DNA of 64,000 bases, taken from NCBI RefSeq assembly GCF_029626225.1, contig NZ_JARUBP010000001.1, forward strand, positions 4,464,001 through 4,528,000, written 5' to 3'. The first letter of the stretch is position 1. Every line of letters begins with the position of its first letter. The notes beneath the pieces were generated by a model that saw only the letters and a list, made by a program, of their open reading frames with translations, was not told the origin of the DNA and ran no database searches. Positions 1 through 64,000 of the stretch are shown one piece after another. The position numbers and the translations under genes are program-made. This DNA is from Asanoa sp. WMMD1127. Its GTDB lineage: Bacteria > Actinomycetota > Actinomycetes > Mycobacteriales > Micromonosporaceae.

Positions 1-300
1 ATCGCCAACGCCGACACGGCGACCCTGACCCGGGTGCCGGGCATCGGCAAGAAGGGCGCCGAGCGCCTGGTGCTGGAGCTACGCGACCGAATCGGCCCGA
101 TCGCGGTCGGCGGCGACGGCGCGACGGGCGTGGTCGGCGCGGTGTGGCACGAGCAGGTCCGCCAGGGCCTCGTCGGTCTGGGTTGGACGGCGTCGCAGGC
201 CGACCAGGCCGTGGCCGCGGTGGCCGAGAAGGCGACCGGCACCGAGCCCGTGCCGATGCTGCTCAAGATGGCGATCCAACTGCTCGGCCGCACGCGATGA
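1..300 (+). CDS. ruvA: RuvA C-terminal part (Holliday junction branch migration)
   Basis: This is the last 99 codons of RuvA; the start lies outside the window. RuvA binds the four-way junction and recruits the RuvB motor. Visible are the second helix-hairpin-helix ([18 protein letters not shown]) and the C-terminal domain III ([19 protein letters not shown]), which contacts RuvB. The reading frame is open from base 1. The stop overlaps the ruvB start (ATGA), so the two genes are probably translationally coupled. Identification is firm from motifs and context. Confidence 0.95.
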
Positions 301-2342
301 GCGAGGTCTCCGCCTACATCGCCGAGGGCGAGAGCGACGCCGAGGCCACGGTCCGCCCGAAACGCCTGGCGGAGTTCATCGCCCAGCACCGCGTACGCGA
401 CCAGCTGGACCTCCTGCTGCGCGGCGCCATGGGCCGCGGCACCCCACCGGACCACATCCTCCTCTCGGGGCCTCCTGGCCTGGGTAAGCCTGTGTCGGTC
501 GACGCGCTGGTGCTGCTCGAGGACGGGACGCGGCGGCGGCTCGGCGACGTCGTGGTCGGTGACCGGGTCATCACCCGCACCGGCGAGGCGGCGCGGGTCG
601 AAGCAGTGCACGAGCAGGGCGAGCTGGATAGCGTGCGGATCCGCACCACGACCGGCCGCGAGGTCGTCGCCGCCCCGGACCATCCGTTCTGGACCACCGA
701 CGGCTGGGTCAAGGCCGGTGACCTGACGGTCGGGGACAAGCTGGCCAACGTGCTGCGGCCGGAACTGGTCGCCGACGGCACCGAGCGGACCGAGGAGTTC
801 GCGCTGGCCGGCTACCTGGTCGGCGACGGCTGTGTCACCAACCAGGTCACCTTCACCAGCGGCGACGACGACGTCCTGGCCGACTTCAAGGCGACCTGTG
901 ACCGCCTGGGCCACCGGCACCTCACCCGGCCGAACTCGGCCAACAGCTCACTCGTGCGGATCTCGGGCCTGCGCGGGTGGTTGGCCGAGCACGGCCTGCT
1001 CGACAAGAACGCCTGGCAGAAGCGCGTTCCGGAGTTCGTGTTCAAGGGCGACGAGTGGCAGGTCAGCGCCTTCCTGGGCGCCTACTTCGCCTGCGACGGC
1101 ACGGTGAGCCGCCGCGGTCGCGACCGCTACGACGTGGTGATCGAGTTCTACAGCGTCTCCCGCGAGCTGTTGCAGGACGTGCAACACCTGTTGCTGCGCC
1201 TGGGAATCCAGTCGCGACTCAAGCTCAAGCGCGGGCTCTACCAAGGCCGTCGCCACGAGTCGTGGCGCTTGAGCGTCACGAGTCAGGACGACGCCGCTCG
1301 GTTCGTCGAGCGGATCACCGTGATCGGGCGGCGGGGCGAGCGACTGCGGGAGTGGCAGCCGCGCCGGGACCGGTTCGAGGAGTCGCTCGCGGTCGACGGC
1401 GTGGCGGCGGTCGAGCCGGCCGGCCTGCACGAATGCCGCTGCCTGACCGTCGCCGGCGATCACACGTTCACCGTCAACGACCTGGTCGTGCACAACACGA
1501 CCCTGGCCAACATCGTGGCGGCGGAGTTGGGCAGTGGGATCAGGGTGACCAGTGGGCCGGCGATCGAGCGGTCCGGGGATCTCGCGGCCATTCTGACCAG
1601 TCTCGGCGCCGGTGATGTGCTGTTCATCGACGAGATCCATCGCATCGCGAAGCCGGCCGAGGAGCTGCTCTACTCCGCCATGGAGGACTTCCGGGTCGAC
1701 GTCGTCGTCGGGAAGGGGCCCGGCGCCACCGCGATCCCGCTCGACGTCGAGCCGTTCACGCTGGTCGGGGCCACCACCCGGTCCGGGCTGCTGACCGGGC
1801 CCATGCGCGACCGGTTCGGGTTCGTCGCGCACCTCGACTTCTACGCCGCCGCCGATCTGGAGGCGCTGCTGCACCGGTCAGCGCGGATTCTCGGCGTCCC
1901 GATCACCGACGAGGGCGCCGTGGAGATCGCCGGGCGGTCGCGGGGGACGCCGCGCATCGCCAACCGGCTGCTGCGCCGGGTCCGCGACTACGCCGAGGTC
2001 CGTGGCGACGGCACGGTCACCCTGACCACGGCCCGCGAGGCCCTCCAGGTGTACGACGTGGACGCGCTCGGCCTCGACCGGCTCGACCGGGCCGTGCTGA
2101 CCGCCCTGGTCGACTCGTTCAAGGGCGGCCCGGTGGGCCTGTCGACCCTGGCCGTGGCGGTGGGGGAGCAGCCGGACACCGTCGAGGAGGTGTGCGAGCC
2201 GTTCCTGGTCCGGGCGGGGCTGCTGGCCCGTACGCCCCGGGGACGAGTGGCCACCGACACCGCCTGGCGGCACCTCGGGCGGACGCCGCCGACGGCGAAT
2301 GGCGCACCCGATCTGTTCTCCAGCGACCAGCGTTTTCCGTGA
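297..2342 (+). CDS. ruvB: RuvB Holliday junction ATPase, interrupted by an in-frame intein
   Basis: The 681-residue precursor consists of a 64-residue N-extein, a 336-residue intein and a 281-residue C-extein. Spliced RuvB would be 345 residues, the normal family size. The intein interrupts the P-loop between GPPGLGK (residues 58-64) and [12 protein letters not shown], so unspliced protein cannot bind ATP normally. The Walker B FIDEIHR lies near residues 443-449, and the C-terminal winged-helix region ([20 protein letters not shown]) is intact. ATG at 297 was chosen because it overlaps the ruvA stop and gives the usual RuvB N-terminus; the open frame upstream is a shadow of ruvA. RuvB is the hexameric motor of branch migration. 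Confidence 0.96.
489..1496 (+). other. RuvB intein with LAGLIDADG endonuclease, class-3-like (Pro1)
   Basis: This is a protein-splicing element of 336 residues. Its first residue is Pro ([13 protein letters not shown]) where most inteins have Cys, Ser or Ala. Block B is present ([13 protein letters not shown]) with His at intein position 65 and Trp at 68. The C-terminal block reads [10 protein letters not shown] then VVHN, with Cys at intein position 318 where class 1 inteins have Asp, and Thr as the +1 residue. A missing N-terminal nucleophile plus this internal Cys and Trp matches class 3 inteins; the third signature residue, Thr before the terminal His-Asn, is Val here. Two dodecapeptide motifs, LAGYLVGDG (precursor residues 170-178) and LGAYFACDG (260-268), keep both acidic residues, so the homing endonuclease looks intact. 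Confidence 0.93.
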
Positions 2343-2364
2343 TCCGAAAGTGACCCGCGCGGCA

Positions 2365-2394
2365 TTCGGCGTTCCCAGCCAGACCGACTAGACT
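2365..2394 (+). promoter_or_regulatory. Candidate promoter upstream of yajC
   Basis: A TAGACT -10-like hexamer (2389-2394) lies 18 bp after TTCGGC (2365-2370) in the 136-bp ruvB-yajC gap. The -10 fits the actinobacterial vegetative sigma pattern TANNNT; the -35 is weak. It would drive yajC independently of ruvAB. Confidence 0.4.
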
Positions 2395-2478
2395 CGCCGC
2401 GGTCCGTAGGGGACGACATTTCTGCCTGCGCCGAGCGCCCCCCACGCCCGGCGAAGGCCAATGGGAAGGTTTTTCACC

Positions 2479-2841
2479 GTGCTCGCAGCACAAGCCTCAG
2501 GTGGCGGCGGTTTCCTGCCGCTCCTCATGATCGTTCTGCTCTTCGGCGTCATGTACTTCATGATGATCCGCCCCCAGCAGAAGCGCCGCCGCGAAGCCCA
2601 GCAGATGCAGTCCACCCTTGGCGCCGGCTCCGAGGTCGTGACGATCGGCGGCCTCCACGCCACGGTCGTCGACACCGACTCCGAGACCGTGACGCTCGAG
2701 GCCGCCCCCGGCGTGCACCTGCGCTACGCCCGGCAGGCCGTGGCCCGGGTCATCAGCAACAAGGCCGAGACCGTCCCGGAGCCGGCCGAGCCGCCCGCCG
2801 CGGAGACGATCAAGTCTCCGGTCGAGCCGGCCAAGGACTGA
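2479..2841 (+). CDS. yajC: YajC, preprotein translocase accessory subunit
   Basis: This is a single-pass membrane protein of about 120 residues associated with SecDF. A short Gly-rich N-terminus precedes one transmembrane helix (FLPLLMIVLLFGVMYFMMI), then the family hallmark RPQQKRRRE and a small basic/beta domain (GSEVVTIGGLHATVV). The Pro/Glu-rich tail is common in actinobacteria. I chose the GTG at 2479 because GGGAAGG lies about 9 bases upstream; an in-frame ATG at 2461 has no comparable ribosome site. The gene lies just ahead of secD and secF, the usual partners. Confidence 0.9.
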   Translation: MLAAQASGGGGFLPLLMIVLLFGVMYFMMIRPQQKRRREAQQMQSTLGAGSEVVTIGGLHATVVDTDSETVTLEAAPGVHLRYARQAVARVISNKAETVPEPAEPPAAETIKSPVEPAKD

Positions 2842-2855
2842 ATCCCGGGCTGGGT

Positions 2856-2890
2856 GCCGGGGTCGACAGCTAACTCACAGCGACCCCGGC
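2856..2890 (+). terminator. Perfect 10-bp stem hairpin after yajC
   Basis: GCCGGGGTCG (2856-2865) is exactly complementary to CGACCCCGGC (2881-2890) around a 15-base loop. It lies 15 bases after the yajC stop. There is no U tract, as is usual in high-GC actinobacteria, so it may be a terminator or attenuator between yajC and secD. A GATAAT sequence at 2939-2944 could be the -10 of a separate secD promoter. Confidence 0.5.
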
Positions 2891-3057
2891 GTAGCCTTCT
2901 GCTCGACGACCGGCCCCCCGGCTCGATCGACTGTGATGGATAATCACGCTGGCTCCGTCCCCGGAGAGCCGGCGCCCCACGCCTGCCCGGCGTGACCGCT
3001 GCATCGACCCGCGCCGCCGCACCCGCGACGGCCCCCAGCACAGGGAGACCCGCTGCC

Positions 3058-4980
3058 GTGGCACCACCTCAGCGACAGATGCACCCGGGGCGGCAGCTAG
3101 CCGTCCTCGCGGGGCTCTTCGTCATCCTCTACGCCCTGGTGTTCTTCGCGGGCGCCAGCGGGAGCGTGCAGGACCGGCTGCATCCGAAGCTGGGGCTCGA
3201 CCTGGTCGGCGGCACCCGGATGACGCTCCAGGCGACGACCGAGGGCAACCGCCCGCCGTCGGCGGAGTCGCTCGACCAGGCCCGCGACATCATCGAGCAG
3301 CGGGTCAACGCGCGCGGTGTCGCCGAGGCCGAGGTGGTCACCGAAGGAAACCGCAACATCGTCGTCTCCCTGCCGGGCGAGAACGCCGACCTGAGCGGCA
3401 TCGCCCAGACCGCCGAGCTGCGGTTCCGCAAGGTCCTCAACGTCACCAACGGGACCGGGCCGGCGCCCGCCCCCTCGGCCAGCGCCACGCCGGCGCCCGG
3501 CGGCACCCCGAACCCGAGCGGCAGCCCGTCGGCGCCGCCCGCTGCGACCGGCCAGCCGTCGGCGACGGCGACCCCGGGCACCGGCGGCACGGGCGGTGGA
3601 GCCGAAGCGCCCGCGACGCCCACTCCCACCCCGACCGCGACCGCCCCGGCGGCGAACCCGACTCCGGCGCCGTCCGGCTCCGCGGCCCCGGCCCCGGTGC
3701 CTGCCGACGTCGAGGCGGCCCGCAAGGCCGTCGAGGCCAAGGTCGGCCCCGCCGCGTGGGCGGCCGCCAGCGCGCTGCAGGCGCCCGACCCGGGCACCGA
3801 CCCGACCGTGGCCGAGACGCTCAAGCCGTTCGGCCAGCTCAGCCCGACCGAGGTCGCGGTGCTGACGCCGCAGATGCAGTTCAACGTGCCGACCATCACG
3901 TGTGACCAGCTCGACAAGCGCCCGGCCGGCTCGATCAGCAAGACCGACCAGCAGGCGATCGCCTGCGAGGCCGGCGGCAAATACCTGCTCGACGTGGCCA
4001 AGGTGGCCGGCACCGACGTCGGCAACGCCACCGCGCAGCTCGACCAGCAGGGCCAATGGGTCGTCAGCCTCGACTTCAAGGGCGGCGGCCAGGAGAAGTG
4101 GACGGCGCTGACCCGCGAGGCGTACCAGAACAGCGGTCAGACCTGTGACCAGTCGACGCTCGAGAACGGCAACTGCCGCGTCGCCGTGGTGCTCGACAAC
4201 AAGGTCATCTCGTCGCCCGAGATCCAGGGCGTGCTGACCGGCGACTCGCAGATCTCCGGCAGCTTCGACGCCAACAGCGCTGACGAGCTGGCCGGCCAGC
4301 TCCGCTACGGCGCCCTGCCGCTGACCTTCACCGCGGCCAACCAGGAGAACCTGTCGCCGACGCTGGGCGCCGAATACCTGCGGGCGGGCCTGATCGCCGC
4401 CGGCATCGGCCTGCTGCTCGTCGCGATCTACGCGTTCTTCTACTACCGCCTGCTGGGCACCGTGATCGTGCTGAGCCTCGTGCTCTCCGCCGGCCTGGTC
4501 TTCGGTGCGCTGGTCTTCCTCGGCCGCCAGATCGGCTTCACGCTCACGCTCGCCGGCATCGCGGGCTTCATCGTCTCGCTAGGTGTGGCGGCGGACTCGT
4601 TCGTCATCTACTTCGAACGATTGAAAGACGAGATCCGCGAAGGCCGGTCGCCGCGCAGCGCGGTGCCGCGCGCCTGGGCCCGCGCCCGCCGGACGATCAT
4701 CTCCGCCAACGCGATCTCGATCATGGCGGCGGTGGTGCTCTACATCGTGTCCGTCGGCACGGTGAAGGGCTTCGCCTTCGCGCTGGGCCTGGCCACGATC
4801 CTCGACCTCGTCGTGGTGTTCCTCTTCCGACACCCGATCATGACGATGTTCGCCAACACCAAGGCGTTCCTCTCGCCGCGGGTCAGTGGCCTCGGCCGCA
4901 TCCTGGAGCAGCACGAAGACGACGGCGACGAGCCGCGCAACCCGCGTACGCGTTCGCCGCGTCGCCCCAAGGAGGCCTGA
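3058..4980 (+). CDS. secD: SecD, protein translocase subunit
   Basis: SecD with SecF uses the proton gradient to pull exported proteins through SecYEG. The protein is 640 residues. The first transmembrane helix (LAVLAGLFVILYALVFFAG) is followed by the motif LGLDLVGGTRMTL, the periplasmic P1 region and a C-terminal helix bundle containing GIAGFIVSLGVAADSFVIY. A Pro/Ala/Thr/Gly-rich low-complexity segment of about 90 residues (around 3460-3700) is inserted in the P1 domain. GTG at 3058 has AGGGAGA about 10 bases upstream; a GTG at 2992 has no ribosome site. secF follows after one base. Confidence 0.95.
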   Translation: MAPPQRQMHPGRQLAVLAGLFVILYALVFFAGASGSVQDRLHPKLGLDLVGGTRMTLQATTEGNRPPSAESLDQARDIIEQRVNARGVAEAEVVTEGNRNIVVSLPGENADLSGIAQTAELRFRKVLNVTNGTGPAPAPSASATPAPGGTPNPSGSPSAPPAATGQPSATATPGTGGTGGGAEAPATPTPTPTATAPAANPTPAPSGSAAPAPVPADVEAARKAVEAKVGPAAWAAASALQAPDPGTDPTVAETLKPFGQLSPTEVAVLTPQMQFNVPTITCDQLDKRPAGSISKTDQQAIACEAGGKYLLDVAKVAGTDVGNATAQLDQQGQWVVSLDFKGGGQEKWTALTREAYQNSGQTCDQSTLENGNCRVAVVLDNKVISSPEIQGVLTGDSQISGSFDANSADELAGQLRYGALPLTFTAANQENLSPTLGAEYLRAGLIAAGIGLLLVAIYAFFYYRLLGTVIVLSLVLSAGLVFGALVFLGRQIGFTLTLAGIAGFIVSLGVAADSFVIYFERLKDEIREGRSPRSAVPRAWARARRTIISANAISIMAAVVLYIVSVGTVKGFAFALGLATILDLVVVFLFRHPIMTMFANTKAFLSPRVSGLGRILEQHEDDGDEPRNPRTRSPRRPKEA

Positions 4981-4981
4981 G

Positions 4982-6178
4982 ATGTCCAAGTCGGGTTTGG
5001 CCAACCGGCTCTACCGCGGTGAGGCCGGTCTCAACCTGATCGGCAAGCGGAAGATCTGGTTCGGCGTCGCCGGGGCGTTGATCCTGGTCGCGCTGTTGAG
5101 CTTCGGGATCAACCGGTTCTCGCTCGGCATCGAATTCGCCGGCGGCAACCAGTTCATCGTGCCGGCGAGCAACGGCGTCACGCTCAACGAGGCGCAGGAC
5201 GCCGTCAACAAGGCGCTGGCCGACAAGGACCCGGAGGCCACCGCGCTGCCGGCCACGCAGGTCGGTCGCGGCGGCGACACCTGGTACGAGATCCGCACCT
5301 CGGCCCTCGACCCCGAGCAGACCAACGCGATCAAGGAGCAGGTCGCTCAGCAGCTGGGCGTCGCGCCGAACGACATCAACGACAGCGGCGTCAGCGCGGC
5401 CTGGGGCAAGCAGGTCACCGAGCGGGCGCTGCTCGGCCTCGTGATCTTCGTGGCGCTGGTGATGGTCTACCTGATCCTGCGGTTCGAGTGGCGCATGGCC
5501 GTCGCGGCGGTCTCCTCGCTGTTGCTCAACCTGGTGCTGACGGCGGGCCTCTACTCCTTAGCCAAGTTCGAGGTCACGCCGGCGACGATCATCGGCTTCC
5601 TCACGATCCTCGGTTTCGCGCTCTACGACGTCGTCGTGGTGTTCGACAAGGTGCAGGAAAACACCAGAGGCATCACGGCGAGCAGCACCCAGACGTACGG
5701 CGAGGCCGCCAACCTGGCGATCAACCAGACCCTGATGCGGTCGATCAACACCGGTCTGGTCGCGCTGCTCCCCGTCGGCGGTCTGCTGATCGCCGGCCTG
5801 TCGGGCGCGAGCACCCTGGCCGACCTCGGCCTCGTGCTGTTCGTCGGTATGGCCGTCGCGGTCTACTCGTCGATCTTCTTCGCGACGCCGGTGCTGGTGA
5901 CGCTCAAGGAGTTCGAGCCCAAGATCCAGGCGCACACCAAGCGCGTGCTGGCCCGCCGGGCGGCGATCGCCCGCGGCGAGATCGCGCCGAAGAAGACCGA
6001 GGCCGGCGCCACCGCGCGCCAGCCGCGGCAGGCCGCTCCCGAAGGCTCCGAGGTCGGCGCCCTGGCCGGCTCGACGTCGACGCCGAAGGTGGGCGCCCGG
6101 CCGACCGGGGCCAAGCGCTCCGGCGGCGGGCGGGGTGGCCGTCCCGGTGGCAACCGCCCCGGTGGCAAGCGCCGCTAG
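4982..6178 (+). CDS. secF: SecF, protein translocase subunit
   Basis: This 398-residue partner of SecD has an N-terminal transmembrane segment (WFGVAGALILVALLSFGI), the conserved LGIEFAGGNQF motif, and five further helices including GFALYDVVVVFDKVQEN, the SecF proton-relay region. A Lys/Arg/Gly-rich tail (GGGRGGRPGGNRPGGKRR) ends the protein. The start ATG at 4982 sits behind AAGGAGG, which overlaps the 3' end of secD, so the two are probably translated together. Length and motifs are normal for actinobacteria. Confidence 0.95.
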   Translation: MSKSGLANRLYRGEAGLNLIGKRKIWFGVAGALILVALLSFGINRFSLGIEFAGGNQFIVPASNGVTLNEAQDAVNKALADKDPEATALPATQVGRGGDTWYEIRTSALDPEQTNAIKEQVAQQLGVAPNDINDSGVSAAWGKQVTERALLGLVIFVALVMVYLILRFEWRMAVAAVSSLLLNLVLTAGLYSLAKFEVTPATIIGFLTILGFALYDVVVVFDKVQENTRGITASSTQTYGEAANLAINQTLMRSINTGLVALLPVGGLLIAGLSGASTLADLGLVLFVGMAVAVYSSIFFATPVLVTLKEFEPKIQAHTKRVLARRAAIARGEIAPKKTEAGATARQPRQAAPEGSEVGALAGSTSTPKVGARPTGAKRSGGGRGGRPGGNRPGGKRR

Positions 6179-6181
6179 TCG

Positions 6182-6715
6182 ATGGATCGCAAGGAAATAG
6201 CCGATCTGGTGGTCGGGCACGTCGTCGACGTGCCCGACTTCCCGCATGCCGGCATCCTGTTCAAGGACATCACCCCGCTGTTCGCCGACGGCCCGGCGTT
6301 CCGGCAGGTCATCGACGCCCTGGTCGACCACCACGGCCGCGCCTCGTTCGACGTGGTCGCGGGCGTCGAGGCCCGCGGTTTCCTGCTCGCCGGGGCCATC
6401 GGGTACGCCACCGGCGCCGGCGTGCTGGCCGTCCGCAAGGCCGGCAAGCTGCCGCGCGAGGTGCTGACGGCGTCCTACGCGCTGGAGTACGGCGAGGCCA
6501 CGCTCGAGGTGCACCAGGACGCCATCGAGCCCGGCCAGCGGGTCCTCGTGGTCGATGACGTGCTGGCCACCGGCGGCACCGCCGAGGCGACCCTGTCCCT
6601 GGTCGAGCGGGCCGGGGGAATCATCACCGGGTTCAGCGTGTTGATCGAGTTGGCGTTCCTCGAAGGTCGGGCCCGCCTGGCACCCCGCGACGTTCACGCC
6701 CTGCTGACTGTTTAG
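6182..6715 (+). CDS. apt: Adenine phosphoribosyltransferase
   Basis: This enzyme converts adenine and PRPP to AMP in purine salvage in the cytoplasm. The 177-residue protein has the phosphoribosyl-pyrophosphate binding loop [14 protein letters not shown], the adenine-site region [15 protein letters not shown] and the N-terminal [14 protein letters not shown] typical of Apt. It begins three bases after the secF stop and is probably cotranscribed with secDF. apt between secF and rel is a standard actinobacterial arrangement. No ribosome site is obvious, which fits coupling to secF. Confidence 0.95.
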
Positions 6716-6764
6716 TGCCCGTCCCGGCGTTTCCGCCGCTCCGGGCGGGGATCGGCCGGACGGG

Positions 6765-6770
6765 TAGAAT
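6765..6770 (+). promoter_or_regulatory. Candidate -10 element upstream of rel
   Basis: TAGAAT in the 158-bp apt-rel gap is a good actinobacterial -10, about 100 bases before the chosen rel start. No convincing -35 accompanies it. The rest of the gap is GC-rich with no other signal that I can see. Confidence 0.35.
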
Positions 6771-6873
6771 TGAGCGCGCCCGGTCCCGACCCGACCCGGA
6801 TCGCCGCCACCTGGCTAGCGCAGGTGTGGCCGGCCCGATACGGTCGGTGGATCGCGAGGTGTTGAGGAGGCCG

Positions 6874-9800
6874 GTGTCCCACGACGTCGCCCCACCGGTG
6901 GCGGGTTCCGCCCGTCCGACCGGCGAGGCAGAGCAGACGACCGGGCGCACGACAGAGTCGGCCCCGGCGGCCAGTGAAGCACGCCCCGAGACGGCCCCCG
7001 AGGCCCCCAGCGGCAACGGGAGCGCCCCCGGCGCACCGATCGTCACCGCGGCCCGCCCCGGCGGCAACGTCGGCGCCGCCGCCACCGTGACCCCGGACGC
7101 CGCCGGCGCCAAGGCCCGCGCGGCCAGCAACGGCGCGAAGACGGCCGCCGAGCCGGCCGCGAGCGCGTCCGCCACGCCGACCGAGACCGCCACCGCCCAC
7201 CGCACCGCCGCCGGCGTCCCCGACGCCGCGCCGACCACGACCGACGCGGACCCGTCCGATCCGGCCTCCGCCGACTCCACGACCGCTGCCACCGGCTCAG
7301 CCACGACCGGCGCCGCCGGCTCGACCGGGTCTGCCACGTCCGGCAGCGCGGGCCCGACTGGCTCCGCGGGCCCGACCGGCTCGCCGGGCACGACTGGCTC
7401 CGGCGGCACGACTGGCTCGGCGGGCACGAGTGGCTCCGCCGGCACGACTGGCTCCGCGGGCTCCGCCGGCGCGACTGGCTCGGCGGGCACGACTGGCTCC
7501 GCCGGTTCCACGGCCACGGCTGGCTCGGCCGGTTCTACGGCCACGGCTGGCTCGGCCGGTTCCACGGCCACGGCTGGCCCGGTGCCGACGGCCGACGCCA
7601 CGACAGGCTCGGCTGCCTCCGGCGGCGGGTCGGGCGCGGCGGCGCCGGCCTCGAGTGCGACCGAGGCCGCCGGCTCAGCGGACCAGCGCGTATCTCCGAA
7701 GGTTGTTGATCCTGAAAGTCGGGTCGACGAGGACACGGTGGAGTGGCCGGCCAACGGGCGTTCGCCCTATGACGTCGACGACGAGCCCGAGGGTGTCGTC
7801 GTGCCGTTCCGGGAGCGGCAGGGCACCACGCGCGACGTGGCGGGGGAGACCGGCACCGGGTTCGGGCTGGCCGGCACGCCGACCGGGCGACGGGTGCGGG
7901 CGCGGCTGGCGCGGTTCAACGCACCCTGGCAGGCGCCGCAGGTCAGCGAGGTGCTCGAGCCGCTGATCGCGACCCACCGGGCGAGCCACCCCAAGGCCGA
8001 CGCCCGGCTGCTGCAGCGCGCCTTCGACACGGCCGCGCGCTGGCACTCAGGGCAATATCGCAAGTCCGGCGACCCCTACATCACCCACCCGCTGGCCGTC
8101 GCGACCATCCTGGCCAACCTGGGGATGGACACGACCACGCTGGTCGCCGCGCTGCTGCACGACACGATCGAAGACACCGAATACACGCTCGACTCGATGC
8201 GCAACGACTTCGGCGGCGAGGTCGCGCTGCTGGTCGACGGCGTCACCAAGCTCGACAAGGTCAAGCTCGGCGACGCGGCCAAGGCCGAGACGATCCGCAA
8301 GATGGTCGTCGCGATGGCCAAGGACCCGCGCGTCCTGGTGATCAAGCTGGCCGACCGGCTGCACAACATGCGCACCCTGACCTTCCTCCCGCGGCCCAAG
8401 CAGGAGCAGAAGGCCAAGGAGACCCTGGAGATCCTCGCGCCGTTGGCCCACCGCCTCGGTATGAACACGATCAAGTGGGAGCTCGAGGACCTGGCGTTCG
8501 GCACGCTGTTCCCGAAGCGGTTCGAGGAGATCAACCGCCTGATCGGCGAGCACCAGCCGCAGCGCGAGGCGCTGTTGCGCCAGGTGACCCAGAAGGTGCA
8601 CACCGACCTGCGGTCCGCGAAGATCAAGGCGGAGACGACCGGCCGGCCGAAGCACCTCTACTCGATCTACCAGAAGATGATCGTGCGGGGTCGCGACTTC
8701 AACGACATCTACGACCTCGTCGGCGTCCGCATCCTGGTCGAGACCGTCCGGGACTGCTACGCGGCGCTCGGTGTGATCCACGCGAACTGGCAGCCCGTGC
8801 CGGGCCGGTTCAAGGACTACATCGCGATGCCGAAGTTCAACATGTACCAGTCGCTGCACACGACCGTGATCGGCCCGACCGGCAAGCCCGTCGAGATGCA
8901 GATCCGGACGTACGCGATGCACCGCACCGCGGAGTTCGGCATCGCGGCGCACTGGAAGTACAAGGAGCAGAAGGGCGCGACGATCGTCGGCCCGCCGGCG
9001 CACATCGACGAGATGACGTGGCTGCGCCAGCTGCTCGACTGGCAGCGGGAGGCCAGCGACCCGAGCGAGTTCCTCGACGCGCTCCGGTTCGACCTCTCCA
9101 GCCAGGAGGTCTACGTCTTCACGCCCAAGGGCGACGTGATACCGCTGCCGACGGGCTCGACCCCGGTCGACTTCGCGTACGCGGTGCACACCGAGGTCGG
9201 CCACAAGTGCATCGGCGCCCGCGTCAACGGCAAGCTGGTGCCGCTCGAGTCGACGCTGTCCAACGGCGACGTGATCGAGATCTTCACGTCGAAGTCCGAC
9301 ACGGCCGGCCCGACCCAGGACTGGCTCGGCTTCGTCAAGTCGCCGCGGGCCCGCACCAAGATCCGCCAGTACTTCAACAAGGAACGCCGCGAAGAGGCGA
9401 TCGAGGCCGGCAAGGACGCGATCGTCAAGGCGATGCGCAAGCAGGGCGTGCCCCTGCAGCGCATGCTGACGACCGACAACCTGATGACCATCGCCCGCGA
9501 CCTGCACCTGGCCGACGTGGCGTCGCTCTACGCGGCGGTCGGCGACAACCAGGTGTCGGCCCAGTCGGTGGTCCAGCGCCTGATGGCGTCGTACGGCGGG
9601 GAAGAGGGCGCGGCCGAGGACCTGGCCGAGACCGCCGTCGCCACCCGCCCGCCGCGCAGCCGCACCGCCGGCCACGACCCCGGCGTCGTCGTCAAGGGCG
9701 TCAGCGACGTCTGGATCAAGCTGGCCCGGTGCTGCACCCCGGTGCCGCCGGACTCGGTGTTCGGCTTCGTCACCCGCTCCGGCGGCGTGTCGGTGCACCG

Positions 9801-10128
9801 CGAGGACTGCGCCAACGCCGAGGACCTTAAGGCCCAGCCCGAGCGGGTGCTCGAGGTGAGCTGGAAGCTGACCTCGGCGTCGACGTTCCTGGTCGCGATC
9901 CAGGTGGAGGCGCTCGACCGGCACAAGTTGCTGGCCGACGTCACGCGGGTGCTCTCCGACGAGCGGGTCAACATCCTGTCCGCGACGGTCACCACCACGC
10001 GCGACCGGGTGGCGGTGAGCCGGTTCAGCTTCGAGATGGCCGACCCCAAGCACCTGGGCCACCTGCTGGCCGCGGTCCGCAAGGTCGACGGCGTCTTCGA
10101 CGCTTACCGCGTGACGTCTGGCGCTTAG
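6874..10128 (+). CDS. rel: Bifunctional (p)ppGpp synthetase/hydrolase Rel with long repeat N-terminus
   Basis: Rel makes and degrades the stringent-response alarmone. Following a disordered N-terminus, the HD hydrolase domain contains HDTIED near residues 428-433. It is followed by the synthetase domain ([20 protein letters not shown]), a TGS domain ([14 protein letters not shown]), a zinc-finger-like Cys region ([10 protein letters not shown]) and a C-terminal ACT domain. The intact HD motif suggests both activities. At 1084 residues it is about 250-300 longer than usual. The extra part is Ala/Thr/Gly/Ser-rich with a Gly-X-Y-like stretch (residues about 157-235). GTG at 6874 follows GAGGAGG and gives MSHDVAPP. 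The stop overlaps the convergent neighbour by 4 bp. Confidence 0.95.
7342..7578 (+). repeat. Collagen-like Gly-X-Y coding repeat in rel
   Basis: About 19 consecutive triplets of the form Gly-Ser-Ala, Gly-Pro-Thr or Gly-Thr-Thr are followed by three copies of a 9-residue unit (GSAGSTATA). The underlying DNA is imperfectly repeated GGCTCCGCGGG and ACGACTGGCTC elements, in phase with the reading frame. Confidence 0.85.
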
Positions 10129-13100
10129 TCCTCGGCCAGATTCACCTCGTAGGCGAGTTCGCGTACGTCGGGCTCGGCGTGGGTCACGCGCAGGGTCAGC
10201 AGGAGGTCGCGGCGCGGCGCTGTCCATTCCTGGCCCGAGCCCGCCAGGATCCGCACCGCGAACAGGCCTCCGGCGAGGTCGCCGCGGCCGGCCCAGCGCG
10301 TGGCGACCGCCAGGACGTCGGCGTCGGGCCAGGCCTGGTAGGCCACCTTGCCGATCTCCTCGGCCGTCCGGCCCGCGAGGGCGGGGCGGCCCGCGCACAG
10401 GTCCGCGAGGGCGTCCGCGTTGTCGAGCAGGGCGACGTCGGTCAGCGCGATCACCGCGGTGTGGGTGAAGCCCGGCTGCGCCGCGAGCCGGCGGAGCGCG
10501 GCGGCCATCGCGGGCACCTCGGGTGAGCGCCGCTGGCGGCGCCAGGTCGCGGCCGCCCCCGCGATGTCCTCGATCCGTCGCCGGGCCGGGCGGTCGCTGT
10601 CGGGGTCGCCGGGCCGGTCGTCCGCGGCGTCCCGCTCGACCAGGCGGGCGAACGTCGTCGTCGCCGCGTCCTCGTCCAGGAGACGCAGCAGCTCGGCGAT
10701 CTCCCAGCGGTGTTGCCGTTCGCCGAGGTCGGTGAGCCGGTCGACGACGAGCCCGCTGGCGCCGTCGACCCAGCGGGCCCAGCGCGGCAGCCGCGCGAAG
10801 GCGGCCCGGCGCAGCTCGCGGTCGGCGGCGCGGCACTCGGCGACGACGAGCGCGGCATAGCGGGCGCGGTGCCGGTCGGCGACCTGGCGTGGTGCGGCGT
10901 CGAGGATCGCCCGCCGTTCCTCGCGGCTCCCGGTGCCGGCGTCGGCGAGGATCGCCCAGCTGTCGTCGACGCCGAGCCGCTCGGTGGCAGCGGCGACGAT
11001 GGCGGCCCGGACGTCGCGGTGCGCCCCGTCGTACGCGGCCCGCAGCGTCGCCATCACCTCCGGCGGGCCGTAGCGGGCCAGCATCCGCGCGGCCGCCTTG
11101 CGACTGGTCACCTTGGCCGGGCCGCTGATCACCGGCGCGAGCAGTTCGGGCAGCCGGGCCGGCGCGACGTACCTGGCCGCCCGCTCGGCCGCGTAGAGCG
11201 CCACCCGCGCCCGGTCGTCGCCGGCATGCGCGAGCAGCACCTCCAATGCCTCGGCGGGCCGGTCGGTCCAGACCAGCGCGCCCAGGGCGGCCTCGGCGAT
11301 CACCACCTCGGCGGCGTCGACGTGCCGGAGCACCAGCTCGCGGCCGGCGCCCGGAATCCGCGCCGCGCCCTTGATCGCCGCGGCCCGCTGCCACACCGCG
11401 ACGTCGCTGTCGTCGACGACGAGTTCGAGCAGCCCGGCGAACGCGGCCTGCTGGCGTGGCACCCACCGCCGGGCGTACGTGGGCATCGGCACCCAGCGCA
11501 CGCCGTGCTCGACGAACCGGCCGCGCGGGCGCCGCCGGAGCACCCGGTCGAGCAGGTCGGTGCGGGACCTGATGACCGTCTCCCACACCACGGGCAGCGC
11601 CACCGCGGTCGGATCGAGCGCGAGCACCTCTCCGACCCGCTCGTAGCGGGTGGCCGGGTCGTCGAGCCAGAGCCGGATCGCCTCGCCCGCGGTCCAGCTC
11701 GTGGTGTCCGGGATCGCCCGCCGCAGCATGTCCTGCAACGCGGGAACCCGCCGGGCGCGCCGGCCGAGCGCGTGGGTGAGCGCGAACAGCGGCCCGTACC
11801 AGCCGCGCGCCGCCGCGTTCGTCACCCAGCCGCTCAACCGGTCGACCACGAGCCGCTCCTGCCCGCGGCGCAGCACGAGGTCGAAGCGGCGCAGCATCGG
11901 CACCCGCGCCGCGGCGGTGGTGCGGTCGATCGTCGTGAGCGCCCACTCCCGCAGCTCCGGGACGTCGACGTGGTCCCGCAGGACGTCGGCCGCGAGCGAG
12001 CTCAGCGCGCCGGTGGTGGCGGCGGAGGTGTCGCGGGCCTCGACCGCGTCGGTTGCCAGCCGGGTCAACGCGGCGACGCTAGCGGGGCCGAGCAGCCGGG
12101 ACACCTTGGCCAGCGCGGTGAGGGCCGCCGCCCGCACCGGGTCCTGCTCGTTGCGGAGCCGGTCGAGCCGGGTCAGCAGGTCGGCGACCGCGGCGGGATC
12201 GCGGCTGCGCCGGGCGGCGTCGACCAGCAGCCGGTACGCGTGTGCCCGCTCGTCGGCGTCCCCGGACCGCGACGCGCCGGCCAGCGCCGCCACCGCCGCG
12301 GGCCAGGGCAGGAAGGCGCTCCACTCGCGGACCAGGGCCTCCCGCTCGCGGATCGCGGGCAGACCCAGCGCCCTCCGCGCCTCACGCTCCCGCAGCACGG
12401 CGGGCAGCACGTCCACGACCTCGTATCCCGGCACGCGCTGCCCGCGGCCCGGCTCCGCCAACGCGTCGCGGCCGCTGACGACCCGCCGCTCGTCGCCCGG
12501 CTCGGCGGGCGCGTCGGGGACCTGTGGTCCGTCGCCCGGCTCGGCGGGCGCGTCGGGGGCCTGTCGCCCGTCGCCCGGCTCGGCCAGGGCGCCGTCGTAG
12601 AGCGCGGCCCGCCGGCCCGGCGACACCGCCCGCAGCACGGCGGCCGTCGCGGAGAAGTTGTGCCGTCGCGCGCGCAGTAGCGGCAGCAGGTCGCCATCCG
12701 GCAGGCCGGCCAGGCGGCGCAGCAGGCCGCGCGGCAACCTGACGTCCCGCAACCACACGGTGCGTCCCGGCGCGGCCAGCAACCGGGCCACCCGCCCGGC
12801 GTCGTGGGCGGCGAGCACCCCGTAGGCCGCCGGCCGGCCCGGCAGGCGATCCTCCGGCGCGTACCGCTCCAGCAGGTCGAGCACGCCGGCGGGAGCGCAG
12901 CGCAGCACCGCCGTGACGGTCTCGGCCCAGACCTCGTCGCGATCGACCGCCTCGGCCAGCCGGGTCCCCACCCGGTCGAGGACCACGGCGGCATGCCGCC
13001 GGACCAGGGCCGTCAGCTTGACCGCGTGTTCGAGCTCGGGCAGCAGCGCGCGCACGGTGTCGGACCCGCAGGCCGGCAGCAGCGCGGCCGCCTCGGTGTC

Positions 13101-13496
13101 GTCGTAACGCGTCCGAACCTCGTGGATCAGCCCGTCAGCGAGCGACTGAGGCAGCCGGCGCAGCGTGCGATAGATCAGCCGCCGCTCGGCCGCGGACGGG
13201 TCGATCGCCGACCAGTCGAGCGTGCCCGACCGGAGGGCGGCCCGGATCGCGACGGCCCGCACCACGGGGTCCGGGTCACCGGCCGCCGCCGCGATCCCCG
13301 CCGCGTCCCGCGCGACCATCGCCGCCACCAGCGCGAGATGCCGCTCATATGTTCCGCCGGCACGCAGGTCGGCGCAGACCTCGGCGCGATCGGAGGCGGC
13401 GGCGGCCCACGAAGCCAGCTGCCCCATCCGGCGCGGATGGGGCAAGGGGTCGAGCGCGGCGAGCAGGTCCCGCGTGGCGTCCAGCACGGCGATCAT
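10125..13496 (-). CDS. Large HEAT-repeat-like protein of unknown function
   Basis: This is an Ala/Arg/Leu-rich protein of about 1120 residues with no transmembrane segment or recognised catalytic motif. Repeating helical pairs such as [34 protein letters not shown] and [13 protein letters not shown] look like HEAT/ARM solenoid repeats. Acidic Pro-rich repeats (APAEPGD) interrupt it near residues 300-345. ATG at 13496 is used; GTG at 13511 is also possible. Its stop codon overlaps the rel stop by 4 bp in convergent orientation. I do not recognise a specific family; a scaffold role is only an inference from the fold. Confidence 0.75.
12490..12600 (-). repeat. 39-bp in-frame tandem repeat in the HEAT-like gene
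   Basis: Three imperfect copies of a 39-bp unit encode the 13-residue motif [13 protein letters not shown]. The period is a multiple of three, so the frame is preserved. It looks like a flexible acidic linker between solenoid halves. Confidence 0.7.
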
Positions 13497-13515
13497 TGTG
13501 CCGGTCCGCACACGA

Positions 13516-13551
13516 CAGCGCCGCCCCGCGAAGACTCGCGAGGCGGCGCTG
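13516..13551 (-). terminator. Strong GC hairpin after the cyclophilin gene
   Basis: CAGCGCCGCC (13516-13525) pairs perfectly with GGCGGCGCTG (13542-13551), and the inner CGCG/CGCG extends the stem around an AAGACT loop with one C/A mismatch. It lies between the stop of the cyclophilin gene and the start of the HEAT-like gene, as expected for an intrinsic terminator of the former. Confidence 0.6.
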
Positions 13552-13573
13552 CGGCGATCAGCGGACCACGGGA

Positions 13574-14404
13574 TCAGGCCGCCGGCGCGCTCACCGTCAG
13601 CGTCTTGATCTCGATGTCGTTCTTCGGGTGGCCGCCACCGGGCGACGGGTCGAACGCGCCGTCGTGGCCGGGCTCGGTGGCCTTCTTGATGTTCTCCAGG
13701 CCCTTGGTGACCTTGCCGAGCACCGTGTAGTCCGGCGACAGCTCGACGTCCTGGTAGATGAAGAAGAACTGCGAGCCGTTGGTGTCGGGGCCGCTGTTGG
13801 CCAGCGCCACCACGCCCTCCGGGTACGCCGGCCGCTGGTCGACGGGCAGGTTCTCGTTGGCGTAGCGGTAGCTCGGACCGCCCGTACCGTCGGTGTCACG
13901 GTAGCCCTTGCCCTTGGCCGACGGGTCGCCGCACTGCAGCATGCCGGGGAACATCCGGTGGCACTTGGTGCCGTCCCAGAAGTTCTTGCTCGCGAGGAAG
14001 CTGAAGCTCTCCGACGAGCACGGCGTCTTCGACAGGTCCATCGTGACCTCGACCGGGCCGTAGCTCGTGTCGACCGTCATCACCTTGGTGCCGGTGCTCG
14101 GCGGGGTGGTGGTCGGCGGGACACCGACGTCCTTGGTGGTGGGCGAGCGCTGGTCGGCCGGGACCTCGGACCAGACGCAGGCGACCGGCGCGGCGGACGG
14201 ATCGCCCGCGGCGGTCGTCTTGTCGTCGCCGCCCAGGCTGCTGACCAGCCAGATCACGCCGCCCGCGACGATCAGCAGGGCCACGCCGGCGCCGATGAAG
14301 GCCTGCCGCTGGCGACGCTTGTGCGCTGCGGACTGCCGGTCGGCCATCTCCTGGGCGAGCCGCGCCCGCGCCGCCGCGCGCTGCCGCTCTCTCGTGGACG
14401 TCAC
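13574..14404 (-). CDS. Membrane-anchored cyclophilin-type peptidyl-prolyl isomerase
   Basis: This 276-residue protein has a charged cytoplasmic N-terminus, one transmembrane helix (FIGAGVALLIVAGGVIWLV) and an external cyclophilin domain. Cyclophilin landmarks include KCHRMFPGMLQCGDPS (with the catalytic-type Arg), GGPSYRYANENL and GSQFFFIYQD. GTG at 14404 has AGGAGGAGA upstream. It probably helps fold exported proteins, an inference from topology. The next gene on the same strand is a paralogue ending 43 bp upstream, so the two are probably cotranscribed as a tandem duplication. Confidence 0.9.
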   Translation of the reverse strand: MTSTRERQRAAARARLAQEMADRQSAAHKRRQRQAFIGAGVALLIVAGGVIWLVSSLGGDDKTTAAGDPSAAPVACVWSEVPADQRSPTTKDVGVPPTTTPPSTGTKVMTVDTSYGPVEVTMDLSKTPCSSESFSFLASKNFWDGTKCHRMFPGMLQCGDPSAKGKGYRDTDGTGGPSYRYANENLPVDQRPAYPEGVVALANSGPDTNGSQFFFIYQDVELSPDYTVLGKVTKGLENIKKATEPGHDGAFDPSPGGGHPKNDIEIKTLTVSAPAA

Positions 14405-14447
14405 GGGACTCTCCTCCTGCTTCCGCTCTCGCGTTTCCGGGGTGACC

Positions 14448-15371
14448 TTAGCTCGCGTTCGTGGGCGTCCCCGACGGCGCGCCGGACGGCGTCGCGGTCG
14501 CGGACGGGGTGGCCGACGGATCGGGCGTCGCGCCGCTGTCGGCCGGGTTGCTCTGCACCGCCCCGACGGTCAGGGCCTGGATCGTCACGTCGGTCTTGGG
14601 CTTGACCTTGGCGCCGTTGCCGTTGTCGACGGTCTCGATCTTGCTGATCTTGTCGACCACGTCGAGGCCGGCGCTGACCTTGCCGATGATCGGGTACGCC
14701 GGTTCGGCGGCGGGCGTGAAGTCCTTGAAGAAGATCAGGAACTGGCTGCCGTTGGCGCCCGGCGGGTTCGGGTAGAGGGCGACCGTGCCGGCCGGGTAGG
14801 TGGCCGGCGTGCCCGGTGCGGGCGAGGCCGACGGCGACGGCGTCGGGGCCGCGGCCGGCACGTTCTCGTTGGCGAACGTGTAGGTCGGGCCGCCCAGGTT
14901 GGTGCCGCTCGGGTCGCCGCAGTGCAGCGCGCCCTCGGTGGTGATCTCGTGGCAGGTGGTGTTGTCGAAGAAGCTCTTGCCGGCCAGGTAGGTCAGGCTC
15001 GCGCCGGCGCAGGGCGCGCTGGTCAGGTCGAGCTGGACCGTGACGTTGCCCTGGTTGGTGGTGATCGCCATGTCGCGGGTGCCGAACGTCGGCACGTCGG
15101 TGGTCGACGGCAGGCCCACGTCCTTGGCGTTGACGTTGACGCCCGGCTCCTGCGGGGTCCACACGCACACGTCGGTCGCCGTGTTGACCGGCTCCTTGTC
15201 GAACCCGCCGAGCGCCCAGAAGGCACCCAGGCCGATCAGCACCAGCGCCAGCGCCCCGCCCAGGCCGGCCTGGATGCGGCGCTTGCGGCGCAGGGTGGCG
15301 GCCCGCCGAGCCATCTGCCGATCGAGCTTGGCCCGCGCCAGCTTGCGCTGCCGATCCCTGCTGGATGCCAC
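14448..15371 (-). CDS. Second cyclophilin-type protein, catalytic Arg apparently replaced
   Basis: This 307-residue paralogue of the adjacent gene has the same layout: a basic N-terminus (ASSRDRQRKLARAKLDRQ), one transmembrane helix (GLGGALALVLIGLGAFWAL) and a cyclophilin domain with GSQFLIFFKD and GGPTYTFANENV. Where cyclophilins have Phe-His-Arg, it reads TCHEITTEGALHCGDP, so the catalytic Arg position is Glu. A Pro/Ser/Ala insert sits in the domain. GTG at 15371 is preceded by AGAGGAG at good spacing. It may be a low-activity or binding-only isomerase. Confidence 0.87.
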   Translation of the reverse strand: MASSRDRQRKLARAKLDRQMARRAATLRRKRRIQAGLGGALALVLIGLGAFWALGGFDKEPVNTATDVCVWTPQEPGVNVNAKDVGLPSTTDVPTFGTRDMAITTNQGNVTVQLDLTSAPCAGASLTYLAGKSFFDNTTCHEITTEGALHCGDPSGTNLGGPTYTFANENVPAAAPTPSPSASPAPGTPATYPAGTVALYPNPPGANGSQFLIFFKDFTPAAEPAYPIIGKVSAGLDVVDKISKIETVDNGNGAKVKPKTDVTIQALTVGAVQSNPADSGATPDPSATPSATATPSGAPSGTPTNAS

Positions 15372-15560
15372 CGGTGCTCCTCTTTCGGGTGTGCCACTCG
15401 CCACAAACGTCCGGGAGAGCATACGGGCATTCGCTGGGAGCATGGTGAGAGGTCCTGCGCTTTCAGCGATCAAAGATCGTGATTGCCGGTGGCGTGTGGC
15501 GGCCGGTAATCGGATCGCGCCGCCCGCTAGGCTGGCCACAACGACCGGAAGGGGACGACT

Positions 15561-16265
15561 GTGCTGATCACGGGTTTCCCGTCCGACGTCTTCGGCACCA
15601 ACTGTTACGTGGTGGCCGCGGCGCCGGGGGAGCAGTGCGTGATCGTCGACCCCGGCATCGGGGTGGAGAAGCGGCTCGACGCTCTCCTCGCCGAGCACCG
15701 GCTGCAGCCGGCCGCGGTGCTGCTGACCCACGGCCACCTCGACCACACGTTCTCCGTCGCGCCGGTCTGCGGCGCCAAGGGCATCCCGGCCTACGTGCAC
15801 CCGGCCGACCGTGAGCTGCTGGCCGACCCCGGCAAGGCGCTCTCCATCGACCCGGCCCAGCTCTTCGGCGGCCGCTTCCCCTACACCGAGCCCGACGACG
15901 TCGCGCCGCTCGTCGACGGCGAGGCCCTCACGATCGCGGGCCTCGAGATCACCGTCGACCACGCCCCGGGCCATACCGGCGGGTCGGTGCTGTTCCGGCT
16001 GCCGGCCGGCGCCGCACGGGGCTGGGAGGCCGACGAGATCTGCCTCTCCGGTGACGTGCTGTTCGCCGGCTCGATCGGGCGCACCGACCTGCCGGGGGGA
16101 AGCATGACGGCGATGACAGCCAGCCTTCGTGACCGGATCCTCCCGCTCGCCGACGACACCATCGTCCTGCCGGGCCACGGCCAGGCGACCACGATCGGCC
16201 GGGAACGCGCGACCAACCCGTTTCTGCAGGAAGTCATGCGACCGGCCCCGACCAGAGGGCTATGA
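15561..16265 (+). CDS. Metallo-beta-lactamase-fold hydrolase (glyoxalase II-like)
   Basis: This 234-residue protein has the metal-binding motif THGHLDHTFSV (near residues 56-66), a further His in DHAPGHTGGS, the Asp in LSGDVLFAGSIGRTDL and the terminal His in VLPGHGQATTIG: the complete MBL ligand set. It resembles hydroxyacylglutathione-hydrolase-like MBL proteins commonly found beside hisS in actinobacteria; the substrate is unknown. GTG at 15561 follows GGAAGGGGA. The stop overlaps the hisS start by 4 bp, indicating coupling. Confidence 0.9.
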   Translation: MLITGFPSDVFGTNCYVVAAAPGEQCVIVDPGIGVEKRLDALLAEHRLQPAAVLLTHGHLDHTFSVAPVCGAKGIPAYVHPADRELLADPGKALSIDPAQLFGGRFPYTEPDDVAPLVDGEALTIAGLEITVDHAPGHTGGSVLFRLPAGAARGWEADEICLSGDVLFAGSIGRTDLPGGSMTAMTASLRDRILPLADDTIVLPGHGQATTIGRERATNPFLQEVMRPAPTRGL

Positions 16266-17587
16266 CCACCATGAGCAAGCCACGGCCGATCTCCGGCTTC
16301 CCGGAGTGGCTGCCGCCGCAACGCATGATCGAGCAGCGGTTCATCGACAAGATCAAGAGCGTCTTCGAGCTCTACGGGTACGCCCCGCTGGAGACGCGCG
16401 CCGTCGAGCCGCTGGACCAACTGCTGCGCAAGGGCGAGACCTCCAAAGAGGTCTACGTGCTGCGCCGCCTGCAGGAGGAGGCCGCGTCGTCCGGGGACGA
16501 CTCCCTGGGGCTGCACTTCGACCTGACCGTGCCGTTCGCCCGCTACGTGCTGGAAAACTCGGGCAAGCTGCAGTTCCCGTTCCGCCGCTACCAGATCCAG
16601 AAGGTGTGGCGGGGTGAACGGCCGCAGGAGGGCCGCTACCGCGAGTTCGTCCAGTGCGACATCGACGTGGTCGACCGCGACACGCTGCCGGCCCACTACG
16701 AGGCCGAGATGCCGCTGGTGATCGGCGACGCGCTCGGCTCGCTCCCGATCCCGCCGGTGACCATCCAGGTCAACAACCGCAAGGTCTGCGAGGGCTACTA
16801 CCGCGGTCTGGGCGTCGGCGACCCGGAGGCGGCGCTGCGGGCCGTCGACAAGCTCGACAAGATCGGTCCGGCCCGCGTCGCGGAGCTGCTGGTGGAGACG
16901 GCCGGGGCCACCGAGTCGCAGGCCAAGGCCGTGCTGGCGCTGGCCGAGATCTCGTCGCCGGACGCCTCGTTCGCCGACTCGGTTCGCGCGCTCGGGGTCA
17001 GCGACCCGCTGCTCGACGAGGGCCTGGCCGAGCTCGTCGACGTGGTCGAGACGGCTGCGGCGTACGCCCCGGGGTTGTGCGTGGCTGATCTGAAGATCGC
17101 GCGCGGCCTCGACTACTACACGGGCACGGTCTACGAGACCCAGCTCGCCGGGTTCGAGCGGTTCGGGTCGATCTGCTCGGGCGGGCGCTACGACAACCTC
17201 GCGACGTCGGGCAACGACCGGTTCCCGGGCGTGGGCATCTCGATCGGGCTCACCCGCGTGCTCGGGCTGCTGTTCGGCGCCGACAAGCTGGCGATCTCCC
17301 GCGACGTGCCGACCTGTGTGTTGGTGGCACTGGCCGACGAGGAGCACCGCCGGTCGGCCGACGGGATCGCGGCCGCGCTGCGCCGGCGCGGCATCCCGAC
17401 CGAGGTGTCGCCGACGGCGGCCAAATACGGCAAGCAGATCCGGTACGCGGAGCGCCGGGGCATCCCGTTCGTCTGGTTCCCGGGCGAGCCGGGCTCGGTG
17501 AAGGACATCCGCTCCGGCGACCAGGTGGAGGCCGACCCGGCGACCTGGGCGCCGCCGGCGGCCGACCTCCACCCGACGATCAACTAG
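16262..17587 (+). CDS. hisS: Histidyl-tRNA synthetase
   Basis: This class II enzyme charges tRNA-His. The 441-residue protein has motif 2 (QKVWRGERPQEGRYREF), the HisRS signature GLDYYTGTVYE near residue 282, the motif 3 region PGVGISIGLTR, and a C-terminal anticodon-binding domain (DVPTCVLVALADEEHR). ATG at 16262 overlaps the MBL stop (ATGA); an internal ATG at 16271 is possible but less likely. The 3' end overlaps a convergent thioesterase gene by 8 bp. Confidence 0.96.
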   Translation: MTTMSKPRPISGFPEWLPPQRMIEQRFIDKIKSVFELYGYAPLETRAVEPLDQLLRKGETSKEVYVLRRLQEEAASSGDDSLGLHFDLTVPFARYVLENSGKLQFPFRRYQIQKVWRGERPQEGRYREFVQCDIDVVDRDTLPAHYEAEMPLVIGDALGSLPIPPVTIQVNNRKVCEGYYRGLGVGDPEAALRAVDKLDKIGPARVAELLVETAGATESQAKAVLALAEISSPDASFADSVRALGVSDPLLDEGLAELVDVVETAAAYAPGLCVADLKIARGLDYYTGTVYETQLAGFERFGSICSGGRYDNLATSGNDRFPGVGISIGLTRVLGLLFGADKLAISRDVPTCVLVALADEEHRRSADGIAAALRRRGIPTEVSPTAAKYGKQIRYAERRGIPFVWFPGEPGSVKDIRSGDQVEADPATWAPPAADLHPTIN

Positions 17588-18089
17588 CGGGGATCTCGAA
17601 GAGCAGGCAGGTCGACGTCGCGTGGGCCACGAGGCGCCCCGCGGCGTCGGTCAGCCGCGCCTCGCCCAGCGCGGTGCGCCGGCCGCGCTGGATGACCGTG
17701 CCCACGCAGGTGAGCAGCTCGGAGCCGACGGTGACGGGCCGCAGATATTTCACCGACAGGTCGACCGAGGTGTAGCCCATGCCGGCCGGCAGTGTCGTGT
17801 GCACCGCGCAGCCGGCGGCGGTGTCGAGCAGCGTGGCGAGCACGCCGCCGTGCACCGAGCCCAGCGGGTTGTAGTGGAACTCCCGCGGCGGCATCTCGAC
17901 GGTGACCCGGCCCTCCTCGGCGGTCAGCCGGGTCATGCCGAGCAGCTCCATCACCGGTGGCGGCGGCAGCTCTCCGGCGATCATGGACTTGAGCAGGCTC
18001 AGCCCGCTGCTCCGGCCGATCTGGGCGGCGTTGGTCGCGGGGTCGGACCACGTGAAGGTACGGCTGCGCTCGACCTGCGTCTGAGTCAT
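17580..18089 (-). CDS. PaaI-family hotdog thioesterase
   Basis: This 169-residue hotdog-fold protein carries the PaaI-type signature YNPLGSVHGGVLATLLDTAAG, in which HGG and the Asp form the acyl-CoA thioesterase site. The C-terminal half (YTSVDLSVKYLRPVTVG) matches the family. ATG at 18089 gives MTQTQVERSRTF; open frame continues upstream but without support. The acyl-CoA substrate cannot be read from sequence. It is divergent from an HxlR regulator 55 bp away, which may control it. Confidence 0.88.
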   Translation of the reverse strand: MTQTQVERSRTFTWSDPATNAAQIGRSSGLSLLKSMIAGELPPPPVMELLGMTRLTAEEGRVTVEMPPREFHYNPLGSVHGGVLATLLDTAAGCAVHTTLPAGMGYTSVDLSVKYLRPVTVGSELLTCVGTVIQRGRRTALGEARLTDAAGRLVAHATSTCLLFEIPAS

Positions 18090-18144
18090 GGATCCAGCCT
18101 CCCAGCCGCTTGCTGGGTCTGTCAACGAGACTTAGGCTGATCGG

Positions 18145-18654
18145 ATGAGCGAGCGAAGCGAGCCCGGTCAGCTCAGTCGCCCGCGACCCGCTGCCCTGGA
18201 GTGGTCCGTCGACAACTGCACGGTGGGCCGGGCGATGGAGATCCTCGGGGAGCGCTGGACCTTTGTCGTGCTGCGGGAGATCGCCAACGGCATCCGGCGC
18301 TTCGACGACATGCGGGTGCGCACCAACATCCCGCGCCAGGTGCTGACCAACCGGCTCGCGCTGCTGGTCGAGAGCGGTGTGCTGCGCAAGGAGCCCTATC
18401 AGGACCCGGGCGCGCGGGTCCGCCACGAGTACCGGCTGACCGAGATGGGCTTCGACCTCTGGCCCGTGATCGTCGCGGTGCTGCAGTGGGGCGACCGCTA
18501 CCTCGCCGACCCGGAAGGCTCGCCGCTGGCCACCGTGCACCGCGGCTGCGGCGCGCCCGTGCGCTCAGTGCTGCGCTGCGACGCCGGCCACGAGGTCGCC
18601 AATCCGCGCGAGGTGGCCGCCCGCCCCGGCCCCGGCGCGAAGCGCCGGGTCTGA
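18145..18654 (+). CDS. HxlR-family winged-helix regulator
   Basis: This 169-residue protein has the HxlR domain: CTVGRAMEILGERWTFVVLR, RRFDDMRVRTNIPRQVLTNR (recognition helix) and a wing ending in EYRLTEMGFDLWPV. A C-terminal segment with Cys residues (HRGCGAPV, LRCDAGHE) could bind metal or sense redox state. It is divergent from the thioesterase gene, and an MFS exporter follows downstream on the same strand; either could be its target. ATG at 18145 gives the standard N-terminus. Confidence 0.88.
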   Translation: MSERSEPGQLSRPRPAALEWSVDNCTVGRAMEILGERWTFVVLREIANGIRRFDDMRVRTNIPRQVLTNRLALLVESGVLRKEPYQDPGARVRHEYRLTEMGFDLWPVIVAVLQWGDRYLADPEGSPLATVHRGCGAPVRSVLRCDAGHEVANPREVAARPGPGAKRRV

Positions 18655-18788
18655 CTCGCCCCCGGGGCCTCGGCGGGGACGCGAATCGGTCCCGTCGCCG
18701 GGTGTGTTCCCGCGCGGAGCTGGCTCGACGCGCCAGCGAGTTTGTCCGGCGGGAGCGACGGTCCGGACCACCGCGGACCCGGGCAAGA

Positions 18789-20576
18789 ATGCTCGGATTA
18801 GGTGCCATCGATCCGGGTAGCGTGATCGACGTGCCGCCGGAGCCGCGTCCGCGCAGCGCGTCCGCGTGGGCGCCGCTGGGTGTGACGACGTTCCGGTGGC
18901 TGTGGCTGGCGCTGCTGGCGTCCAACATCGGCACCTGGATGCAGACCGTCGGGGCGCAGTGGTTGCTGGTCGACGCGCCCGGCGCCGACGCTCTGGTGTC
19001 GCTCGTGCAGACGGCCAGCATGCTGCCGATCGTGCTGCTCGCGCTGCCGTCCGGGGCGCTGGCCGACACGTTCGACCGGCGGCGCCTGCTGCTCGTCGTG
19101 CAGTCGGCGATGTGCGCGGTCGCGGTGCTGCTCGCGGTGCTGACCTGGCTCGACCGGATGCCGCCGGCGCTGCTGCTGACGCTGACGTTCGCGCTCGGGG
19201 CCGGCCAGGCGCTGACCGTGCCGGCCTGGCAGGCGGTGATCCCCGAGCTCGTGCCCCGGTCGCAGCTGGCCTCCGCGTCGGCGCTCGGCGCGATCAGCAT
19301 GAACGTCGCCCGCGCGGTCGGCCCCGCGGTGGCCGGCGTCCTGATCGCCTCCACCGGCGTCGCGTCGGTGTTCCTGCTCAACGCGCTGTCCTTCGTGGTC
19401 TTCGCCGCCGTGCTGGTGTGGTGGCGCCGCCCGGACGACGACGACCTCGGCCCGCCCGAGCGGTTCACGGCGGCGGTCAAGGCGGGCGGGCGCTATGTGA
19501 CGCATTCGGTCGTCGTACGCCGCATCCTGTTGCGGGCCGGCCTCTTCCTGCTGCCGGGCAGCGCGATCTGGGCCCTGCTTCCCCTGGTGGCGAGCCGCCG
19601 GCTCGGTCTCGGGTCCGGCGGCTACGGTGTGCTGCTCGCGGCCCTCGGCGTCGGGGCGGTGGCCGGGGCGGCCCTGCTCCCGCGGATCCGGCAACGGCTG
19701 TCGCCGAACCGGATGATGATCTTTTCGGGGCTGCTGTTCGGTGCGGTGATGATCGTCGTCGGCCTGGTCCCCGTCGAGGCGGTGGTCGCGCTCGTGCTGG
19801 TCCCGGCCGGCCTGGCCTGGGTGACGGTGCTGTCCAGCGTCAACGCCAATCTGCAGCTCTTCCTGCCCAACTGGGTACGCGCCCGCGGCCTGAGCATCTA
19901 CCAAATGATCTTCGCGGGCGCCCAGGGCGTCGGCGCGCTGCTGTGGGGCCTGCTGGCCGGGGCGACCAGCGTGCCGGTCGCGCTGCTGGCGGCCGGCGCG
20001 CTGATGCTGGCCGGGGCGGCCACCACCGTGCGCTGGCCGATGCCCTCGATCGCGGGCCTGGACCGCGAGCCGACCTCGTACTGGCCGGAGCCCCACCTCG
20101 ACGTCGAGCCCGAACCCTATGGCGGGCCGGTGCTGGTGACGCTGCGCTACCAGGTGCCGGCGGCGAACGAGGCCGAGTTCCGGACCGCGATGGACCGGGT
20201 GCGGCTGTCGCGGCGGCGCAGCGGGGCGGTGCGGTGGGGTTTGTTCCGGGAGGGCGAGCACGGTGACCGGTTCGTCGAGGTCTATCAGGTGGCGTCCTGG
20301 GACGAGCACCGGCGGCAGCACGAGCATCGGCTCACCGGGACCGACCGGGAGATCGAGGCGGCGGCGCAGGCGTTGGCCGACGGTCCGCCGGAGGTGACCC
20401 ACCTGCTGCCCGCGGAGTCGGCGCCCGCGGAGTCGGAGCCCGGGCCTGGGGAGTCACGGCCTGCGGGATCGGAGCCTGCCGGGTCGGGGTCCGCTGGGTC
20501 GGTGCCTGCTGGGTCGCGGTCCGGTGGCTCGGCGCCTGCGGGGTCGGCGCCTGCGGGATCCGCGCCCGCCGGCTGA
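18789..20576 (+). CDS. MFS exporter with a C-terminal ABM-like domain and repeat tail
   Basis: This 595-residue protein has about 12 transmembrane helices (residues about 20-410). The motif LPSGALADTFDRRRLLL is the MFS loop 2-3 signature, and FRWLWLALLASNIGTWMQ starts an EntS-like exporter. After DREPTSYWPEPHLD comes a soluble domain of about 100 residues (GPVLVTLRYQVPAANEAEF, FVEVYQVASWDEHRRQHE) that resembles antibiotic-biosynthesis-monooxygenase/NIPSNAP ferredoxin-like folds. The last 50 residues are Ser/Ala/Pro/Gly repeats. The start is uncertain: ATG 18789 is used, and GTG 18822 or 18831 are alternatives. The substrate is unknown. Confidence 0.88.
   Translation: MLGLGAIDPGSVIDVPPEPRPRSASAWAPLGVTTFRWLWLALLASNIGTWMQTVGAQWLLVDAPGADALVSLVQTASMLPIVLLALPSGALADTFDRRRLLLVVQSAMCAVAVLLAVLTWLDRMPPALLLTLTFALGAGQALTVPAWQAVIPELVPRSQLASASALGAISMNVARAVGPAVAGVLIASTGVASVFLLNALSFVVFAAVLVWWRRPDDDDLGPPERFTAAVKAGGRYVTHSVVVRRILLRAGLFLLPGSAIWALLPLVASRRLGLGSGGYGVLLAALGVGAVAGAALLPRIRQRLSPNRMMIFSGLLFGAVMIVVGLVPVEAVVALVLVPAGLAWVTVLSSVNANLQLFLPNWVRARGLSIYQMIFAGAQGVGALLWGLLAGATSVPVALLAAGALMLAGAATTVRWPMPSIAGLDREPTSYWPEPHLDVEPEPYGGPVLVTLRYQVPAANEAEFRTAMDRVRLSRRRSGAVRWGLFREGEHGDRFVEVYQVASWDEHRRQHEHRLTGTDREIEAAAQALADGPPEVTHLLPAESAPAESEPGPGESRPAGSEPAGSGSAGSVPAGSRSGGSAPAGSAPAGSAPAG
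20411..20575 (+). repeat. Pentapeptide-like coding repeat at the MFS C-terminus
   Basis: Imperfect 15-bp units encode repeats of the type SAPAG or SEPAG, about 10 copies up to the stop codon. The DNA alternates GGGTCGGCGCCTGCG-like elements. The tail is cytoplasmic by topology and probably disordered. Confidence 0.75.
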
Positions 20577-20718
20577 AGGCCGGTCGGGCACCTGGGTTTC
20601 TCGGCCGTTCGCCCGCCGCCTGCTCGGCCTGCCCAGCGTTGTCGGCGAGGGCGGTCGCGGCTCCCGGAATGACATAGCGGGTCGAGCGCCCCCACGCGCC
20701 CGACCCGCATGTCCGCCG

Positions 20719-20742
20719 GGTCCCGGTGTGCCCGCCGGGACC
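20719..20742 (-). terminator. Perfect 8-bp stem hairpin between convergent genes
   Basis: GGTCCCGG (20719-20726) and CCGGGACC (20735-20742) form a perfect stem around an 8-base loop, just beyond the stop of the minus-strand antitoxin-like gene and about 140 bp after the MFS stop. It could terminate either. The remaining 20577-20718 segment shows no gene. Confidence 0.45.
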
Positions 20743-20750
20743 GGAAGCTG

Positions 20751-20990
20751 TTACCGGTTGTTGTTGCTCCGGTTGTTGCTGTTGCTGCGGTTGTTGTTGC
20801 GGTTCTGCGCGCGGTCGCCGGCCTTGCGCGCGGCGTTCTGGGCGCGGTCCACCTTCTCGGCGACCTTGCCCTGGGTCTTGGCGTCGACGGCGTCGCCGGC
20901 CTGGTCGATGCGCTGGTCGCGCTCGTCCTTGTCGTTGATCTGGTCCTTGGCCTTGTCCATGGCGTCGCCAAACCTGTCGCTGATGGCCAT
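20751..20990 (-). CDS. MT0933-type antitoxin-like small protein
   Basis: This 79-residue, highly charged protein begins MAISDRFGDAMDKAKDQIN and contains DQAGDAVDAKTQGKVAEKVDRA. The Asp/Lys amphipathic pattern and the DAKTxGK motif match the family annotated as antitoxin MT0933/Rv0909-like. ATG at 20990 has GGAGGGAGA at ideal distance. The end is an Asn/Arg-rich tail (NRNNNRSNSNNRSNNNR) encoded by GTTGTTGC-type repeats, unusual in this GC-rich genome. No toxin gene is adjacent, so an antitoxin role is doubtful. Confidence 0.75.
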   Translation of the reverse strand: MAISDRFGDAMDKAKDQINDKDERDQRIDQAGDAVDAKTQGKVAEKVDRAQNAARKAGDRAQNRNNNRSNSNNRSNNNR

Positions 20991-21059
20991 TGCGGCTCTC
21001 CCTCCGGTGTACGACCGCCCCACGCGGCCGTCCACACCCACCGAACGTAGACGGGAGCC

Positions 21060-21824
21060 TCAGCTTTCGCGGCAAATGTCGAGTTCCGCATCCGGATCAT
21101 CGGCCCATGTGGTAGCCGTGAGCGCCGTCCGTAGCGCCCGGGCGTCCTGGGCGGCGGCCGTGATCAGGGCGGCTGGGCCGCGGGCGAGCGGCATCAGGGC
21201 GGCGGTGCCGCTGACTGCCGGTTTCGTCGGAGCTCCGGGGCCGACCAGCAGCAGCGTGCCGACGGCCCGGGCGGCGCCGGCTATGGCGGGGCCGTCCCAG
21301 CCTTGCGCGTGCGGGCCGATGCCGAGGTCGTGGCGGAGGATGGTGCGTCCGGCACAGCGGACGGCGGTGCTGGTGCGCAGGTCGCCCGCCGGCTCGGCGT
21401 GCCGGCCGGCGACGATCTCCTCGCGCCACGTGAGCCGGGCCCCGTCCGCGAGGTCCACGATGGACCGCTGGTGGTGGTCACAGCCGATGGCGGCGATGGT
21501 GGGTTCCGGCAGCCAGTCGAGAGCGGCTCCCGCTTCCACCGTTGCTACGACGTCGAGTCGGCTCGGCATCCGTGGGTCGCTGGGCTGGGCCAGAGCCGCG
21601 GCGATGGTACGGACGACGAGGTGGGCGCCGGTTCGCACGGTGATGGCGACGCGGAGGTCGTCGCCGCCGAGGGGACCGGCCGCGCCGCCGACGAAGTGCA
21701 CCTCGGCGGCGCGGTGGTGCGGGTTGGTGCGGCGGGGGAGCAGGGGCGGCTCTCCGTACACCGTGGACAGCCGGGTGCCGCCGCGGCCGTCGGGCTCGGC
21801 GACCAGACGGGCCTCAGCCCGCAC
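21060..21824 (-). CDS. ureD: Urease accessory protein UreD
   Basis: This 254-residue UreD/UreH-family protein acts as scaffold in the UreDFG complex that delivers nickel to urease. Visible family traits are [21 protein letters not shown] near the N-terminus, [14 protein letters not shown] and [10 protein letters not shown]. It is the last gene of the minus-strand order ureA-B-C-F-G-D, and its GTG start overlaps the ureG 3' end by 11 bp. The N-terminus is somewhat short, and the C-terminus ends in Asp/Glu and one Cys (AELDICRES). Confidence 0.88.
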
Positions 21825-22536
21825 CGGCGGTGCTCGTCCGGGCGTCAGCGGTCGTGCCGGGCGCGGTGGCCGGGTGGCTGTGGGTGGGCGCCTCGGGTCG
21901 GTGGCTCGCGGTCTCGGGGCCGGCGGCGACCCGTTCGCGTACCCACGCGGCCACCGGCGTGGCCGCCGGGTCGCCGACCAGGGTGAGGAAGACGGTCGGC
22001 AGGTCGCCGCGCCGGGCGGCGGCGTCGCGGGCCATCACACCGAGGTCGGCGCCGACCAGCGGGGCCAGGTCGGTCTTGTTGACGACGAGCAGGTCGGCGG
22101 TGGTGACGCCCGGCCCGCCCTTGCGCGGCACCTTGTCGCCGCCGGCGACGTCGACGACGAAGATCTGGTGGTCGACCAGCCCTCTGCTGAAGGTCGCGGT
22201 GAGGTTGTCGCCACCGCTTTCGACGAGTACGAGGTCCAGCGGCTGTTGCGCCTCCAGCGCTTCGACGGCGTCGAGGTTGGCGCTGATGTCGTCGCGGATG
22301 GCGGTGTGCGGGCAACACCCGGTCTCGACCGCGCGGATCCGCTCGTCGGGCAGCACACCCGCCCGACGGAGGAAGTCGGCGTCCTCGGTCGTGTAGATGT
22401 CGTTGGTGACCACGGCGAGCCGGAGCTCGGTCGCCAGGGTGCGGCACAGGGCGGCGACGAGCGCGGTCTTGCCGGACCCGACCGGCCCACCGATCCCGAT
22501 CCGCACCGCGCGGCCGTGTTCGATCTCAGGACGCAA
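21814..22536 (-). CDS. ureG: Urease accessory GTPase UreG
   Basis: UreG is the GTPase that powers nickel insertion into urease. The protein has the P-loop [17 protein letters not shown], the metal-binding Cys-Pro-His in [24 protein letters not shown] and the guanine-specificity motif [10 protein letters not shown] His-containing tail ([11 protein letters not shown]) extends the C-terminus, whereas many UreGs have the His stretch at the N-terminus. The TTG at 22536 is chosen because GGGAGG lies 8 bases upstream; the in-frame ATG at 22560 has no ribosome site. It overlaps ureF by 11 bp. About 240 residues. Confidence 0.93.
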
Positions 22537-23575
22537 AGAGACGCACCTCCCAGGTGGCATGCCGCTCGGCGTCGACGTCGAGCAGGATCGCGGAACCGGC
22601 GGGCAGGTCGTCCACCGGGTCGTCTGTGCGGGTGGCCGCCTCGGCGGCGATCCGGTCGCACGTGGGGGCGAGGCGGGCGACCAGCGCGTGGACCGCGTAG
22701 GGGTCGAGGCCGAGCAGCCGCACCCCCGCGGAGGCGGCACCGGTCACTCCACCGTAGACGGCGACCACGGCCGCCTCCTGCGGGCCGAGCCCGGCCGCCG
22801 CGGCGGCGATGCCGATGGCCACGGGGTGATGCGGGCCGGCCGCGGGCGCCGTTCCCCCCGGGGCGGGTCTTCCCGCCATGGCGGGCGTTCTGGCCGTGGC
22901 CGTCGTTCCCGCCCTGGCGGGAGCTTCGGCCGCGGGCCAGATCCGGCTGGTGGCGCGAAGCAGGGCCCGCCCCTGTGCGCGAGACGCCGCCCGCAAGGCC
23001 GGCGACGCCGTCCGCGCGTCCAGACCGTCATCCAGCGCCGCCACCCGCTCACGCGCGCCGTCGTCCGGCGCCGCCACCCGCTCACGCGCGCCGTCGTCCG
23101 GCGCCGCCACCCGCTCACGCGCGCCGTCGTCCGGCGCCGCCACCCGCTCACGCGCGCCGTCGTCCGGCGCCGCCACCCGCTCACGCCCGTCGTCCTCCAG
23201 CACCGCCACCGGCGCACGCATGCCGTCCTCCAGCACCGCCACCGGCGCACGCGTGCCGTCGTCAAGCGCCGCCACCCGCTCACGAGTCCCGCTGTCCGGC
23301 GCCGCCACCCGCTCGCCGGCTCGGCGCAACGGGTCATCACCGCAGAGCTGGCTCGGGCGGCGGGCGGGCGTCGCGGTCAGGGCGTGGCAGGTGGCGGCCG
23401 CGAAGGTGGCCGCGACCACGCCGGCGGTCGCCGTCCGGCCGACCAGGAAGGACTCGAGCGTGGCGAGGTCGCGGATCCGTCCCGCGGCCACGGCCGCCTC
23501 GACGCCGCCGGAGTGGGCGTGGCCGCCGGCGGGGAGCCGGCCGTCGGCCAGGACAAGGAGTGTGGACAGCGACAT
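22526..23575 (-). CDS. ureF: Urease accessory protein UreF with internal 11-residue repeat expansion
   Basis: UreF bridges UreD and UreG during nickel loading. The family core is present: [21 protein letters not shown] at the N-terminus, [19 protein letters not shown] in the middle, and [20 protein letters not shown] toward the C-terminus. At 349 residues it is about 120 longer than usual. Nine tandem copies of an 11-residue unit ([11 protein letters not shown]) occupy residues 88-186, and a second Ala/Thr/Gly/Pro-rich insertion follows. The start ATG overlaps the ureC stop (TGATG). The frame is intact, so this is an insertion rather than a pseudogene; activity is not certain. Confidence 0.9.
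23018..23314 (-). repeat. 33-bp tandem repeat array inside ureF (9 copies)
   Basis: Nine units of 33 bp encode [11 protein letters not shown] and variants ([22 protein letters not shown]). Four consecutive central copies are identical at DNA level, indicating recent slippage or unequal recombination. The period is a multiple of three, so copy-number change alters UreF length without shifting the frame. Confidence 0.92.
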
Positions 23576-25269
23576 CAGAACAGGAAGTAGCGCTGGGCCA
23601 TCGGCAGCTCCAGCGCCGGCTGGGGCGGGACCACCTCGCCGTCGATGCGGACCGTGAACGTGTCGGGGTCGACCTCGATGCGGGGGAGCGCGTCGTTGAG
23701 CGGCAGGTCGGCCTTGGTCAGCGAGCGGGTGTCGGCGACGGGCACCATCCGCCGGCTCACCGGCAGCCGGTCGCTGAGCAGCGCGTCGATGGCGGCCGGG
23801 GCGACGAAGGCGACGCTGGTCTGGGCGGGCACGACGCCGTACGCGCCGAACATGGGTCTGGGCAGCACCGGCTGCGGCGTGGGGATCGACGCGTTCGCGT
23901 CACCCATTTGCGCCCACGCGATCATGCCGCCCTTGATGACGAGCTGCGGGCGTACGCCGAAGAAGGCCGGATCCCACAGCACCAGGTCGGCGAGCTTGCC
24001 GGGCTCGACCGAGCCGACCTCGTCGCTGATGCCGTGGGCGACCGCCGGGCAGATGGTGTATTTCGCGACGTAGCGTCGGGCCCGCAGGTTGTCGTCCGGC
24101 CCGCCGCGGCGCTCCTTCATCACGTGCGCGGTCTGCCAGGTGCGCAGCACGACCTCGCCGGCCCGGCCCATCGCCTGCGAGTCGGAGCCGATGATCGAGA
24201 TGGCGCCGATGTCGTGCAGGACGTCTTCGGCCGCCATCGTGCTCGGCCGGATGCGGCTCTCCGCGAACGCCAGGTCCTCGGGCACCGCCGGGTTGAGGTG
24301 GTGGCAGACCATCAGCATGTCGAGGTGCTCGTCGAGCGTGTTCCGCGAGTAGGGCCGAGTCGGATTGGTCGAGCTCGGCAGCACGTTGGGCTGTCCGGCC
24401 ACCGTGATGATGTCGGGCGCGTGGCCGCCGCCGGCCCCCTCGGTGTGGTAGGCGTGGATCGACCGCCCGCCGATCGCGCGCAGGGTGTCCTCGACGAACC
24501 CGGCCTCGTTCAACGTGTCGGTGTGGATGGCGACCTGCACGCCACTCGCGTCCGCGACGCGCAGGCAGGCGTCGATGGCGGCGGGCGTCGTACCCCAGTC
24601 CTCGTGCAGTTTGAACCCGCCCGCGCCGCCGCGCAGCTGCTCCCACATCGCTTCCTGGCTGGTGGTGTTGCCCTTGCCGAGCAGCAGCACGTTGACCGGC
24701 CAGGGGTCGACGGCCTCGAGCAAGCGTGCGAGGTACCAGGCGTTCGGCGTCACCGTCGTCGCCTTCGTGCCCTCGGCCGGGCCGGTCCCGCCGCCGATCA
24801 CCGTCGTCACGCCGCTGGCCAGCGCGGTCGAGAGCACCTGCGGACAGATCAGGTGTACGTGGCTGTCGACCGCCCCGGCCGTCAGGATCCTCCCGTTGCC
24901 GGCGATCACCTCCGTGCCCGGGCCGATCACCAGGTCCGGATGCACCCCGTCCATCGTGTCCGGGTTGCCGGCCTTGCCGAGCGCGACGATCCGCCCGTCC
25001 CGAATCCCGACGTCGGCCTTGACGATGCCCCAGTGGTCGAGCACGACGGCGCCCGTGATGACGGTGTCGACGGTGCCGTTGCCGCGGCTGACCGCCGACT
25101 GGCCCATCGACTCGCGGATCACCTTGCCCCCGCCGAAGACGGCCTCGTCGCCGTGGGAGCAGCGGTCCTCCTCGACCTCGATGAGGAGGTTTGTGTCGGC
25201 GAGCCGGATCCGGTCGCCGGTGGTGGGGCCGTAGAGGGCGGCGTAGCGCGGGCGGTCGAGGTGGCTCAT
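23575..25269 (-). CDS. ureC: Urease alpha subunit UreC
   Basis: This is the catalytic subunit that hydrolyses urea to ammonia and carbamate at a di-nickel centre. The 564-residue protein has SHVHLICPQ (nickel-binding His pair), [15 protein letters not shown] (the Lys is the one carbamylated in ureases), [20 protein letters not shown] (active-site flap) and [16 protein letters not shown]. Length is normal. The start ATG at 25269 overlaps the ureB stop by 4 bp. No nickel transporter gene is in the operon. Confidence 0.97.
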
Positions 25270-25682
25270 CCGCGGCCGTCGCCGTCGAGCGGGTCGGCGG
25301 CTCGGCCGCCGGGCGGGGCGGTCCCCGTGGGCGAGCCGGCTCCGGTGAGCCGGTCGCCGGGCCGGGTGGGTTCGCCGTCGAGGGGGCCGGCGCATTCGCC
25401 GCGTAGGCCCGGGACGATGCGCCTGCCGCCGAGGGGGACGAGGTCGACGTCGCGGTCGATGCCGGGTTCGAAGCGGATCGCGGTGCCGGCGGGGACGGCC
25501 AGCCGGTGGCCCCACGCGGCGCGGCGGTCGAAGTCGAGCGCCGGGTTGGCCTCGGCGAAGTGGTAGTGCGAGCCCACCTGCACCGGCCGGTCGCCGGTGT
25601 TGTTGACGGTCACCGTGCGCACCGGCCGGCCCGCGTTGATCTCGATCGGGCCGGCGCCGAAGACGATCTCGCCCGGGATCAT
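25266..25682 (-). CDS. ureB: Urease beta subunit UreB
   Basis: This structural subunit of the urease trimer contains [17 protein letters not shown] at the N-terminus and the family motifs [19 protein letters not shown] and GTAIRFEPG. At 138 residues it is about 30 longer than typical. The additional C-terminal part ([18 protein letters not shown]) is Gly/Pro-rich and likely disordered. The ATG overlaps the ureA stop, and its own stop overlaps the ureC start, both as ATGA. Confidence 0.95.
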
Positions 25683-25981
25683 GGGATCGGTTCGTGCACG
25701 GTGACGAGCTTCGTGCCGTCGGGGAAGGTCGCCTCGACCTGGACCTCGGCCAGCATCTCCGGCACGCCGGCCATGACGTCGTCGCGGCCGAGCACCTCGC
25801 GCCCCGCCGACATCAGCTCGGCGACCGTGCGCCCGTCGCGGGCGCCTTCGAGCAGGAAGGCGGTGATGACGGCCGTCGCCTCCGGATAGTTGAGCCGCAA
25901 CCCGCGCTCGCGCCGCTTGCGGGCCACGTCGGCGGCGACGTGGACGAGCAGGCGTTCCTGCTCGTGCTGGCTGAGGAACAA
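25679..25981 (-). CDS. ureA: Urease gamma subunit UreA
   Basis: This is the first gene of the urease operon, 100 residues, with the UreA motifs [36 protein letters not shown] and VHEP at the end. It starts with TTG at 25981, seven bases after GGAGG; no ATG or GTG alternative retains the conserved N-terminus. The rare start may keep expression low. The 114-bp gap to the divergent MBL gene at 26096 must hold the operon promoter, but no clear -10/-35 is visible. Confidence 0.95.
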
Positions 25982-26095
25982 GGCTCACCTCCGGGGTGCT
26001 CGTCACTGCGGGCCGCGATCCTTTCACCAGCACGTTACGCATCCATTACGCCCCTTGTTGGTAGGGCACGCGGCGATGGTCGTACGCTTCGAGAA

Positions 26096-26905
26096 ATGGA
26101 CCGCCACCACCCCATCTGCCGCACCTGCGGCGTTCAGCGCGCCCGCGACGCCGACCGCACCATCTGCCCGATCTGCGCCGACGAGCGGCAGTATGTCGGC
26201 TGGGGCGGCCAGCGGTGGGTGTCGATCACCGAGCTGCACGCCGACGGCCATCGTGGCGTCGTCCGCGAGGAGGTGCCGGGCCTGTGGGGCGTCGGCGTCG
26301 AGCCCGCCATCGGCATCGGCCAGCGCGCGCTGGTGGTCCCCGGCCCCGGCGGCAACGTGCTGTTCGACTGTGTGCCCTATGTGGACGACCAAACCGTCGA
26401 GGCGGTCGAGGCCGTCGGTGGCCTGGCCGCGATCGCCCTGTCCCATCCCCATTTCTACGGGTCCATGGTGGAGTGGAGCAGGGCGTTCGGCGACATCCCG
26501 ATCTACGTGCACGCCGCCGACGCGGCCTGGGTGCCGCGCTCGGGCAACGTCGTGCTCTGGGAGGGTGACCGCGAGGAGATCCTGCCCGGCCGCACGCTGG
26601 TCAACTGCGGCATCCACTTCCCGGGCGGCACGGTCCTGCACTGGCCGGGCCTCGACGGCAAGGGCGCCCTCTGCACCGGCGACATCTTCACGGTCGTCAT
26701 GGACCGGCGATGGGTGAGCTTCATGCACAGCTACCCCAACCTGATCCCGGAGCACCCGGACACCATCGTCCGCGCGGTGTCGCTTGTGGACTCGATGCCC
26801 TACGACACGGTGTACGGCGGTTGGTGGGGCCGCGTCGTCTCCGGCGGAGCGAAGGAGCGCGTCCGCCGCTCGGCCGACCGGTATCTCGCCCACATCGGCC
26901 GCTAG
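26096..26905 (+). CDS. MBL-fold protein with N-terminal zinc-ribbon-like motif
   Basis: This 269-residue protein begins with two CxxC pairs (CRTC near residues 8-11 and CPIC about 15 residues later), a likely zinc-binding ribbon. It then has a metallo-beta-lactamase-like domain: ALSHPHFYGSMVEWSRAFGD in place of the usual HxHxDH, and CTGDIFTVVMDRRWVSFMHSYPNLIP. The metal motif is atypical (HPHFYGS), so metal content and activity are uncertain. ATG at 26096 preserves the first Cys pair. It is divergent from the urease operon; the substrate is unknown. Confidence 0.82.
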   Translation: MDRHHPICRTCGVQRARDADRTICPICADERQYVGWGGQRWVSITELHADGHRGVVREEVPGLWGVGVEPAIGIGQRALVVPGPGGNVLFDCVPYVDDQTVEAVEAVGGLAAIALSHPHFYGSMVEWSRAFGDIPIYVHAADAAWVPRSGNVVLWEGDREEILPGRTLVNCGIHFPGGTVLHWPGLDGKGALCTGDIFTVVMDRRWVSFMHSYPNLIPEHPDTIVRAVSLVDSMPYDTVYGGWWGRVVSGGAKERVRRSADRYLAHIGR

Positions 26906-26940
26906 CCTGCCGCCGGCCGGATGCGCCGCCGCCGTAGGGT

Positions 26941-27180
26941 CGCGTCGATCGGCCGGTGGCGGCGCCGATCGGCCGGTGGCGGCGCCGATCGGCCGGTGGC
27001 GGCGTCGATCGGCTGGTGGTCGCGTCGATCGGCCGGTGGCGGCGTCGATCGGCTGGTGGTCGCGTCGATCGGCCGGTGGCGGCGTCGATCGGCTGGTGGT
27101 CGCGTCGATCGGCCGGTGGCGGCGTCGATCGGCCGGTGGCGGCGTCGATCGGCCGGTGGTCGCGTCGATCGGCTGGTGGT
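26941..27180 (+). repeat. 20-bp noncoding tandem repeat, 12 copies
   Basis: Twelve contiguous copies of CGCGTCGATCGGCCGGTGGC and variants fill 26941-27180. C/T alternation at two positions gives a 40-bp higher-order period in copies 3-8. Each unit contains CGATCG-type palindromic sequence. The 20-bp period is not a multiple of three and all frames are only shadows, so this is a noncoding minisatellite. It occupies most of the 372-bp gap between the MBL gene and a small minus-strand gene; the remaining bases hold no gene that I can see. Confidence 0.95.
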
Positions 27181-27277
27181 CGCGCCGCGCACGCCGTCGC
27201 CGCGCGCTCCGCCATGGCCGCGGCTCGGTGAGCCGCACTCCTGGGCCCGCTCCCGCGTGCGTTCGTCTGCGGTGCGG

Positions 27278-27505
27278 TCAGCGCGATCGGCGGCGGCGTT
27301 TCAGGTCGCGGAGCCGCCACACGACGAAGAAGCCCGCGCCGGCGGTTACGCCGAGCAGGGCGCCGACGACGAGGACCCACGGCTCGAAGATCTCGGCCGC
27401 CCCGAACGCGATGATGAAGACCAGGAACATCGCGGTCGCGATGGCGATCGAGGCGACCACCGCGGCGAGGGTGGGCAGTCGGGTGCGGACGCGGCGGGCG
27501 GCCAT
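27278..27505 (-). CDS. Small two-helix membrane protein
   Basis: This 75-residue protein has a basic N-terminus (MAARRVRTRLP), two transmembrane helices (TLAAVVASIAIATAMFLVFI and WVLVVGALLGVTAGAGFFVV) and a basic tail (RLRDLKRRRRSR). ATG at 27505 is the natural start. It follows the YbaB-like gene on the same strand and could be a distal member of that transcript. I do not recognise the family. Confidence 0.65.
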   Translation of the reverse strand: MAARRVRTRLPTLAAVVASIAIATAMFLVFIIAFGAAEIFEPWVLVVGALLGVTAGAGFFVVWRLRDLKRRRRSR

Positions 27506-27594
27506 GCGGTCCGGCTCGGGCCCGCGCTCATCGGCTGAGCCGCAGCAAGTCTTGATCTCGTCTACGTCGGCGTGGAAGCCGTCCTGCGCCGGGG

Positions 27595-28362
27595 TCAGCT
27601 CCGCCGCTCGTCGTCGGGGTTCGGCGGCGGGTTCTCGTAGCTCTCGACCAGCGAGCGGATGTCGAGGCGCGGGCCGGTCAGCCGCTGCACCCGGTCGGCC
27701 ATGAGCATGGCGGCCTGCGCGGTCGCGGTCATCACGGTCGTGTGCACGATCCCGGCCAGGGTTGCCGGCTCGTGCCGGAACTGGTCGGCGCCGATGTGCA
27801 CGGCCAGCAGTTCCCCGCCGGCCCGGACCTGCGCTTTCACGCCGCCGTCGGCGGAGCGGGCGGTCGCCGTCAGCTCGGCCAGTGCGGCGCGCAGCTTCGC
27901 GTAGCCGGCCAGCTGCCGTCGCGACTCGTCGCTGAGGCGGCGCAGCACCTCGTCGGCCTGCTGCCCCTCGCCGTCGACCGGACCGTCGGCCCCCAGGTCG
28001 TCGTGTCTCGGCGGCGCCGGGCGCGGCACCTCGGGCAGCTCGCCGCCGAGCATGCCGGGCAGCTCGGTGCGGCCGCGGCCGACGCTGCGGACGGTCTCGG
28101 TGACCGCGCCGATCGCCTCCACCGTGGCCTGCCGGACCGTCTCGACCACCAGCACGCCGAGCCGCTCCGGGCTGTAGCGGTAGGCGGCCCGCCCGAAGCC
28201 CAGCCCGACGATCGCGTTGCCGGGACCCGCGGTGACCTCGACGGCGCCGTCCGGTGTGGAGACCGTGGCCGTCGCCGCGGTCACGGCGTGCCGGAGAGCG
28301 TCGACGGTCTCCTTGAGCTCCGCCGGTGGCATGGGCTGCGGTATCGCGTCGAAGGCGCTCAT
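27595..28362 (-). CDS. Tandem YbaB/EbfC-like protein (two copies fused)
   Basis: This 255-residue protein appears to contain two YbaB/EbfC-like domains. The first (STPDGAVEVTAGPGNAIVGL ... VLVVETVRQATVEA) is near residues 30-95; the second (SADGGVKAQVRAGGELLAVHI ... HTTVMTATAQAAMLM) near 165-235, separated by an acidic Pro-rich linker. YbaB proteins bind DNA as homodimers, so an internal duplication would make an obligate pseudo-dimer; this is an inference. ATG at 28362 (MSAFDAIPQPMPP) is 65 bp after the VWA gene stop on the same strand, suggesting membership of the MoxR/VWA operon. Confidence 0.72.
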   Translation of the reverse strand: MSAFDAIPQPMPPAELKETVDALRHAVTAATATVSTPDGAVEVTAGPGNAIVGLGFGRAAYRYSPERLGVLVVETVRQATVEAIGAVTETVRSVGRGRTELPGMLGGELPEVPRPAPPRHDDLGADGPVDGEGQQADEVLRRLSDESRRQLAGYAKLRAALAELTATARSADGGVKAQVRAGGELLAVHIGADQFRHEPATLAGIVHTTVMTATAQAAMLMADRVQRLTGPRLDIRSLVESYENPPPNPDDERRS

Positions 28363-28426
28363 CAGACCCCCAATTCCGAGCGCGCCGGTCGGGCGGGCAA
28401 ACCCTAGCATCGATCGCGACGCCTGT

Positions 28427-29614
28427 TCATGTTCCGTGTGCCCGCTGTGCCCCCTCCCGTTCCGCGAAAGCCCGCAGGTCGTGCCGCTGGATCGCGGCGG
28501 CCATCAGATCCGGGAAAACGTCGGGAGTGCACGCGAACGCCGGCACGCCGAGCGCCCCGAGCGCGGCCGCGTTGTCGTGGTCGTAGCTGGGCGCCCCGTC
28601 GTCGGAGAGCGCCAGCAGCGCCACGACCTGCACGCCGGCCCCCACCAGATCGGCGACCCGGCGCAACATCTCGTCACGTACGCCGCCTTCGTAAAGGTCG
28701 CTGACCAGCACGAAGATGGTGTCGCGGGGCCGCGTGACCAATCGCTGGCTGTAGGCGATCGCCCGGTTGATGTCGGTGCCCCCGCCGAGTTGGGTGCCGA
28801 ACAGCACCTCGACCGGGTCGCTGAGGTGGTCGGTCAGGTCGACCACGGAGGTGTCGAAGACGACCAACGAGGTGCGCAGCGTACGCAGTGAGGCCAGCAC
28901 CGACGCGAACACTCCCGAGTAGACGACCGACGAGGCCATCGACCCGGACTGGTCGACACAGAGGATCACGTCACGCTGCACGGCGTTCCCGCGGCGGCCG
29001 TAGCCGATCAGCCGCTCCGGCACGACGGTGCGATATTCGGCCTGGTAATGCCGCAGGTTCGCGTGAATCGTGCGGTTCCAGTCGATGTCGCCGTGCCGGG
29101 GACGCTCGATCCGGCTGGCCCGGTTGAGCGCGCCGGTGACGGCCGCGCGTGCCTTCTGCGCGATCCGTTTCTCCAGGTCGTCGACCACCTTGCGGACCAC
29201 CTGGCGAGCCAGGTCGCGGGTCTTGTCGGGCATGACCGAGTTGAGCGACAGCAACGTGCCGACGAGGTGCACGTCCGGCTCGACGGCGGACAGCATCTCG
29301 GGTTCGAGCAGCAGCCGGGTGAGGTTGAGCCGCTCGATGGCGTCGGTCTGCATGACCCGGACAACGCTCTGCGGGAAGTACTCGCGGATGTCGCCCAGCC
29401 AGCGCGCCACCCGCGGGGCGGACGCGCCCAGCCCGCCGGTGCGGCGTTTGCCCTCGGCCTCGCCCTGGCCCTCGCCGTTGGGGCCGCGGTCGTAGAGGGC
29501 AGCCATCGCCGCATCCATCGCGGCGTCACGCCCGCCGGGTTGCCCGAGCGACTCGTCGGCGGGTTCGCCGAGCGCCAACCGCCACCGCCGGCGCCGTTCC
29601 TCCTCAGCGCTCAT
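28427..29614 (-). CDS. VWA-domain protein (CoxE-like), MoxR partner
   Basis: This 395-residue protein carries a C-terminal von Willebrand factor A domain with a complete MIDAS: DQSGSM, then GGGTDI and VSDLYEGG. The N-terminal half is helical and charged (MSAEEERRRRWRLALGE, DKTRDLARQVVRKVVDDLEK). VWA proteins paired with MoxR AAA+ ATPases typically act in metal-cofactor insertion or remodelling of protein complexes. The start ATG overlaps the stop of the preceding repeat ORF (ATGA). The open frame continues upstream through 26-residue repeats, so an N-terminally extended form cannot be excluded. Confidence 0.9.
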   Translation of the reverse strand: MSAEEERRRRWRLALGEPADESLGQPGGRDAAMDAAMAALYDRGPNGEGQGEAEGKRRTGGLGASAPRVARWLGDIREYFPQSVVRVMQTDAIERLNLTRLLLEPEMLSAVEPDVHLVGTLLSLNSVMPDKTRDLARQVVRKVVDDLEKRIAQKARAAVTGALNRASRIERPRHGDIDWNRTIHANLRHYQAEYRTVVPERLIGYGRRGNAVQRDVILCVDQSGSMASSVVYSGVFASVLASLRTLRTSLVVFDTSVVDLTDHLSDPVEVLFGTQLGGGTDINRAIAYSQRLVTRPRDTIFVLVSDLYEGGVRDEMLRRVADLVGAGVQVVALLALSDDGAPSYDHDNAAALGALGVPAFACTPDVFPDLMAAAIQRHDLRAFAEREGAQRAHGT

Positions 29615-29914
29615 CGCCTCTCCCGTCCACCGTGTGCGCCGCGGCGTCGCCCCACGGACCGCGGCGCCGCAGCCGCCGTGCGCGCCGCGCTGACCGCGTC
29701 CTGTTCGCTGTGCCCGGCACAACGTGGCCCCGCGAGTCGCGGCACCGCAGCCACCGGGCGCGCCGCGCTCTCCGCCTCCTGTTCGCTGTGCCCGGCACAG
29801 CGACGCCCCGCGAGTCGCGGCGTCGCGGCCACCGGGCGCGCGGCGTTCATCGCCTTCTTGCCCGCGGCGCGTGGCGTCGCGGACACCGGATGCGCTGCGT
29901 TCATGGCCTTTCCC
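29603..29914 (-). repeat. 78-bp degenerate tandem repeat upstream of the VWA gene
   Basis: Copies begin near 29603, 29681, 29759 and 29837. The two central ones share CTGTTCGCTGTGCCCGGCAC and CCCGCGAGTCGCGGC. The terminal copies are more diverged. The VWA start codon lies within the last copy (GCGCTCATCGCC, parallel to GGCGTTCATCGCC in another copy), so the array appears to be built from the gene's own start region. Confidence 0.75.
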
Positions 29915-30015
29915 GTCCGCGGTGGGCGGCGAAGCGGCGCCCCGTGAGCGGGCGCCTCGCGGCATCCGCGCGCGCGACGGTCGCGGCTCCGGTCGTGGCG
30001 CACCAGCGTCGTCAT
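29611..30015 (-). CDS. Repeat-built small ORF coupled to both neighbours
   Basis: This 134-codon frame starts with an ATG overlapping the DUF5682-like stop (ATGA) and ends with a TGA overlapping the VWA ATG (ATGA). The product is Arg/Ala-rich, starting MTTLVRHDRSRDRRARG, and consists mostly of degenerate 26-residue repeats (ARPVAATPRLAGRRCAGHSE). Third-position GC in one repeat is about 80%, compatible with but not proof of coding. Either it is a real linker gene, or a repeat expansion that pushed apart two originally overlapping genes while keeping translation coupled. No homologue is recognised. Confidence 0.4.
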   Translation of the reverse strand: MTTLVRHDRSRDRRARGCREAPAHGAPLRRPPRTGKAMNAAHPVSATPRAAGKKAMNAARPVAATPRLAGRRCAGHSEQEAESAARPVAAVPRLAGPRCAGHSEQDAVSAARTAAAAPRSVGRRRGAHGGRERR

Positions 30016-32399
30016 TCGATCCTCCTGCCCAAGAGAGTGCTCAGCGTGGGTAGGGCGAGTGCTGCCGTGTCGTGGTCGAGGACCGCGGTGGTGGTGCGGG
30101 CGTTGGCGCCGCCGCCGGCTACGCGTTCGCCGATGCCGCGGCGTTCGCCGGTTGCGAAGGTGCCGAAGGTGCGGCGGAGCAGGGGGAGCACCTCGGCGAA
30201 GGCGTCCGCCGGGATGGCGGCCAGCCACTCGTCGACGAGGGCGAGCAGGTCGTCGTCGTGCATCAGGAGCAGGCCGCCGCCGGCCAGGAAGCCCTCGACC
30301 CAGGCGGCGCCGGTGGCGGCGGGCACGCCGGCGGTCAGCGCGCGGCTCAGGCGCAGGCCCGCGTCCTTCGTGGACAGTCGGCCGGCGTCGTGGAGGAGCC
30401 GGGTGAGCCGGCCCGCGAGCAGGCCGTGCAGGTCGTCGCGGGTGGTCATGGCGGTGAGGGTGTCGAGCCACCGGGTGCGTTCGGCTTCGTCGCCGAGCAG
30501 GGACACCGCCGAGTGCACCGCGTCGATCCGGTCGCGTAGCTCGGCCGCCGCCTCGTCCGACAGGCTCGATGCGGCCGGCGGCAGCGCGGCGTAGATGCGG
30601 GCCAGCAGGCCACGGACGACCGCGGCCACGGACGCGACGTCGGAGCGGCGTACGTCGCCGTAGCGGACCGTGCGGGCCAGCGCGGGGATCGCGGCCATCA
30701 GGTGGGTCACGTCGGCGTCTTCGGCGGCGCGGGCGTCGAGGGCGCGGAGCACCGCGGGCCGCGCCCCGGGCAGGTCGGCGAGCAGGCAGGTCTCCAGCAA
30801 CGCCGTGACCTCGGCCAGGGTGGTCGCCTTCGCGGCCGCGGTGGTGACCTGGGCGGTCGCCGCGCCGACCACGGTCGTGCCGTAGCCGCTCGCCTCCACC
30901 AGCCGGATCGAGAACTCGGGCTGCCAGCGCAGGGCCCACTCCTCGCGGAACGTACCGGTGCTGCCGCGCCGCTCTTCCGGCTCGCCCCACGGCACGTCGA
31001 GGCAGCGAAGCTGGTGCAGCAGGTGGCTGCGGGCGAGGTCGGTGTCCTTGCGCAGGTCGAGGTCGAGCGCCCGATCGAGGGCCGACGGCTTCAGGCGCGC
31101 GGCGCGCTGGCGGGCTTCGAGGTCGCGGGCGAGCGGCACGGTGGGTACGCCCTCCGGCACCTCGCCCAGCCGTTCGCCGACGACCAGCCGGCGGCCGATC
31201 AGCTGGAGCCGCAGGTCGTCGCCCTCGCAGAGCACGGCGCCGGCGGCGTCGGTGACCTCGGCCAGCCCGGCGAGCGGCCGGCCGCGCATCGTGGCCAGCG
31301 CCTCCGCGAGCCGCGTCGCCTCGATCACGTGGGCCGGCGACGTGTCGACACCCTCCTCGCGGAGCACCCCGGCGGCGCCGACGAGCCAGCGGGGCACCAC
31401 CTCGTCGCTGGTCGTGAACAGGTGGTGGTACCACCCCGGCGAGTCGACCCCCGCTCCGTAGCCCTGCCACGACGCCAGCCGCCCATAGGTCCACGGCACC
31501 CAGGTGAACCGCACCTTCCCGCGCCGCCGGCCCCCCTTGAGCAACGCCGCGTCGTGGGCGGCGGTGACCTTGGCGCTCAACGCCGGCACGTGCCACGCGC
31601 CGCAGACCACCGCGATCTGGTCGTGCTCCTTGCGCACCTGGCGCAGCACGGTCCGCATGTGCGCCTCGCGCACGAGGTCGTACGGGTCCTCCAGCGCACC
31701 GGACCGGACCGCGGTCATGGCCTCTTCGATCGCCTCGAACGCCGGCGCCTGCCGGTGCTCGACGACGTCCTCCCACCAGCGCTCCGGGTCGTCATAGCCC
31801 GCGGCCGCCGCCAACTCACCGATGGGATCCACCGGCCGCAGCTCCGGCGCCGGCGGTCCCGGCATGGGCCCGTCGTCCTCTTCCGACTCGTCAGAGTCGC
31901 CCACCGCACCCTCTCCGGGACCGCCGCCCGCATCCGTGTCAGCCGCGTTCGCGATCGCCGCGCCCGCAACCGGCCCACCCGGCGTGTCCGATGTGGAGTC
32001 AGCTGGTTCGCCGTTCGACGGCGGCTCGTCAGTTGCCTGGTCGTCGGGATCGGGCTCGGGCCGGGCGGCTTTCGGGCGCGGGGTGGTGAGGCGGTGGGCG
32101 AAGGGCAGGTCGAAGAAGCGGACCGGGACGCCGTTGGTGACCGCCCATCGGATCGCCTGCCATTCCGGCGAGAAGACGGCGAACGGCCAGAAGGCCGCGC
32201 GGCGGGGGTTGTCGGCCGCGTAGCCGAGGAGGGCGACCGGTGGGCGCAGGCGGTCGTCGGCGACCCACTGGATCAGGTCGTCGGCCTCGGGCGGGCCCTC
32301 GACGAGCAGGATGTCGGGTCGTTGTTCTTCGAGGGCGCGTACGACCGCACGGGCCGAGCCTGGCCCGTGGTGGCGGATGCCGTAGTAGCGCTCAGGCAT
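30012..32399 (-). CDS. DUF5682-like protein, part of the MoxR/VWA operon
   Basis: This 795-residue protein begins MPERYYGIRHHGPGSARAV and has VEGPPEADDLIQWV and VVCGAWHVPALSAKV. These His/Glu-bearing motifs recall the TraB/ChaN/erythromycin-esterase-like superfamily and match proteins annotated DUF5682 beside MoxR genes; the assignment is from memory of the family. An acidic Pro/Gly/Asp-rich linker (near residues 115-180) separates the N-terminal part from a long helical C-terminal region. Its start overlaps the MoxR gene by 8 bp and its stop overlaps the next ORF. The biochemical role is unknown. Confidence 0.75.
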   Translation of the reverse strand: MPERYYGIRHHGPGSARAVVRALEEQRPDILLVEGPPEADDLIQWVADDRLRPPVALLGYAADNPRRAAFWPFAVFSPEWQAIRWAVTNGVPVRFFDLPFAHRLTTPRPKAARPEPDPDDQATDEPPSNGEPADSTSDTPGGPVAGAAIANAADTDAGGGPGEGAVGDSDESEEDDGPMPGPPAPELRPVDPIGELAAAAGYDDPERWWEDVVEHRQAPAFEAIEEAMTAVRSGALEDPYDLVREAHMRTVLRQVRKEHDQIAVVCGAWHVPALSAKVTAAHDAALLKGGRRRGKVRFTWVPWTYGRLASWQGYGAGVDSPGWYHHLFTTSDEVVPRWLVGAAGVLREEGVDTSPAHVIEATRLAEALATMRGRPLAGLAEVTDAAGAVLCEGDDLRLQLIGRRLVVGERLGEVPEGVPTVPLARDLEARQRAARLKPSALDRALDLDLRKDTDLARSHLLHQLRCLDVPWGEPEERRGSTGTFREEWALRWQPEFSIRLVEASGYGTTVVGAATAQVTTAAAKATTLAEVTALLETCLLADLPGARPAVLRALDARAAEDADVTHLMAAIPALARTVRYGDVRRSDVASVAAVVRGLLARIYAALPPAASSLSDEAAAELRDRIDAVHSAVSLLGDEAERTRWLDTLTAMTTRDDLHGLLAGRLTRLLHDAGRLSTKDAGLRLSRALTAGVPAATGAAWVEGFLAGGGLLLMHDDDLLALVDEWLAAIPADAFAEVLPLLRRTFGTFATGERRGIGERVAGGGANARTTTAVLDHDTAALALPTLSTLLGRRIE

Positions 32400-33453
32400 C
32401 GCGGGCGGCTCGGTAGAAGTCGGCCCAGCCGGGGCGTTCGCGGACGACGGTCTCCAGGTATTCGCGCCACACGACGCGGTCGGAGACCGGGTCCTTGACG
32501 ACGGCGCCGACGATGCCCGAGGCGACGTCGCCGGCGCGCAGCACGCCGTCGCCGAAGTGGGCGGCCAGCGCGATGCCGTTGGTGACCACCGAGATGGCCT
32601 CGGCGGTCGACATCGTGCCGGTCGGCGACTTGAGCTTGGTGCGGCCGTCGTCGGTCTGCCCGTCGCGTAGCTCGCGGAACACCGTGACGACCCGGCGGAT
32701 CTCGTCGAGCGCCGTCGTCGTCTCCGGCAGGTCGAGGGAACGCCCGAGTTGGGCCACCCGCCGGGTGACGATGTCGATCTCCTCGTCGACGGTGGCCGGG
32801 ACCGGCAGGACGACGGTGTTGAACCGTCGCCGGAGCGCGCTCGACAGCTCGTTGACCCCGCGGTCGCGGTCGTTGGCGGTGGCGATCACGTTGAAGCCGC
32901 GTTGGGCCTGGACCTCGGTGTTGAGCTCCGGGATCGGCAGGGTCTTCTCGGACAGGATGGTGATCAGGGCGTCCTGGACGTCGGAGGGCACCCGGGTCAG
33001 CTCCTCGACCCGGGCGATCGTGCCGCCCTCCATCGCGCGCAGCACCGGGCTCGGCACCAGGGCGGCCTCGGACGGGCCTTCGGACAGGAGGCGCGCGTAG
33101 TTCCAGCCGTAGCGGATCGCCTCTTCGGGCGTGCCGGCGGTGCCTTGGACGAGCAATGTGGAGTCGCCCGAGATCGCTGCCGCCAGATGCTCGGAGACCC
33201 AGGTCTTGGCCGTGCCGGGCACGCCGAGCAGGAGCAGCGCCCGGTCGGTGGCGAGGGTGGCCACGGCCACCTCCATCAAGCGGCGCGAGCCGACGTATTT
33301 CGGTGTGATCTTGCCGCCGTCGCCCAGCAGGTAGGTGACCACCGCCTGCGGCGACAACCGCCAGCCCGGCGGGCGCGAGCGGTCGTCGTCGGCGGCCAGC
33401 GCGGCCAGCTCTTCGGCGTAGAACTGTTCCGCGTGCGGACGCAGGGCGGTCAT
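32392..33453 (-). CDS. MoxR-family AAA+ ATPase
   Basis: This 353-residue ATPase has Walker A LLGVPGTAKTWVSEHLA (near residues 69-85), a Walker B region GGTIARVEELTRVPSD, sensor 1 FNVIATANDRDRGVNE and the arginine-finger region LRRRFNTVVLPVP. This is the MoxR subgroup, AAA+ chaperones that work with VWA proteins. ATG at 33453 overlaps the stop of the SWIM gene (ATGA). It is the presumed motor of the operon. Confidence 0.93.
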   Translation of the reverse strand: MTALRPHAEQFYAEELAALAADDDRSRPPGWRLSPQAVVTYLLGDGGKITPKYVGSRRLMEVAVATLATDRALLLLGVPGTAKTWVSEHLAAAISGDSTLLVQGTAGTPEEAIRYGWNYARLLSEGPSEAALVPSPVLRAMEGGTIARVEELTRVPSDVQDALITILSEKTLPIPELNTEVQAQRGFNVIATANDRDRGVNELSSALRRRFNTVVLPVPATVDEEIDIVTRRVAQLGRSLDLPETTTALDEIRRVVTVFRELRDGQTDDGRTKLKSPTGTMSTAEAISVVTNGIALAAHFGDGVLRAGDVASGIVGAVVKDPVSDRVVWREYLETVVRERPGWADFYRAARDA

Positions 33454-36443
33454 GCGAACTCCTCGATCATGTCGTTGCGGAAGCCGAGCACGGCGGCGAG
33501 CTGGGCGAGGTAGCGGGCGGAACGGCGGCCTTCGGGCAGACCGTCCAGCGAGCGGACGAGCGCCTCGACCCGGCCGACGAACGAGGTGGGCATGGCCGGC
33601 ATCGCCAGCCGGCACAGCTCGGACAGCTGCCAGGCGTTGTCGGGCGCCAGCACGGCCATGGCCCGCAGCGCGGCCGACGCGAGCTCGTCGGACCAGTCGT
33701 CGGCGCAGAAGTGCAGCAGCCGGATGCCGGCGGCGGTGTCGCGCCGCAGGGCCGCGGCGACCCGCCGCCCGCGGTCGGCGGCCGGGAGCACCTCGAGCAG
33801 CGGCCAGGTCAGCCGGTCGCCCAGGCCGTCGCCGTTGGGCGACGGGGGCGCCGTGTCGGCGAGGTCGAGCAGCGCGGCCGCCCAGCCGGCATCGCGCTGG
33901 GCCGCCGTGGCTCGGGCGAGCCCCCGCAACAGGACCGGCTGCCAGCCGTCGGCGACCGGCAGGGCCAGCACCTCGCGCGGGCCACGACCGGTCAATGTGG
34001 ACCAGAACGACAGCGGCGTCGCCGAGACGACCTCTTCCAGCAGCCAGGCGCCGAGGCCGACGCCGCGCGGCGGTGACGGGTCGACGTCGTCGCGGAGCAT
34101 CGGGCCGTCGATGGTGGTCGGCGCGGTGACGGTGAGCGAGCCGTCGGCGAAGTGGACGCTGGCCGCCGTGCGCGCCGCCATCCGCTCCCCGAGGGCGGAA
34201 CCGGGCAGCTTGCGCAGCAGCTCCGCGGCCACCTGACGGATCTCGCGGCGCCGGTCGTCGAGCGCGTGCTCGATCAGCGCCTCGTCGCGGCGGTCCAGAC
34301 CGGTCTCGAGCGCGCCGAGCAGCAGCACGCGGTCGTGCGGCGGTTCGGCGTCGAAGGTCTCGGCCAGCAGGTCGAGGCCCTTGGCCGGGTCGGTCGCGCG
34401 CAGCGCCACCAGGTAGGCCAGCCGTTCGCCGGGCGTGCCGGTCAACCAGTCCTGCGGGTCGGCGGTCTCCGCTTCGCCCCCCACGTCACGGAAGTAGCGC
34501 CACTCGCTCTGCCGCTGGGCGAGCCACGGCCCGCGCCGCCCGGCGACGACACCGAGCGCGGGCCGCAGCGCCGTGTCGCGCCGGCCGAGATCGAGCAGCA
34601 GCGGCAGCGTCTCCGGCGGCACGAGCAGCTGGCGCCTGCCGGCCTCCAGCAGCCACTGCCCGAGCACCGCCCGTTGCGCCGGACCGCCCCAGCCCGTCGC
34701 GCCGTCGGTGAGCAGGACGTCGAGCCGCTCGGCTGCGGCCGGCGGGACGATCGGTCGCGCCTCGTCGGGTGCGGGCGCGATCGTCGGGCGGCCCGCCAAC
34801 GGTGTCTCGCCGGCCCGCCGGTAGGTCAGCGCCACCGCGGACGCCTCCAGCAGGGCGCGCGCCGAACCGCCCGAGCCGACCCAGGAACGATCGGCATCGT
34901 CGGGCACCAGATCCGTGGCGGGCGGCGCTACGCCGGCGGGCTCGTCGCCGCCGCCGAACGGCACCGGAGAGTGCAGGCCGCGGGGCACGGAGAGGGCCAG
35001 CCGATGGCCGCCGCCGACGTCGATGCGCTCCGCCGACCACGGGCGGCGGGCCGTGCCCACCAGCGCCGCCGACAGCAGGTCGGACGGCAGCTCGGGCGGC
35101 CCGCCCGGCGCGACCCGCGGCTCACCGGGCAGCGCGGGCACATGCCGCCCCTGCGGCCAGGCGGCGAGCGGCCGGAAGCCGCCGTGCCCGTATTCGCCGG
35201 CCACCACCACCGGCCGGGCTCCGGCGGCGGCGATCAGCCAGAACGGTCGCTCGTCGTCGGGATGCAGGGCCACCGCGTCACCGGCCGGATCGACCAGGCG
35301 GCCCTCGTCGGTCGGGACCACGTCGGCGAGCAGCATCGGGGTCGACTCGCGCCAGGGCTCGGCCGCCACCGCGCGGGCATGGTCGGCCACCGCGGCCCGC
35401 ACGGGAACCGCTCCGACGGGCGCCAGGGCCGGCTCGGGCGGGCCGTAGCGCGCCTTGACCAACGCCCGCCGTGGAACGGCAGCGGGATAGAAGCAGAGGC
35501 CGGCGTCGACCACCGTGCCGGGCTCGAGGTCGGCGGGCAGCGTGCCGCCGGTCGGCGCGAACGCCAGGACCAGCGCGAACTGACCCGTCTGCCGGCCGCG
35601 TAGCCACGTGCGGCGGCTGGTCAGTCGGTCGTCGGCCGCGTCGAACCGGCCCAGCACCTCCCAGTGGTCGCGCACCTCGGGCTCGGCCAGCACGTCGTCG
35701 GTTGCGACCGGGTAGCCGACGCGGGTGCGGACGGTCGCCGCGAGGCCCGGCGGCAGCGACGGGAGCCGGCCGTGCGCGACGATCAACAGCCTGAGCAGCG
35801 CGAACTCGCCCAGCAGCCGGTCGGCCCAGTTGGCGCCGACGCCGACCACCCAACCGAGCCGGCGGACCGCCCCGGCGATGCCCGGGGCCTGCGCGTCGAC
35901 CAGGCGGGCGGCCATGGTCTGGAACGGGCGGTAACCCGACTGCTCGGTGGCGGCCAGCCCCTGCTCGATCTGGTCGGCCAGCCAGCGGTCGAGCTCGGTC
36001 AGACCCGCCTCGACCCGCTCAGCCCGCTGCTGGACGCGGCGCGCCGCGGCGGCGGGGTCGGCCAGACCTTCGCCCGGCGCCCGCGGCGAGCGTGCCGGCC
36101 GCGTGGCCCGCGCCGCCCGGTCGGCCTGCCACTCGGTCGCCCAGTCGGGTGCCTCGGGATCGTCGGGAACACCGCCGTTGGCCCAGCGCAGCAGCAACCC
36201 GAGGGTGTGTTTGCAGGGGATCTTGCGGCTCGGGCAGGTGCACCGGTAGGCGGGGCCGGTCAGGTCGACGCTCACCTGGTAGGGCCGCGAACCGGACCCC
36301 CGGCACAAGCCCCACAACATGTCGTCGAACCGGCCCTGTCCCGCCCAGTGCGCGGCGGTGATCAGGCCGCGAGCGCTCTTGGCCGCGCCCTGGTCGGGCG
36401 CGAGCGAGAGCACCTTGTCGGGAGACCAGCGTTCGACGGACAC
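33450..36443 (-). CDS. SWIM zinc-finger protein fused to a large C-terminal region
   Basis: This 997-residue protein starts VSVERWSPDKVLSLAPD and has a SWIM finger YRCTCPSRKIPCKHTLGLLL (near residues 67-86: CxC, then CxH). The half after about residue 445 begins LLSAALVGTARRPW, resembling the separate DUF5691-type protein I recall in related operons, so this may be a fusion; that is inference. GTG at 36443 is preferred since TAAGG lies about 8 bases upstream. It is the first gene of the minus-strand operon and is divergent from aspS. SWIM fingers usually bind DNA or proteins. Confidence 0.85.
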   Translation of the reverse strand: MSVERWSPDKVLSLAPDQGAAKSARGLITAAHWAGQGRFDDMLWGLCRGSGSRPYQVSVDLTGPAYRCTCPSRKIPCKHTLGLLLRWANGGVPDDPEAPDWATEWQADRAARATRPARSPRAPGEGLADPAAAARRVQQRAERVEAGLTELDRWLADQIEQGLAATEQSGYRPFQTMAARLVDAQAPGIAGAVRRLGWVVGVGANWADRLLGEFALLRLLIVAHGRLPSLPPGLAATVRTRVGYPVATDDVLAEPEVRDHWEVLGRFDAADDRLTSRRTWLRGRQTGQFALVLAFAPTGGTLPADLEPGTVVDAGLCFYPAAVPRRALVKARYGPPEPALAPVGAVPVRAAVADHARAVAAEPWRESTPMLLADVVPTDEGRLVDPAGDAVALHPDDERPFWLIAAAGARPVVVAGEYGHGGFRPLAAWPQGRHVPALPGEPRVAPGGPPELPSDLLSAALVGTARRPWSAERIDVGGGHRLALSVPRGLHSPVPFGGGDEPAGVAPPATDLVPDDADRSWVGSGGSARALLEASAVALTYRRAGETPLAGRPTIAPAPDEARPIVPPAAAERLDVLLTDGATGWGGPAQRAVLGQWLLEAGRRQLLVPPETLPLLLDLGRRDTALRPALGVVAGRRGPWLAQRQSEWRYFRDVGGEAETADPQDWLTGTPGERLAYLVALRATDPAKGLDLLAETFDAEPPHDRVLLLGALETGLDRRDEALIEHALDDRRREIRQVAAELLRKLPGSALGERMAARTAASVHFADGSLTVTAPTTIDGPMLRDDVDPSPPRGVGLGAWLLEEVVSATPLSFWSTLTGRGPREVLALPVADGWQPVLLRGLARATAAQRDAGWAAALLDLADTAPPSPNGDGLGDRLTWPLLEVLPAADRGRRVAAALRRDTAAGIRLLHFCADDWSDELASAALRAMAVLAPDNAWQLSELCRLAMPAMPTSFVGRVEALVRSLDGLPEGRRSARYLAQLAAVLGFRNDMIEEFA

Positions 36444-36479
36444 GCGCAAACCTTAGAACTCATGTACGACGAAAATATG

Positions 36480-36523
36480 CGGCCTGTGGATAACTCGAGA
36501 CACCAAACCTTATCCACAGGCCG
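36480..36523. promoter_or_regulatory. Inverted pair of perfect DnaA boxes between the SWIM gene and aspS
   Basis: CGGCCTGTGGATAA (36480-36493) and TTATCCACAGGCCG (36510-36523) are exact reverse complements of 14 bp, separated by 16 bp. Each contains the DnaA box TTATCCACA (reverse at 36485-36493, forward at 36510-36518). The block lies about 85 bp before aspS and 37 bp before the SWIM gene start, next to a short AT-rich stretch (GAAAATAT). DnaA binding is a prediction. Confidence 0.75.
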
Positions 36524-36606
36524 GGGGTGCGGGCTTCCGCGGCGAACCAGCCCTGCGAGAATCGAGCACGCAACGCCGTACCCCATCGTCGAGGAGAGCG
36601 ACCGCC

Positions 36607-38412
36607 GTGATCCGTACCCATGATGCCGGAAGCCTGCGTGCCACGGACGCCGGCAGCGCGGTGACCCTGGCCGGTTGGGTGGCCCGCCGCCGTGATCATG
36701 GTGGCGTCATCTTCGTCGACCTCCGCGACGGCTCGGGCCTGGTGCAGGTGGTGTTCCGTGAGGAAGACGCCCACCACCTCCGCAACGAATACTGCGTCAA
36801 GGTCGAGGGCCAGGTCGCGCCGCGGCCCGCCGGCAACGAGAACCCGGAGCTGCCGACCGGCGAGATCGAGGTCAACGCGACCGCGCTCGAGGTGTTGTCC
36901 GAGGCCGCGCCGCTGCCGCTGCCGGTCGACGACAACATCGACGCGGGTGACGACATCCGCCTGCGCCACCGCTACCTCGACCTGCGCCGCAGCGGGCCGT
37001 CCAACGCGCTCAAGCTGCGCAGCAAGGCCAACCAGATCGCCCGTCGGGTGCTGCACGCGCGCGACTTCAACGAGATCGAGACGCCGACCCTGACCCGGTC
37101 GACGCCCGAGGGCGCCCGCGACTTCCTGGTTCCGGTGCGGTTGCAACCCGGCAGTTGGTACGCGCTGCCGCAGTCGCCGCAGCTGTTCAAGCAACTGCTG
37201 ATGGTGGCGGGCATGGAGCGCTACTACCAGATCGCTCGCTGCTACCGCGACGAGGACTTCCGCGCCGACCGGCAGCCCGAGTTCACGCAGCTCGACATCG
37301 AGATGTCGTTCATCACCCAGGACGACGTGATCGACCTCGGCGAGGAGATCGTCTCCGCGCTGTGGGAGGAGCTGGCCGGTCACCGCATCGAGCGGCCGAT
37401 CCCGCGGATCACCTGGCACGACGCGATGGCGCGCTACGGCTCCGACAAGCCCGACCTGCGCTACGGGGTCGAGCTGACCGAGCTGACCGACTACCTGCGG
37501 GGCACCGAGTTCCGGGTGTTCGCGGGCGCGATCGCGGCCGGTGGCTACGTCGGCGCGGTCGTGATGCCCGGCGGCGCCGCCCAGAGCCGCAAGGAGCTCG
37601 ACGGCTGGCAGGATTGGGCCAAGGCGCGCGGCGCCCGCGGCCTGGCCTACGTGGTGCTCGACGCCGAGACGGGCGAGGCCCGCGGCCCGGTCGCCAAGAA
37701 CCTGAGCGAGGCCCACCTCGACGGGCTCGCCGACGCGGTCGGCGCCAAGCCCGGCGATGCCATCTTCTTCGCGGCGGCCAACGAGCGGCGCGAGGCGCAG
37801 GAGCTGCTCGGCGCCGCGCGTGTCGAGATCGCGCGGCGGGCCGGCCTGGCTGACCCCGACGCGTGGGCGTTCTGCTGGGTCACCGACGCGCCGATGTTCG
37901 AGAAGGACGACGAGGGCGGCTGGACGGCCGTCCACCACCCGTTCACCTCGCCCAACGCCGAGTGGATGGACAGCTTCGAGGAGGCGCCGGACCGGGCGCT
38001 GGCCTACGCCTACGACATCGTCTGCAACGGCAACGAGATCGGCGGCGGCTCCGTCCGTATCCACCGGGCCGACGTGCAGCGCCGCGTGTTCACGCTGCTC
38101 GGCATCAGCGACGAGGAGGCGGCCGACAAGTTCGGCTTCCTGCTGGAGGCGTTCAAATACGGCCCGCCCCCGCACGGCGGCATCGCGCTGGGCTGGGACC
38201 GGGTCTGCATGCTGCTCGCCGGCGCCGACTCGATCCGCGAGGTCATCGCGTTCCCCAAGACGCGCGGTGGCTACGACCCGCTGACCGGTGCGCCGACGCC
38301 GATCACGGGGCAGCAGCGGCAGGAGGCCGGGATCGACGCCAAGCCGAAGCCGTCACCGGCGGCGCACGTCGGCACGGCCGGTGTGGCGGCGCCGGTGGAG
38401 CACACGCCTTGA
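36607..38412 (+). CDS. aspS: Aspartyl-tRNA synthetase
   Basis: This 601-residue class IIb enzyme charges tRNA with aspartate. It has an N-terminal OB anticodon domain ([23 protein letters not shown]), motif 1/2 regions ([38 protein letters not shown]), the bacterial GAD insertion (residues about 290-410) and motif 3 ([14 protein letters not shown]). GTG at 36607 follows GAGGAGA. The divergent upstream region carries a DnaA-box palindrome. The Pro/Ala-rich tail ends in a TTGA overlap with the next gene. Confidence 0.96.
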
Positions 38413-39245
38413 CGCTGCTCGTCTTCGGCGGCAGCGGCTACCTCGGCGGTGAAACGTGCCGGCAGGCGCTGGCGGCGGGACAGACGGTCGTGGCGACCTA
38501 CCATCGCGCGCCCGGCGATGTGCCGGGCGCCCGATGGCACCGGGTCGACCTGCGTGACCGGGCCGCGGTCGAGCGGCTGGTCGACGAGGTGCGGCCGCGC
38601 ACGGTGGTCAACGCGGCCTACGCGCACGCCGACTGGGCGGTCACCGCGACCGGCGCCGCGCACGTGGCGGCCGCGGCCGCCCGGGTCGGGGCGCGGCTCG
38701 TGCACGTGTCCAGCGACGCCGTCCACGGTGGACGGCCGGAGCCCTACGGGGAGGACGCGGATCCGACGCCCGTCTACGCCTACGGCGCGGCCAAGGCGGC
38801 TGCCGAGACCGCGGTGGCACTGGTCGCGCCCGCGGCGGCGGTCGTGCGCTGCTCGCTGATCATCGGTCCCGACGCTCGGTCGAAACAGGTGGCGCTCTGC
38901 CTGGAGGCGCTGGCGCCGGGGTCGAGCGTGCGGCTGTTCCGCGACGAGATCCGCACGCCGGTGGCGCACGACGACCTGGCGGCCGCGGTGCTGGAACTGG
39001 CGGAGGACGACTACGCGGGCGTGCTCAACATCGGCGGGCCGGAGCCGATGAACCGGGTCGAACTTGGCGAGATCGTCGCCCGGGCCCACGGTCTCGACCC
39101 CGGCGCCCTGCGCAGCGCGACGATCGCCGAGTCGGGACTGCTCCGCCCCGCGACCGTCATCCTCGACTCCACCCGCGCCCGCGAGGTCCTGAAGACAAGG
39201 ATCCGCCCGGTCGCGGACGTGCTCGCGGCAGGCTCGCGGACCTGA
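38409..39245 (+). CDS. RmlD-like NAD(P)-dependent sugar-nucleotide reductase family protein
   Basis: This 278-residue Rossmann-fold protein contains [19 protein letters not shown] (nucleotide-binding GxxGxxG), [23 protein letters not shown] and [11 protein letters not shown] (the YxxxK catalytic pair). This pattern matches the dTDP-4-dehydrorhamnose-reductase branch of extended SDRs. It starts with TTG overlapping the aspS stop, with GGTGGAG upstream. There are no sugar-pathway genes nearby, so the substrate is unknown. Confidence 0.82.
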
Positions 39246-39280
39246 GCGCCCCACCCCGCGTCCATCGTGGACGAGGTCGG

Positions 39281-39976
39281 CTACGGCAGTCCGATCGTGG
39301 TCCGGGGAATGGAGGCGGTGTAGCCGAGGGCCGCGTACATCCCGTTGGCGACGGTGTTGTCGCTCATGACGCCGAGCGCCGCGATGCCGAACTCGGCCAG
39401 CAGTTGCCGGGTCAACGCCGCCGTCAGTGCGGCGCCGAGGCCGAGCCCACGGGCCCTCGGGTGCACCGCGATCGCGGAAAGGAACCCGACGCCGCCCCGG
39501 CTGCGGTCGGCCGCGCAGGCGACCACGTCGGAACCGTCGCGGATCGCCCACCAGGCGCGTACCCGGGCGTCGCCGGGGCGGGTCGTCGTGCTCGGGAAGG
39601 CGACCTCCAGCAGCGCCGAGATGCCGGCGTCGTCGTCGACCGGCGTGGCGCGATCCTCGCCCGGCCGCGTCGGGGGAGGCGACGACGTCCACCGGAAGTC
39701 CCACTCGTCGCGCACCCGCGGCGCGACCGGCAGCGGCGCCCGGGACAGGCGGGGCAGGTGCCACCAACGGGCGTCGGTCACCCGGCGCGCGGCCGCGGCG
39801 GCCACCGCGCCGTCACCGAGCGCGCAGACGGTCGTACCCGCTCGGGTGATCCAGACCACAGTGGACCCGTCGCGTACGCCGGTGATGTCGGTGTCCTCGC
39901 CCGTGGTGAGGCGGGCGTAGGGGTGGGCGCCCGTCGCCGCCACCACGGCGTCCCGGCCGACGAGGGGTTCAGCCAT
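39281..39976 (-). CDS. GNAT-family acetyltransferase
   Basis: In this 231-residue protein the C-terminal half carries the acetyl-CoA binding motif FLSAIAVHPRARGLGLGAAL and the C-terminal element MSDNTVANGMYAALGY. The N-terminal half (DITGVRDGSTVVWITRAG) may be a degenerate second GNAT-like domain. ATG at 39976 is clear. It is convergent with the reductase gene, from which a 35-bp gap with a small hairpin (CGTCCA/TGGACG, 39259-39273) separates it. The substrate is unknown. Confidence 0.85.
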   Translation of the reverse strand: MAEPLVGRDAVVAATGAHPYARLTTGEDTDITGVRDGSTVVWITRAGTTVCALGDGAVAAAAARRVTDARWWHLPRLSRAPLPVAPRVRDEWDFRWTSSPPPTRPGEDRATPVDDDAGISALLEVAFPSTTTRPGDARVRAWWAIRDGSDVVACAADRSRGGVGFLSAIAVHPRARGLGLGAALTAALTRQLLAEFGIAALGVMSDNTVANGMYAALGYTASIPRTTIGLP

Positions 39977-40085
39977 GCCGGCAAGTTAACCGATCGATCG
40001 TGGAGATTGCCCGCTGACCCGATTGGGTATTGAGCCGGCCACCCCGCTCGAACCCCTCGGGCGGAACCCTTTCAGGAGGATAGAG

Positions 40086-40301
40086 ATGCTCGCCATCGCT
40101 GCGGCCATCGTCTTCGGTTTCGCCCTGCTGCTCGACCTCTTCGACACGAACCTGGGCGCGCCGGACCTGTTCCACCCGATCACCATGCTGCTGGCCGGCC
40201 TGTTGCTGCTCTCGCTCTACCTGGCCGGCATCGGCAGCGGCCCGCGCAACGGCACCGGCGCCGGTCGCCGCTTCTACGGCCGCCGCCCGGGGCGCGGCTG
40301 A
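40086..40301 (+). CDS. Small membrane protein
   Basis: This 71-residue protein has an N-terminal helix (MLAIAAAIVFGFALLLDLF), a second (ITMLLAGLLLLSLYLAGI) and a basic Gly-rich tail. ATG at 40086 has AGGAGG nine bases upstream, a strong site. It stands alone, followed by a strong terminator. Similar two-helix proteins are common in actinomycetes, and I cannot name a family. Confidence 0.75.
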   Translation: MLAIAAAIVFGFALLLDLFDTNLGAPDLFHPITMLLAGLLLLSLYLAGIGSGPRNGTGAGRRFYGRRPGRG

Positions 40302-40320
40302 CGCCCGTCCGGCTGACCAC

Positions 40321-40346
40321 GAAAGGCCCGCTTCGGCGGGCCTTTC
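40321..40346 (+). terminator. Strong intrinsic terminator with UUCG tetraloop
   Basis: GAAAGGCCCGC (40321-40331) and GCGGGCCTTTC (40336-40346) form a perfect 11-bp stem closed by TTCG, 19 bp after the small membrane gene stop. The stem's A/T outer part makes a short U-rich right arm. It is the clearest terminator in the window. Confidence 0.9.
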
Positions 40347-40403
40347 GCGCGGCCGTACCTTCGCATTTCCGGCACCTGTCACCCGGCCGGTAGTGTCTTC
40401 CTG

Positions 40404-41999
40404 ATGGAGCCCGACGCCCTTTTCTCGGTCGCCGACGGTGGCGGGGTGCGCACCGCACCCCAGCACGCCGCCGGCACCGACGGCTTCGCGGCGCCGGGTG
40501 AGGACGCGCCGCTGCCGGTGCGGATGCGGCCCCGGACGATCGACGAGCTGGTCGGCCAGGACCACCTGCTGGCGCCCGGCGCGCCGCTGCGCCAGCTGGT
40601 GACCAGCGCGACGCCGCTTTCGGTGATCCTGTGGGGGCCGCCGGGCACCGGGAAGACCACGATCGCGCACCTTGTCGCCCAGGCGAGTGACCGCCGGTTC
40701 GTGGCGATGTCGGCCCTCAACGCCGGCGTCAAGGACGTCCGCGCCGTGATCGAGACCGCCCGGCGGCAGCGGCGGGCCGGTGGGCCGCCGACGGTGCTGT
40801 TCATCGACGAGGTGCACCGCTTCTCCAAGACCCAACAGGATTCGCTGCTCGCGGCCGTCGAGGACCGCACTGTGACGCTGCTGGCGGCGACCACCGAAAA
40901 CCCGTACTTCTCGGTGATTTCGCCGCTTCTGTCCCGCTGTGTGCTGTTGACCCTGCAGCCGCTCGACGAGGCGGCCGTGCGTGGCCTGGTCCGGCGCGCG
41001 GTCACCGACGAGCGCGGGCTCGGCGGGCAGGTCACGCTCAGTTCAGAGGCAGAGGACCATCTGGTACGCCTCGCGTCAGGTGACGTCCGCAAGGCGCTGA
41101 CCGCGCTCGAGGCGGCCGCGGGGTCGGCGCTGGCCCGCGGCGCGAGCGAGATCGACCTCGAGACCGCCGAGCAGGCCGTCGACGTCGCGGCGGTGCGCTA
41201 CGACCGGGACGGCGACGAGCACTACGACGTGATCAGCGCCTTCATCAAGAGCATGCGGGGCTCCGATGTGGACGCGTCGTTGCACTACCTGGCCCGGATG
41301 CTGGTCGCCGGCGAGGACGCGCGGTTCATCGCCCGGCGCATTGTGATCTTCGCCAGCGAGGACATCGGCATGGCCGACCCGACGGCGCTCTCGGTGGCGA
41401 CCGCGACGGCGCACGCCGTGGAATACGTGGGGCTGCCCGAGGTGCAGCTCAACCTCGCCCAGGCCGTGATCCACATGGCCACCGCCCCGAAGTCCAACAG
41501 CGCGACGACCGCGATCTCGGCGGCCCTGACGGACGTACGCGCCGGCAAGGGCGGTGGTGTGCCCCGGCACCTGCGGGACGCGCACTACCAGGGTGCCAAG
41601 GGGCTCGGGCACGGCAAGGGCTACCGATATCCGCACGACGACCCGCGTGGGGTGGTCACCCAGCAGTACCCGCCGGACGGGCTGGTCGGGGTCGACTACT
41701 ACCAGCCGGGCGATCACGGCGACGAGCGCGCCATCGGGATGCGGCTGCCGACCATCCGGCGGATCGTCCGCGGCGAACGGAGCAGGCGGAGCGAGGCTGC
41801 CGCCGCCAATTCTGCTTCTGGCTCGCCGGCGGCCGCCGGCGGCGGTGCGGATGGTGCGGATTCGGTTGGGCGGGCGAAGGCGCGTTCTGGCCACACAGGG
41901 GTCGCGGACGAGCGGCCGGTGGGTGACGCTGTTGCGACCGGACGCGATGGGGCTGTCCGCGATGGGGTTGTCCGCGACGAGGAAGGCGAGGTTGGGTGA
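40404..41999 (+). CDS. rarA: RarA/MgsA recombination-factor AAA+ ATPase
   Basis: This 531-residue AAA+ protein has [18 protein letters not shown], Walker [14 protein letters not shown] (near residues 76-88), Walker [17 protein letters not shown], sensor 1 [12 protein letters not shown] and the RarA-specific C-terminal region [12 protein letters not shown] and [16 protein letters not shown]. RarA acts at stalled forks with SSB. About 75 extra residues of charged, Ala/Gly-rich low-complexity sequence follow the conserved end ([10 protein letters not shown]). ATG at 40404 is the natural start. rarA near alaS is standard in actinobacteria. Confidence 0.95.
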
Positions 42000-42120
42000 A
42001 CCGGGATTGCGGGCATGGTTGTCGCGATCTCGAAGCATCCACACCGCCGATGTCCCATTGGCGAGGAATGTGGCCAGGAATCGCGCCGTCCCCCGGCGCG
42101 ACGACCAGTGAGGTGAGTGC

Positions 42121-45100
42121 GTGAGCGACGATCGGCGCGATCCGCCGGCGCGGGGCCGGCGATGGGGCCGGGGTCGCGACGACGGCGACGAGGCCGACGC
42201 CACGAGCGGCGAGGACCTCGGCTGGCTTGCTGACCTGCGTACGGCCAAGGAAGAGCGGGCCGACATCGGTCCCGGAGGTGAGGCGGGCGCGCCGCCGCCC
42301 GTGGCGCCCGGCCCCCCTGGTGGGCGGCCTGTCGACGGGCCGCCCGGCGCTGACGGGCCTGGCCGGGGGGCTCCGCCGCCCGGGGGCGGCGGTCGTGGCC
42401 GACCCGGCGGTGACGGTGGCCGCGGACCGGCCGGTGGTCCGCCGTCGGTGGACGAGCAGCAGCGTTTCGGTGGTGCGCCCGCAGGTGGGCCTGGCGGGCC
42501 CGGGAACGGGGCGCGGGGCGCTGGTGCGCCGCCGCCGGTGGGTCGGCCGCCGCGTGGGTCCGCGGGTTCGCGGCCCGAGGACGGCACGGGGCAGTTCGGG
42601 CCTGGCGGTCGGCCGGCGGGCGCTGAAGCCGGGCCGCATGGCCCGGCGGGGCGGGCTGGTGGGCCGCGGGGGCAGGAGCCGCCTGGTGCGGTGGGTCCGG
42701 CTGGGCGGGCTGGTGGGCCGCGGGGGCAGGAGTCGCCTGGTGCGGTGGGTCCGGCTGGGCGGGCTGGTGGGCCGCGGGGGCAGGAGTCGCCTGGTGCGGT
42801 GGGTCCGGCTGGGCGGGCTGGTGGGCCGCGGGGGCAGGAGTCGCCTGGTGCGGTGGGTCCGGCTGGGCGGGCTGGTGGGCCGCGGGGGCAGGAGCCGCCT
42901 GGTGCGGTGGGTCCGGCTGGGCGGGCTGGTGGGCCGCGGGGGCAGGAGCCGCCTGGTGCGGTCGGCCCGGCCGGGCGACCGGGCGGGCGCGATGCCTCGC
43001 AGTTCGGCCCGGGCGGCCGGCCTGGGGCGCCTCCGGCGCCGGAGGCCGGGCCGTTTCCGCCCGGTGGTCGGCCTGGTGGGCCGGCGGGTCCGGACACCGG
43101 GCGGCTTCGTGCCGGTGGTCGCGCCGGTGGGGCCGCGGGTCCGGAAGCTGGGCAGTTCGGCGCTGGAGGCCGGCCCGGTGGGCCGGCCGGTGGTGACGGT
43201 GGGCAGTTCGGTCCGGCCGGTCGGCCGGGTCGGCCGCGCGGGCCCGAGGGTGGCGCCGCTGGGCGTCCGGGTCCCGCGCACGGTCCCGATGCGAGGCCCG
43301 CTGGTGGGCCGGTAGGGCCCGAGACCGGGCAGGTCGGTCGGACCGGCGGTCCGGCCGGCCAGGACACCGGGCAGTGGGGTGCGCGCGAGGCGACCGGCGG
43401 CATGCCGGCGGCGCCCGTGTCCGGTCCGCGTGGTCGCGGTGGTTCGGCGCGCAGCCGGTTCTCGGCGCCGCCGGATCAGGCGCCCAACGTGCCGATGTCC
43501 GGCAACGCGCCGCCGGTGCCGCCGCAGGTGGCGGGCGAGCCCGCCGCCGAGCGTGGTTGGCGCGGTGGGCGGCCGGGTGCGCCGACGGGGGAGACCCCGG
43601 GGCGCCGGGCCGCCGGCTCCGACGACGCCGGCACCGGAGCGGTGCAGCCCCCGGCCGGCGGCGGCCGGCGGCGGGCGCCCGAGCCGGACGAGCCGCGCGG
43701 CGGCCAACCGCCCGGCGGGCAGGCATCCGACTGGGCGGCTCGTCGTGAGCAGCCTGGGCGACCCTCGATGCCCGGGGCGCCGACCTCGGGCGGCGGGGCG
43801 GCCAGGAGCCGCTTCGCGGGCGGCGCGGGTGCGCCGCCACAGGGCGAACGCGGCGACACCACCGGCGGCTGGAACGCGGCCGGGGCCGCGCCGGCCGGTC
43901 GCGGTGGGCCGGGTGGACCGGCGACCGGTGGCATGCCGCCGGTGATCGCGCCTCCGGTCGTGCCCGGTCGCGACACCGGGCCGATTCGCACCGGGCGCCG
44001 GGCTGCGCCGGATACGCCGGCTGAGCCCGGCGGTCGTCCCGGCGGTGCGGTGCACGAAGAGGGGCCGGCCGGGCGTCCGGACGGACTCGGTGGCCGCGGA
44101 CGGCCGGGCCGCGGCCCAGCGGCGCCGGGCGTTGCCGGGCAGCCGTTCGGTGGCCGTGCGGTTCCCCCGGGCGCGGACCGTGGTGGCCCGAGCGCCGACG
44201 CGCCGAACGTTCCCGTCGACCCGCCCCGTGGCGGCGCGCGCAGCCGCTTCCGGGGCGATGGTGGCGCCGAAGGGCGGCGCGCCGCGCCCGACGACGCACC
44301 CGGGTCCGGTGGCGGTTCGGCGGGTCGGCACGCTACCGGTGACATAACCGGTGCCGCCTCGGGCGGTCTGCCGGGTGACGCCGGCGGACGCCATGGCGCT
44401 GCCGCAGACGGCTCGCTTACCGGCGACGTGAGTGGCGGCGGACGGCGCCGCCGGGCCAGTGACACCGACACCGGCGCGCTCGGCGGTCCGCGCGGCCGCT
44501 TCGGCGACGACGGTGAACCCACGGGCGCGCGCGGACGGTTCGGGGATCAGAGCGGCGCCGGCGCGCGTGGCCGCTTCGGCGACGCCGACCGCGGCGCCGA
44601 CGGGCCGCGCGGGCGGCGAGCCGCGCCGGACGCGCCGCCGGATGCCGCGCCAGGACCGGCCGGCCCGGTTCGCCCGGGCCGGGCCGAGCGCCCCCCGATG
44701 CCACCGACCGGGCCTGGCTCGGCCGGCGGAACCGGCGTGCCCGGTGGCCGGAGACCCGACCGGCCGGCCGGCGGACGCGCGACCGGCGCGGTCCGACCGC
44801 CGGTCGGCCCCGACGGAACGGGCGCCATTCGCCCGCCGCTCGGCCCCGACGGAACCGGCGCGGTGCGGCCGCCCCAACGACCTGACGGAACAGGTGCCGT
44901 GCGGGCGCCGCTCGGCCCCGAGGGAACGGGTGCGGTTCGGCCGCCGCAACGGCCTGACGGAACGGGCGCCGTGCGGGCGCCGCTCGGCCCGGACGGAACG
45001 GGTGCGGTTCGGCCGCCCCAACGGCCCGACGGGACCGGTGCGGTGCGGCCGCCGCTGCGACCCGACGGCACGGGTGCGGTACGGCCGCCGCTACGACCCG

Positions 45101-46422
45101 ACGGCACCGGCGCTGTTCGCCCGCCCATCGGCCCTGACCAGCCCAACCGCCCGGGCGGCCCCGACGCGACCGGCGTGGCACGCCCACCGGCCGCCGGCCC
45201 CGGCATGGCCGCCGGACCCGGCGTAGCCCCACCGCCGGGCGCCCCAGCCCGAGGCGCGAGCCGCCCCGGCGCCGTCGGCGCCGCGCGCCCACCCGGCGGC
45301 CCACCGGCTCAACCCGGCCCAGGCAGCCCGGCCGGCCCGCCGCCCGGCCCCCCGCTCGGCCCGGCCGGCCCGCCGTCCGGCCCGGCCGGACCCGGCATGC
45401 CCACGGGACCGAACGGCGCCCGGGCCCGCGCCGGCGTACCCGTCCCGACCGACGCACCGGGCCAGGACGGCCCGCCCCGCCCGCCGGCCGCCGCGGCCGC
45501 CGCGGTCCCACCGGTCCGGGCGGCCGCCGCCGCGCCGGCGCCGGCCCCACCCGGCGCCCGCCCACAAACCGGCCCGGCCACCGGCGCGGCCCGGCCACCG
45601 ACGGGCCCGGCCACCGGCGCCGCCCGCCCACCGACCGGCCCGGCCACCGGTGCCGCCCGCCCACCGGGCGCACCTCCGGACCAGCCCGATCCGGCCGTCC
45701 GCCGCTCGGCGTCCGTCCCTGGCATCCCGTCGGAGACCAGCCAGCCGATCCCGCAACGCCCGAACGCGGCGGCCCGCAGAATGAGCGTGTCGCCCGCCCA
45801 GCTGCGCGAGCAGATCCGCGACCCGCGCAACGTCCGGCTCGGCGTACTCGTGCTCGGGATCCTGCTCGTGCTCGTGGCTCTTCCGGTCTATTCGTGGGCC
45901 CAGGCGGAGTCGCGCGACCCGGTGTTCGCCTCGCTCGACAGCCTCGGCGTGCCGGATTGGGCGAACACGAAGCCGCAGGACCAGATCGACGGCAACCGGT
46001 GGTGCCTGGAGGAGTGCCGGTTCCGGGAGCGGACCACCCACTCGACGCAAGGGCCAGAGGAGACGGCGAAGGCCTACCAGGACGCGCTCGTCGCCAACGG
46101 CTGGCAGAGCTGGAAGCCGGCCAAGTGTCCGGAGACCAAGGTCGACGGCAGCTACACGTGCTGGACGCGGGACGAGCTGACCATGGACCTGTGGGTACGG
46201 GCGCCCGCCTGCGGCAACGTCCCCATCGGTGTCGAGCCGGAGGGTGGCGCCTCGCAGGGACCGCCGGTCGGCCTGAACCCCGAGGACTGCAAGGGTTCCG
46301 ACGTGTCCATCAAGGTCCGCAACGCGATCGCCGACGAGCGCACCGGGCCGCTGCCCGACGTCAACCCGGGAGAAGTGGGCGAGACGCCGTACGGGCTCGT
46401 GCCCACGGCCGCACCGTCGTGA
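42121..46422 (+). CDS. Giant Gly/Pro-rich repeat membrane protein, unknown function
   Basis: This 1433-residue protein has about 1240 residues of low-complexity Gly/Pro/Ala/Arg sequence, then one transmembrane helix ([20 protein letters not shown], near 1240-1260) and a C-terminal domain of about 170 residues with several Cys ([27 protein letters not shown]). Three tandem arrays and scattered ARSRF/ARGRFGD motifs occur in the disordered part. The predicted orientation is disordered region inside, Cys domain outside. GTG at 42121 follows GAGGTGAG. The downstream neighbour is a DUF948-like membrane gene. Function is unknown. Confidence 0.8.
42661..42984 (+). repeat. 54-bp tandem repeat (6 copies) encoding 18-residue units
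   Basis: Six units encode [18 protein letters not shown] (E-S-P in copies 2-4), residues 181-288 of the giant protein. Copies are almost identical except the 3' end of the sixth, indicating recent amplification. Confidence 0.93.
44785..45141 (+). repeat. 36-bp tandem repeat (9 copies plus a partial) encoding 12-residue units
   Basis: Units encode [12 protein letters not shown] and [12 protein letters not shown], partly alternating to give a 72-bp higher-order period. They span residues about 889-1007 of the giant protein. Copies are more diverged at third positions than those in the first array, so this array is older. Confidence 0.9.
45571..45669 (+). repeat. 33-bp tandem repeat (3 copies) encoding [11 protein letters not shown]
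   Basis: Three in-frame units precede the transmembrane segment of the giant protein. The DNA is near-identical between copies. Confidence 0.85.
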
Positions 46423-46491
46423 GGCCGTGTGGCGTTACGGACGGTAGGGTCTGCACGTTGGCGCACCGGGTACGTCGTGGAGGAGGTTCGG

Positions 46492-46956
46492 GTGGACGGT
46501 GGAGAAGTCGCGTGGCTCGTCGTGGCCGGCGCGTTCCTGATGCTGGTGCTGGTGCTCGCGGTGCCGATCCTGCGGCTCCGTAAGACGATCGACGCGGCCA
46601 CCAACGCGATCAACGATCTCAACGACCGCACCGGCCCGATCCTGGCCAACGCGAACACGACAATCGAGGGTGTCAACGTGGCGCTGAGCCAGGTGCACAC
46701 CTCGCTCGACGGCGTCAACGTGCAGCTCGCCAAGATCGACACGATGACCGGGCACGCCCAGAACGTGACGGCCAACGTCGCCAACCTCGCCACGGTGGTC
46801 TCGGCCGCCGCGGCCAACCCGCTGGTCAAGGTCGCCGCCTTCGGTTACGGCGTGCGCCGGGCCACCTCCGCCCGCCGCCACGCGGAGGAGGAGCGCGAGG
46901 TCCGCACCACCCTCAAGCAGCAGCGCCGCGCCGCCAAGCGGGCCACCCAGCGCTGA
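46492..46956 (+). CDS. DUF948-like single-pass membrane protein
   Basis: This 154-residue protein has an N-terminal membrane anchor (VAWLVVAGAFLMLVLVLAVPI) followed by an amphipathic coiled-coil region (IDAATNAINDLNDRTGPILA, TTIEGVNVALSQVHTSLDGV) typical of DUF948 proteins, ending in a basic tail. GTG at 46492 follows AGGAGG at 46481. It lies 28 bp before another small membrane gene that precedes alaS, a pairing seen in many actinobacteria. Confidence 0.82.
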   Translation: MDGGEVAWLVVAGAFLMLVLVLAVPILRLRKTIDAATNAINDLNDRTGPILANANTTIEGVNVALSQVHTSLDGVNVQLAKIDTMTGHAQNVTANVANLATVVSAAAANPLVKVAAFGYGVRRATSARRHAEEEREVRTTLKQQRRAAKRATQR

Positions 46957-46984
46957 CCGGCTGTCCGCGAGGAAGGATGGAAGC

Positions 46985-47305
46985 ATGAAGCGGTTGCTCT
47001 GGCTCGGCGTCGGCCTCGCGGTCGGTGCCCTGGTCGTGCGCAAGCTGACCCAGAAGGCCAACGAGTTCACCCCGAGCGGCATCGCCGGCTCCCTGAGCCA
47101 CCAGGCCGGCGGCCTCGTCGAGTCGGTCCGCGCCTTCGTCGACGACGTGCGCGTCAACATGGCCGAGCGCGAGCAGCAGATCCACGAGGCGTTCGCGAAC
47201 GGTGTCACCTTCGAGGACCAGTTCGAAGACCTGCGGGGTGACGACCTCGAGGTCGAGTTCGACGAGCCGATCAACGGTTCGCACCCACGGCAGCGCCATC
47301 ACTGA
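46985..47305 (+). CDS. Small membrane-associated protein upstream of alaS (DUF6167-like)
   Basis: This 106-residue protein starts MKRLLWLGVGLAVGALVVRK, a short anchor helix, then an amphipathic region (SVRAFVDDVRVNMAEREQQI) and an acidic C-terminus. It resembles the DUF6167-type protein usually found just before alaS, as far as I can recall. It ends 12 bp before alaS and is very likely cotranscribed with it. Function is unknown. Confidence 0.8.
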   Translation: MKRLLWLGVGLAVGALVVRKLTQKANEFTPSGIAGSLSHQAGGLVESVRAFVDDVRVNMAEREQQIHEAFANGVTFEDQFEDLRGDDLEVEFDEPINGSHPRQRHH

Positions 47306-47317
47306 GGAAGGCAACTG

Positions 47318-49999
47318 ATGAAGACGGCGGAGATCAAGCGGCGGTTTCTCGCGCACTTCGAGGCCAACGGCCATGCCGTGGTCCCGAGCGCCCCGCTGCC
47401 CGCCATCGACGACCCGAACCTGCTGTTCATCAACGCCGGCATGGTGCAGTTCGTGCCCTACTTCCTGGGCCAGCGCACCCCGCCGTGGGAGCGGGCGACC
47501 AGCGTGCAGAAGTGCATCCGCACGCCCGACATCGACGAGGTCGGCAAGACCAGCCGGCACGGCACGTTCTTCCAGATGAACGGCAACTTCTCGTTCGGCG
47601 ACTACTTCAAGGCCGGCGCGATCCCGCTGGCCTTCGACCTGGTCACCAAGCCGGTCAACGAGGGTGGGTTCGGGCTCGACCCGGAGCGCATCTGGGCGAC
47701 GGTCTACCTCGACGACGACGAAGCGATCGAGATCTGGAAGCGGACCGGCATCCCGGCCGAGCGCCTGGTTCGCCGGGGCAAGAAGGACAACTACTGGTCG
47801 ATGGGCATTCCGGGCCCGGCCGGCCCGTGCTCGGAGCTCTACTACGACCGCGGCCCGGCGTACGGCCCCGACGGCGGCCCCGAGGTCGACGAGGACCGGT
47901 TCCTGGAGTTCTGGAACCTCGTCTTCATGCAGTACGAGATCACCAACGTGAAGAGCAAAGAGGTCTTCGACACCGTCGGTGAGCTGCCCGCCAAGAACAT
48001 CGACACCGGCATGGGCCTCGAGCGGATGGCCTCGTTGCTGCAGGGCGTCGACAACCTCTACGAGATCGACGAGGTCAAGCCGATCCTCGACCGCGCGGCC
48101 GAGCTGACCGGCAAGCGCTACGGCGCCGGCCACAGCCAGGTCGCCGCCGAGTCGCACCCCGACGACGTGCGCCTGCGGGTCATCGCCGACCACGTGCGCA
48201 CCTCGCTGATGCTCATCGGCGACGGCGTGACCCCCTCCAACGAGGGCCGGGGCTACGTGCTGCGGCGGATCATGCGTCGCGCGATCCGGGCGATGCGGCT
48301 GCTCGGCTGGCAGGAGCGCTCGCTGCCCGAGCTGCTGCCGGTCGCCCGGGACTGCATGGCGCCGTCCTACCCCGAGTTGGCCGACGACTTCGGCCGGATC
48401 GCCGACTACGCGTACGCCGAGGAGGAGGCCTTCCTCTCCACCCTGCGCGCGGGCACGACGATCCTCGACACCGCGGTCACCGAGACCAAGCAGGCGGGCG
48501 GCACGACGCTCTCCGGCGACAAGGCGTTCCAGCTGCACGACACGTACGGCTTCCCGATCGACCTGACCCTGGAGATCGCGGCCGAGCAGGGGCTGCAGGT
48601 CGACGCCGAGGGCTTCCGCCGGCTGATGGCCGAGCAGCGCTCGCGGGCCAAGGCCGACGCCCAGGCCCGCAAGACCGGCCACGTCGACCTGTCGGCCTAC
48701 CGGGCGGTGCTCGACGCGGGCGGGCCGGTCGAGTTCACCGGCTACGCCGAGGTGAGCCGCGAGTCGCGGGTCCGCGCGGTGCTCGACGGCGGCGGCACGG
48801 CGCTCGAGGTGGCCGGCGAGGGCGACACCATCGAGCTGGTCCTCGACGCGACGCCGTTCTACGCCGAGGGCGGTGGCCAGCAGCCCGACATGGGCCTGAT
48901 CACCGTGGGCAGCGGGCAGGTCGAGGTCTTCGACGTGCAGTCGCCCGTGCCCGGCCTGGTCATCCACCGCGCCAAGGTCGTCCGCGGCGAGCTGCGGGTC
49001 GGTGAGGCCGGCTTCGCCGAGATCGACATCACGCGGCGCAAGGCGATCTCCCGCTCCCACACCGCGACGCACCTGGTGCACCAGACGATGCGCAACTTCC
49101 TCGGCGAGTCGGCGACCCAGGCGGGTTCGCTCAACGCGCCGGGCCGGCTGCGGTTCGACTTCAACACCCCGGCGGCCGTTCCGCCGAGCGTGCTCAACGA
49201 CGTCGAGCAGCAGATCAACGAGGTGCTGCTGGGCGACCTCGAGGTGCACGCGTTCATCACGTCGCAGGCGGAGGCCCGGCGGCTCGGCGCGATGGCGCTG
49301 TTCGGCGAGAAGTACGGCGACGAGGTGCGGGTCGTCGAGGTCGGCGACTACGCCCGCGAGCTGTGCGGTGGCACCCACGTGGCCCGCTCCGGCCAGCTCG
49401 GCCTCGTGAAGATCCTTTCCGAGGCGTCGATCGGTTCCGGTGTACGCCGCGTCGAGGCGCTGGTCGGCATCGACGCGTTCCAGCACCTCGCCCGCGAGCA
49501 CCTGCTCGTGGCCCGGCTCGCCGAGCTCTACCGGGTGCCGGGGGAGCAGGTCGCCGAGCGCGTCGCGCAGACGATCAGCCAGCTCCGCGACGCGGAGAAG
49601 GAGCTCGAGAAGCTCCGCGGCCAGCTGGTCCTGGGCGGGGCCGCGGCGCTGGCGGCCGGCGCCGTCGACATCCGCGGCGTCGCGTTCGTCGGCACCGAGG
49701 CGCCCGAGGGCGCGGCGGGCAACGACGTGCGTACCCTCGCGCAGGAAATCCGCGGCAAGATCGACGCCGCGCGGCCCGCCGTGGTCGCGGTGGCCGGCCG
49801 ATCGGGCGGCAAGGCTTCGCTCGTGGTGGCGACCAACGCGGCCGCCAAGGGACGCGGGCTGTCGGCGGCCGATCTGGTCAAGGGCGCGCTCTCGGGTCGC
49901 GGCGGCGGCAACGCCGACCTCGCCCAGGGTGGCGGCGTACCGGCGGCCGAGGCGGCCAACCTTCTGGCCGCTGTGGAAAAGGCTATTGACGGAGCGTGA
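47318..49999 (+). CDS. alaS: Alanyl-tRNA synthetase
   Basis: This 893-residue enzyme has a class II catalytic core ([35 protein letters not shown]), a tRNA-recognition domain, and an editing domain with zinc motifs [13 protein letters not shown] and [13 protein letters not shown], then a DHHA1-like C-terminal domain ([13 protein letters not shown]). ATG at 47318 follows GAGGAAGG. Its 3' end overlaps the start chosen for ruvX by 14 bp. Length and motifs are normal. Confidence 0.97.
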
Positions 50000-50462
50000 C
50001 GGTCTGAGCGCTTTTCACCGGGGTGTACGTCTCGGTGTGGATGTAGGTAACGTGCGTGTCGGGGTCGCGATGTGCGACCCCGACGGCATTCTCGCCACGC
50101 CGTTGGTCACTTTGCGTCGTGACACGGATGCCGGGGAAGACGCTATACCTGCAGATATCGCCGAACTTGCGCGACTTGTCGAGGAGCACGCGATCATCGA
50201 AGTGGTGGTCGGTCTGCCAGTGACGCTGGGTGGCAAGGACGGACCTGCGGCGACCGGAGCGAGGGCCTATGCTCACCGGTTGGCGACGGTCATCGATCCG
50301 GTGCCCGTGCGGCTGGCAGACGAGCGGCTATCGACGGTCGTCGCAACCCGTAGGCTGGCCGAGCGCGGCGTCCGGGGACGGCGCCAACGCGCGGTGGTCG
50401 ACCAGGCGGCCGCGGTGGAGATACTGCAGGGCTGGCTGGACGCGCAGCGGAGGCGAACGTGA
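49986..50462 (+). CDS. ruvX: RuvX/YqgF, RNase H-fold nuclease (pre-16S rRNA processing)
   Basis: This protein of about 158 residues has the YqgF core: [20 protein letters not shown] (first catalytic Asp), [34 protein letters not shown] and [16 protein letters not shown]. YqgF is implicated in 5' end maturation of 16S rRNA. TTG at 49986 is chosen as the only start leaving residues before the first beta strand; it lies inside the alaS end with GGAAAAGG upstream. The stop overlaps the mltG GTG (GTGA). Confidence 0.93.
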
Positions 50463-51667
50463 CGATCGACGACCTTGACCTCGCGTTCGAGGACCGGGCC
50501 GACAAGGGCCGACATCGACGCGGGTACCGCAAGGCGGCGGCGACCGGCAAGAAGAAGCGCAAAGGCGGCGGCGGGAAGACCGCCATAGCGTTCTTCATGG
50601 CATTGATCCTGCTGGGCGGCCTCGGCGCCGGCGCCTGGTACGGGTTCGACCGGATCCAGGGTTACTTCACCACCCCCGACTACGACGGCGCCGGCACCGG
50701 CGAAAAGGTCAACGTCGAGGTCAAGCAGCTGGAGACCGCGACCGACATCGCCAACACCCTCTTCCGGGCCGATGTCGTGAAGAGCGCGAAGGCATTCGTC
50801 GACGCCGCCGACGCGGACAGCCGCAGCAAGAACATCCAGCCCGGTGTCTACGGGCTCCAGAAGCAGATGAGTGGCAAGGCCGCGCTGGCCGTCCTGGTCG
50901 ACCCGAAGAACAAGATCGTAAACGGCGTCACCGTGCCCGAGGGCCTGACGATGCTGGGCACGTTCAAGAAGCTCTCGGAACAGACCAAGATCCCGGTCAA
51001 GGACTTCCAGAACGCCGCCAAGAACGTCGACTCGTTCAAGATCCCGGACTACTGGTTCACGCGCAAGGACGGCAAGAAGGTCACCAAGTCACTCGAGGGC
51101 TTCCTCTTCCCGGACACCTACGAGATGCCGCCGAAGCCCAACGCCAAACAGGTCCTCGACATCATGGTCAATCGTTTCCTGACCGTGGTCGGCGAGATGA
51201 AGTTCACCGACAACGTGGAGAAGAACCGCGGCGGGATCGCGCCGTACGAGGCGTTGATCGTGGCGTCGCTGGCCCAGGCGGAGGCCGGCAACAAGGACGA
51301 CCTGGGCAAGATCGCACGGGTCGCGTACAACCGGGTCTATGTCAAGGACATGCTGCTGCAGTTCGACGTGACCCTGAACTACGGGCTCGAGGTCGCCGGC
51401 AAGAAGACCAAGGCGTCCAAGGACATGGACCAGTCGGACTACGCCGACGAGACGAACAAGTACAACACCCACCTCTACAAGGGCCTGACCCCGACGCCGA
51501 TCGACAACCCGGGCAAGCAGGCGCTGGAGGGCGCGATGAACCCGCCGGCCGGCAACTGGCTGTTCTTCGTCGCGATCGACAAGGAGGGCCACTCGGCCTT
51601 CGCGGAGACCGACGCGGAGCACGAGGCCAACAAGGTCAAGGCACGCGAGGCCGGGATCATCAATTGA
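50459..51667 (+). CDS. mltG: MltG, endolytic murein transglycosylase
   Basis: This 402-residue membrane protein cleaves nascent peptidoglycan strands. A basic cytoplasmic N-terminus (KKKRKGGGGK) precedes one transmembrane helix (AIAFFMALILLGGLGAGAWY), a LysM-like region (NVEVKQLETATDIANTLF) and the YceG domain with GFLFPDTYEMPP, IVASLAQAEAG (catalytic Glu region), RVAYNR and NPPAGNWLFFVA. GTG at 50459 overlaps the ruvX stop, and its TGA overlaps the aroE TTG. Order ruvX-mltG-aroE is classic. Confidence 0.95.
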   Translation: MTIDDLDLAFEDRADKGRHRRGYRKAAATGKKKRKGGGGKTAIAFFMALILLGGLGAGAWYGFDRIQGYFTTPDYDGAGTGEKVNVEVKQLETATDIANTLFRADVVKSAKAFVDAADADSRSKNIQPGVYGLQKQMSGKAALAVLVDPKNKIVNGVTVPEGLTMLGTFKKLSEQTKIPVKDFQNAAKNVDSFKIPDYWFTRKDGKKVTKSLEGFLFPDTYEMPPKPNAKQVLDIMVNRFLTVVGEMKFTDNVEKNRGGIAPYEALIVASLAQAEAGNKDDLGKIARVAYNRVYVKDMLLQFDVTLNYGLEVAGKKTKASKDMDQSDYADETNKYNTHLYKGLTPTPIDNPGKQALEGAMNPPAGNWLFFVAIDKEGHSAFAETDAEHEANKVKAREAGIIN

Positions 51668-52473
51668 CCCGTGCGGCCGTCCTGGGCAAGCCGATCGCCC
51701 ACTCGCTCTCCCCGGTGATCCACAACGCCGGCTACGCGGCGCTCGGCCTGACGGACTGGTCCTACACGGCGATCGAATGCGACGAGGCCGGCCTGCCCGG
51801 CTTCGTCGCCGGCCTGGGCCCGGAGTGGGCCGGCCTGTCGCTGACGATGCCGCTGAAGGAAGTCGCGCTGAAGGTCGCGACGGAGGTCGCGCCGCTGGCG
51901 GCCACGGTCGGCGCGGCCAACACCCTGGTCCGCCGTGATGCCGGTTGGTACGCCACCAACACCGACGTCGAAGGCATGGTCACCCTGCTGACCGAGGCGG
52001 GCGTGACGGGCGGCGCCCGCTTCACCGTCCTCGGCGCCGGCGGCACGGCCCGCGCGGCCGTGGCCGCCGCCGCCCACCTGGCCGCCGAGTCGGTCACGGT
52101 GGTCGCCCGCCGCCAGCTGGCGATCGAGGAACTGGCGGCCGCCGCCGCGGACCTCAACGTGCCGCTCCGCCCGGCCCTGTGGCCGGAGGCCCAACCGGCC
52201 CTGGCAGCGGACGTGGTCATCTCCACGGTTCCCAAAGGCGTAGCCGACCCGATCGCCATCAACGCCACCTGGCACCCGTCGACGATCGTCTTCGACGCCA
52301 TCTACGACCCGTGGCCAACCCCCCTGGCCGACTCGGCCGCGAGCGCCGGCTGCCACATCCTCTCGGGCCTGGACCTCCTCCTGGCCCAAGCCCTGGGCCA
52401 GTTCCGCCTCTTCACGGGCGCCGAGCCACCCACCGCCGCGATGCGCGAAGCCTTGTTCCGCGCCCGCTCCTGA
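51664..52473 (+). CDS. aroE: Shikimate dehydrogenase
   Basis: This 269-residue enzyme reduces 3-dehydroshikimate with NADPH. Substrate-site motif GKPIAHSLSPVIHNAGY, SLTMPLKE (catalytic Lys), and ANTLV; the NADP region is FTVLGAGGTARAAVAAA, and the C-terminus has FDAIYDPWPTPL. The TTG start overlaps the mltG stop. A 752-bp gene-poor gap follows before aroC, although both belong to the shikimate pathway. Confidence 0.95.
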   Translation: MTRAAVLGKPIAHSLSPVIHNAGYAALGLTDWSYTAIECDEAGLPGFVAGLGPEWAGLSLTMPLKEVALKVATEVAPLAATVGAANTLVRRDAGWYATNTDVEGMVTLLTEAGVTGGARFTVLGAGGTARAAVAAAAHLAAESVTVVARRQLAIEELAAAAADLNVPLRPALWPEAQPALAADVVISTVPKGVADPIAINATWHPSTIVFDAIYDPWPTPLADSAASAGCHILSGLDLLLAQALGQFRLFTGAEPPTAAMREALFRARS

Positions 52474-53225
52474 ACACCCGACCAGCTCAACGGCGCCGGC
52501 GCAGCCGGCTTCCGTGACCACCGGCGCCACGCCCGAACGCACCTGAGCCCGCCAGAGGTCCATCCCCACCGGTCCCGGCATGCCGCGCCTTGCCGTGTGC
52601 CGCGCCTTGTCGTGCTGCCTCGTGCGGCGCTGCGGTGCGCGTTCGTGGGTCCTGGCCCGCTCGTTCCAGGCGTGTCGCTTGTCGGGCCGGGGTGTCTCCT
52701 GGGGCATACATGCCAAACCATGTGCGCACACGTTTTGGCATGTATGCCCAGGGAGACATGGCCCCCGCCGCCGCGACACGCCGAGGACGCGACGTGGCGA
52801 GAGGCGCGCCGGCGCAGCCTGGCGCAGCAGGCCTCGGCGCCGGTGGCGGCCGACTCGACGGCCATCATGCTGGCCATCGAACGCGTCGGCGGAGCGCACG
52901 GCAGAGGTGGCGGCATTCGTGCGAGCAGCGGTCGGGATGACGACGCGTGGGGTCTGTTCGACTCGATAGCCGTGGGCGCTCGGCTCACGCAAGCGGCGAG
53001 GTAGGGGAACGGGCGGGTCTCCGGCGCCGGCGGAGAAACGGTGTGGCGGGATGAGGCGCGGCAATCATGCGTGGGCCGCATCTGTGGGCGGCTGTGCCGA
53101 CGATGCCTGGGCGTGTTTCGACGCGCTGGGGCCGGTCCGCGGCACCCGGGATTGAAGGTTGTCCGGGGAGTGGGATGGGGTGGCCGGATGGTGGGCGGCG
53201 GGTGGCGTCATGTCAAACTTGGGCC
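52474..53225. other. Gene-poor gap between aroE and aroC
   Basis: No convincing gene is found in this 752-bp gap. It holds a short direct repeat (TGCCGCGCCTTGCCGTG, then TGCCGCGCCTTGTCGTG, about 52579-52612), a 62-bp imperfect palindrome (52695-52756), and a plus-strand frame ending at 53004 whose tail (EARRRSLAQQASAPVAADST) looks weakly protein-like and may be a gene remnant. The aroC promoter should lie near its end, but I see no clear -10. Confidence 0.6.
52695..52756. repeat. 62-bp imperfect palindrome with AT-rich arms
   Basis: The left arm 52695-52724 and right arm 52727-52756 match at 26 of 30 positions around a central CG. A core of 16 bp is perfect (GGGCATACATGCCAAA and its complement). 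The arms are AT-richer than surrounding DNA. As RNA it would form a long near-continuous hairpin; as DNA it could extrude as a cruciform or be a protein site. Confidence 0.9.
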
Positions 53226-54404
53226 GTGTTGCGCTGGTTGACCGCAGGGGAATCGCATGGGCCCGCGTTGGTGGCTGTGCTCGAAGGGGTGCCGGCCGGC
53301 GTCGAGGTGACCAGCGCCGAAATCGGCCGGCAGCTCGCGCGGCGGCGGCTCGGCTACGGGCGGGGCGCTCGGATGTCGTTCGAGCAGGATGTCGTCGAGA
53401 TCCTCGGTGGCGTGCGGCACGGGGTGACGCTCGGCAGCCCCGTCGCGGTGCGGGTGGGCAACTCCGAGTGGCCCAAGTGGGAGACCGTGATGGCGGCCGA
53501 TCCCGTGGATCCCGACGTGCTCGCCAAGCAGGCCCGCAACGCGCCGCTGACCCGGCCGCGGCCGGGGCACGCTGATCTCGCGGGCATGCAGAAGTACGGG
53601 CACACCGACGCCCGGCCGATTCTGGAGCGGGCCAGTGCCCGGGAGACCGCCGCGCGGGTCGCGGTCGGCACCGTGGCGCGGGAGATGGTGCGGCAGGCGC
53701 TCGGGATCGAGATCGTGTCGCACGTCGTCGAGCTCGGGAGCGTCTCCGCCAAGCCCGGGCTGCACCCGCGGCCCGAGGACGCCGAGCGCGTCGACGCCGA
53801 CCCGCTCCGCTGCCTCGACCCGGAGGCCAGCGCGCGGATGGTGGCCGAGGTCGACGCGGCCAAGCGCGACGCCGACACGTTGGGTGGCATCGTCGAGGTC
53901 CTGGCGTACGGCGTGCCGCCCGGCCTGGGCAGCCACGTCCAGTGGGACCGCAAGCTCGACGCACGGCTGGCCACCGCGCTCATGTCGATCCAGGCCATCA
54001 AGGGCGTGGAGATCGGCGACGCCTGGACGCAGGCCCGCTCCCGCGGCTCGCAGGCGCACGACGAGATCATCCCGACGGCCAACGGGGTCAAGCGGGTCAC
54101 CGACCGGGCCGGCGGCCTGGAGGGCGGCATCACCACCGGCGAGCCGTTGCGGGTCAAGGCCGCGATGAAGCCGATCTCCTCCCTCAACCGGGCACTGTCC
54201 ACCGTGGACGTGAGCACCGGCGAGCCGGCCACCGCGATCAACCAGCGGTCCGACGTGGCCGCCGTGCCGGCCGCCGCGATCGTCGCCGAGTCCATGGTGG
54301 CGCTCGTGCTGGCCGAGGCGGCCACGGAGAAGTTCGGTGGCGACTCGGTGGCCGAGATCCGCCGCAACCTGGCCGGCTACCTCGAGAACCTGGTGATCCG
54401 ATGA
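53226..54404 (+). CDS. aroC: Chorismate synthase
   Basis: This 392-residue FMN-dependent enzyme makes chorismate from EPSP. It has [20 protein letters not shown] at the N-terminus, [57 protein letters not shown] and [16 protein letters not shown] at 53226 places the conserved LRWLTAGE at the start, matching family length; the open frame upstream is not conserved. The stop overlaps the aroK ATG (ATGA). Confidence 0.96.
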
Positions 54405-54910
54405 GCCGCCGGCCGCGGGCGATCCTCGTCGGCGCGCCCGGCGCCGGTAAGACCAGCACCGGGCGGGCCCTGGCCAGCCGGCTCGGCGTCGAGTTCCGCG
54501 ACACCGACACCGACATCGAGGCCGCCGCCGGCAAGCCGATCCCCGAGATCTTCCTCGACGACGGCGAGGAGCACTTCCGGGCCCTCGAACGCGCCGCCGT
54601 GGCCGGCGCGGTCAGCGACTTCGACGGTGTGCTCGCCCTCGGCGGCGGCGCCATCCTGGCCGAGGAGACCCGCGCCGCGCTGGCCCACCACCAGGTCGTG
54701 CACCTGGTGGTGAGCCTGGGCGAGGCGGTCAAGCGGGTCGGCCTCAACTCCGGCCGGCCGCTCCTCGAGATCAACCCGCGGGCCACCTTGAAATTCCTGC
54801 TGGACCAGCGCCTCCCGCTCTACGAGTCGGTCGCGACGATCACAGTCGAGACCGACGGGCGTACGCCGGACGAGGTGGCCGAGGAGATCCAGGCGTTGCT
54901 CAAGCCCTGA
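54401..54910 (+). CDS. aroK: Shikimate kinase
   Basis: This 169-residue P-loop kinase phosphorylates shikimate. It has [19 protein letters not shown] (Walker A), [20 protein letters not shown] (substrate Asp), LALGGGAIL and the lid region [23 protein letters not shown] at 54401 overlaps the aroC stop. Its 3' end overlaps a convergent hydrolase gene by 11 bp. aroB normally follows directly, but here lies 3.3 kb downstream. Confidence 0.95.
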
Positions 54911-55577
54911 GCAGCGACGCCAGCCGCGACGGCTCCGACAGCATCGGCCAGTGGCCGGTCGGCAGCGCGCGGATCACCACGTCGTCACCCATGGCCGCGA
55001 AGAACGGGTGGCCGGCCGCCCGCATCTGCGCGATCTGCTCCAGGGAGAACGTGCTCGCGATCAGCGAGGCCGGCGGGTTCAATGCGCCCCCGCGGCGCAG
55101 GGGTTGCGCCACCGACGCGTACGGATGCGTGGTGGATCGCTTGCGCAGCAGTGAAAGCGCGTCGTCGTCGAGACCCGCCAGCAGCACCGGGTCGTCGGCC
55201 GGCTCCCACGGCCGCGGCGGCACCGGCCCCGTGGACTCCGGCGGCGGACCCATGTCGAGCTGGCGGGTGCCGTCCGGCAACGGCCCACTGTCCACATAGA
55301 CCACACGCGACACCGGGATCCGCGCCGCCGCGGCCGTCACCGGCAGTCCGCCGTAGCTGTGTCCGACGAGGACCACGTTCGACGAGCCCTCGGCCGCCGC
55401 TACGATGTCCGCGACGTGCTGCTCCAGGTCGGCGTCACCCTCGTCGACCCGCTCGCCGACCCCGGCCAGCGTGACCGGGATCGCCCGGTCACCGGCCGCC
55501 CGCAGCCGCTGCGCCACGGCGTCCCACACCCAACCGCCGAGCCACATGCCCGGCACCAGAACGAACGTCTCAGTCAT
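54900..55577 (-). CDS. Alpha/beta hydrolase
   Basis: This 225-residue protein begins [19 protein letters not shown] (oxyanion-hole region) and has the nucleophile elbow [13 protein letters not shown] and a catalytic His near LPTGHWPML. It resembles small esterase-like proteins annotated simply as alpha/beta hydrolases. ATG at 55577 is the natural start. It is divergent from a WYL-type regulator 56 bp away with an inverted repeat between them, so it is a likely target of that regulator. It is convergent with aroK. Confidence 0.88.
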
Positions 55578-55596
55578 GCCGTGAGCGTAGGATGGC

Positions 55597-55619
55597 ATCC
55601 GGACAGTTTCGGTCCGGAT
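55597..55619. promoter_or_regulatory. Inverted repeat operator candidate between the hydrolase and WYL genes
   Basis: ATCCGGAC (55597-55604) and GTCCGGAT (55612-55619) are exact reverse complements spaced by 7 bp. The centre-to-centre distance of 15 bp and the position in a 56-bp divergent intergenic region fit an autoregulatory operator for the adjacent WYL regulator. It is 14 bp from the regulator's start codon. Confidence 0.6.
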
Positions 55620-55633
55620 AAGGAGAGTGACGG

Positions 55634-56590
55634 GTGTCACATCCGGCCTCCCGCGTGCTGGGGATGCTCGAACTGCTGCAGTCGCACCACCACCTGACCG
55701 GCGCCGACCTCGGCGCCCGGCTCGGCGTCGACGAACGCACCGTCCGCCGCTACGCCGGCACGCTCGCCGACCTCGGCATCCCGGTCGCCGCCGCCCGCGG
55801 CCGCTACGGCGGCTACCGGCTGAGCCCCGGCTACAAGCTCCCGCCGCTGATGCTCACCGACGACGAGGCGGCCGCCGTCGTGCTCGGGCTGATCGCCGCC
55901 GAGCACCTCGGGCTCACCACCGAGGCGCCGGCGACCGGCCCGGCTCTGGCGAAGATCCGCCGGGTGCTGCCGAAGAACCTGTCCGAGCGGCTCGCGGGCG
56001 TCCAGGAGAGTCTCGGGTTCACCGTCGACCGCAGCGCGCCCGCCGCGCGGCCGGCGACCACGACGTTGCTGGCGCTCGGCGCCGCCGCCCGGGCCACCCG
56101 GCGGGTCAGCATCACCTACCGCTCCTGGAAGGGCGCGGTCACCCTGCGCGAGGTGGACCCCTACGGGCTGGTCTTCCACGCCGGCCGCTGGTACCTCACC
56201 GGCTTCGACCACCGGCGCGGCGAGATCCGCACCTTCCGGCTCGACCGGATCAACGCGGTCGACACCGGCGAAGCCACGTTCACCGTCCCGGACGGCTTCG
56301 ACGCGGTCGCGCACGTCACCCGCTCGCTGGCCGGCGTCCCGTACACCTGGGAGGTGGACGTGCTCTTCGAGGCGGAGCTGGCCCAGGTGCGGCGGCGCGT
56401 GCCGGCCAGTGTCGCGGAGATCACCGAGACCGAGGACGGCGTGCTCATGAAGACCCGGGCCCAGAGCCTGCCCGGAATGGCGCAAATGTTGGCCGGACTG
56501 GGCTGGCCGTTCCGGATCGTGGGTCCGCCGGAGCTGCGCGATGCCGTGCGCGAGCACGCGGAGCGACTGGCCGAGCACGCCGCGCGCTGA
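55634..56590 (+). CDS. YafY-type regulator: HTH plus WYL domain
   Basis: This 318-residue protein has an N-terminal helix-turn-helix (RVLGMLELLQSHHHLTGADL, LGVDERTVRRYAGTLADLGI), a middle region (LMLTDDEAAAVVLGLIAAE) and a C-terminal WYL domain (REVDPYGLVFHAGRWYLTGFD, RTFRLDRINAV). WYL proteins are ligand-sensing transcription factors. GTG at 55634 follows GGAGAG. It is divergent from the hydrolase gene with a shared inverted repeat. Part of the insertion between aroK and aroB. Confidence 0.93.
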   Translation: MSHPASRVLGMLELLQSHHHLTGADLGARLGVDERTVRRYAGTLADLGIPVAAARGRYGGYRLSPGYKLPPLMLTDDEAAAVVLGLIAAEHLGLTTEAPATGPALAKIRRVLPKNLSERLAGVQESLGFTVDRSAPAARPATTTLLALGAAARATRRVSITYRSWKGAVTLREVDPYGLVFHAGRWYLTGFDHRRGEIRTFRLDRINAVDTGEATFTVPDGFDAVAHVTRSLAGVPYTWEVDVLFEAELAQVRRRVPASVAEITETEDGVLMKTRAQSLPGMAQMLAGLGWPFRIVGPPELRDAVREHAERLAEHAAR

Positions 56591-56737
56591 GCCTCCACTG
56601 AGGACACCCTTGAGTGGCTTGGGATAGAGCAAACGGGCGATCGGCGGCGCAGAAAGCTGGTGTTAGGATCGACGAGAGATTGGCGTAAAGCGGGTGGGTC
56701 CGACAAATCGGGCCAGCTACTTCGAGGATCGAGGCGC

Positions 56738-57688
56738 ATGGGCAACCAGCGGTCCATCACCGTCAACGGTGACCTGGGCAGTGGCAAGAGCACCGTGTCG
56801 GTAGGGCTGTCGGAGCGGCTGCACGTGCGCCGGATCAGCGTCGGCGACCTCTATCGCGAGATGGCCCGTGAGCGGGGAATGACCGCGCTCCAGCTCAACC
56901 TCCACGCCGAGCTCGACGACGTGATCGACGGCACCGTCGACCAGATGCAGCGCGAGATCGCCGAATCCGGTCAACGGGTCATCATGGACAGCCGGCTGGC
57001 CTGGTTCTTCTTCACCGACGGCTTCAAGGTCCACCTGATCACGGACCCGACCGTGGCGGCCCGCCGGGTGCTGGGGCGGCCGGCCAACGAGGTGGAGAAC
57101 TACGCCACGCTCGAAGAGGCCAAGGACCAGCTGCGCAGCCGCAGCGAGAGCGAGCGCCAGCGGTTCCTCACCCGCTACCACGCCGACAAGCACGCCCTGC
57201 GCAACTACGACCTGGTCCTCGACACGACGCGGGCCCGGCCCGACGAGGTGATCGACCTGGCGGTGGCCGCGATCGAGGGCCGCATCGGCGCGCGGATCCT
57301 CGCCGAGAGCCCGCCGCTGCTGCTGCTCGACCCGGCCCGGATCTACCCGACGGGTGACATCACGGCGCTGCGCGGGATGTCCGACGCGTCGGCCGCCGCG
57401 CTCCCCGGTCCCGAGGCGCTCGAACCGATCTCGATCGGCTACGCCGACTCGCGCTTCTTCGTGGTCGACGGCCACCGCCGGCTCAGCGCGGCGCTCCGGG
57501 CCGGTTTCCGCCTGGTCCCGGGCACCTTGCTGGCACAGGACAACGACCCGGTCGTGGGTGGACTGTCGGCCCGCGAGTTCTTCGCGTCGACGGTGACGAT
57601 TAGCAAGGTGTACGACTGGCAGGAAGAGCACGGCACCGAGCTCGAGATGCCGGCGCACGCCCTCGGTGACCCGGTCCGCACCCCCTAA
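56738..57688 (+). CDS. Cytidylate-kinase-like P-loop protein with a C-terminal ParB-like motif
   Basis: This 316-residue protein has an N-terminal P-loop kinase domain: ITVNGDLGSGKSTVSVGL, VRRISVGDLYREMARERGM, VIMDSRLAWFFF and a region rich in Arg (RSRSESERQRFLTRY), resembling Cmk/AAA_33 nucleotide kinases. The last 130 residues contain LLLLDPARIYPTGDI and FVVDGHRRLSAALRAGF, resembling the ParB N-terminal DGHHR-type motif. The combination is unusual. ATG at 56738 has GAGG upstream. The substrate is not clear. Confidence 0.78.
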   Translation: MGNQRSITVNGDLGSGKSTVSVGLSERLHVRRISVGDLYREMARERGMTALQLNLHAELDDVIDGTVDQMQREIAESGQRVIMDSRLAWFFFTDGFKVHLITDPTVAARRVLGRPANEVENYATLEEAKDQLRSRSESERQRFLTRYHADKHALRNYDLVLDTTRARPDEVIDLAVAAIEGRIGARILAESPPLLLLDPARIYPTGDITALRGMSDASAAALPGPEALEPISIGYADSRFFVVDGHRRLSAALRAGFRLVPGTLLAQDNDPVVGGLSAREFFASTVTISKVYDWQEEHGTELEMPAHALGDPVRTP

Positions 57689-57698
57689 GCTGCGTGGC

Positions 57699-58181
57699 AT
57701 GACTGAGCGTGCCGATCTGCTGGCTTCCCTCCAGCGTCACCGTGGGTTTCTGCTGTTCACCGTGGGCGGGCTGACCGACGAGCAGGCCCGGCTGACGCCG
57801 ACCGCCAGCGCGCTCTGCCTGGGTGGCCTGCTGCGCCACGTCGCCACCATCGAGCGGAGCTGGTCCGCGTTCGCGGCCGGCGGCGCCGAGGGCATGGCGT
57901 CGGTCGAGGTCGACTGGGTGACCGGCTTCCAGATGCCGCCGGGCGCGACGCTGGCCGACCTCGTCGCCGACTTCGAGGCGGCAGCGGCCGAGACCGACGC
58001 GCTCGTCGAGAAGCTCGACCTCGACACCGCCCACCCGCTGCCCACCGCGCCGTGGTTCGAGCCGGGCGCCTCCTGGACGGTCCGGCGCGTGTTCCTGCAC
58101 CTGATCGCCGAGATCTCGCAGCACTCCGGCCACGCCGACATCCTCCGCGAGACGATCGACGGCCAGAAGACGATGGGCTGA
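57699..58181 (+). CDS. DinB/DUF664-family protein
   Basis: This 160-residue four-helix protein has LLRHVATIERSW near residue 45 and HLIAEISQHSGHADILRE near residue 133, giving the His triad of the DinB superfamily, likely a metal site. These proteins include thiol-transferases for mycothiol/bacillithiol; a specific reaction is not evident. ATG at 57699 is 11 bp after the kinase-like stop. It lies 18 bp before aroB. Confidence 0.88.
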   Translation: MTERADLLASLQRHRGFLLFTVGGLTDEQARLTPTASALCLGGLLRHVATIERSWSAFAAGGAEGMASVEVDWVTGFQMPPGATLADLVADFEAAAAETDALVEKLDLDTAHPLPTAPWFEPGASWTVRRVFLHLIAEISQHSGHADILRETIDGQKTMG

Positions 58182-58199
58182 CGGCTATGCTCGGCGCCG

Positions 58200-59276
58200 A
58201 TGGATGAGATCACGCGGATTCCGGTCGGTGGCGAGCAGGCCTACGACGTGGTCGTCGGGCGTGGGCTGACCGACCAGATCGCCGCGCTGCTGCCGGGCGC
58301 CGACCGGGTCGCGGTGCTCGCCTCGGCGCCGCTGGCCGGGCGCGCCGGCGCGGTCGAGGCCGCCCTGCGCGCCGAGGGCCGGGCGGTCACCCGGATCGAG
58401 ATACCGGACGCCGAGAGCGGAAAGACCATCGAGACCGCGGCCGCCTGCTGGGATCGGTTGGGCGCGGCCGGGTTCACCCGGTCCGACGCGGTGGTCGCGG
58501 TCGGCGGGGGCGCCGCGACCGACCTCGGCGGCTACGTCGCCGCCGCCTGGCTGCGCGGCGTGCGCTGGGTGCCCGTGTCGACATCGCTGCTCGGCATGGT
58601 CGACGCGGCCGTCGGCGGCAAGACCGGCGTCAACACGGCCGCCGGCAAGAACCTGGTCGGCGCGTTCCACCCGCCCGCCGGGGTGCTCTGCGACCTGGAC
58701 TCGCTCGACTCGCTGCCGCCGGCCGACCTGACCGCCGGGCTGGCCGAGGTGGTCAAGTGCGGCTTCATCGCCGAGCCGGCGATCCTCGACCTCATCGAGC
58801 GTGACCCGGCCGCGGCCACCGACCCGGCGGGTCCGGCGGTCCGGCGCCTGATCGAGTACGCCGTGCGGGTGAAGGCCGACGTCGTCGGCGGCGACCTCAA
58901 GGAGTCCGGCCGGCGCGAGATCCTCAACTACGGTCACACGCTGGCCCACGCGATCGAGAAGGTCGAGCACTACACCTGGCGGCACGGCGACGCGGTCTCG
59001 GTCGGCCTGGTCTACGCCGCGCAGCTCAGCCACCTGGCCGGCCGACTCGACCGGCCGACCGCCGACCGCCACCGCGCGATCCTGACCGCGTTGGGCCTGC
59101 CCACGACCTATTCGGCGGCGGCCTGGCCGGACCTGCTGGCCGCCATGCGCGTCGACAAGAAGGCCCGCGGCTCGCGGCTGCGGTTCATCGTGCTGGACGC
59201 GCTCGCCGAGACCGACGTCCTCGACGGCCCGTCCGACGACCTGCTCGCGGAGGCGTTCGCCACCGTCAGCGACTGA
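58200..59276 (+). CDS. aroB: 3-dehydroquinate synthase
   Basis: This 358-residue NAD- and metal-dependent enzyme makes 3-dehydroquinate from DAHP. Visible are VVAVGGGAATDLGGYVAA, VSTSLLGMVDAAVGGKTGVN, GLAEVVKCGFI and ILNYGHTLAHAIE with metal-binding His. ATG at 58200. It is separated from aroK by four genes, unlike the usual aroK-aroB order. Its last 169 bp overlap the 3' end of a minus-strand glycosyltransferase gene. Confidence 0.96.
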   Translation: MDEITRIPVGGEQAYDVVVGRGLTDQIAALLPGADRVAVLASAPLAGRAGAVEAALRAEGRAVTRIEIPDAESGKTIETAAACWDRLGAAGFTRSDAVVAVGGGAATDLGGYVAAAWLRGVRWVPVSTSLLGMVDAAVGGKTGVNTAAGKNLVGAFHPPAGVLCDLDSLDSLPPADLTAGLAEVVKCGFIAEPAILDLIERDPAAATDPAGPAVRRLIEYAVRVKADVVGGDLKESGRREILNYGHTLAHAIEKVEHYTWRHGDAVSVGLVYAAQLSHLAGRLDRPTADRHRAILTALGLPTTYSAAAWPDLLAAMRVDKKARGSRLRFIVLDALAETDVLDGPSDDLLAEAFATVSD

Positions 59277-60337
59277 CCGGCCGGCTCGCGGATCGGCAGG
59301 AATGCCAGCAGTCCGAGCGCGATCCAGACGTACAGGTTGCTGCCGATCACCGCCGCGAGCGACCGCCCGCCGTCGGCCCACAGCCAGACCGCGCTGGTGC
59401 ACAGCAGCACGTACGCCGCGACCACCAGCCAGCGCGCCCGTCCGCGCCGCCAGGCCAGGTAGAGGGCCGGCAGCAGCCAGACCAGGTGGTGCACCCAGGT
59501 CACGGGGCTGATCAGGCAGGTCGCCACGCCGGTCAGCGCGAAACCCGTGCGGTGGTCACCGGCCTGCGCGGCGGCCCGGCATCTGACCATCCACAGTGCA
59601 CAGATCGCCAGCACGGCCATCGCCCACCAGAAGCCCGGCAGGCCCACGCGGGCCACGAGTCCCCGCAACGACTGGTTGGAGACGTAGGCCAGATCGCCGA
59701 CGCGGCCGGTGTTCCAGAGCGCCTCGGTCCAGAACGTACGCGACGCGGTGGGCGCCACCGCCGCTGCGAGCAGGATCGCCCCCGCGACCGTGGCCACCGC
59801 GACGAGGAGCGCGCGCCAGCGGCGGGCCAGCGCCAGGTAGAGCACGAACAGCCCCGGCGTCAGCTTGACCGCGGTCGCCAACCCGATGCCGACACCGGCC
59901 CGGTCGCCTCGGCGCAGGTCCCACCAGACCAGCGCCAGCAGCACCAGATTGACCTGACCGAAGCTGACCGTGTCGCGGACCGGCGCCAGGAACACGCAGA
60001 GCAACGCCACCAGCAGCCAGGCCCGCATGCCCGGACCGACCAGCCAGCGGATCACCAGCCCGCCGGCCAGCACGTTGACCGCGATGCTGACCGCGATCGC
60101 GATGTGCCACGACAGCGGCGCGAGCGGCGTCATCACGAGCGCCGCGAACGGGGGATAGGTGAACCCGTAGACCGTGCCGGGCCGCAGGTAGTCGTAGAGC
60201 TCCCCGCCGCCGAGCCAGTGCCGCACCGCGCCGTAGTAGACGCCGACGTCGAAGAAGCCCCGCCGGCCGGGCACCACGATCACCCACACCACGGCGAGCA
60301 CGGCCAGCGCCCACAACACGCGGCGCGACGCCGTCAT
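59108..60337 (-). CDS. GT87-type polyprenol-phosphate-mannose alpha-mannosyltransferase
   Basis: This 409-residue polytopic membrane protein has about ten helices. The N-terminus (FFDVGVYYGAVRHWLGGGELY) holds the conserved Asp of GT-C enzymes, and YGFTYPPFAALVMTPLA is the GT87 (PimE/MptC-like) motif. It probably uses a lipid-linked mannose donor in lipoglycan synthesis. The last 57 residues are Ser/Arg/Ala-rich and lie antisense to the end of aroB, a 169-bp overlap with no earlier stop. The start ATG overlaps the MptB-like stop. Confidence 0.87.
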   Translation of the reverse strand: MTASRRVLWALAVLAVVWVIVVPGRRGFFDVGVYYGAVRHWLGGGELYDYLRPGTVYGFTYPPFAALVMTPLAPLSWHIAIAVSIAVNVLAGGLVIRWLVGPGMRAWLLVALLCVFLAPVRDTVSFGQVNLVLLALVWWDLRRGDRAGVGIGLATAVKLTPGLFVLYLALARRWRALLVAVATVAGAILLAAAVAPTASRTFWTEALWNTGRVGDLAYVSNQSLRGLVARVGLPGFWWAMAVLAICALWMVRCRAAAQAGDHRTGFALTGVATCLISPVTWVHHLVWLLPALYLAWRRGRARWLVVAAYVLLCTSAVWLWADGGRSLAAVIGSNLYVWIALGLLAFLPIREPAGQSLTVANASASRSSDGPSRTSVSASASSTMNRSREPRAFLSTRMAASRSGQAAAE

Positions 60338-61776
60338 CGGGCCAGTCCGGTCGCCAGGTCGTCGTCCGGCTGGGTCGCGAACGCGGCCATCACCAGCAGC
60401 GCCACCGCCAGGAAGCCACCGATGACGGCGAAGCCGAGGGTGTGCGCGGTGGGCGCGAAGCCGTCGGGCAGCACCACCAGGGCGAGCACCGCGCAGGCGG
60501 CGGCCGCGACCCGGCCCGCCCGGCCGTGCGGCGCCGCGGCGGCCAGCGGGACCACGGCCCAGAGCAGGTACCAGGGTCGCACCGCGGGCCCGAACACCAC
60601 CACGCCGCCGAGCACCAGGCCGACGCCCCGCACCGGGCCGACGGTCCGGCGGCGATGCCAGACGAACAGCGCCGCGGCGACGGCCGCGCACATGCCGGCC
60701 AGCCGCCACACGGTCACCGGCGCCGTGCCCAGCGAGGCGTCCAGCGCCGCCAGCCAGGCCTCCGTGCCCCGGCCGAGCGCGCTGGTCAGCGACCAGCTGT
60801 CGGCGGTCACCGGCGTGCGCAGGGCGCCCACCCAGCCGAACCCGGTGCCGGCGACCCAGGTCACGAACACCGCCGTGCCGAGCGCGACCAACCCGGTGCC
60901 GCCGAAGGCCCGGACCCGGCGCCACCGGCCGGTGGCCCGGGCGGCCCAGATCAGCGCCACCCCGGCCAGCCCGACCGCGACCGGCACCTTGACCAGGGCG
61001 GCCAGCGTGACGGCGACCGCGCCGAGCACCGGCCGGCCGGCGAACGCCGCGGCCAGCCCGGCCGCCAGGAGGCCGACCATCAGGGCGTCGTTGTGCGCCC
61101 CGCCGACCAGGTGCAGCAGCACCAGCGGATTGAGCGCCGCGAGCCAGAGCGCGGCCGCGGGCGGGACACCGCAGCGCCGCGCCAGCGGCGGCAGCGACAC
61201 GGCCAGCAGCGCCACGCCGGCCAGGGCGGCCAACCGCAGCACCAGCACGCCGACCGTGACGTGCCCGCCCACGACGGCCGCCGCCGCCGTGGCCAGGAGC
61301 AGGAAGGCCGGCCCGTACGGCGTGGGGGTGTGCTGCCAGATCGCCGGCACCTCGGCGCTGAACGGCCCGCCGAGGTCGGCCGGCCCGGAGGTGTAGACGT
61401 CGAGGCCCGCGCCGACCATGGCGCCCTGGGCGAGATAGCTGTAGACGTCGCGGCTGAACACCGGCGGCGCGATCAGCAGCGGCGCCGCCCACATGAGCAG
61501 CGTGGCGAGCATCTCCTCGACGGTGAGCGGGCGCTGCCGCACCAACCGGCCCAGCCGCCACCAGGCGACCACCAGGAGCACGAGCCCGAAGTACGCGACC
61601 GTCACGCCGGCGTTGAACAGGTCGACCGGGAGATCCGGGCGGGCCAGCGGCCCCGCTGCCGGCCCGGCGCCCGCCCCCAACCCACCCAGAGCGACGCAGA
61701 GGGTGCCGGCGACTCCCCAGGCCCGGCACCGTCCGAGCTGGCCGGCACCCTGGCTGGCGAGGACCGGCGCGGACAC
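60334..61776 (-). CDS. MptB-like polyprenol-phosphomannose-dependent mannosyltransferase
   Basis: This 480-residue GT-C membrane protein has about 12 helices. FSRDVYSYLAQGAMVGAGLD carries the acidic catalytic residue near the first outside loop, and HTPTPYGPAFLLL and GGAHNDALMVGLLAAGL match MptB-family alpha-1,6-mannosyltransferases. GTG at 61776 is chosen; a TTG at 61842 is possible but would nearly reach efp. The stop overlaps the GT87 start (ATGA), so the two form a pair probably acting in lipomannan elongation. It is divergent from efp. Confidence 0.87.
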   Translation of the reverse strand: MSAPVLASQGAGQLGRCRAWGVAGTLCVALGGLGAGAGPAAGPLARPDLPVDLFNAGVTVAYFGLVLLVVAWWRLGRLVRQRPLTVEEMLATLLMWAAPLLIAPPVFSRDVYSYLAQGAMVGAGLDVYTSGPADLGGPFSAEVPAIWQHTPTPYGPAFLLLATAAAAVVGGHVTVGVLVLRLAALAGVALLAVSLPPLARRCGVPPAAALWLAALNPLVLLHLVGGAHNDALMVGLLAAGLAAAFAGRPVLGAVAVTLAALVKVPVAVGLAGVALIWAARATGRWRRVRAFGGTGLVALGTAVFVTWVAGTGFGWVGALRTPVTADSWSLTSALGRGTEAWLAALDASLGTAPVTVWRLAGMCAAVAAALFVWHRRRTVGPVRGVGLVLGGVVVFGPAVRPWYLLWAVVPLAAAAPHGRAGRVAAAACAVLALVVLPDGFAPTAHTLGFAVIGGFLAVALLVMAAFATQPDDDLATGLAR

Positions 61777-61806
61777 CCGAGGAAGATGGCATCCGTTGAT
61801 GGCCGG

Positions 61807-61812
61807 TAGACT
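61807..61812 (+). promoter_or_regulatory. Candidate -10 (TAGACT) for efp
   Basis: TAGACT lies 38 bp before the efp ATG and matches the actinobacterial -10 type also seen before yajC. No -35 is convincing at 16-18 bp upstream. The divergent mannosyltransferase operon must start in the same 74-bp region. Confidence 0.45.
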
Positions 61813-61850
61813 CGCATGGTCTGTCCGCCGAGTGAAGATCAAGGCAGGAA

Positions 61851-62408
61851 ATGGCCACCACCAACGACCTGAAGAACGGTCTGGTTCTCAACCTCGACGG
61901 CGAGCTGTGGTCCGTCGTGGAGTTCCAGCACGTCAAGCCCGGCAAGGGTGGTGCATTCGTGCGCACCACGCTCAAGAACGTGCTGTCCGGGAAGGTCGTC
62001 GACAAGACCTTCAACGCGGGCACCAAGGTCGAAACCGCGACCGTCGACAAGCGCACCATGCAATACCTCTACGCGGACGGCGAAGACTTCGTCTTCATGG
62101 ATCTCGACACCTACGACCAGATCCACGTCGCCGGCGGCACCGTCGGTGAGGCGTCCAACTACCTGCTGCCCGAGGCCGAGGCGATCGTCGCGACCCACGA
62201 GGGCGTGCCGCTCTACGTCGAGCTTCCGACCAGCGTGGTGCTGGAGGTCACCTACACCGAGCCGGGCCTGCAGGGCGACCGCTCCACGGGCGGCAACAAG
62301 CCCGCCACCGTCGAGACCGGCGCGACCGTCCAGGTCCCGCTGTTCATCACCACCGGTGAGAAGATCAAGGTCGACACCCGCGACGGCCGTTACCTCGGCC
62401 GCGCCTGA
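61851..62408 (+). CDS. efp: Elongation factor P
   Basis: This 185-residue three-domain protein rescues ribosomes stalled at polyproline. The N-terminal KOW-like domain has [20 protein letters not shown] and the modification loop [15 protein letters not shown]; the OB domains contain [15 protein letters not shown] and [19 protein letters not shown] at 61851 follows AAGGCAGGA. This fits a genome whose proteins are very Pro-rich. The stop overlaps the nusB start (TGATG). Confidence 0.97.
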
Positions 62409-62842
62409 TGGCCGAGGGCCCCAAGACCTCGATGCCCGCGCGCCGCAAGGCGCGCAAGAGGGCCCTCGACGTGCTGTTCGAAGCCGACCTGCGCGACCGG
62501 CCACCGGGTGACGTCCTCACGGACTACGTGGCCCGGCTGGAACGGCCGCTCCCGGGCCATCTGGACTACGCGGAGGGCCTGGTCAAGGGCGTCGCGACGC
62601 ATCTCGACCGGATCGACGAGCTGATCGCGAGCTACGCCGAGGGCTGGACGATCGACCGCATGCCGGTGGTCGACCGCAACCTGGCCCGGATCGCGGTCTA
62701 CGAGCTGCTCTACGTCGACGAGATCGACGACGCCGTCGCGATCACCGAGGCGGTCGAGCTCGCCCGGCAGATGTCGACGGACGACAGTCCCCGGTTCCTC
62801 AACGGCCTCATCGGTCGCATCGCGGAGTACGCACCGCGATAA
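62408..62842 (+). CDS. nusB: Transcription antitermination factor NusB
   Basis: This 144-residue all-helical protein binds boxA RNA with NusE for rRNA antitermination. It has the motif RRKARKRALDVLFEADLRD, VVDRNLARIAVYELLYVDEI and AVAITEAVELARQ typical of NusB, and ends FLNGLIGRIAEYAPR. It is coupled to efp by a one-base overlap and followed by a strong hairpin. Confidence 0.96.
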   Translation: MAEGPKTSMPARRKARKRALDVLFEADLRDRPPGDVLTDYVARLERPLPGHLDYAEGLVKGVATHLDRIDELIASYAEGWTIDRMPVVDRNLARIAVYELLYVDEIDDAVAITEAVELARQMSTDDSPRFLNGLIGRIAEYAPR

Positions 62843-62850
62843 AAACGACA

Positions 62851-62894
62851 GAAGGGCCCCCACCAACCGCTTGTGGCGGCGGTGGGGGCCCTTC
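62851..62894. terminator. Bidirectional terminator between nusB and bldD
   Basis: GAAGGGCCCCCACC (62851-62864) pairs perfectly with GGTGGGGGCCCTTC (62881-62894), with further CCGC/GCGG pairing in the loop. An AAAAA tract precedes it on the nusB side, giving a U tract for the convergent bldD transcript. It separates the two convergent genes. Confidence 0.85.
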
Positions 62895-62923
62895 GCCGTG
62901 TGGCTCGGAGCCCTGGCCAGCGC

Positions 62924-63412
62924 TCAGCTGGCGAAGAAGGCCCGCGGGTCGGCGACGAGAACGCCGTGCTCGTTGAGGCGCTCGATCAGGCCCGACGGCG
63001 ACGAGTCGTAGACGATCGCCAGCGCGCGCAGGTCGTCGGCGCGGATCGAGAGGACCCGGCCGTTGTAGTCACCGCGCTGCTGCTGTATCGCCCGCGCGTA
63101 GCGCGCCACGTAGGCCAGCTCCTCGGACGCCTCGTCGTACAGCCGCTCGAGGTCCAGGACGATCTTGTTGGTGGGCTCGTGCCGGACACCGCTGCCGTCG
63201 GGCAGCAGCTCCGAGACGGGGACCCGGTAGAAGTCGGCGAGCTCGGCGAGGCGGGACACCGTCACGGCCCGGTCACCGCGCTCGTAGGAGCCGACGACGA
63301 CCGCCTTCCAACGGCCGTTCGACTTCTCCTCCACACCTTGCAGGGAAAGGCCCTGCTGTTGGCGGATGGAGCGCAGACGCGCGCCCAACGACTTGGCGTA
63401 CTCAGAAGCCAT
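62924..63412 (-). CDS. bldD: BldD, c-di-GMP-responsive developmental regulator
   Basis: This 162-residue protein has an N-terminal Xre-type helix-turn-helix (LGARLRSIRQQQGLSLQGVE, VVVGSYERGDRAVTVSRLAE) and a C-terminal domain with the BldD c-di-GMP signature: RGD, eight residues, then RADD (RGDYNGRVLSIRADD). In Streptomyces, tetrameric c-di-GMP drives dimerisation and repression of sporulation genes. ATG at 63412 gives MASEYAKSLGARLRS, the standard N-terminus. It is divergent from pyrR, leaving a 282-bp intergenic region. Confidence 0.95.
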   Translation of the reverse strand: MASEYAKSLGARLRSIRQQQGLSLQGVEEKSNGRWKAVVVGSYERGDRAVTVSRLAELADFYRVPVSELLPDGSGVRHEPTNKIVLDLERLYDEASEELAYVARYARAIQQQRGDYNGRVLSIRADDLRALAIVYDSSPSGLIERLNEHGVLVADPRAFFAS

Positions 63413-63458
63413 TGACGACTCTCCCAGTGCTGGTACCCGGGGTTCTCCCCAGCGATCG

Positions 63459-63472
63459 CTACGGAGCGTGAC
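63459..63472. promoter_or_regulatory. Possible BldD autoregulatory box
   Basis: CTACGGAGCGTGAC matches the core of the reported BldD palindrome (ACnCAGnGTnA) with about two mismatches. It lies about 47 bp upstream of the bldD start. BldD represses its own gene in Streptomyces. This is a weak match judged by eye. Confidence 0.3.
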
Positions 63473-63662
63473 GGTACGGGGAATGAGAGAACTGGTCAAG
63501 TGCTCATTACCCATCACTTGGGATGACTGTGTTGTGTTGTCCGAATTTTCCTGCACCATGCATCAACGACTGGCGAGAGTGTTACGCACGGCACGCTGCG
63601 CATACCCACGCTGTCCCCGCTGGTAACGTGATCGACGGTTCGCCGAAGACATCCTTTAACGA

Positions 63663-63682
63663 CCCGTCCCGTGAGGCGGGGA
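63663..63682 (+). promoter_or_regulatory. PyrR-binding leader hairpin candidate next to the ribosome site
   Basis: CCCGTCCCGTGAGGCGGGGA forms a short hairpin (CCCG/CGGG stem, TGAGG loop). Its loop resembles the PyrR RNA-binding loop with GNGAGG. It ends two bases before AAGGAGG, the pyrR ribosome site, so PyrR binding could block translation, as proposed for mycobacterial pyr operons. No terminator hairpin is evident in the leader. Confidence 0.5.
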
Positions 63683-63694
63683 AGGAGGTCCGCC

Positions 63695-64000
63695 GTGGCC
63701 TATGCTCAGGCCGCCTCAAACTCGACGACGTCCGGTTCGCCACCGTCGGTGAAGGTCATCCTCACAGAGACGGATCTGCAGCGGGTCGTCGACCGCATCG
63801 CGCATCAGATCCTGGAAAAGACCGACGGCGCCGACGGCACCGTCCTGCTCGGCATCCCGACCCGCGGTGTCCCGTTGGCCCACCGCCTGGCCGCCCGCAT
63901 CGCCGCCTTCGAGGGCGTCGACGTGCCCGTCGGTGTGCTGGACGTCACTCTCTACCGCGACGACCTGCGACTCAAGGCGACCCGCGCGCTCGGCCCCACC
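63695..64000 (+). CDS. pyrR: PyrR, pyrimidine operon regulator / UPRTase (5' part)
   Basis: The first 102 codons are present and the gene runs off the window. The product starts [20 protein letters not shown] and contains [35 protein letters not shown] and [15 protein letters not shown], matching PyrR. PyrR binds pyr mRNA in response to UMP/UTP and has uracil phosphoribosyltransferase activity; the PRPP loop lies beyond the window. GTG at 63695 is six bases after AAGGAGG. It normally begins the pyr operon. Confidence 0.95.

Follow-up and report, generated by a model that had tools for sequence, protein, structure and literature searches.

A MoxR/VWA/DUF5682 operon homologous to E. coli yehLMPQ follows a DNA-damage-type promoter motif and may encode a remodelling motor controlling a TIKI-like hydrolase

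E. coli yehLMPQ brings together a MoxR protein, YehL, which defines one of seven MoxR subfamilies (PMC3893208; this and the other PMC records are cited here from excerpts), with a YehP-type VWA protein, a YehM-type DUF5682 protein and the SWIM-finger protein YehQ. At least 80% of yehLMPQ is present in 5162/5426 E. coli genomes, and WGR and DUF4132 genes are among the neighbours of the cluster. The literature listings, seen in part, describe no function for it: excerpts on butanol-tolerance strains (yehQ; PMC6442406) and on CRP targets (yehP; PMC3105977) give none, those from PMC10910872, PMC4858521 and PMC5541211 do not concern the operon, and the yeh-type word in the excerpt of PMC8940909 is the name of a medium.

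The stretch of DNA analysed here (the window) comprises 64,000 nucleotides of Asanoa sp. WMMD1127 (NZ_JARUBP010000001.1, positions 4,464,001 to 4,528,000). An initial annotation had placed four coupled genes of a poorly described system at 28427-36443 of the window; all four were confirmed, and all are encoded on the minus strand. In the direction of transcription the features are:

36450..36472, minus strand: putative promoter motif TCGTCGTAC-N8-TAAGGT, 29 bp upstream of the GTG start
33450..36443, minus strand: SWIM zinc-finger and DUF5691 fusion protein, 997 aa; first gene, GTG start (Pfam)
32392..33453, minus strand: MoxR AAA+ ATPase of YehL type, 353 aa (AAA_5, E 9.4e-39)
30012..32399, minus strand: DUF5682 protein, 795 aa (Pfam, E 1.3e-270)
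29615..30011, no strand: spacer of 397 bp between DUF5682 and VWA, containing a 78-bp tandem repeat
28427..29614, minus strand: CoxE-like VWA protein of YehP type, 395 aa, MIDAS D-x-S-x-S (VWA_CoxE, E 1.3e-52)

Every junction had been described as overlapping by 4-8 bp, which is correct for SWIM-DUF5691/MoxR (4 bp, ATGA) and for MoxR/DUF5682 (8 bp) and incorrect for DUF5682/VWA, where the spacer and its repeat (29660-29855, score 294) intervene. The ATGA at the DUF5682 end (30015) is not in the VWA reading frame, and an ORF call that begins the VWA protein at 29965 is a translation of the repeat region; the start at 29614 was set by alignment to genus-mates, 5/5 of which align from residue 1. 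The same junction in these genus-mates (n=5) is a 4-bp ATGA overlap in three, an 11-bp overlap in one and a 66-bp gap in one. A YbaB-like gene, suggested earlier as a sixth part, adjoins VWA in 5/5 genus-mates and in none of the other loci searched, and was discarded as a neighbour within the genus only.

By sequence comparison the operon is homologous to yehLMPQ. The window MoxR is 42% identical to E. coli YehL over 359 columns and the VWA protein 36% identical to YehP, while DUF5682 is 42% identical to its E. coli counterpart over a 101-column N-terminal segment and 25% thereafter; the YehP-type VWA and YehM-type DUF5682 genes are linked to MoxR as they are in E. coli. A SWIM finger is found both in the window protein and in YehQ, and BLASTP gave no match between the two. 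The suspected joining of a giant SWIM protein to a DUF5691-like region is real (Pfam: DUF5691, E 2e-132; SWIM finger, E 2.8e-05), with both in a single ORF in 10/87 A-type loci and mostly in separate adjoining genes elsewhere. The AF2 model of the fusion (pLDDT 89.7) has armadillo/HEAT-type repeats as its top Foldseek matches (4rv1_C, E 1.4e-4). A scan of the ten ORFs that flank the window operon found neither DUF4132 nor WGR.

All five families (SWIM, DUF5691, MoxR, DUF5682 and VWA) occur together in 77/87 loci, the remaining ten being short loci; in locus L023, no MoxR was seen in the roughly 1.2 kb that precede DUF5682. The set recurs in Actinomycetota and on plasmids of Deinococcus, Hymenobacter, Rhizobium and Methylosinus, which takes the linkage beyond chance, and the scattered, unlinked genes in relatives that would have spoken against a system were not found. 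On 4/4 plasmids examined, out of 40 records with a match, the order SWIM, DUF5691, MoxR, DUF5682 is annotated, with VWA annotated on two and detected by tblastn on the other two. Distribution is patchy (DUF5682 in 21/296 Actinomycetota genomes), with several subtypes of the system per genome. The predicted presence of MoxR and of a MIDAS-bearing VWA protein was also borne out, and the MoxR catalytic and VWA MIDAS residues are retained: among 130 homologous MoxR ORFs, a set drawn in part from overlapping loci, Walker A is kept in 124, EE[LIV]TR in 128, ATAN in 130 and RRF in 129. DUF5682 and VWA form a single ORF in 8 distinct loci, so the two can be made as one polypeptide.

The TIKI/TraB/EreA family is defined by a set of two His and two Glu with a basic residue (PMC6254334, from the excerpt, which names the structures 3B55, 2G5G and 5T09), and the invariant residues of DUF5682 (R9-H10-H11-x-P13, E34, R244-E245-A-x-M248 and G267-x-x-H270) supply a His pair, one Glu, an Arg and a later His. 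The most diverged DUF5682 subtype still has HH[GS]P, E, R-E-x-[YHF]-M and G-x-x-H. Compared with a TraB profile (n=6 sequences, two near-identical), the N-terminal domain scored 29.4, column shuffles averaging 12.4 with a maximum of 19.4, and 0/200 shuffles reached the score; the TraB sequences were drawn from E. coli and plasmids because searches of actinobacterial genomes yielded no TraB or ChaN family (0/41; 0/60). Similarity to an EreA-like profile was weak, with 3/200 shuffles reaching the score, and the TraB-EreA positive control failed with the same small alignments (127/200 shuffles). With an earlier alignment, EreA scored 19.8, inside the 16.1-20.0 spanned by four unrelated families, and EreA-like proteins gave no match in an initial comparison at default settings. 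Pfam searches of 55 DUF5682 proteins at E<=10 gave no TraB, EreA or ChaN family among the 25 listed of 28, and sequence searches gave no solved relative. The AF2 model (pLDDT 84.2) predicts an N-terminal alpha/beta domain followed by C-terminal helical repeats; its strand order would fit a parallel beta-sheet core, and in a Foldseek search with the full model, dominated by helical repeats, none of the best 50 of 594 matches reached E<=0.001. The initial reading of TraB/ChaN-like His/Glu motifs survives as TraB/TIKI-like in the profile test, and with moderate confidence we assign DUF5682 to a predicted class of TIKI/TraB/EreA-type hydrolases.

RecA-independent DNA-damage promoters have the consensus TTGTCRGTG-N8-TANNNT. 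Streptomyces and A-type loci were scanned with TTGTCRGTG-N8-YANNNT, which allows C or T as the first -10 base, and 1.5 Mb from 86 A-type loci contained 69 matches against 0 for the reversed pattern. The motif was present at the system in 35/35 divergently arranged Streptomyces loci, in both directions in 29. Upstream of 49 co-directional loci there were 2, 12 and 7 matches at 0, 1 and 2 mismatches, against 0.18, 0.10 and 0.08 expected; a motif with <=1 mismatch preceded the first gene in 14/49, in 13/14 of these at 21-31 bp from the start, and at least 28/49 had no upstream motif at <=2 mismatches. The exact motif was absent from 3/5 type C loci examined.

The window motif matches the consensus poorly in the -35 part, with mismatches at 4/9 positions, and the case for the window promoter rests on this variant being common to repair genes. 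In the strain's own genome there are 4 exact copies of TCGTCGTAC-N8-TANNNT against 0 of the reversed pattern; the set allowing one mismatch is about half noise (28 versus 15 reversed). Each of six genomes of the genus carries 3-5 copies, and in 6/6 the variant precedes the operon, a RecB-like nuclease and DinB. One class-mate genome has 40 motif sites (control 0), and 8/29 downstream proteins there belong to repair or replication families (RecA, UvrA, UvrB, a RadA-like protein, DnaX, an O6-MeG methyltransferase, a dGTPase-like protein and a helicase); one further protein belongs to this MoxR/DUF5682 system, one is a WGR-DUF4132 gene product heading a yehLMPQ-like operon, and 19/29 fall in none of these groups. 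The motif is seen at two subtypes of the system within one genome. The window promoter is read as the form that a RecA-independent DNA-damage promoter takes in this genus, and the regulation that this predicts is well supported by sequence; the transcript of the first gene is probably leaderless.

LexA-type control was considered and rejected: the window contains no exact LexA box, and the E. coli stretch shows no significant excess (10 versus 7.3 expected). Upstream of the co-directional loci, boxes with one mismatch numbered 15 against 5.3 expected, four of them inside the gene start. The Deinococcus RDRM pattern gave nothing beyond chance at the Deinococcus plasmid locus.

Since the promoter motif is common to DNA-repair genes, the operon probably encodes a remodelling machine made after DNA damage, and we favour, with moderate confidence, a DNA-damage-induced MoxR-VWA motor that controls a TIKI-like hydrolase. 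The steps of this proposal that are read from the sequences are the conserved unit, the DNA-damage-type promoter, the kept MoxR and VWA residues, the His/Glu/Arg/His set of DUF5682 and its ability to be one polypeptide with VWA. DNA damage would give rise to the leaderless transcript, and the MoxR ring would act through the VWA protein as an adaptor, whose MIDAS face may grip DUF5682, a client or both; the energy of ATP would then serve to remodel the complex by hydrolysis, switching the DUF5682 hydrolase on or off or feeding clients to it. That activity would probably be a peptidase and possibly an esterase or amidase. The SWIM finger and DUF5691 repeats might bring in the client, perhaps where DNA is damaged, with the outcome that proteins there or at replication forks would be removed or reshaped. 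More speculatively, we suggest an unrecognised DNA-damage arm in which the motor, a TIKI-type peptidase and a SWIM/HEAT recruiter cleave or extract proteins at damaged DNA, for example protein-DNA crosslinks or stalled replication complexes, present as two subtypes in actinobacteria and as yehLMPQ with WGR-DUF4132 in E. coli. The promoter link in actinobacteria and the predicted hydrolase class make testable an orphan operon whose E. coli form occurs in almost every genome yet has no function in the literature found. If both are right, the RecA-independent DNA-damage response would gain an ATP-driven, hydrolase-linked component.

Several other readings were weighed. DUF5682 could be a scaffold devoid of enzyme activity, its motif being structural, in favour of which no solved relative was found by sequence and no fold match at E<=0.001, and a TIKI-fold protein lacking the catalytic set showed no endopeptidase activity (PMC6254334, in the part consulted); retention of the motifs in the most diverged subtype argues against this, and we give it perhaps one chance in a handful or slightly better. 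General stress proteostasis, in which the unit would unfold or degrade damaged proteins with no special DNA link, accords with the motor and hydrolase-like parts and with the description of MoxR proteins as chaperone-like in the excerpt of PMC3893208, but is improbable given a DNA-damage-type motif common to RecB-like nuclease, DinB, RecA and UvrA/B genes.

We consider equally improbable the initially proposed cofactor insertion, or insertion of a metal, in which MoxR-VWA would remodel a metalloenzyme for insertion of a metal cluster in the manner of CoxD/CoxE or NorQ/NorD. The VWA protein is of the CoxE type, the WGR/DUF4132 neighbours in E. coli are related to molR, once tied to molybdate use (PMC8533742, excerpt), and yehM mutations arose in copper-evolved E. 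coli (PMC12409786, excerpt); however, neither the four annotated plasmid neighbourhoods nor E. coli shows a metalloenzyme gene accompanying the unit, the promoter is one common to repair genes, and in the part of PMC8533742 consulted, DdrO depletion did not alter the expression of molybdate genes such as moeA and moeB. An anti-phage or other conflict module, also raised by the initial annotation, is unlikely, if a shade less so. Its patchy distribution in Actinomycetota, several subtypes per genome and presence on plasmids would suit such a role, as would a layout related to that of the ternary MoxR-vWA systems found in multicellular bacteria (PMC7159879, excerpt). Against it, PADLOC returned 0 families at E<=0.001 for the four proteins, the bpMoxR model scored below its cut-off for the window MoxR (22.1 of 27 bits) with no match to another ternary component family, and yehLMPQ is present in nearly all E. 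coli genomes; among the viral contigs listed, at least 80, identity to MoxR does not exceed 33%, and a single phage record, flagged as unverified, contains MoxR, DUF5682 and VWA.

Set beside described systems, the operon shares with yehLMPQ a single cluster of MoxR, VWA, DUF5682 and SWIM protein, and differs in gene order (SWIM first in the window) and in the fused DUF5691, which Pfam did not find in YehQ. With the CoxD/CoxE and RavA/ViaA pairs it has in common MoxR and a MIDAS-bearing VWA protein, a probable remodelling motor, to which DUF5682 and SWIM-DUF5691 are joined here, with no client enzyme seen nearby. The ternary systems likewise combine MoxR and vWA with further components (VMAP, iSTAND, beta-propeller), but their third component differs, and here the bpMoxR score is below cut-off, the cluster is near-core in E. 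coli and the promoter is predicted to be of the DNA-damage type. DUF5682 resembles the TIKI/TraB/EreA superfamily in the order and similar spacing of His, Glu, Arg and His, and in a TraB profile score above all 200 shuffles; it departs from it in its long C-terminal helical repeats, its MoxR-VWA linkage and a fold that is predicted only. The operon is not named as a PafBC (RecA-NDp) regulon member in the parts of the literature consulted; it resembles that regulon in its promoter motif and in the co-members recA, uvrA and uvrB, with dinB and the RecB-like nuclease in the window's genus, where a variant -35 element sets it apart.

Open reading frames and Pfam matches above cut-off agree on the four minus-strand genes, SWIM, MoxR, DUF5682 and VWA, that the initial annotation had placed here:

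33450-36443, minus strand: SWIM-DUF5691, a single 997-aa protein (Pfam SWIM and DUF5691)
32392-33453, minus strand: MoxR (Pfam AAA_5)
30012-32399, minus strand: DUF5682 (Pfam DUF5682)
start 29614, end 28427, minus strand: VWA (Pfam VWA_CoxE; start from genus-mates)

The suspected SWIM-DUF5691 fusion is borne out by the presence of both families in one protein. All junctions had been described as overlapping by 4-8 bp; this holds for the first (4 bp) and second (8 bp), but the third is a gap of 397 bp, and fixed protein ratios through coupling can therefore not be claimed for VWA in the window strain. A longer VWA call from 29965 runs through a 78-bp tandem repeat (29660-29855); the start at 29614 is fixed by five genus-mates and homology with E. 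coli YehP begins at residue 9 counted from it. The DUF5682/VWA junction in these genus-mates is a 4-bp ATGA overlap (three), an 11-bp overlap (one) or a 66-bp gap (one), and the window spacer with its repeat had no other match within the window. The aspartyl-tRNA synthetase gene aspS (36607-38412) is divergent from the operon in 6/6 genomes of the genus.

DUF5682 was present in 36/61 genomes (own and relatives) and, among the first 30 loci, VWA adjoined it in all 30 and MoxR in 28; MoxR was not seen at a locus that stops inside the ORF (L030) or in the ~1.2 kb upstream at another (L023). Scanning genome contigs with a MoxR alignment gave at least 587 relatives; the best 80 loci were kept, giving 87 window-like (type A) loci together with six relatives and the window; picked by MoxR similarity, they are close kin, and linkage to the other four families was unselected. 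The proposed linked system was upheld by this survey, as all five families occur together, not scattered, in 77/87 loci, the remaining ten being short (3.9 to 12.5 kb). SWIM and DUF5691 form one protein in ten of the 77; another 36 have them as separate proteins encoded in the direction of MoxR, and in 31 they are divergent from it. Four of 40 matching plasmid records were examined (Deinococcus, Rhizobium, Methylosinus and Hymenobacter); all carry SWIM, DUF5691, MoxR and DUF5682 in identical order, with a small additional gene after MoxR on two. VWA is annotated in the Deinococcus and Rhizobium plasmids and was detected by tblastn in the other two, where it is unannotated; DUF5682 on the Hymenobacter plasmid is annotated as three pieces, and the system may be broken on both (L133:10733-13025; L135:13065-13427). 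MoxR, DUF5682 and VWA of the operon's kind also occur in an unverified faecal 'Bacteriophage sp.' record (L136, MT835988.1), probably a bacterial contig.

Three further kinds of locus lie outside type A. In type B (eight distinct loci) DUF5682 and VWA form a single ORF, adjoined by a SWIM-motif protein in 5/5 loci; at the sequence level this fusion is direct evidence that the two would function as one. Type C, which is E. coli-like, has a SWIM-motif protein downstream (4/4 loci) and DUF4132 upstream (Pfam, both of two loci scanned). Type D (five loci) combines VWA and MoxR with a DUF5682 that has diverged, and the SWIM motif was not seen in these five. Types B and D carry further conserved ORFs, measured stop to stop:

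L038:795-6824, L039:11758-16644 and L040:10875-15956: very large type B ORF upstream of MoxR, ~1600-2000 aa; no Pfam family in the one scanned (L038)
L047:3655-5304: type D ORF upstream of VWA, ~550 aa; no Pfam family in the one scanned

The SWIM finger (CxC..CxH) was not found in 6/85 SWIM-family proteins (at loci L069, L073, L077, L086, L091 and L126), the rest of the protein being present. This may reflect loss in particular lineages, errors in draft sequence or missed starts; given these six proteins, the finger may be dispensable for the core. DUF5691 is predicted by Foldseek to be HEAT/armadillo-like.

In 35 divergent loci, all titled Streptomyces, two conserved inverted elements lie between SWIM and MoxR, each comprising TTGTCAGTG, 8 bases and a -10-like hexamer, which we take to be the RecA-independent DNA-damage promoter (RecA-NDp, PafBC). 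According to PMC6789036, PafBC works through a motif named RecA-NDp. The motif faces both directions in 29 of these loci, MoxR only in five and SWIM only in one, and none lacks it; 86 loci (1.5 Mb) gave 69 matches and the reversed pattern none. The 300 bp upstream of 49 co-directional loci held 2/12/7 matches at 0/1/2 mismatches, where 0.18/0.10/0.08 were expected (the Streptomyces sites being part of the background). Thirteen of the 14 best matches lie 21-31 bp before the assigned SWIM start, a spacing that suits a leaderless transcript; the upstream motif (≤2 mismatches) was absent from at least 28 of the 49.

The window's own motif, TCGTCGTAC-N8-TAAGGT, lies 29 bp before the SWIM-DUF5691 start and is kept in six genomes of the genus; TCGTCGTAC departs from the consensus at 4/9 bases. 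The consensus occurs once in the window's genome (reversed control, one) and the variant four times (control, none), the other three sites having a PDDEXK_1 RecB-like nuclease 30 bp, a DinB-type polymerase 30 bp and thyX 87 bp downstream. Across the six genomes there are 22 exact variant sites (reversed control, one): six each at the operon, the nuclease and DinB, three elsewhere, and one upstream of a putative 3-methyladenine glycosylase, judged by eye; downstream proteins were assigned by Pfam in the window's genome and by matching N-termini in the others. Allowing one mismatch gave 28 sites in the window's genome against 15 reversed, and ten downstream proteins from the 24 one-mismatch sites, chosen for a nearby ORF start, comprised AP_endonuc_2, NAD-DNA ligase and NUDIX, along with five from unrelated families and two that matched no family. 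A LexA-box-like GTACATGAGTTC on the other strand (36456-36467), one mismatch from GAAC-N4-GTTC, overlaps the promoter motif. Between aspS and SWIM-DUF5691 is a perfect 13-bp inverted repeat (36481-36493 / 36510-36522) that includes two DnaA-box-like TTATCCACA sequences, with its 11-bp core kept in 6/6 genomes of the genus.

A class-mate genome (family f18), taken as Streptomyces from its divergent arrangement, carries 40 copies of the consensus motif (control, 0). Thirty sites were examined, 29 with a downstream ORF within 180 bp. Eight of the 29 precede repair or replication families (RecA, UvrA, UvrB, RadA-like ATPase, DnaX, O6-methylguanine methyltransferase, a dGTPase-like HD protein and a DEAD helicase; Pfam), and 19 precede other families (including ribosomal S6) or none. 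Of the other two, one is the operon's SWIM gene and one encodes a WGR protein, which is part of a WGR-DUF4132 ORF heading a type C operon whose MoxR is 64% identical to E. coli YehL; two subtypes thus share one promoter class in one genome. Among four other type C loci, the motif precedes the first gene in L044 and was not found there in L043, L045 or L046. No LexA-box excess was found at the E. coli locus.

The TraB-like His/Glu motifs noted initially in DUF5682 hold up under alignment. Invariant in sets of 26 and 55 sequences are R9 H10 H11 x P13, E34 x P36, S77 P78 E79, D97 L98 P99, R244 E245 A246 x M248 and G267 x x H270, and type D retains HHSP, L-E-L, R-E-x-Y-M and CGAFH. TIKI-type enzymes are defined in PMC6254334 by a parallel beta-sheet that bears two His and two Glu (2His/2Glu) together with a basic residue, also conserved; a His pair, one of the two Glu (E34), basic R244 and the later H270 can be placed against these. 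The AF2 model (pLDDT 84.2) puts H10/H11 after strand 1, E34 after strand 2, R244 in the helix preceding strand 262-267 and H270 after that strand; a Foldseek search with the complete model was not informative. In a profile comparison, the N-domain (36 sequences) scored 29.4 against six TraB proteins, aligned at R..M/G..H, above all 200 column shuffles (mean 12.4, maximum 19.4), and 23.2 against 17 EreA-like proteins, a score that 3/200 shuffles reached. TraB and EreA-like proteins are related families. Compared with each other as positive control they did no better than shuffles (127/200), so the test is low in power. An earlier alignment gave TraB 28.4, EreA-like 19.8 and four unrelated families 16.1-20.0; by these scores the TraB likeness stands out and the EreA likeness is not firm. 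DUF5682 is probably TIKI-like.

The reading that fits best, and is somewhat more likely than not, is of a MoxR-VWA motor made in response to DNA damage and working on a TIKI-like hydrolase. DNA damage would induce the operon, the motor would act upon DUF5682, and SWIM and the HEAT/armadillo-like DUF5691 would serve as recruiters. Regulation is the strongest part of this reading; confidence in the enzyme class of DUF5682 is moderate.

The literature search returned no paper under the names DUF5682 or DUF5691, and the matches listed gave no description of yehLMPQ function; PMC3893208 counts YehL among seven MoxR subfamilies. Judged by its proteins, the window operon is the yehLMPQ system, whose genes yehL, yehM, yehP and yehQ are consecutive in E. 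coli K-12. YehL is 42% identical to the window MoxR and YehP 36% to VWA, and YehM is matched by DUF5682 at 42% across 101 columns and 25% thereafter, whereas the E. coli and window SWIM proteins have the finger alone in common.
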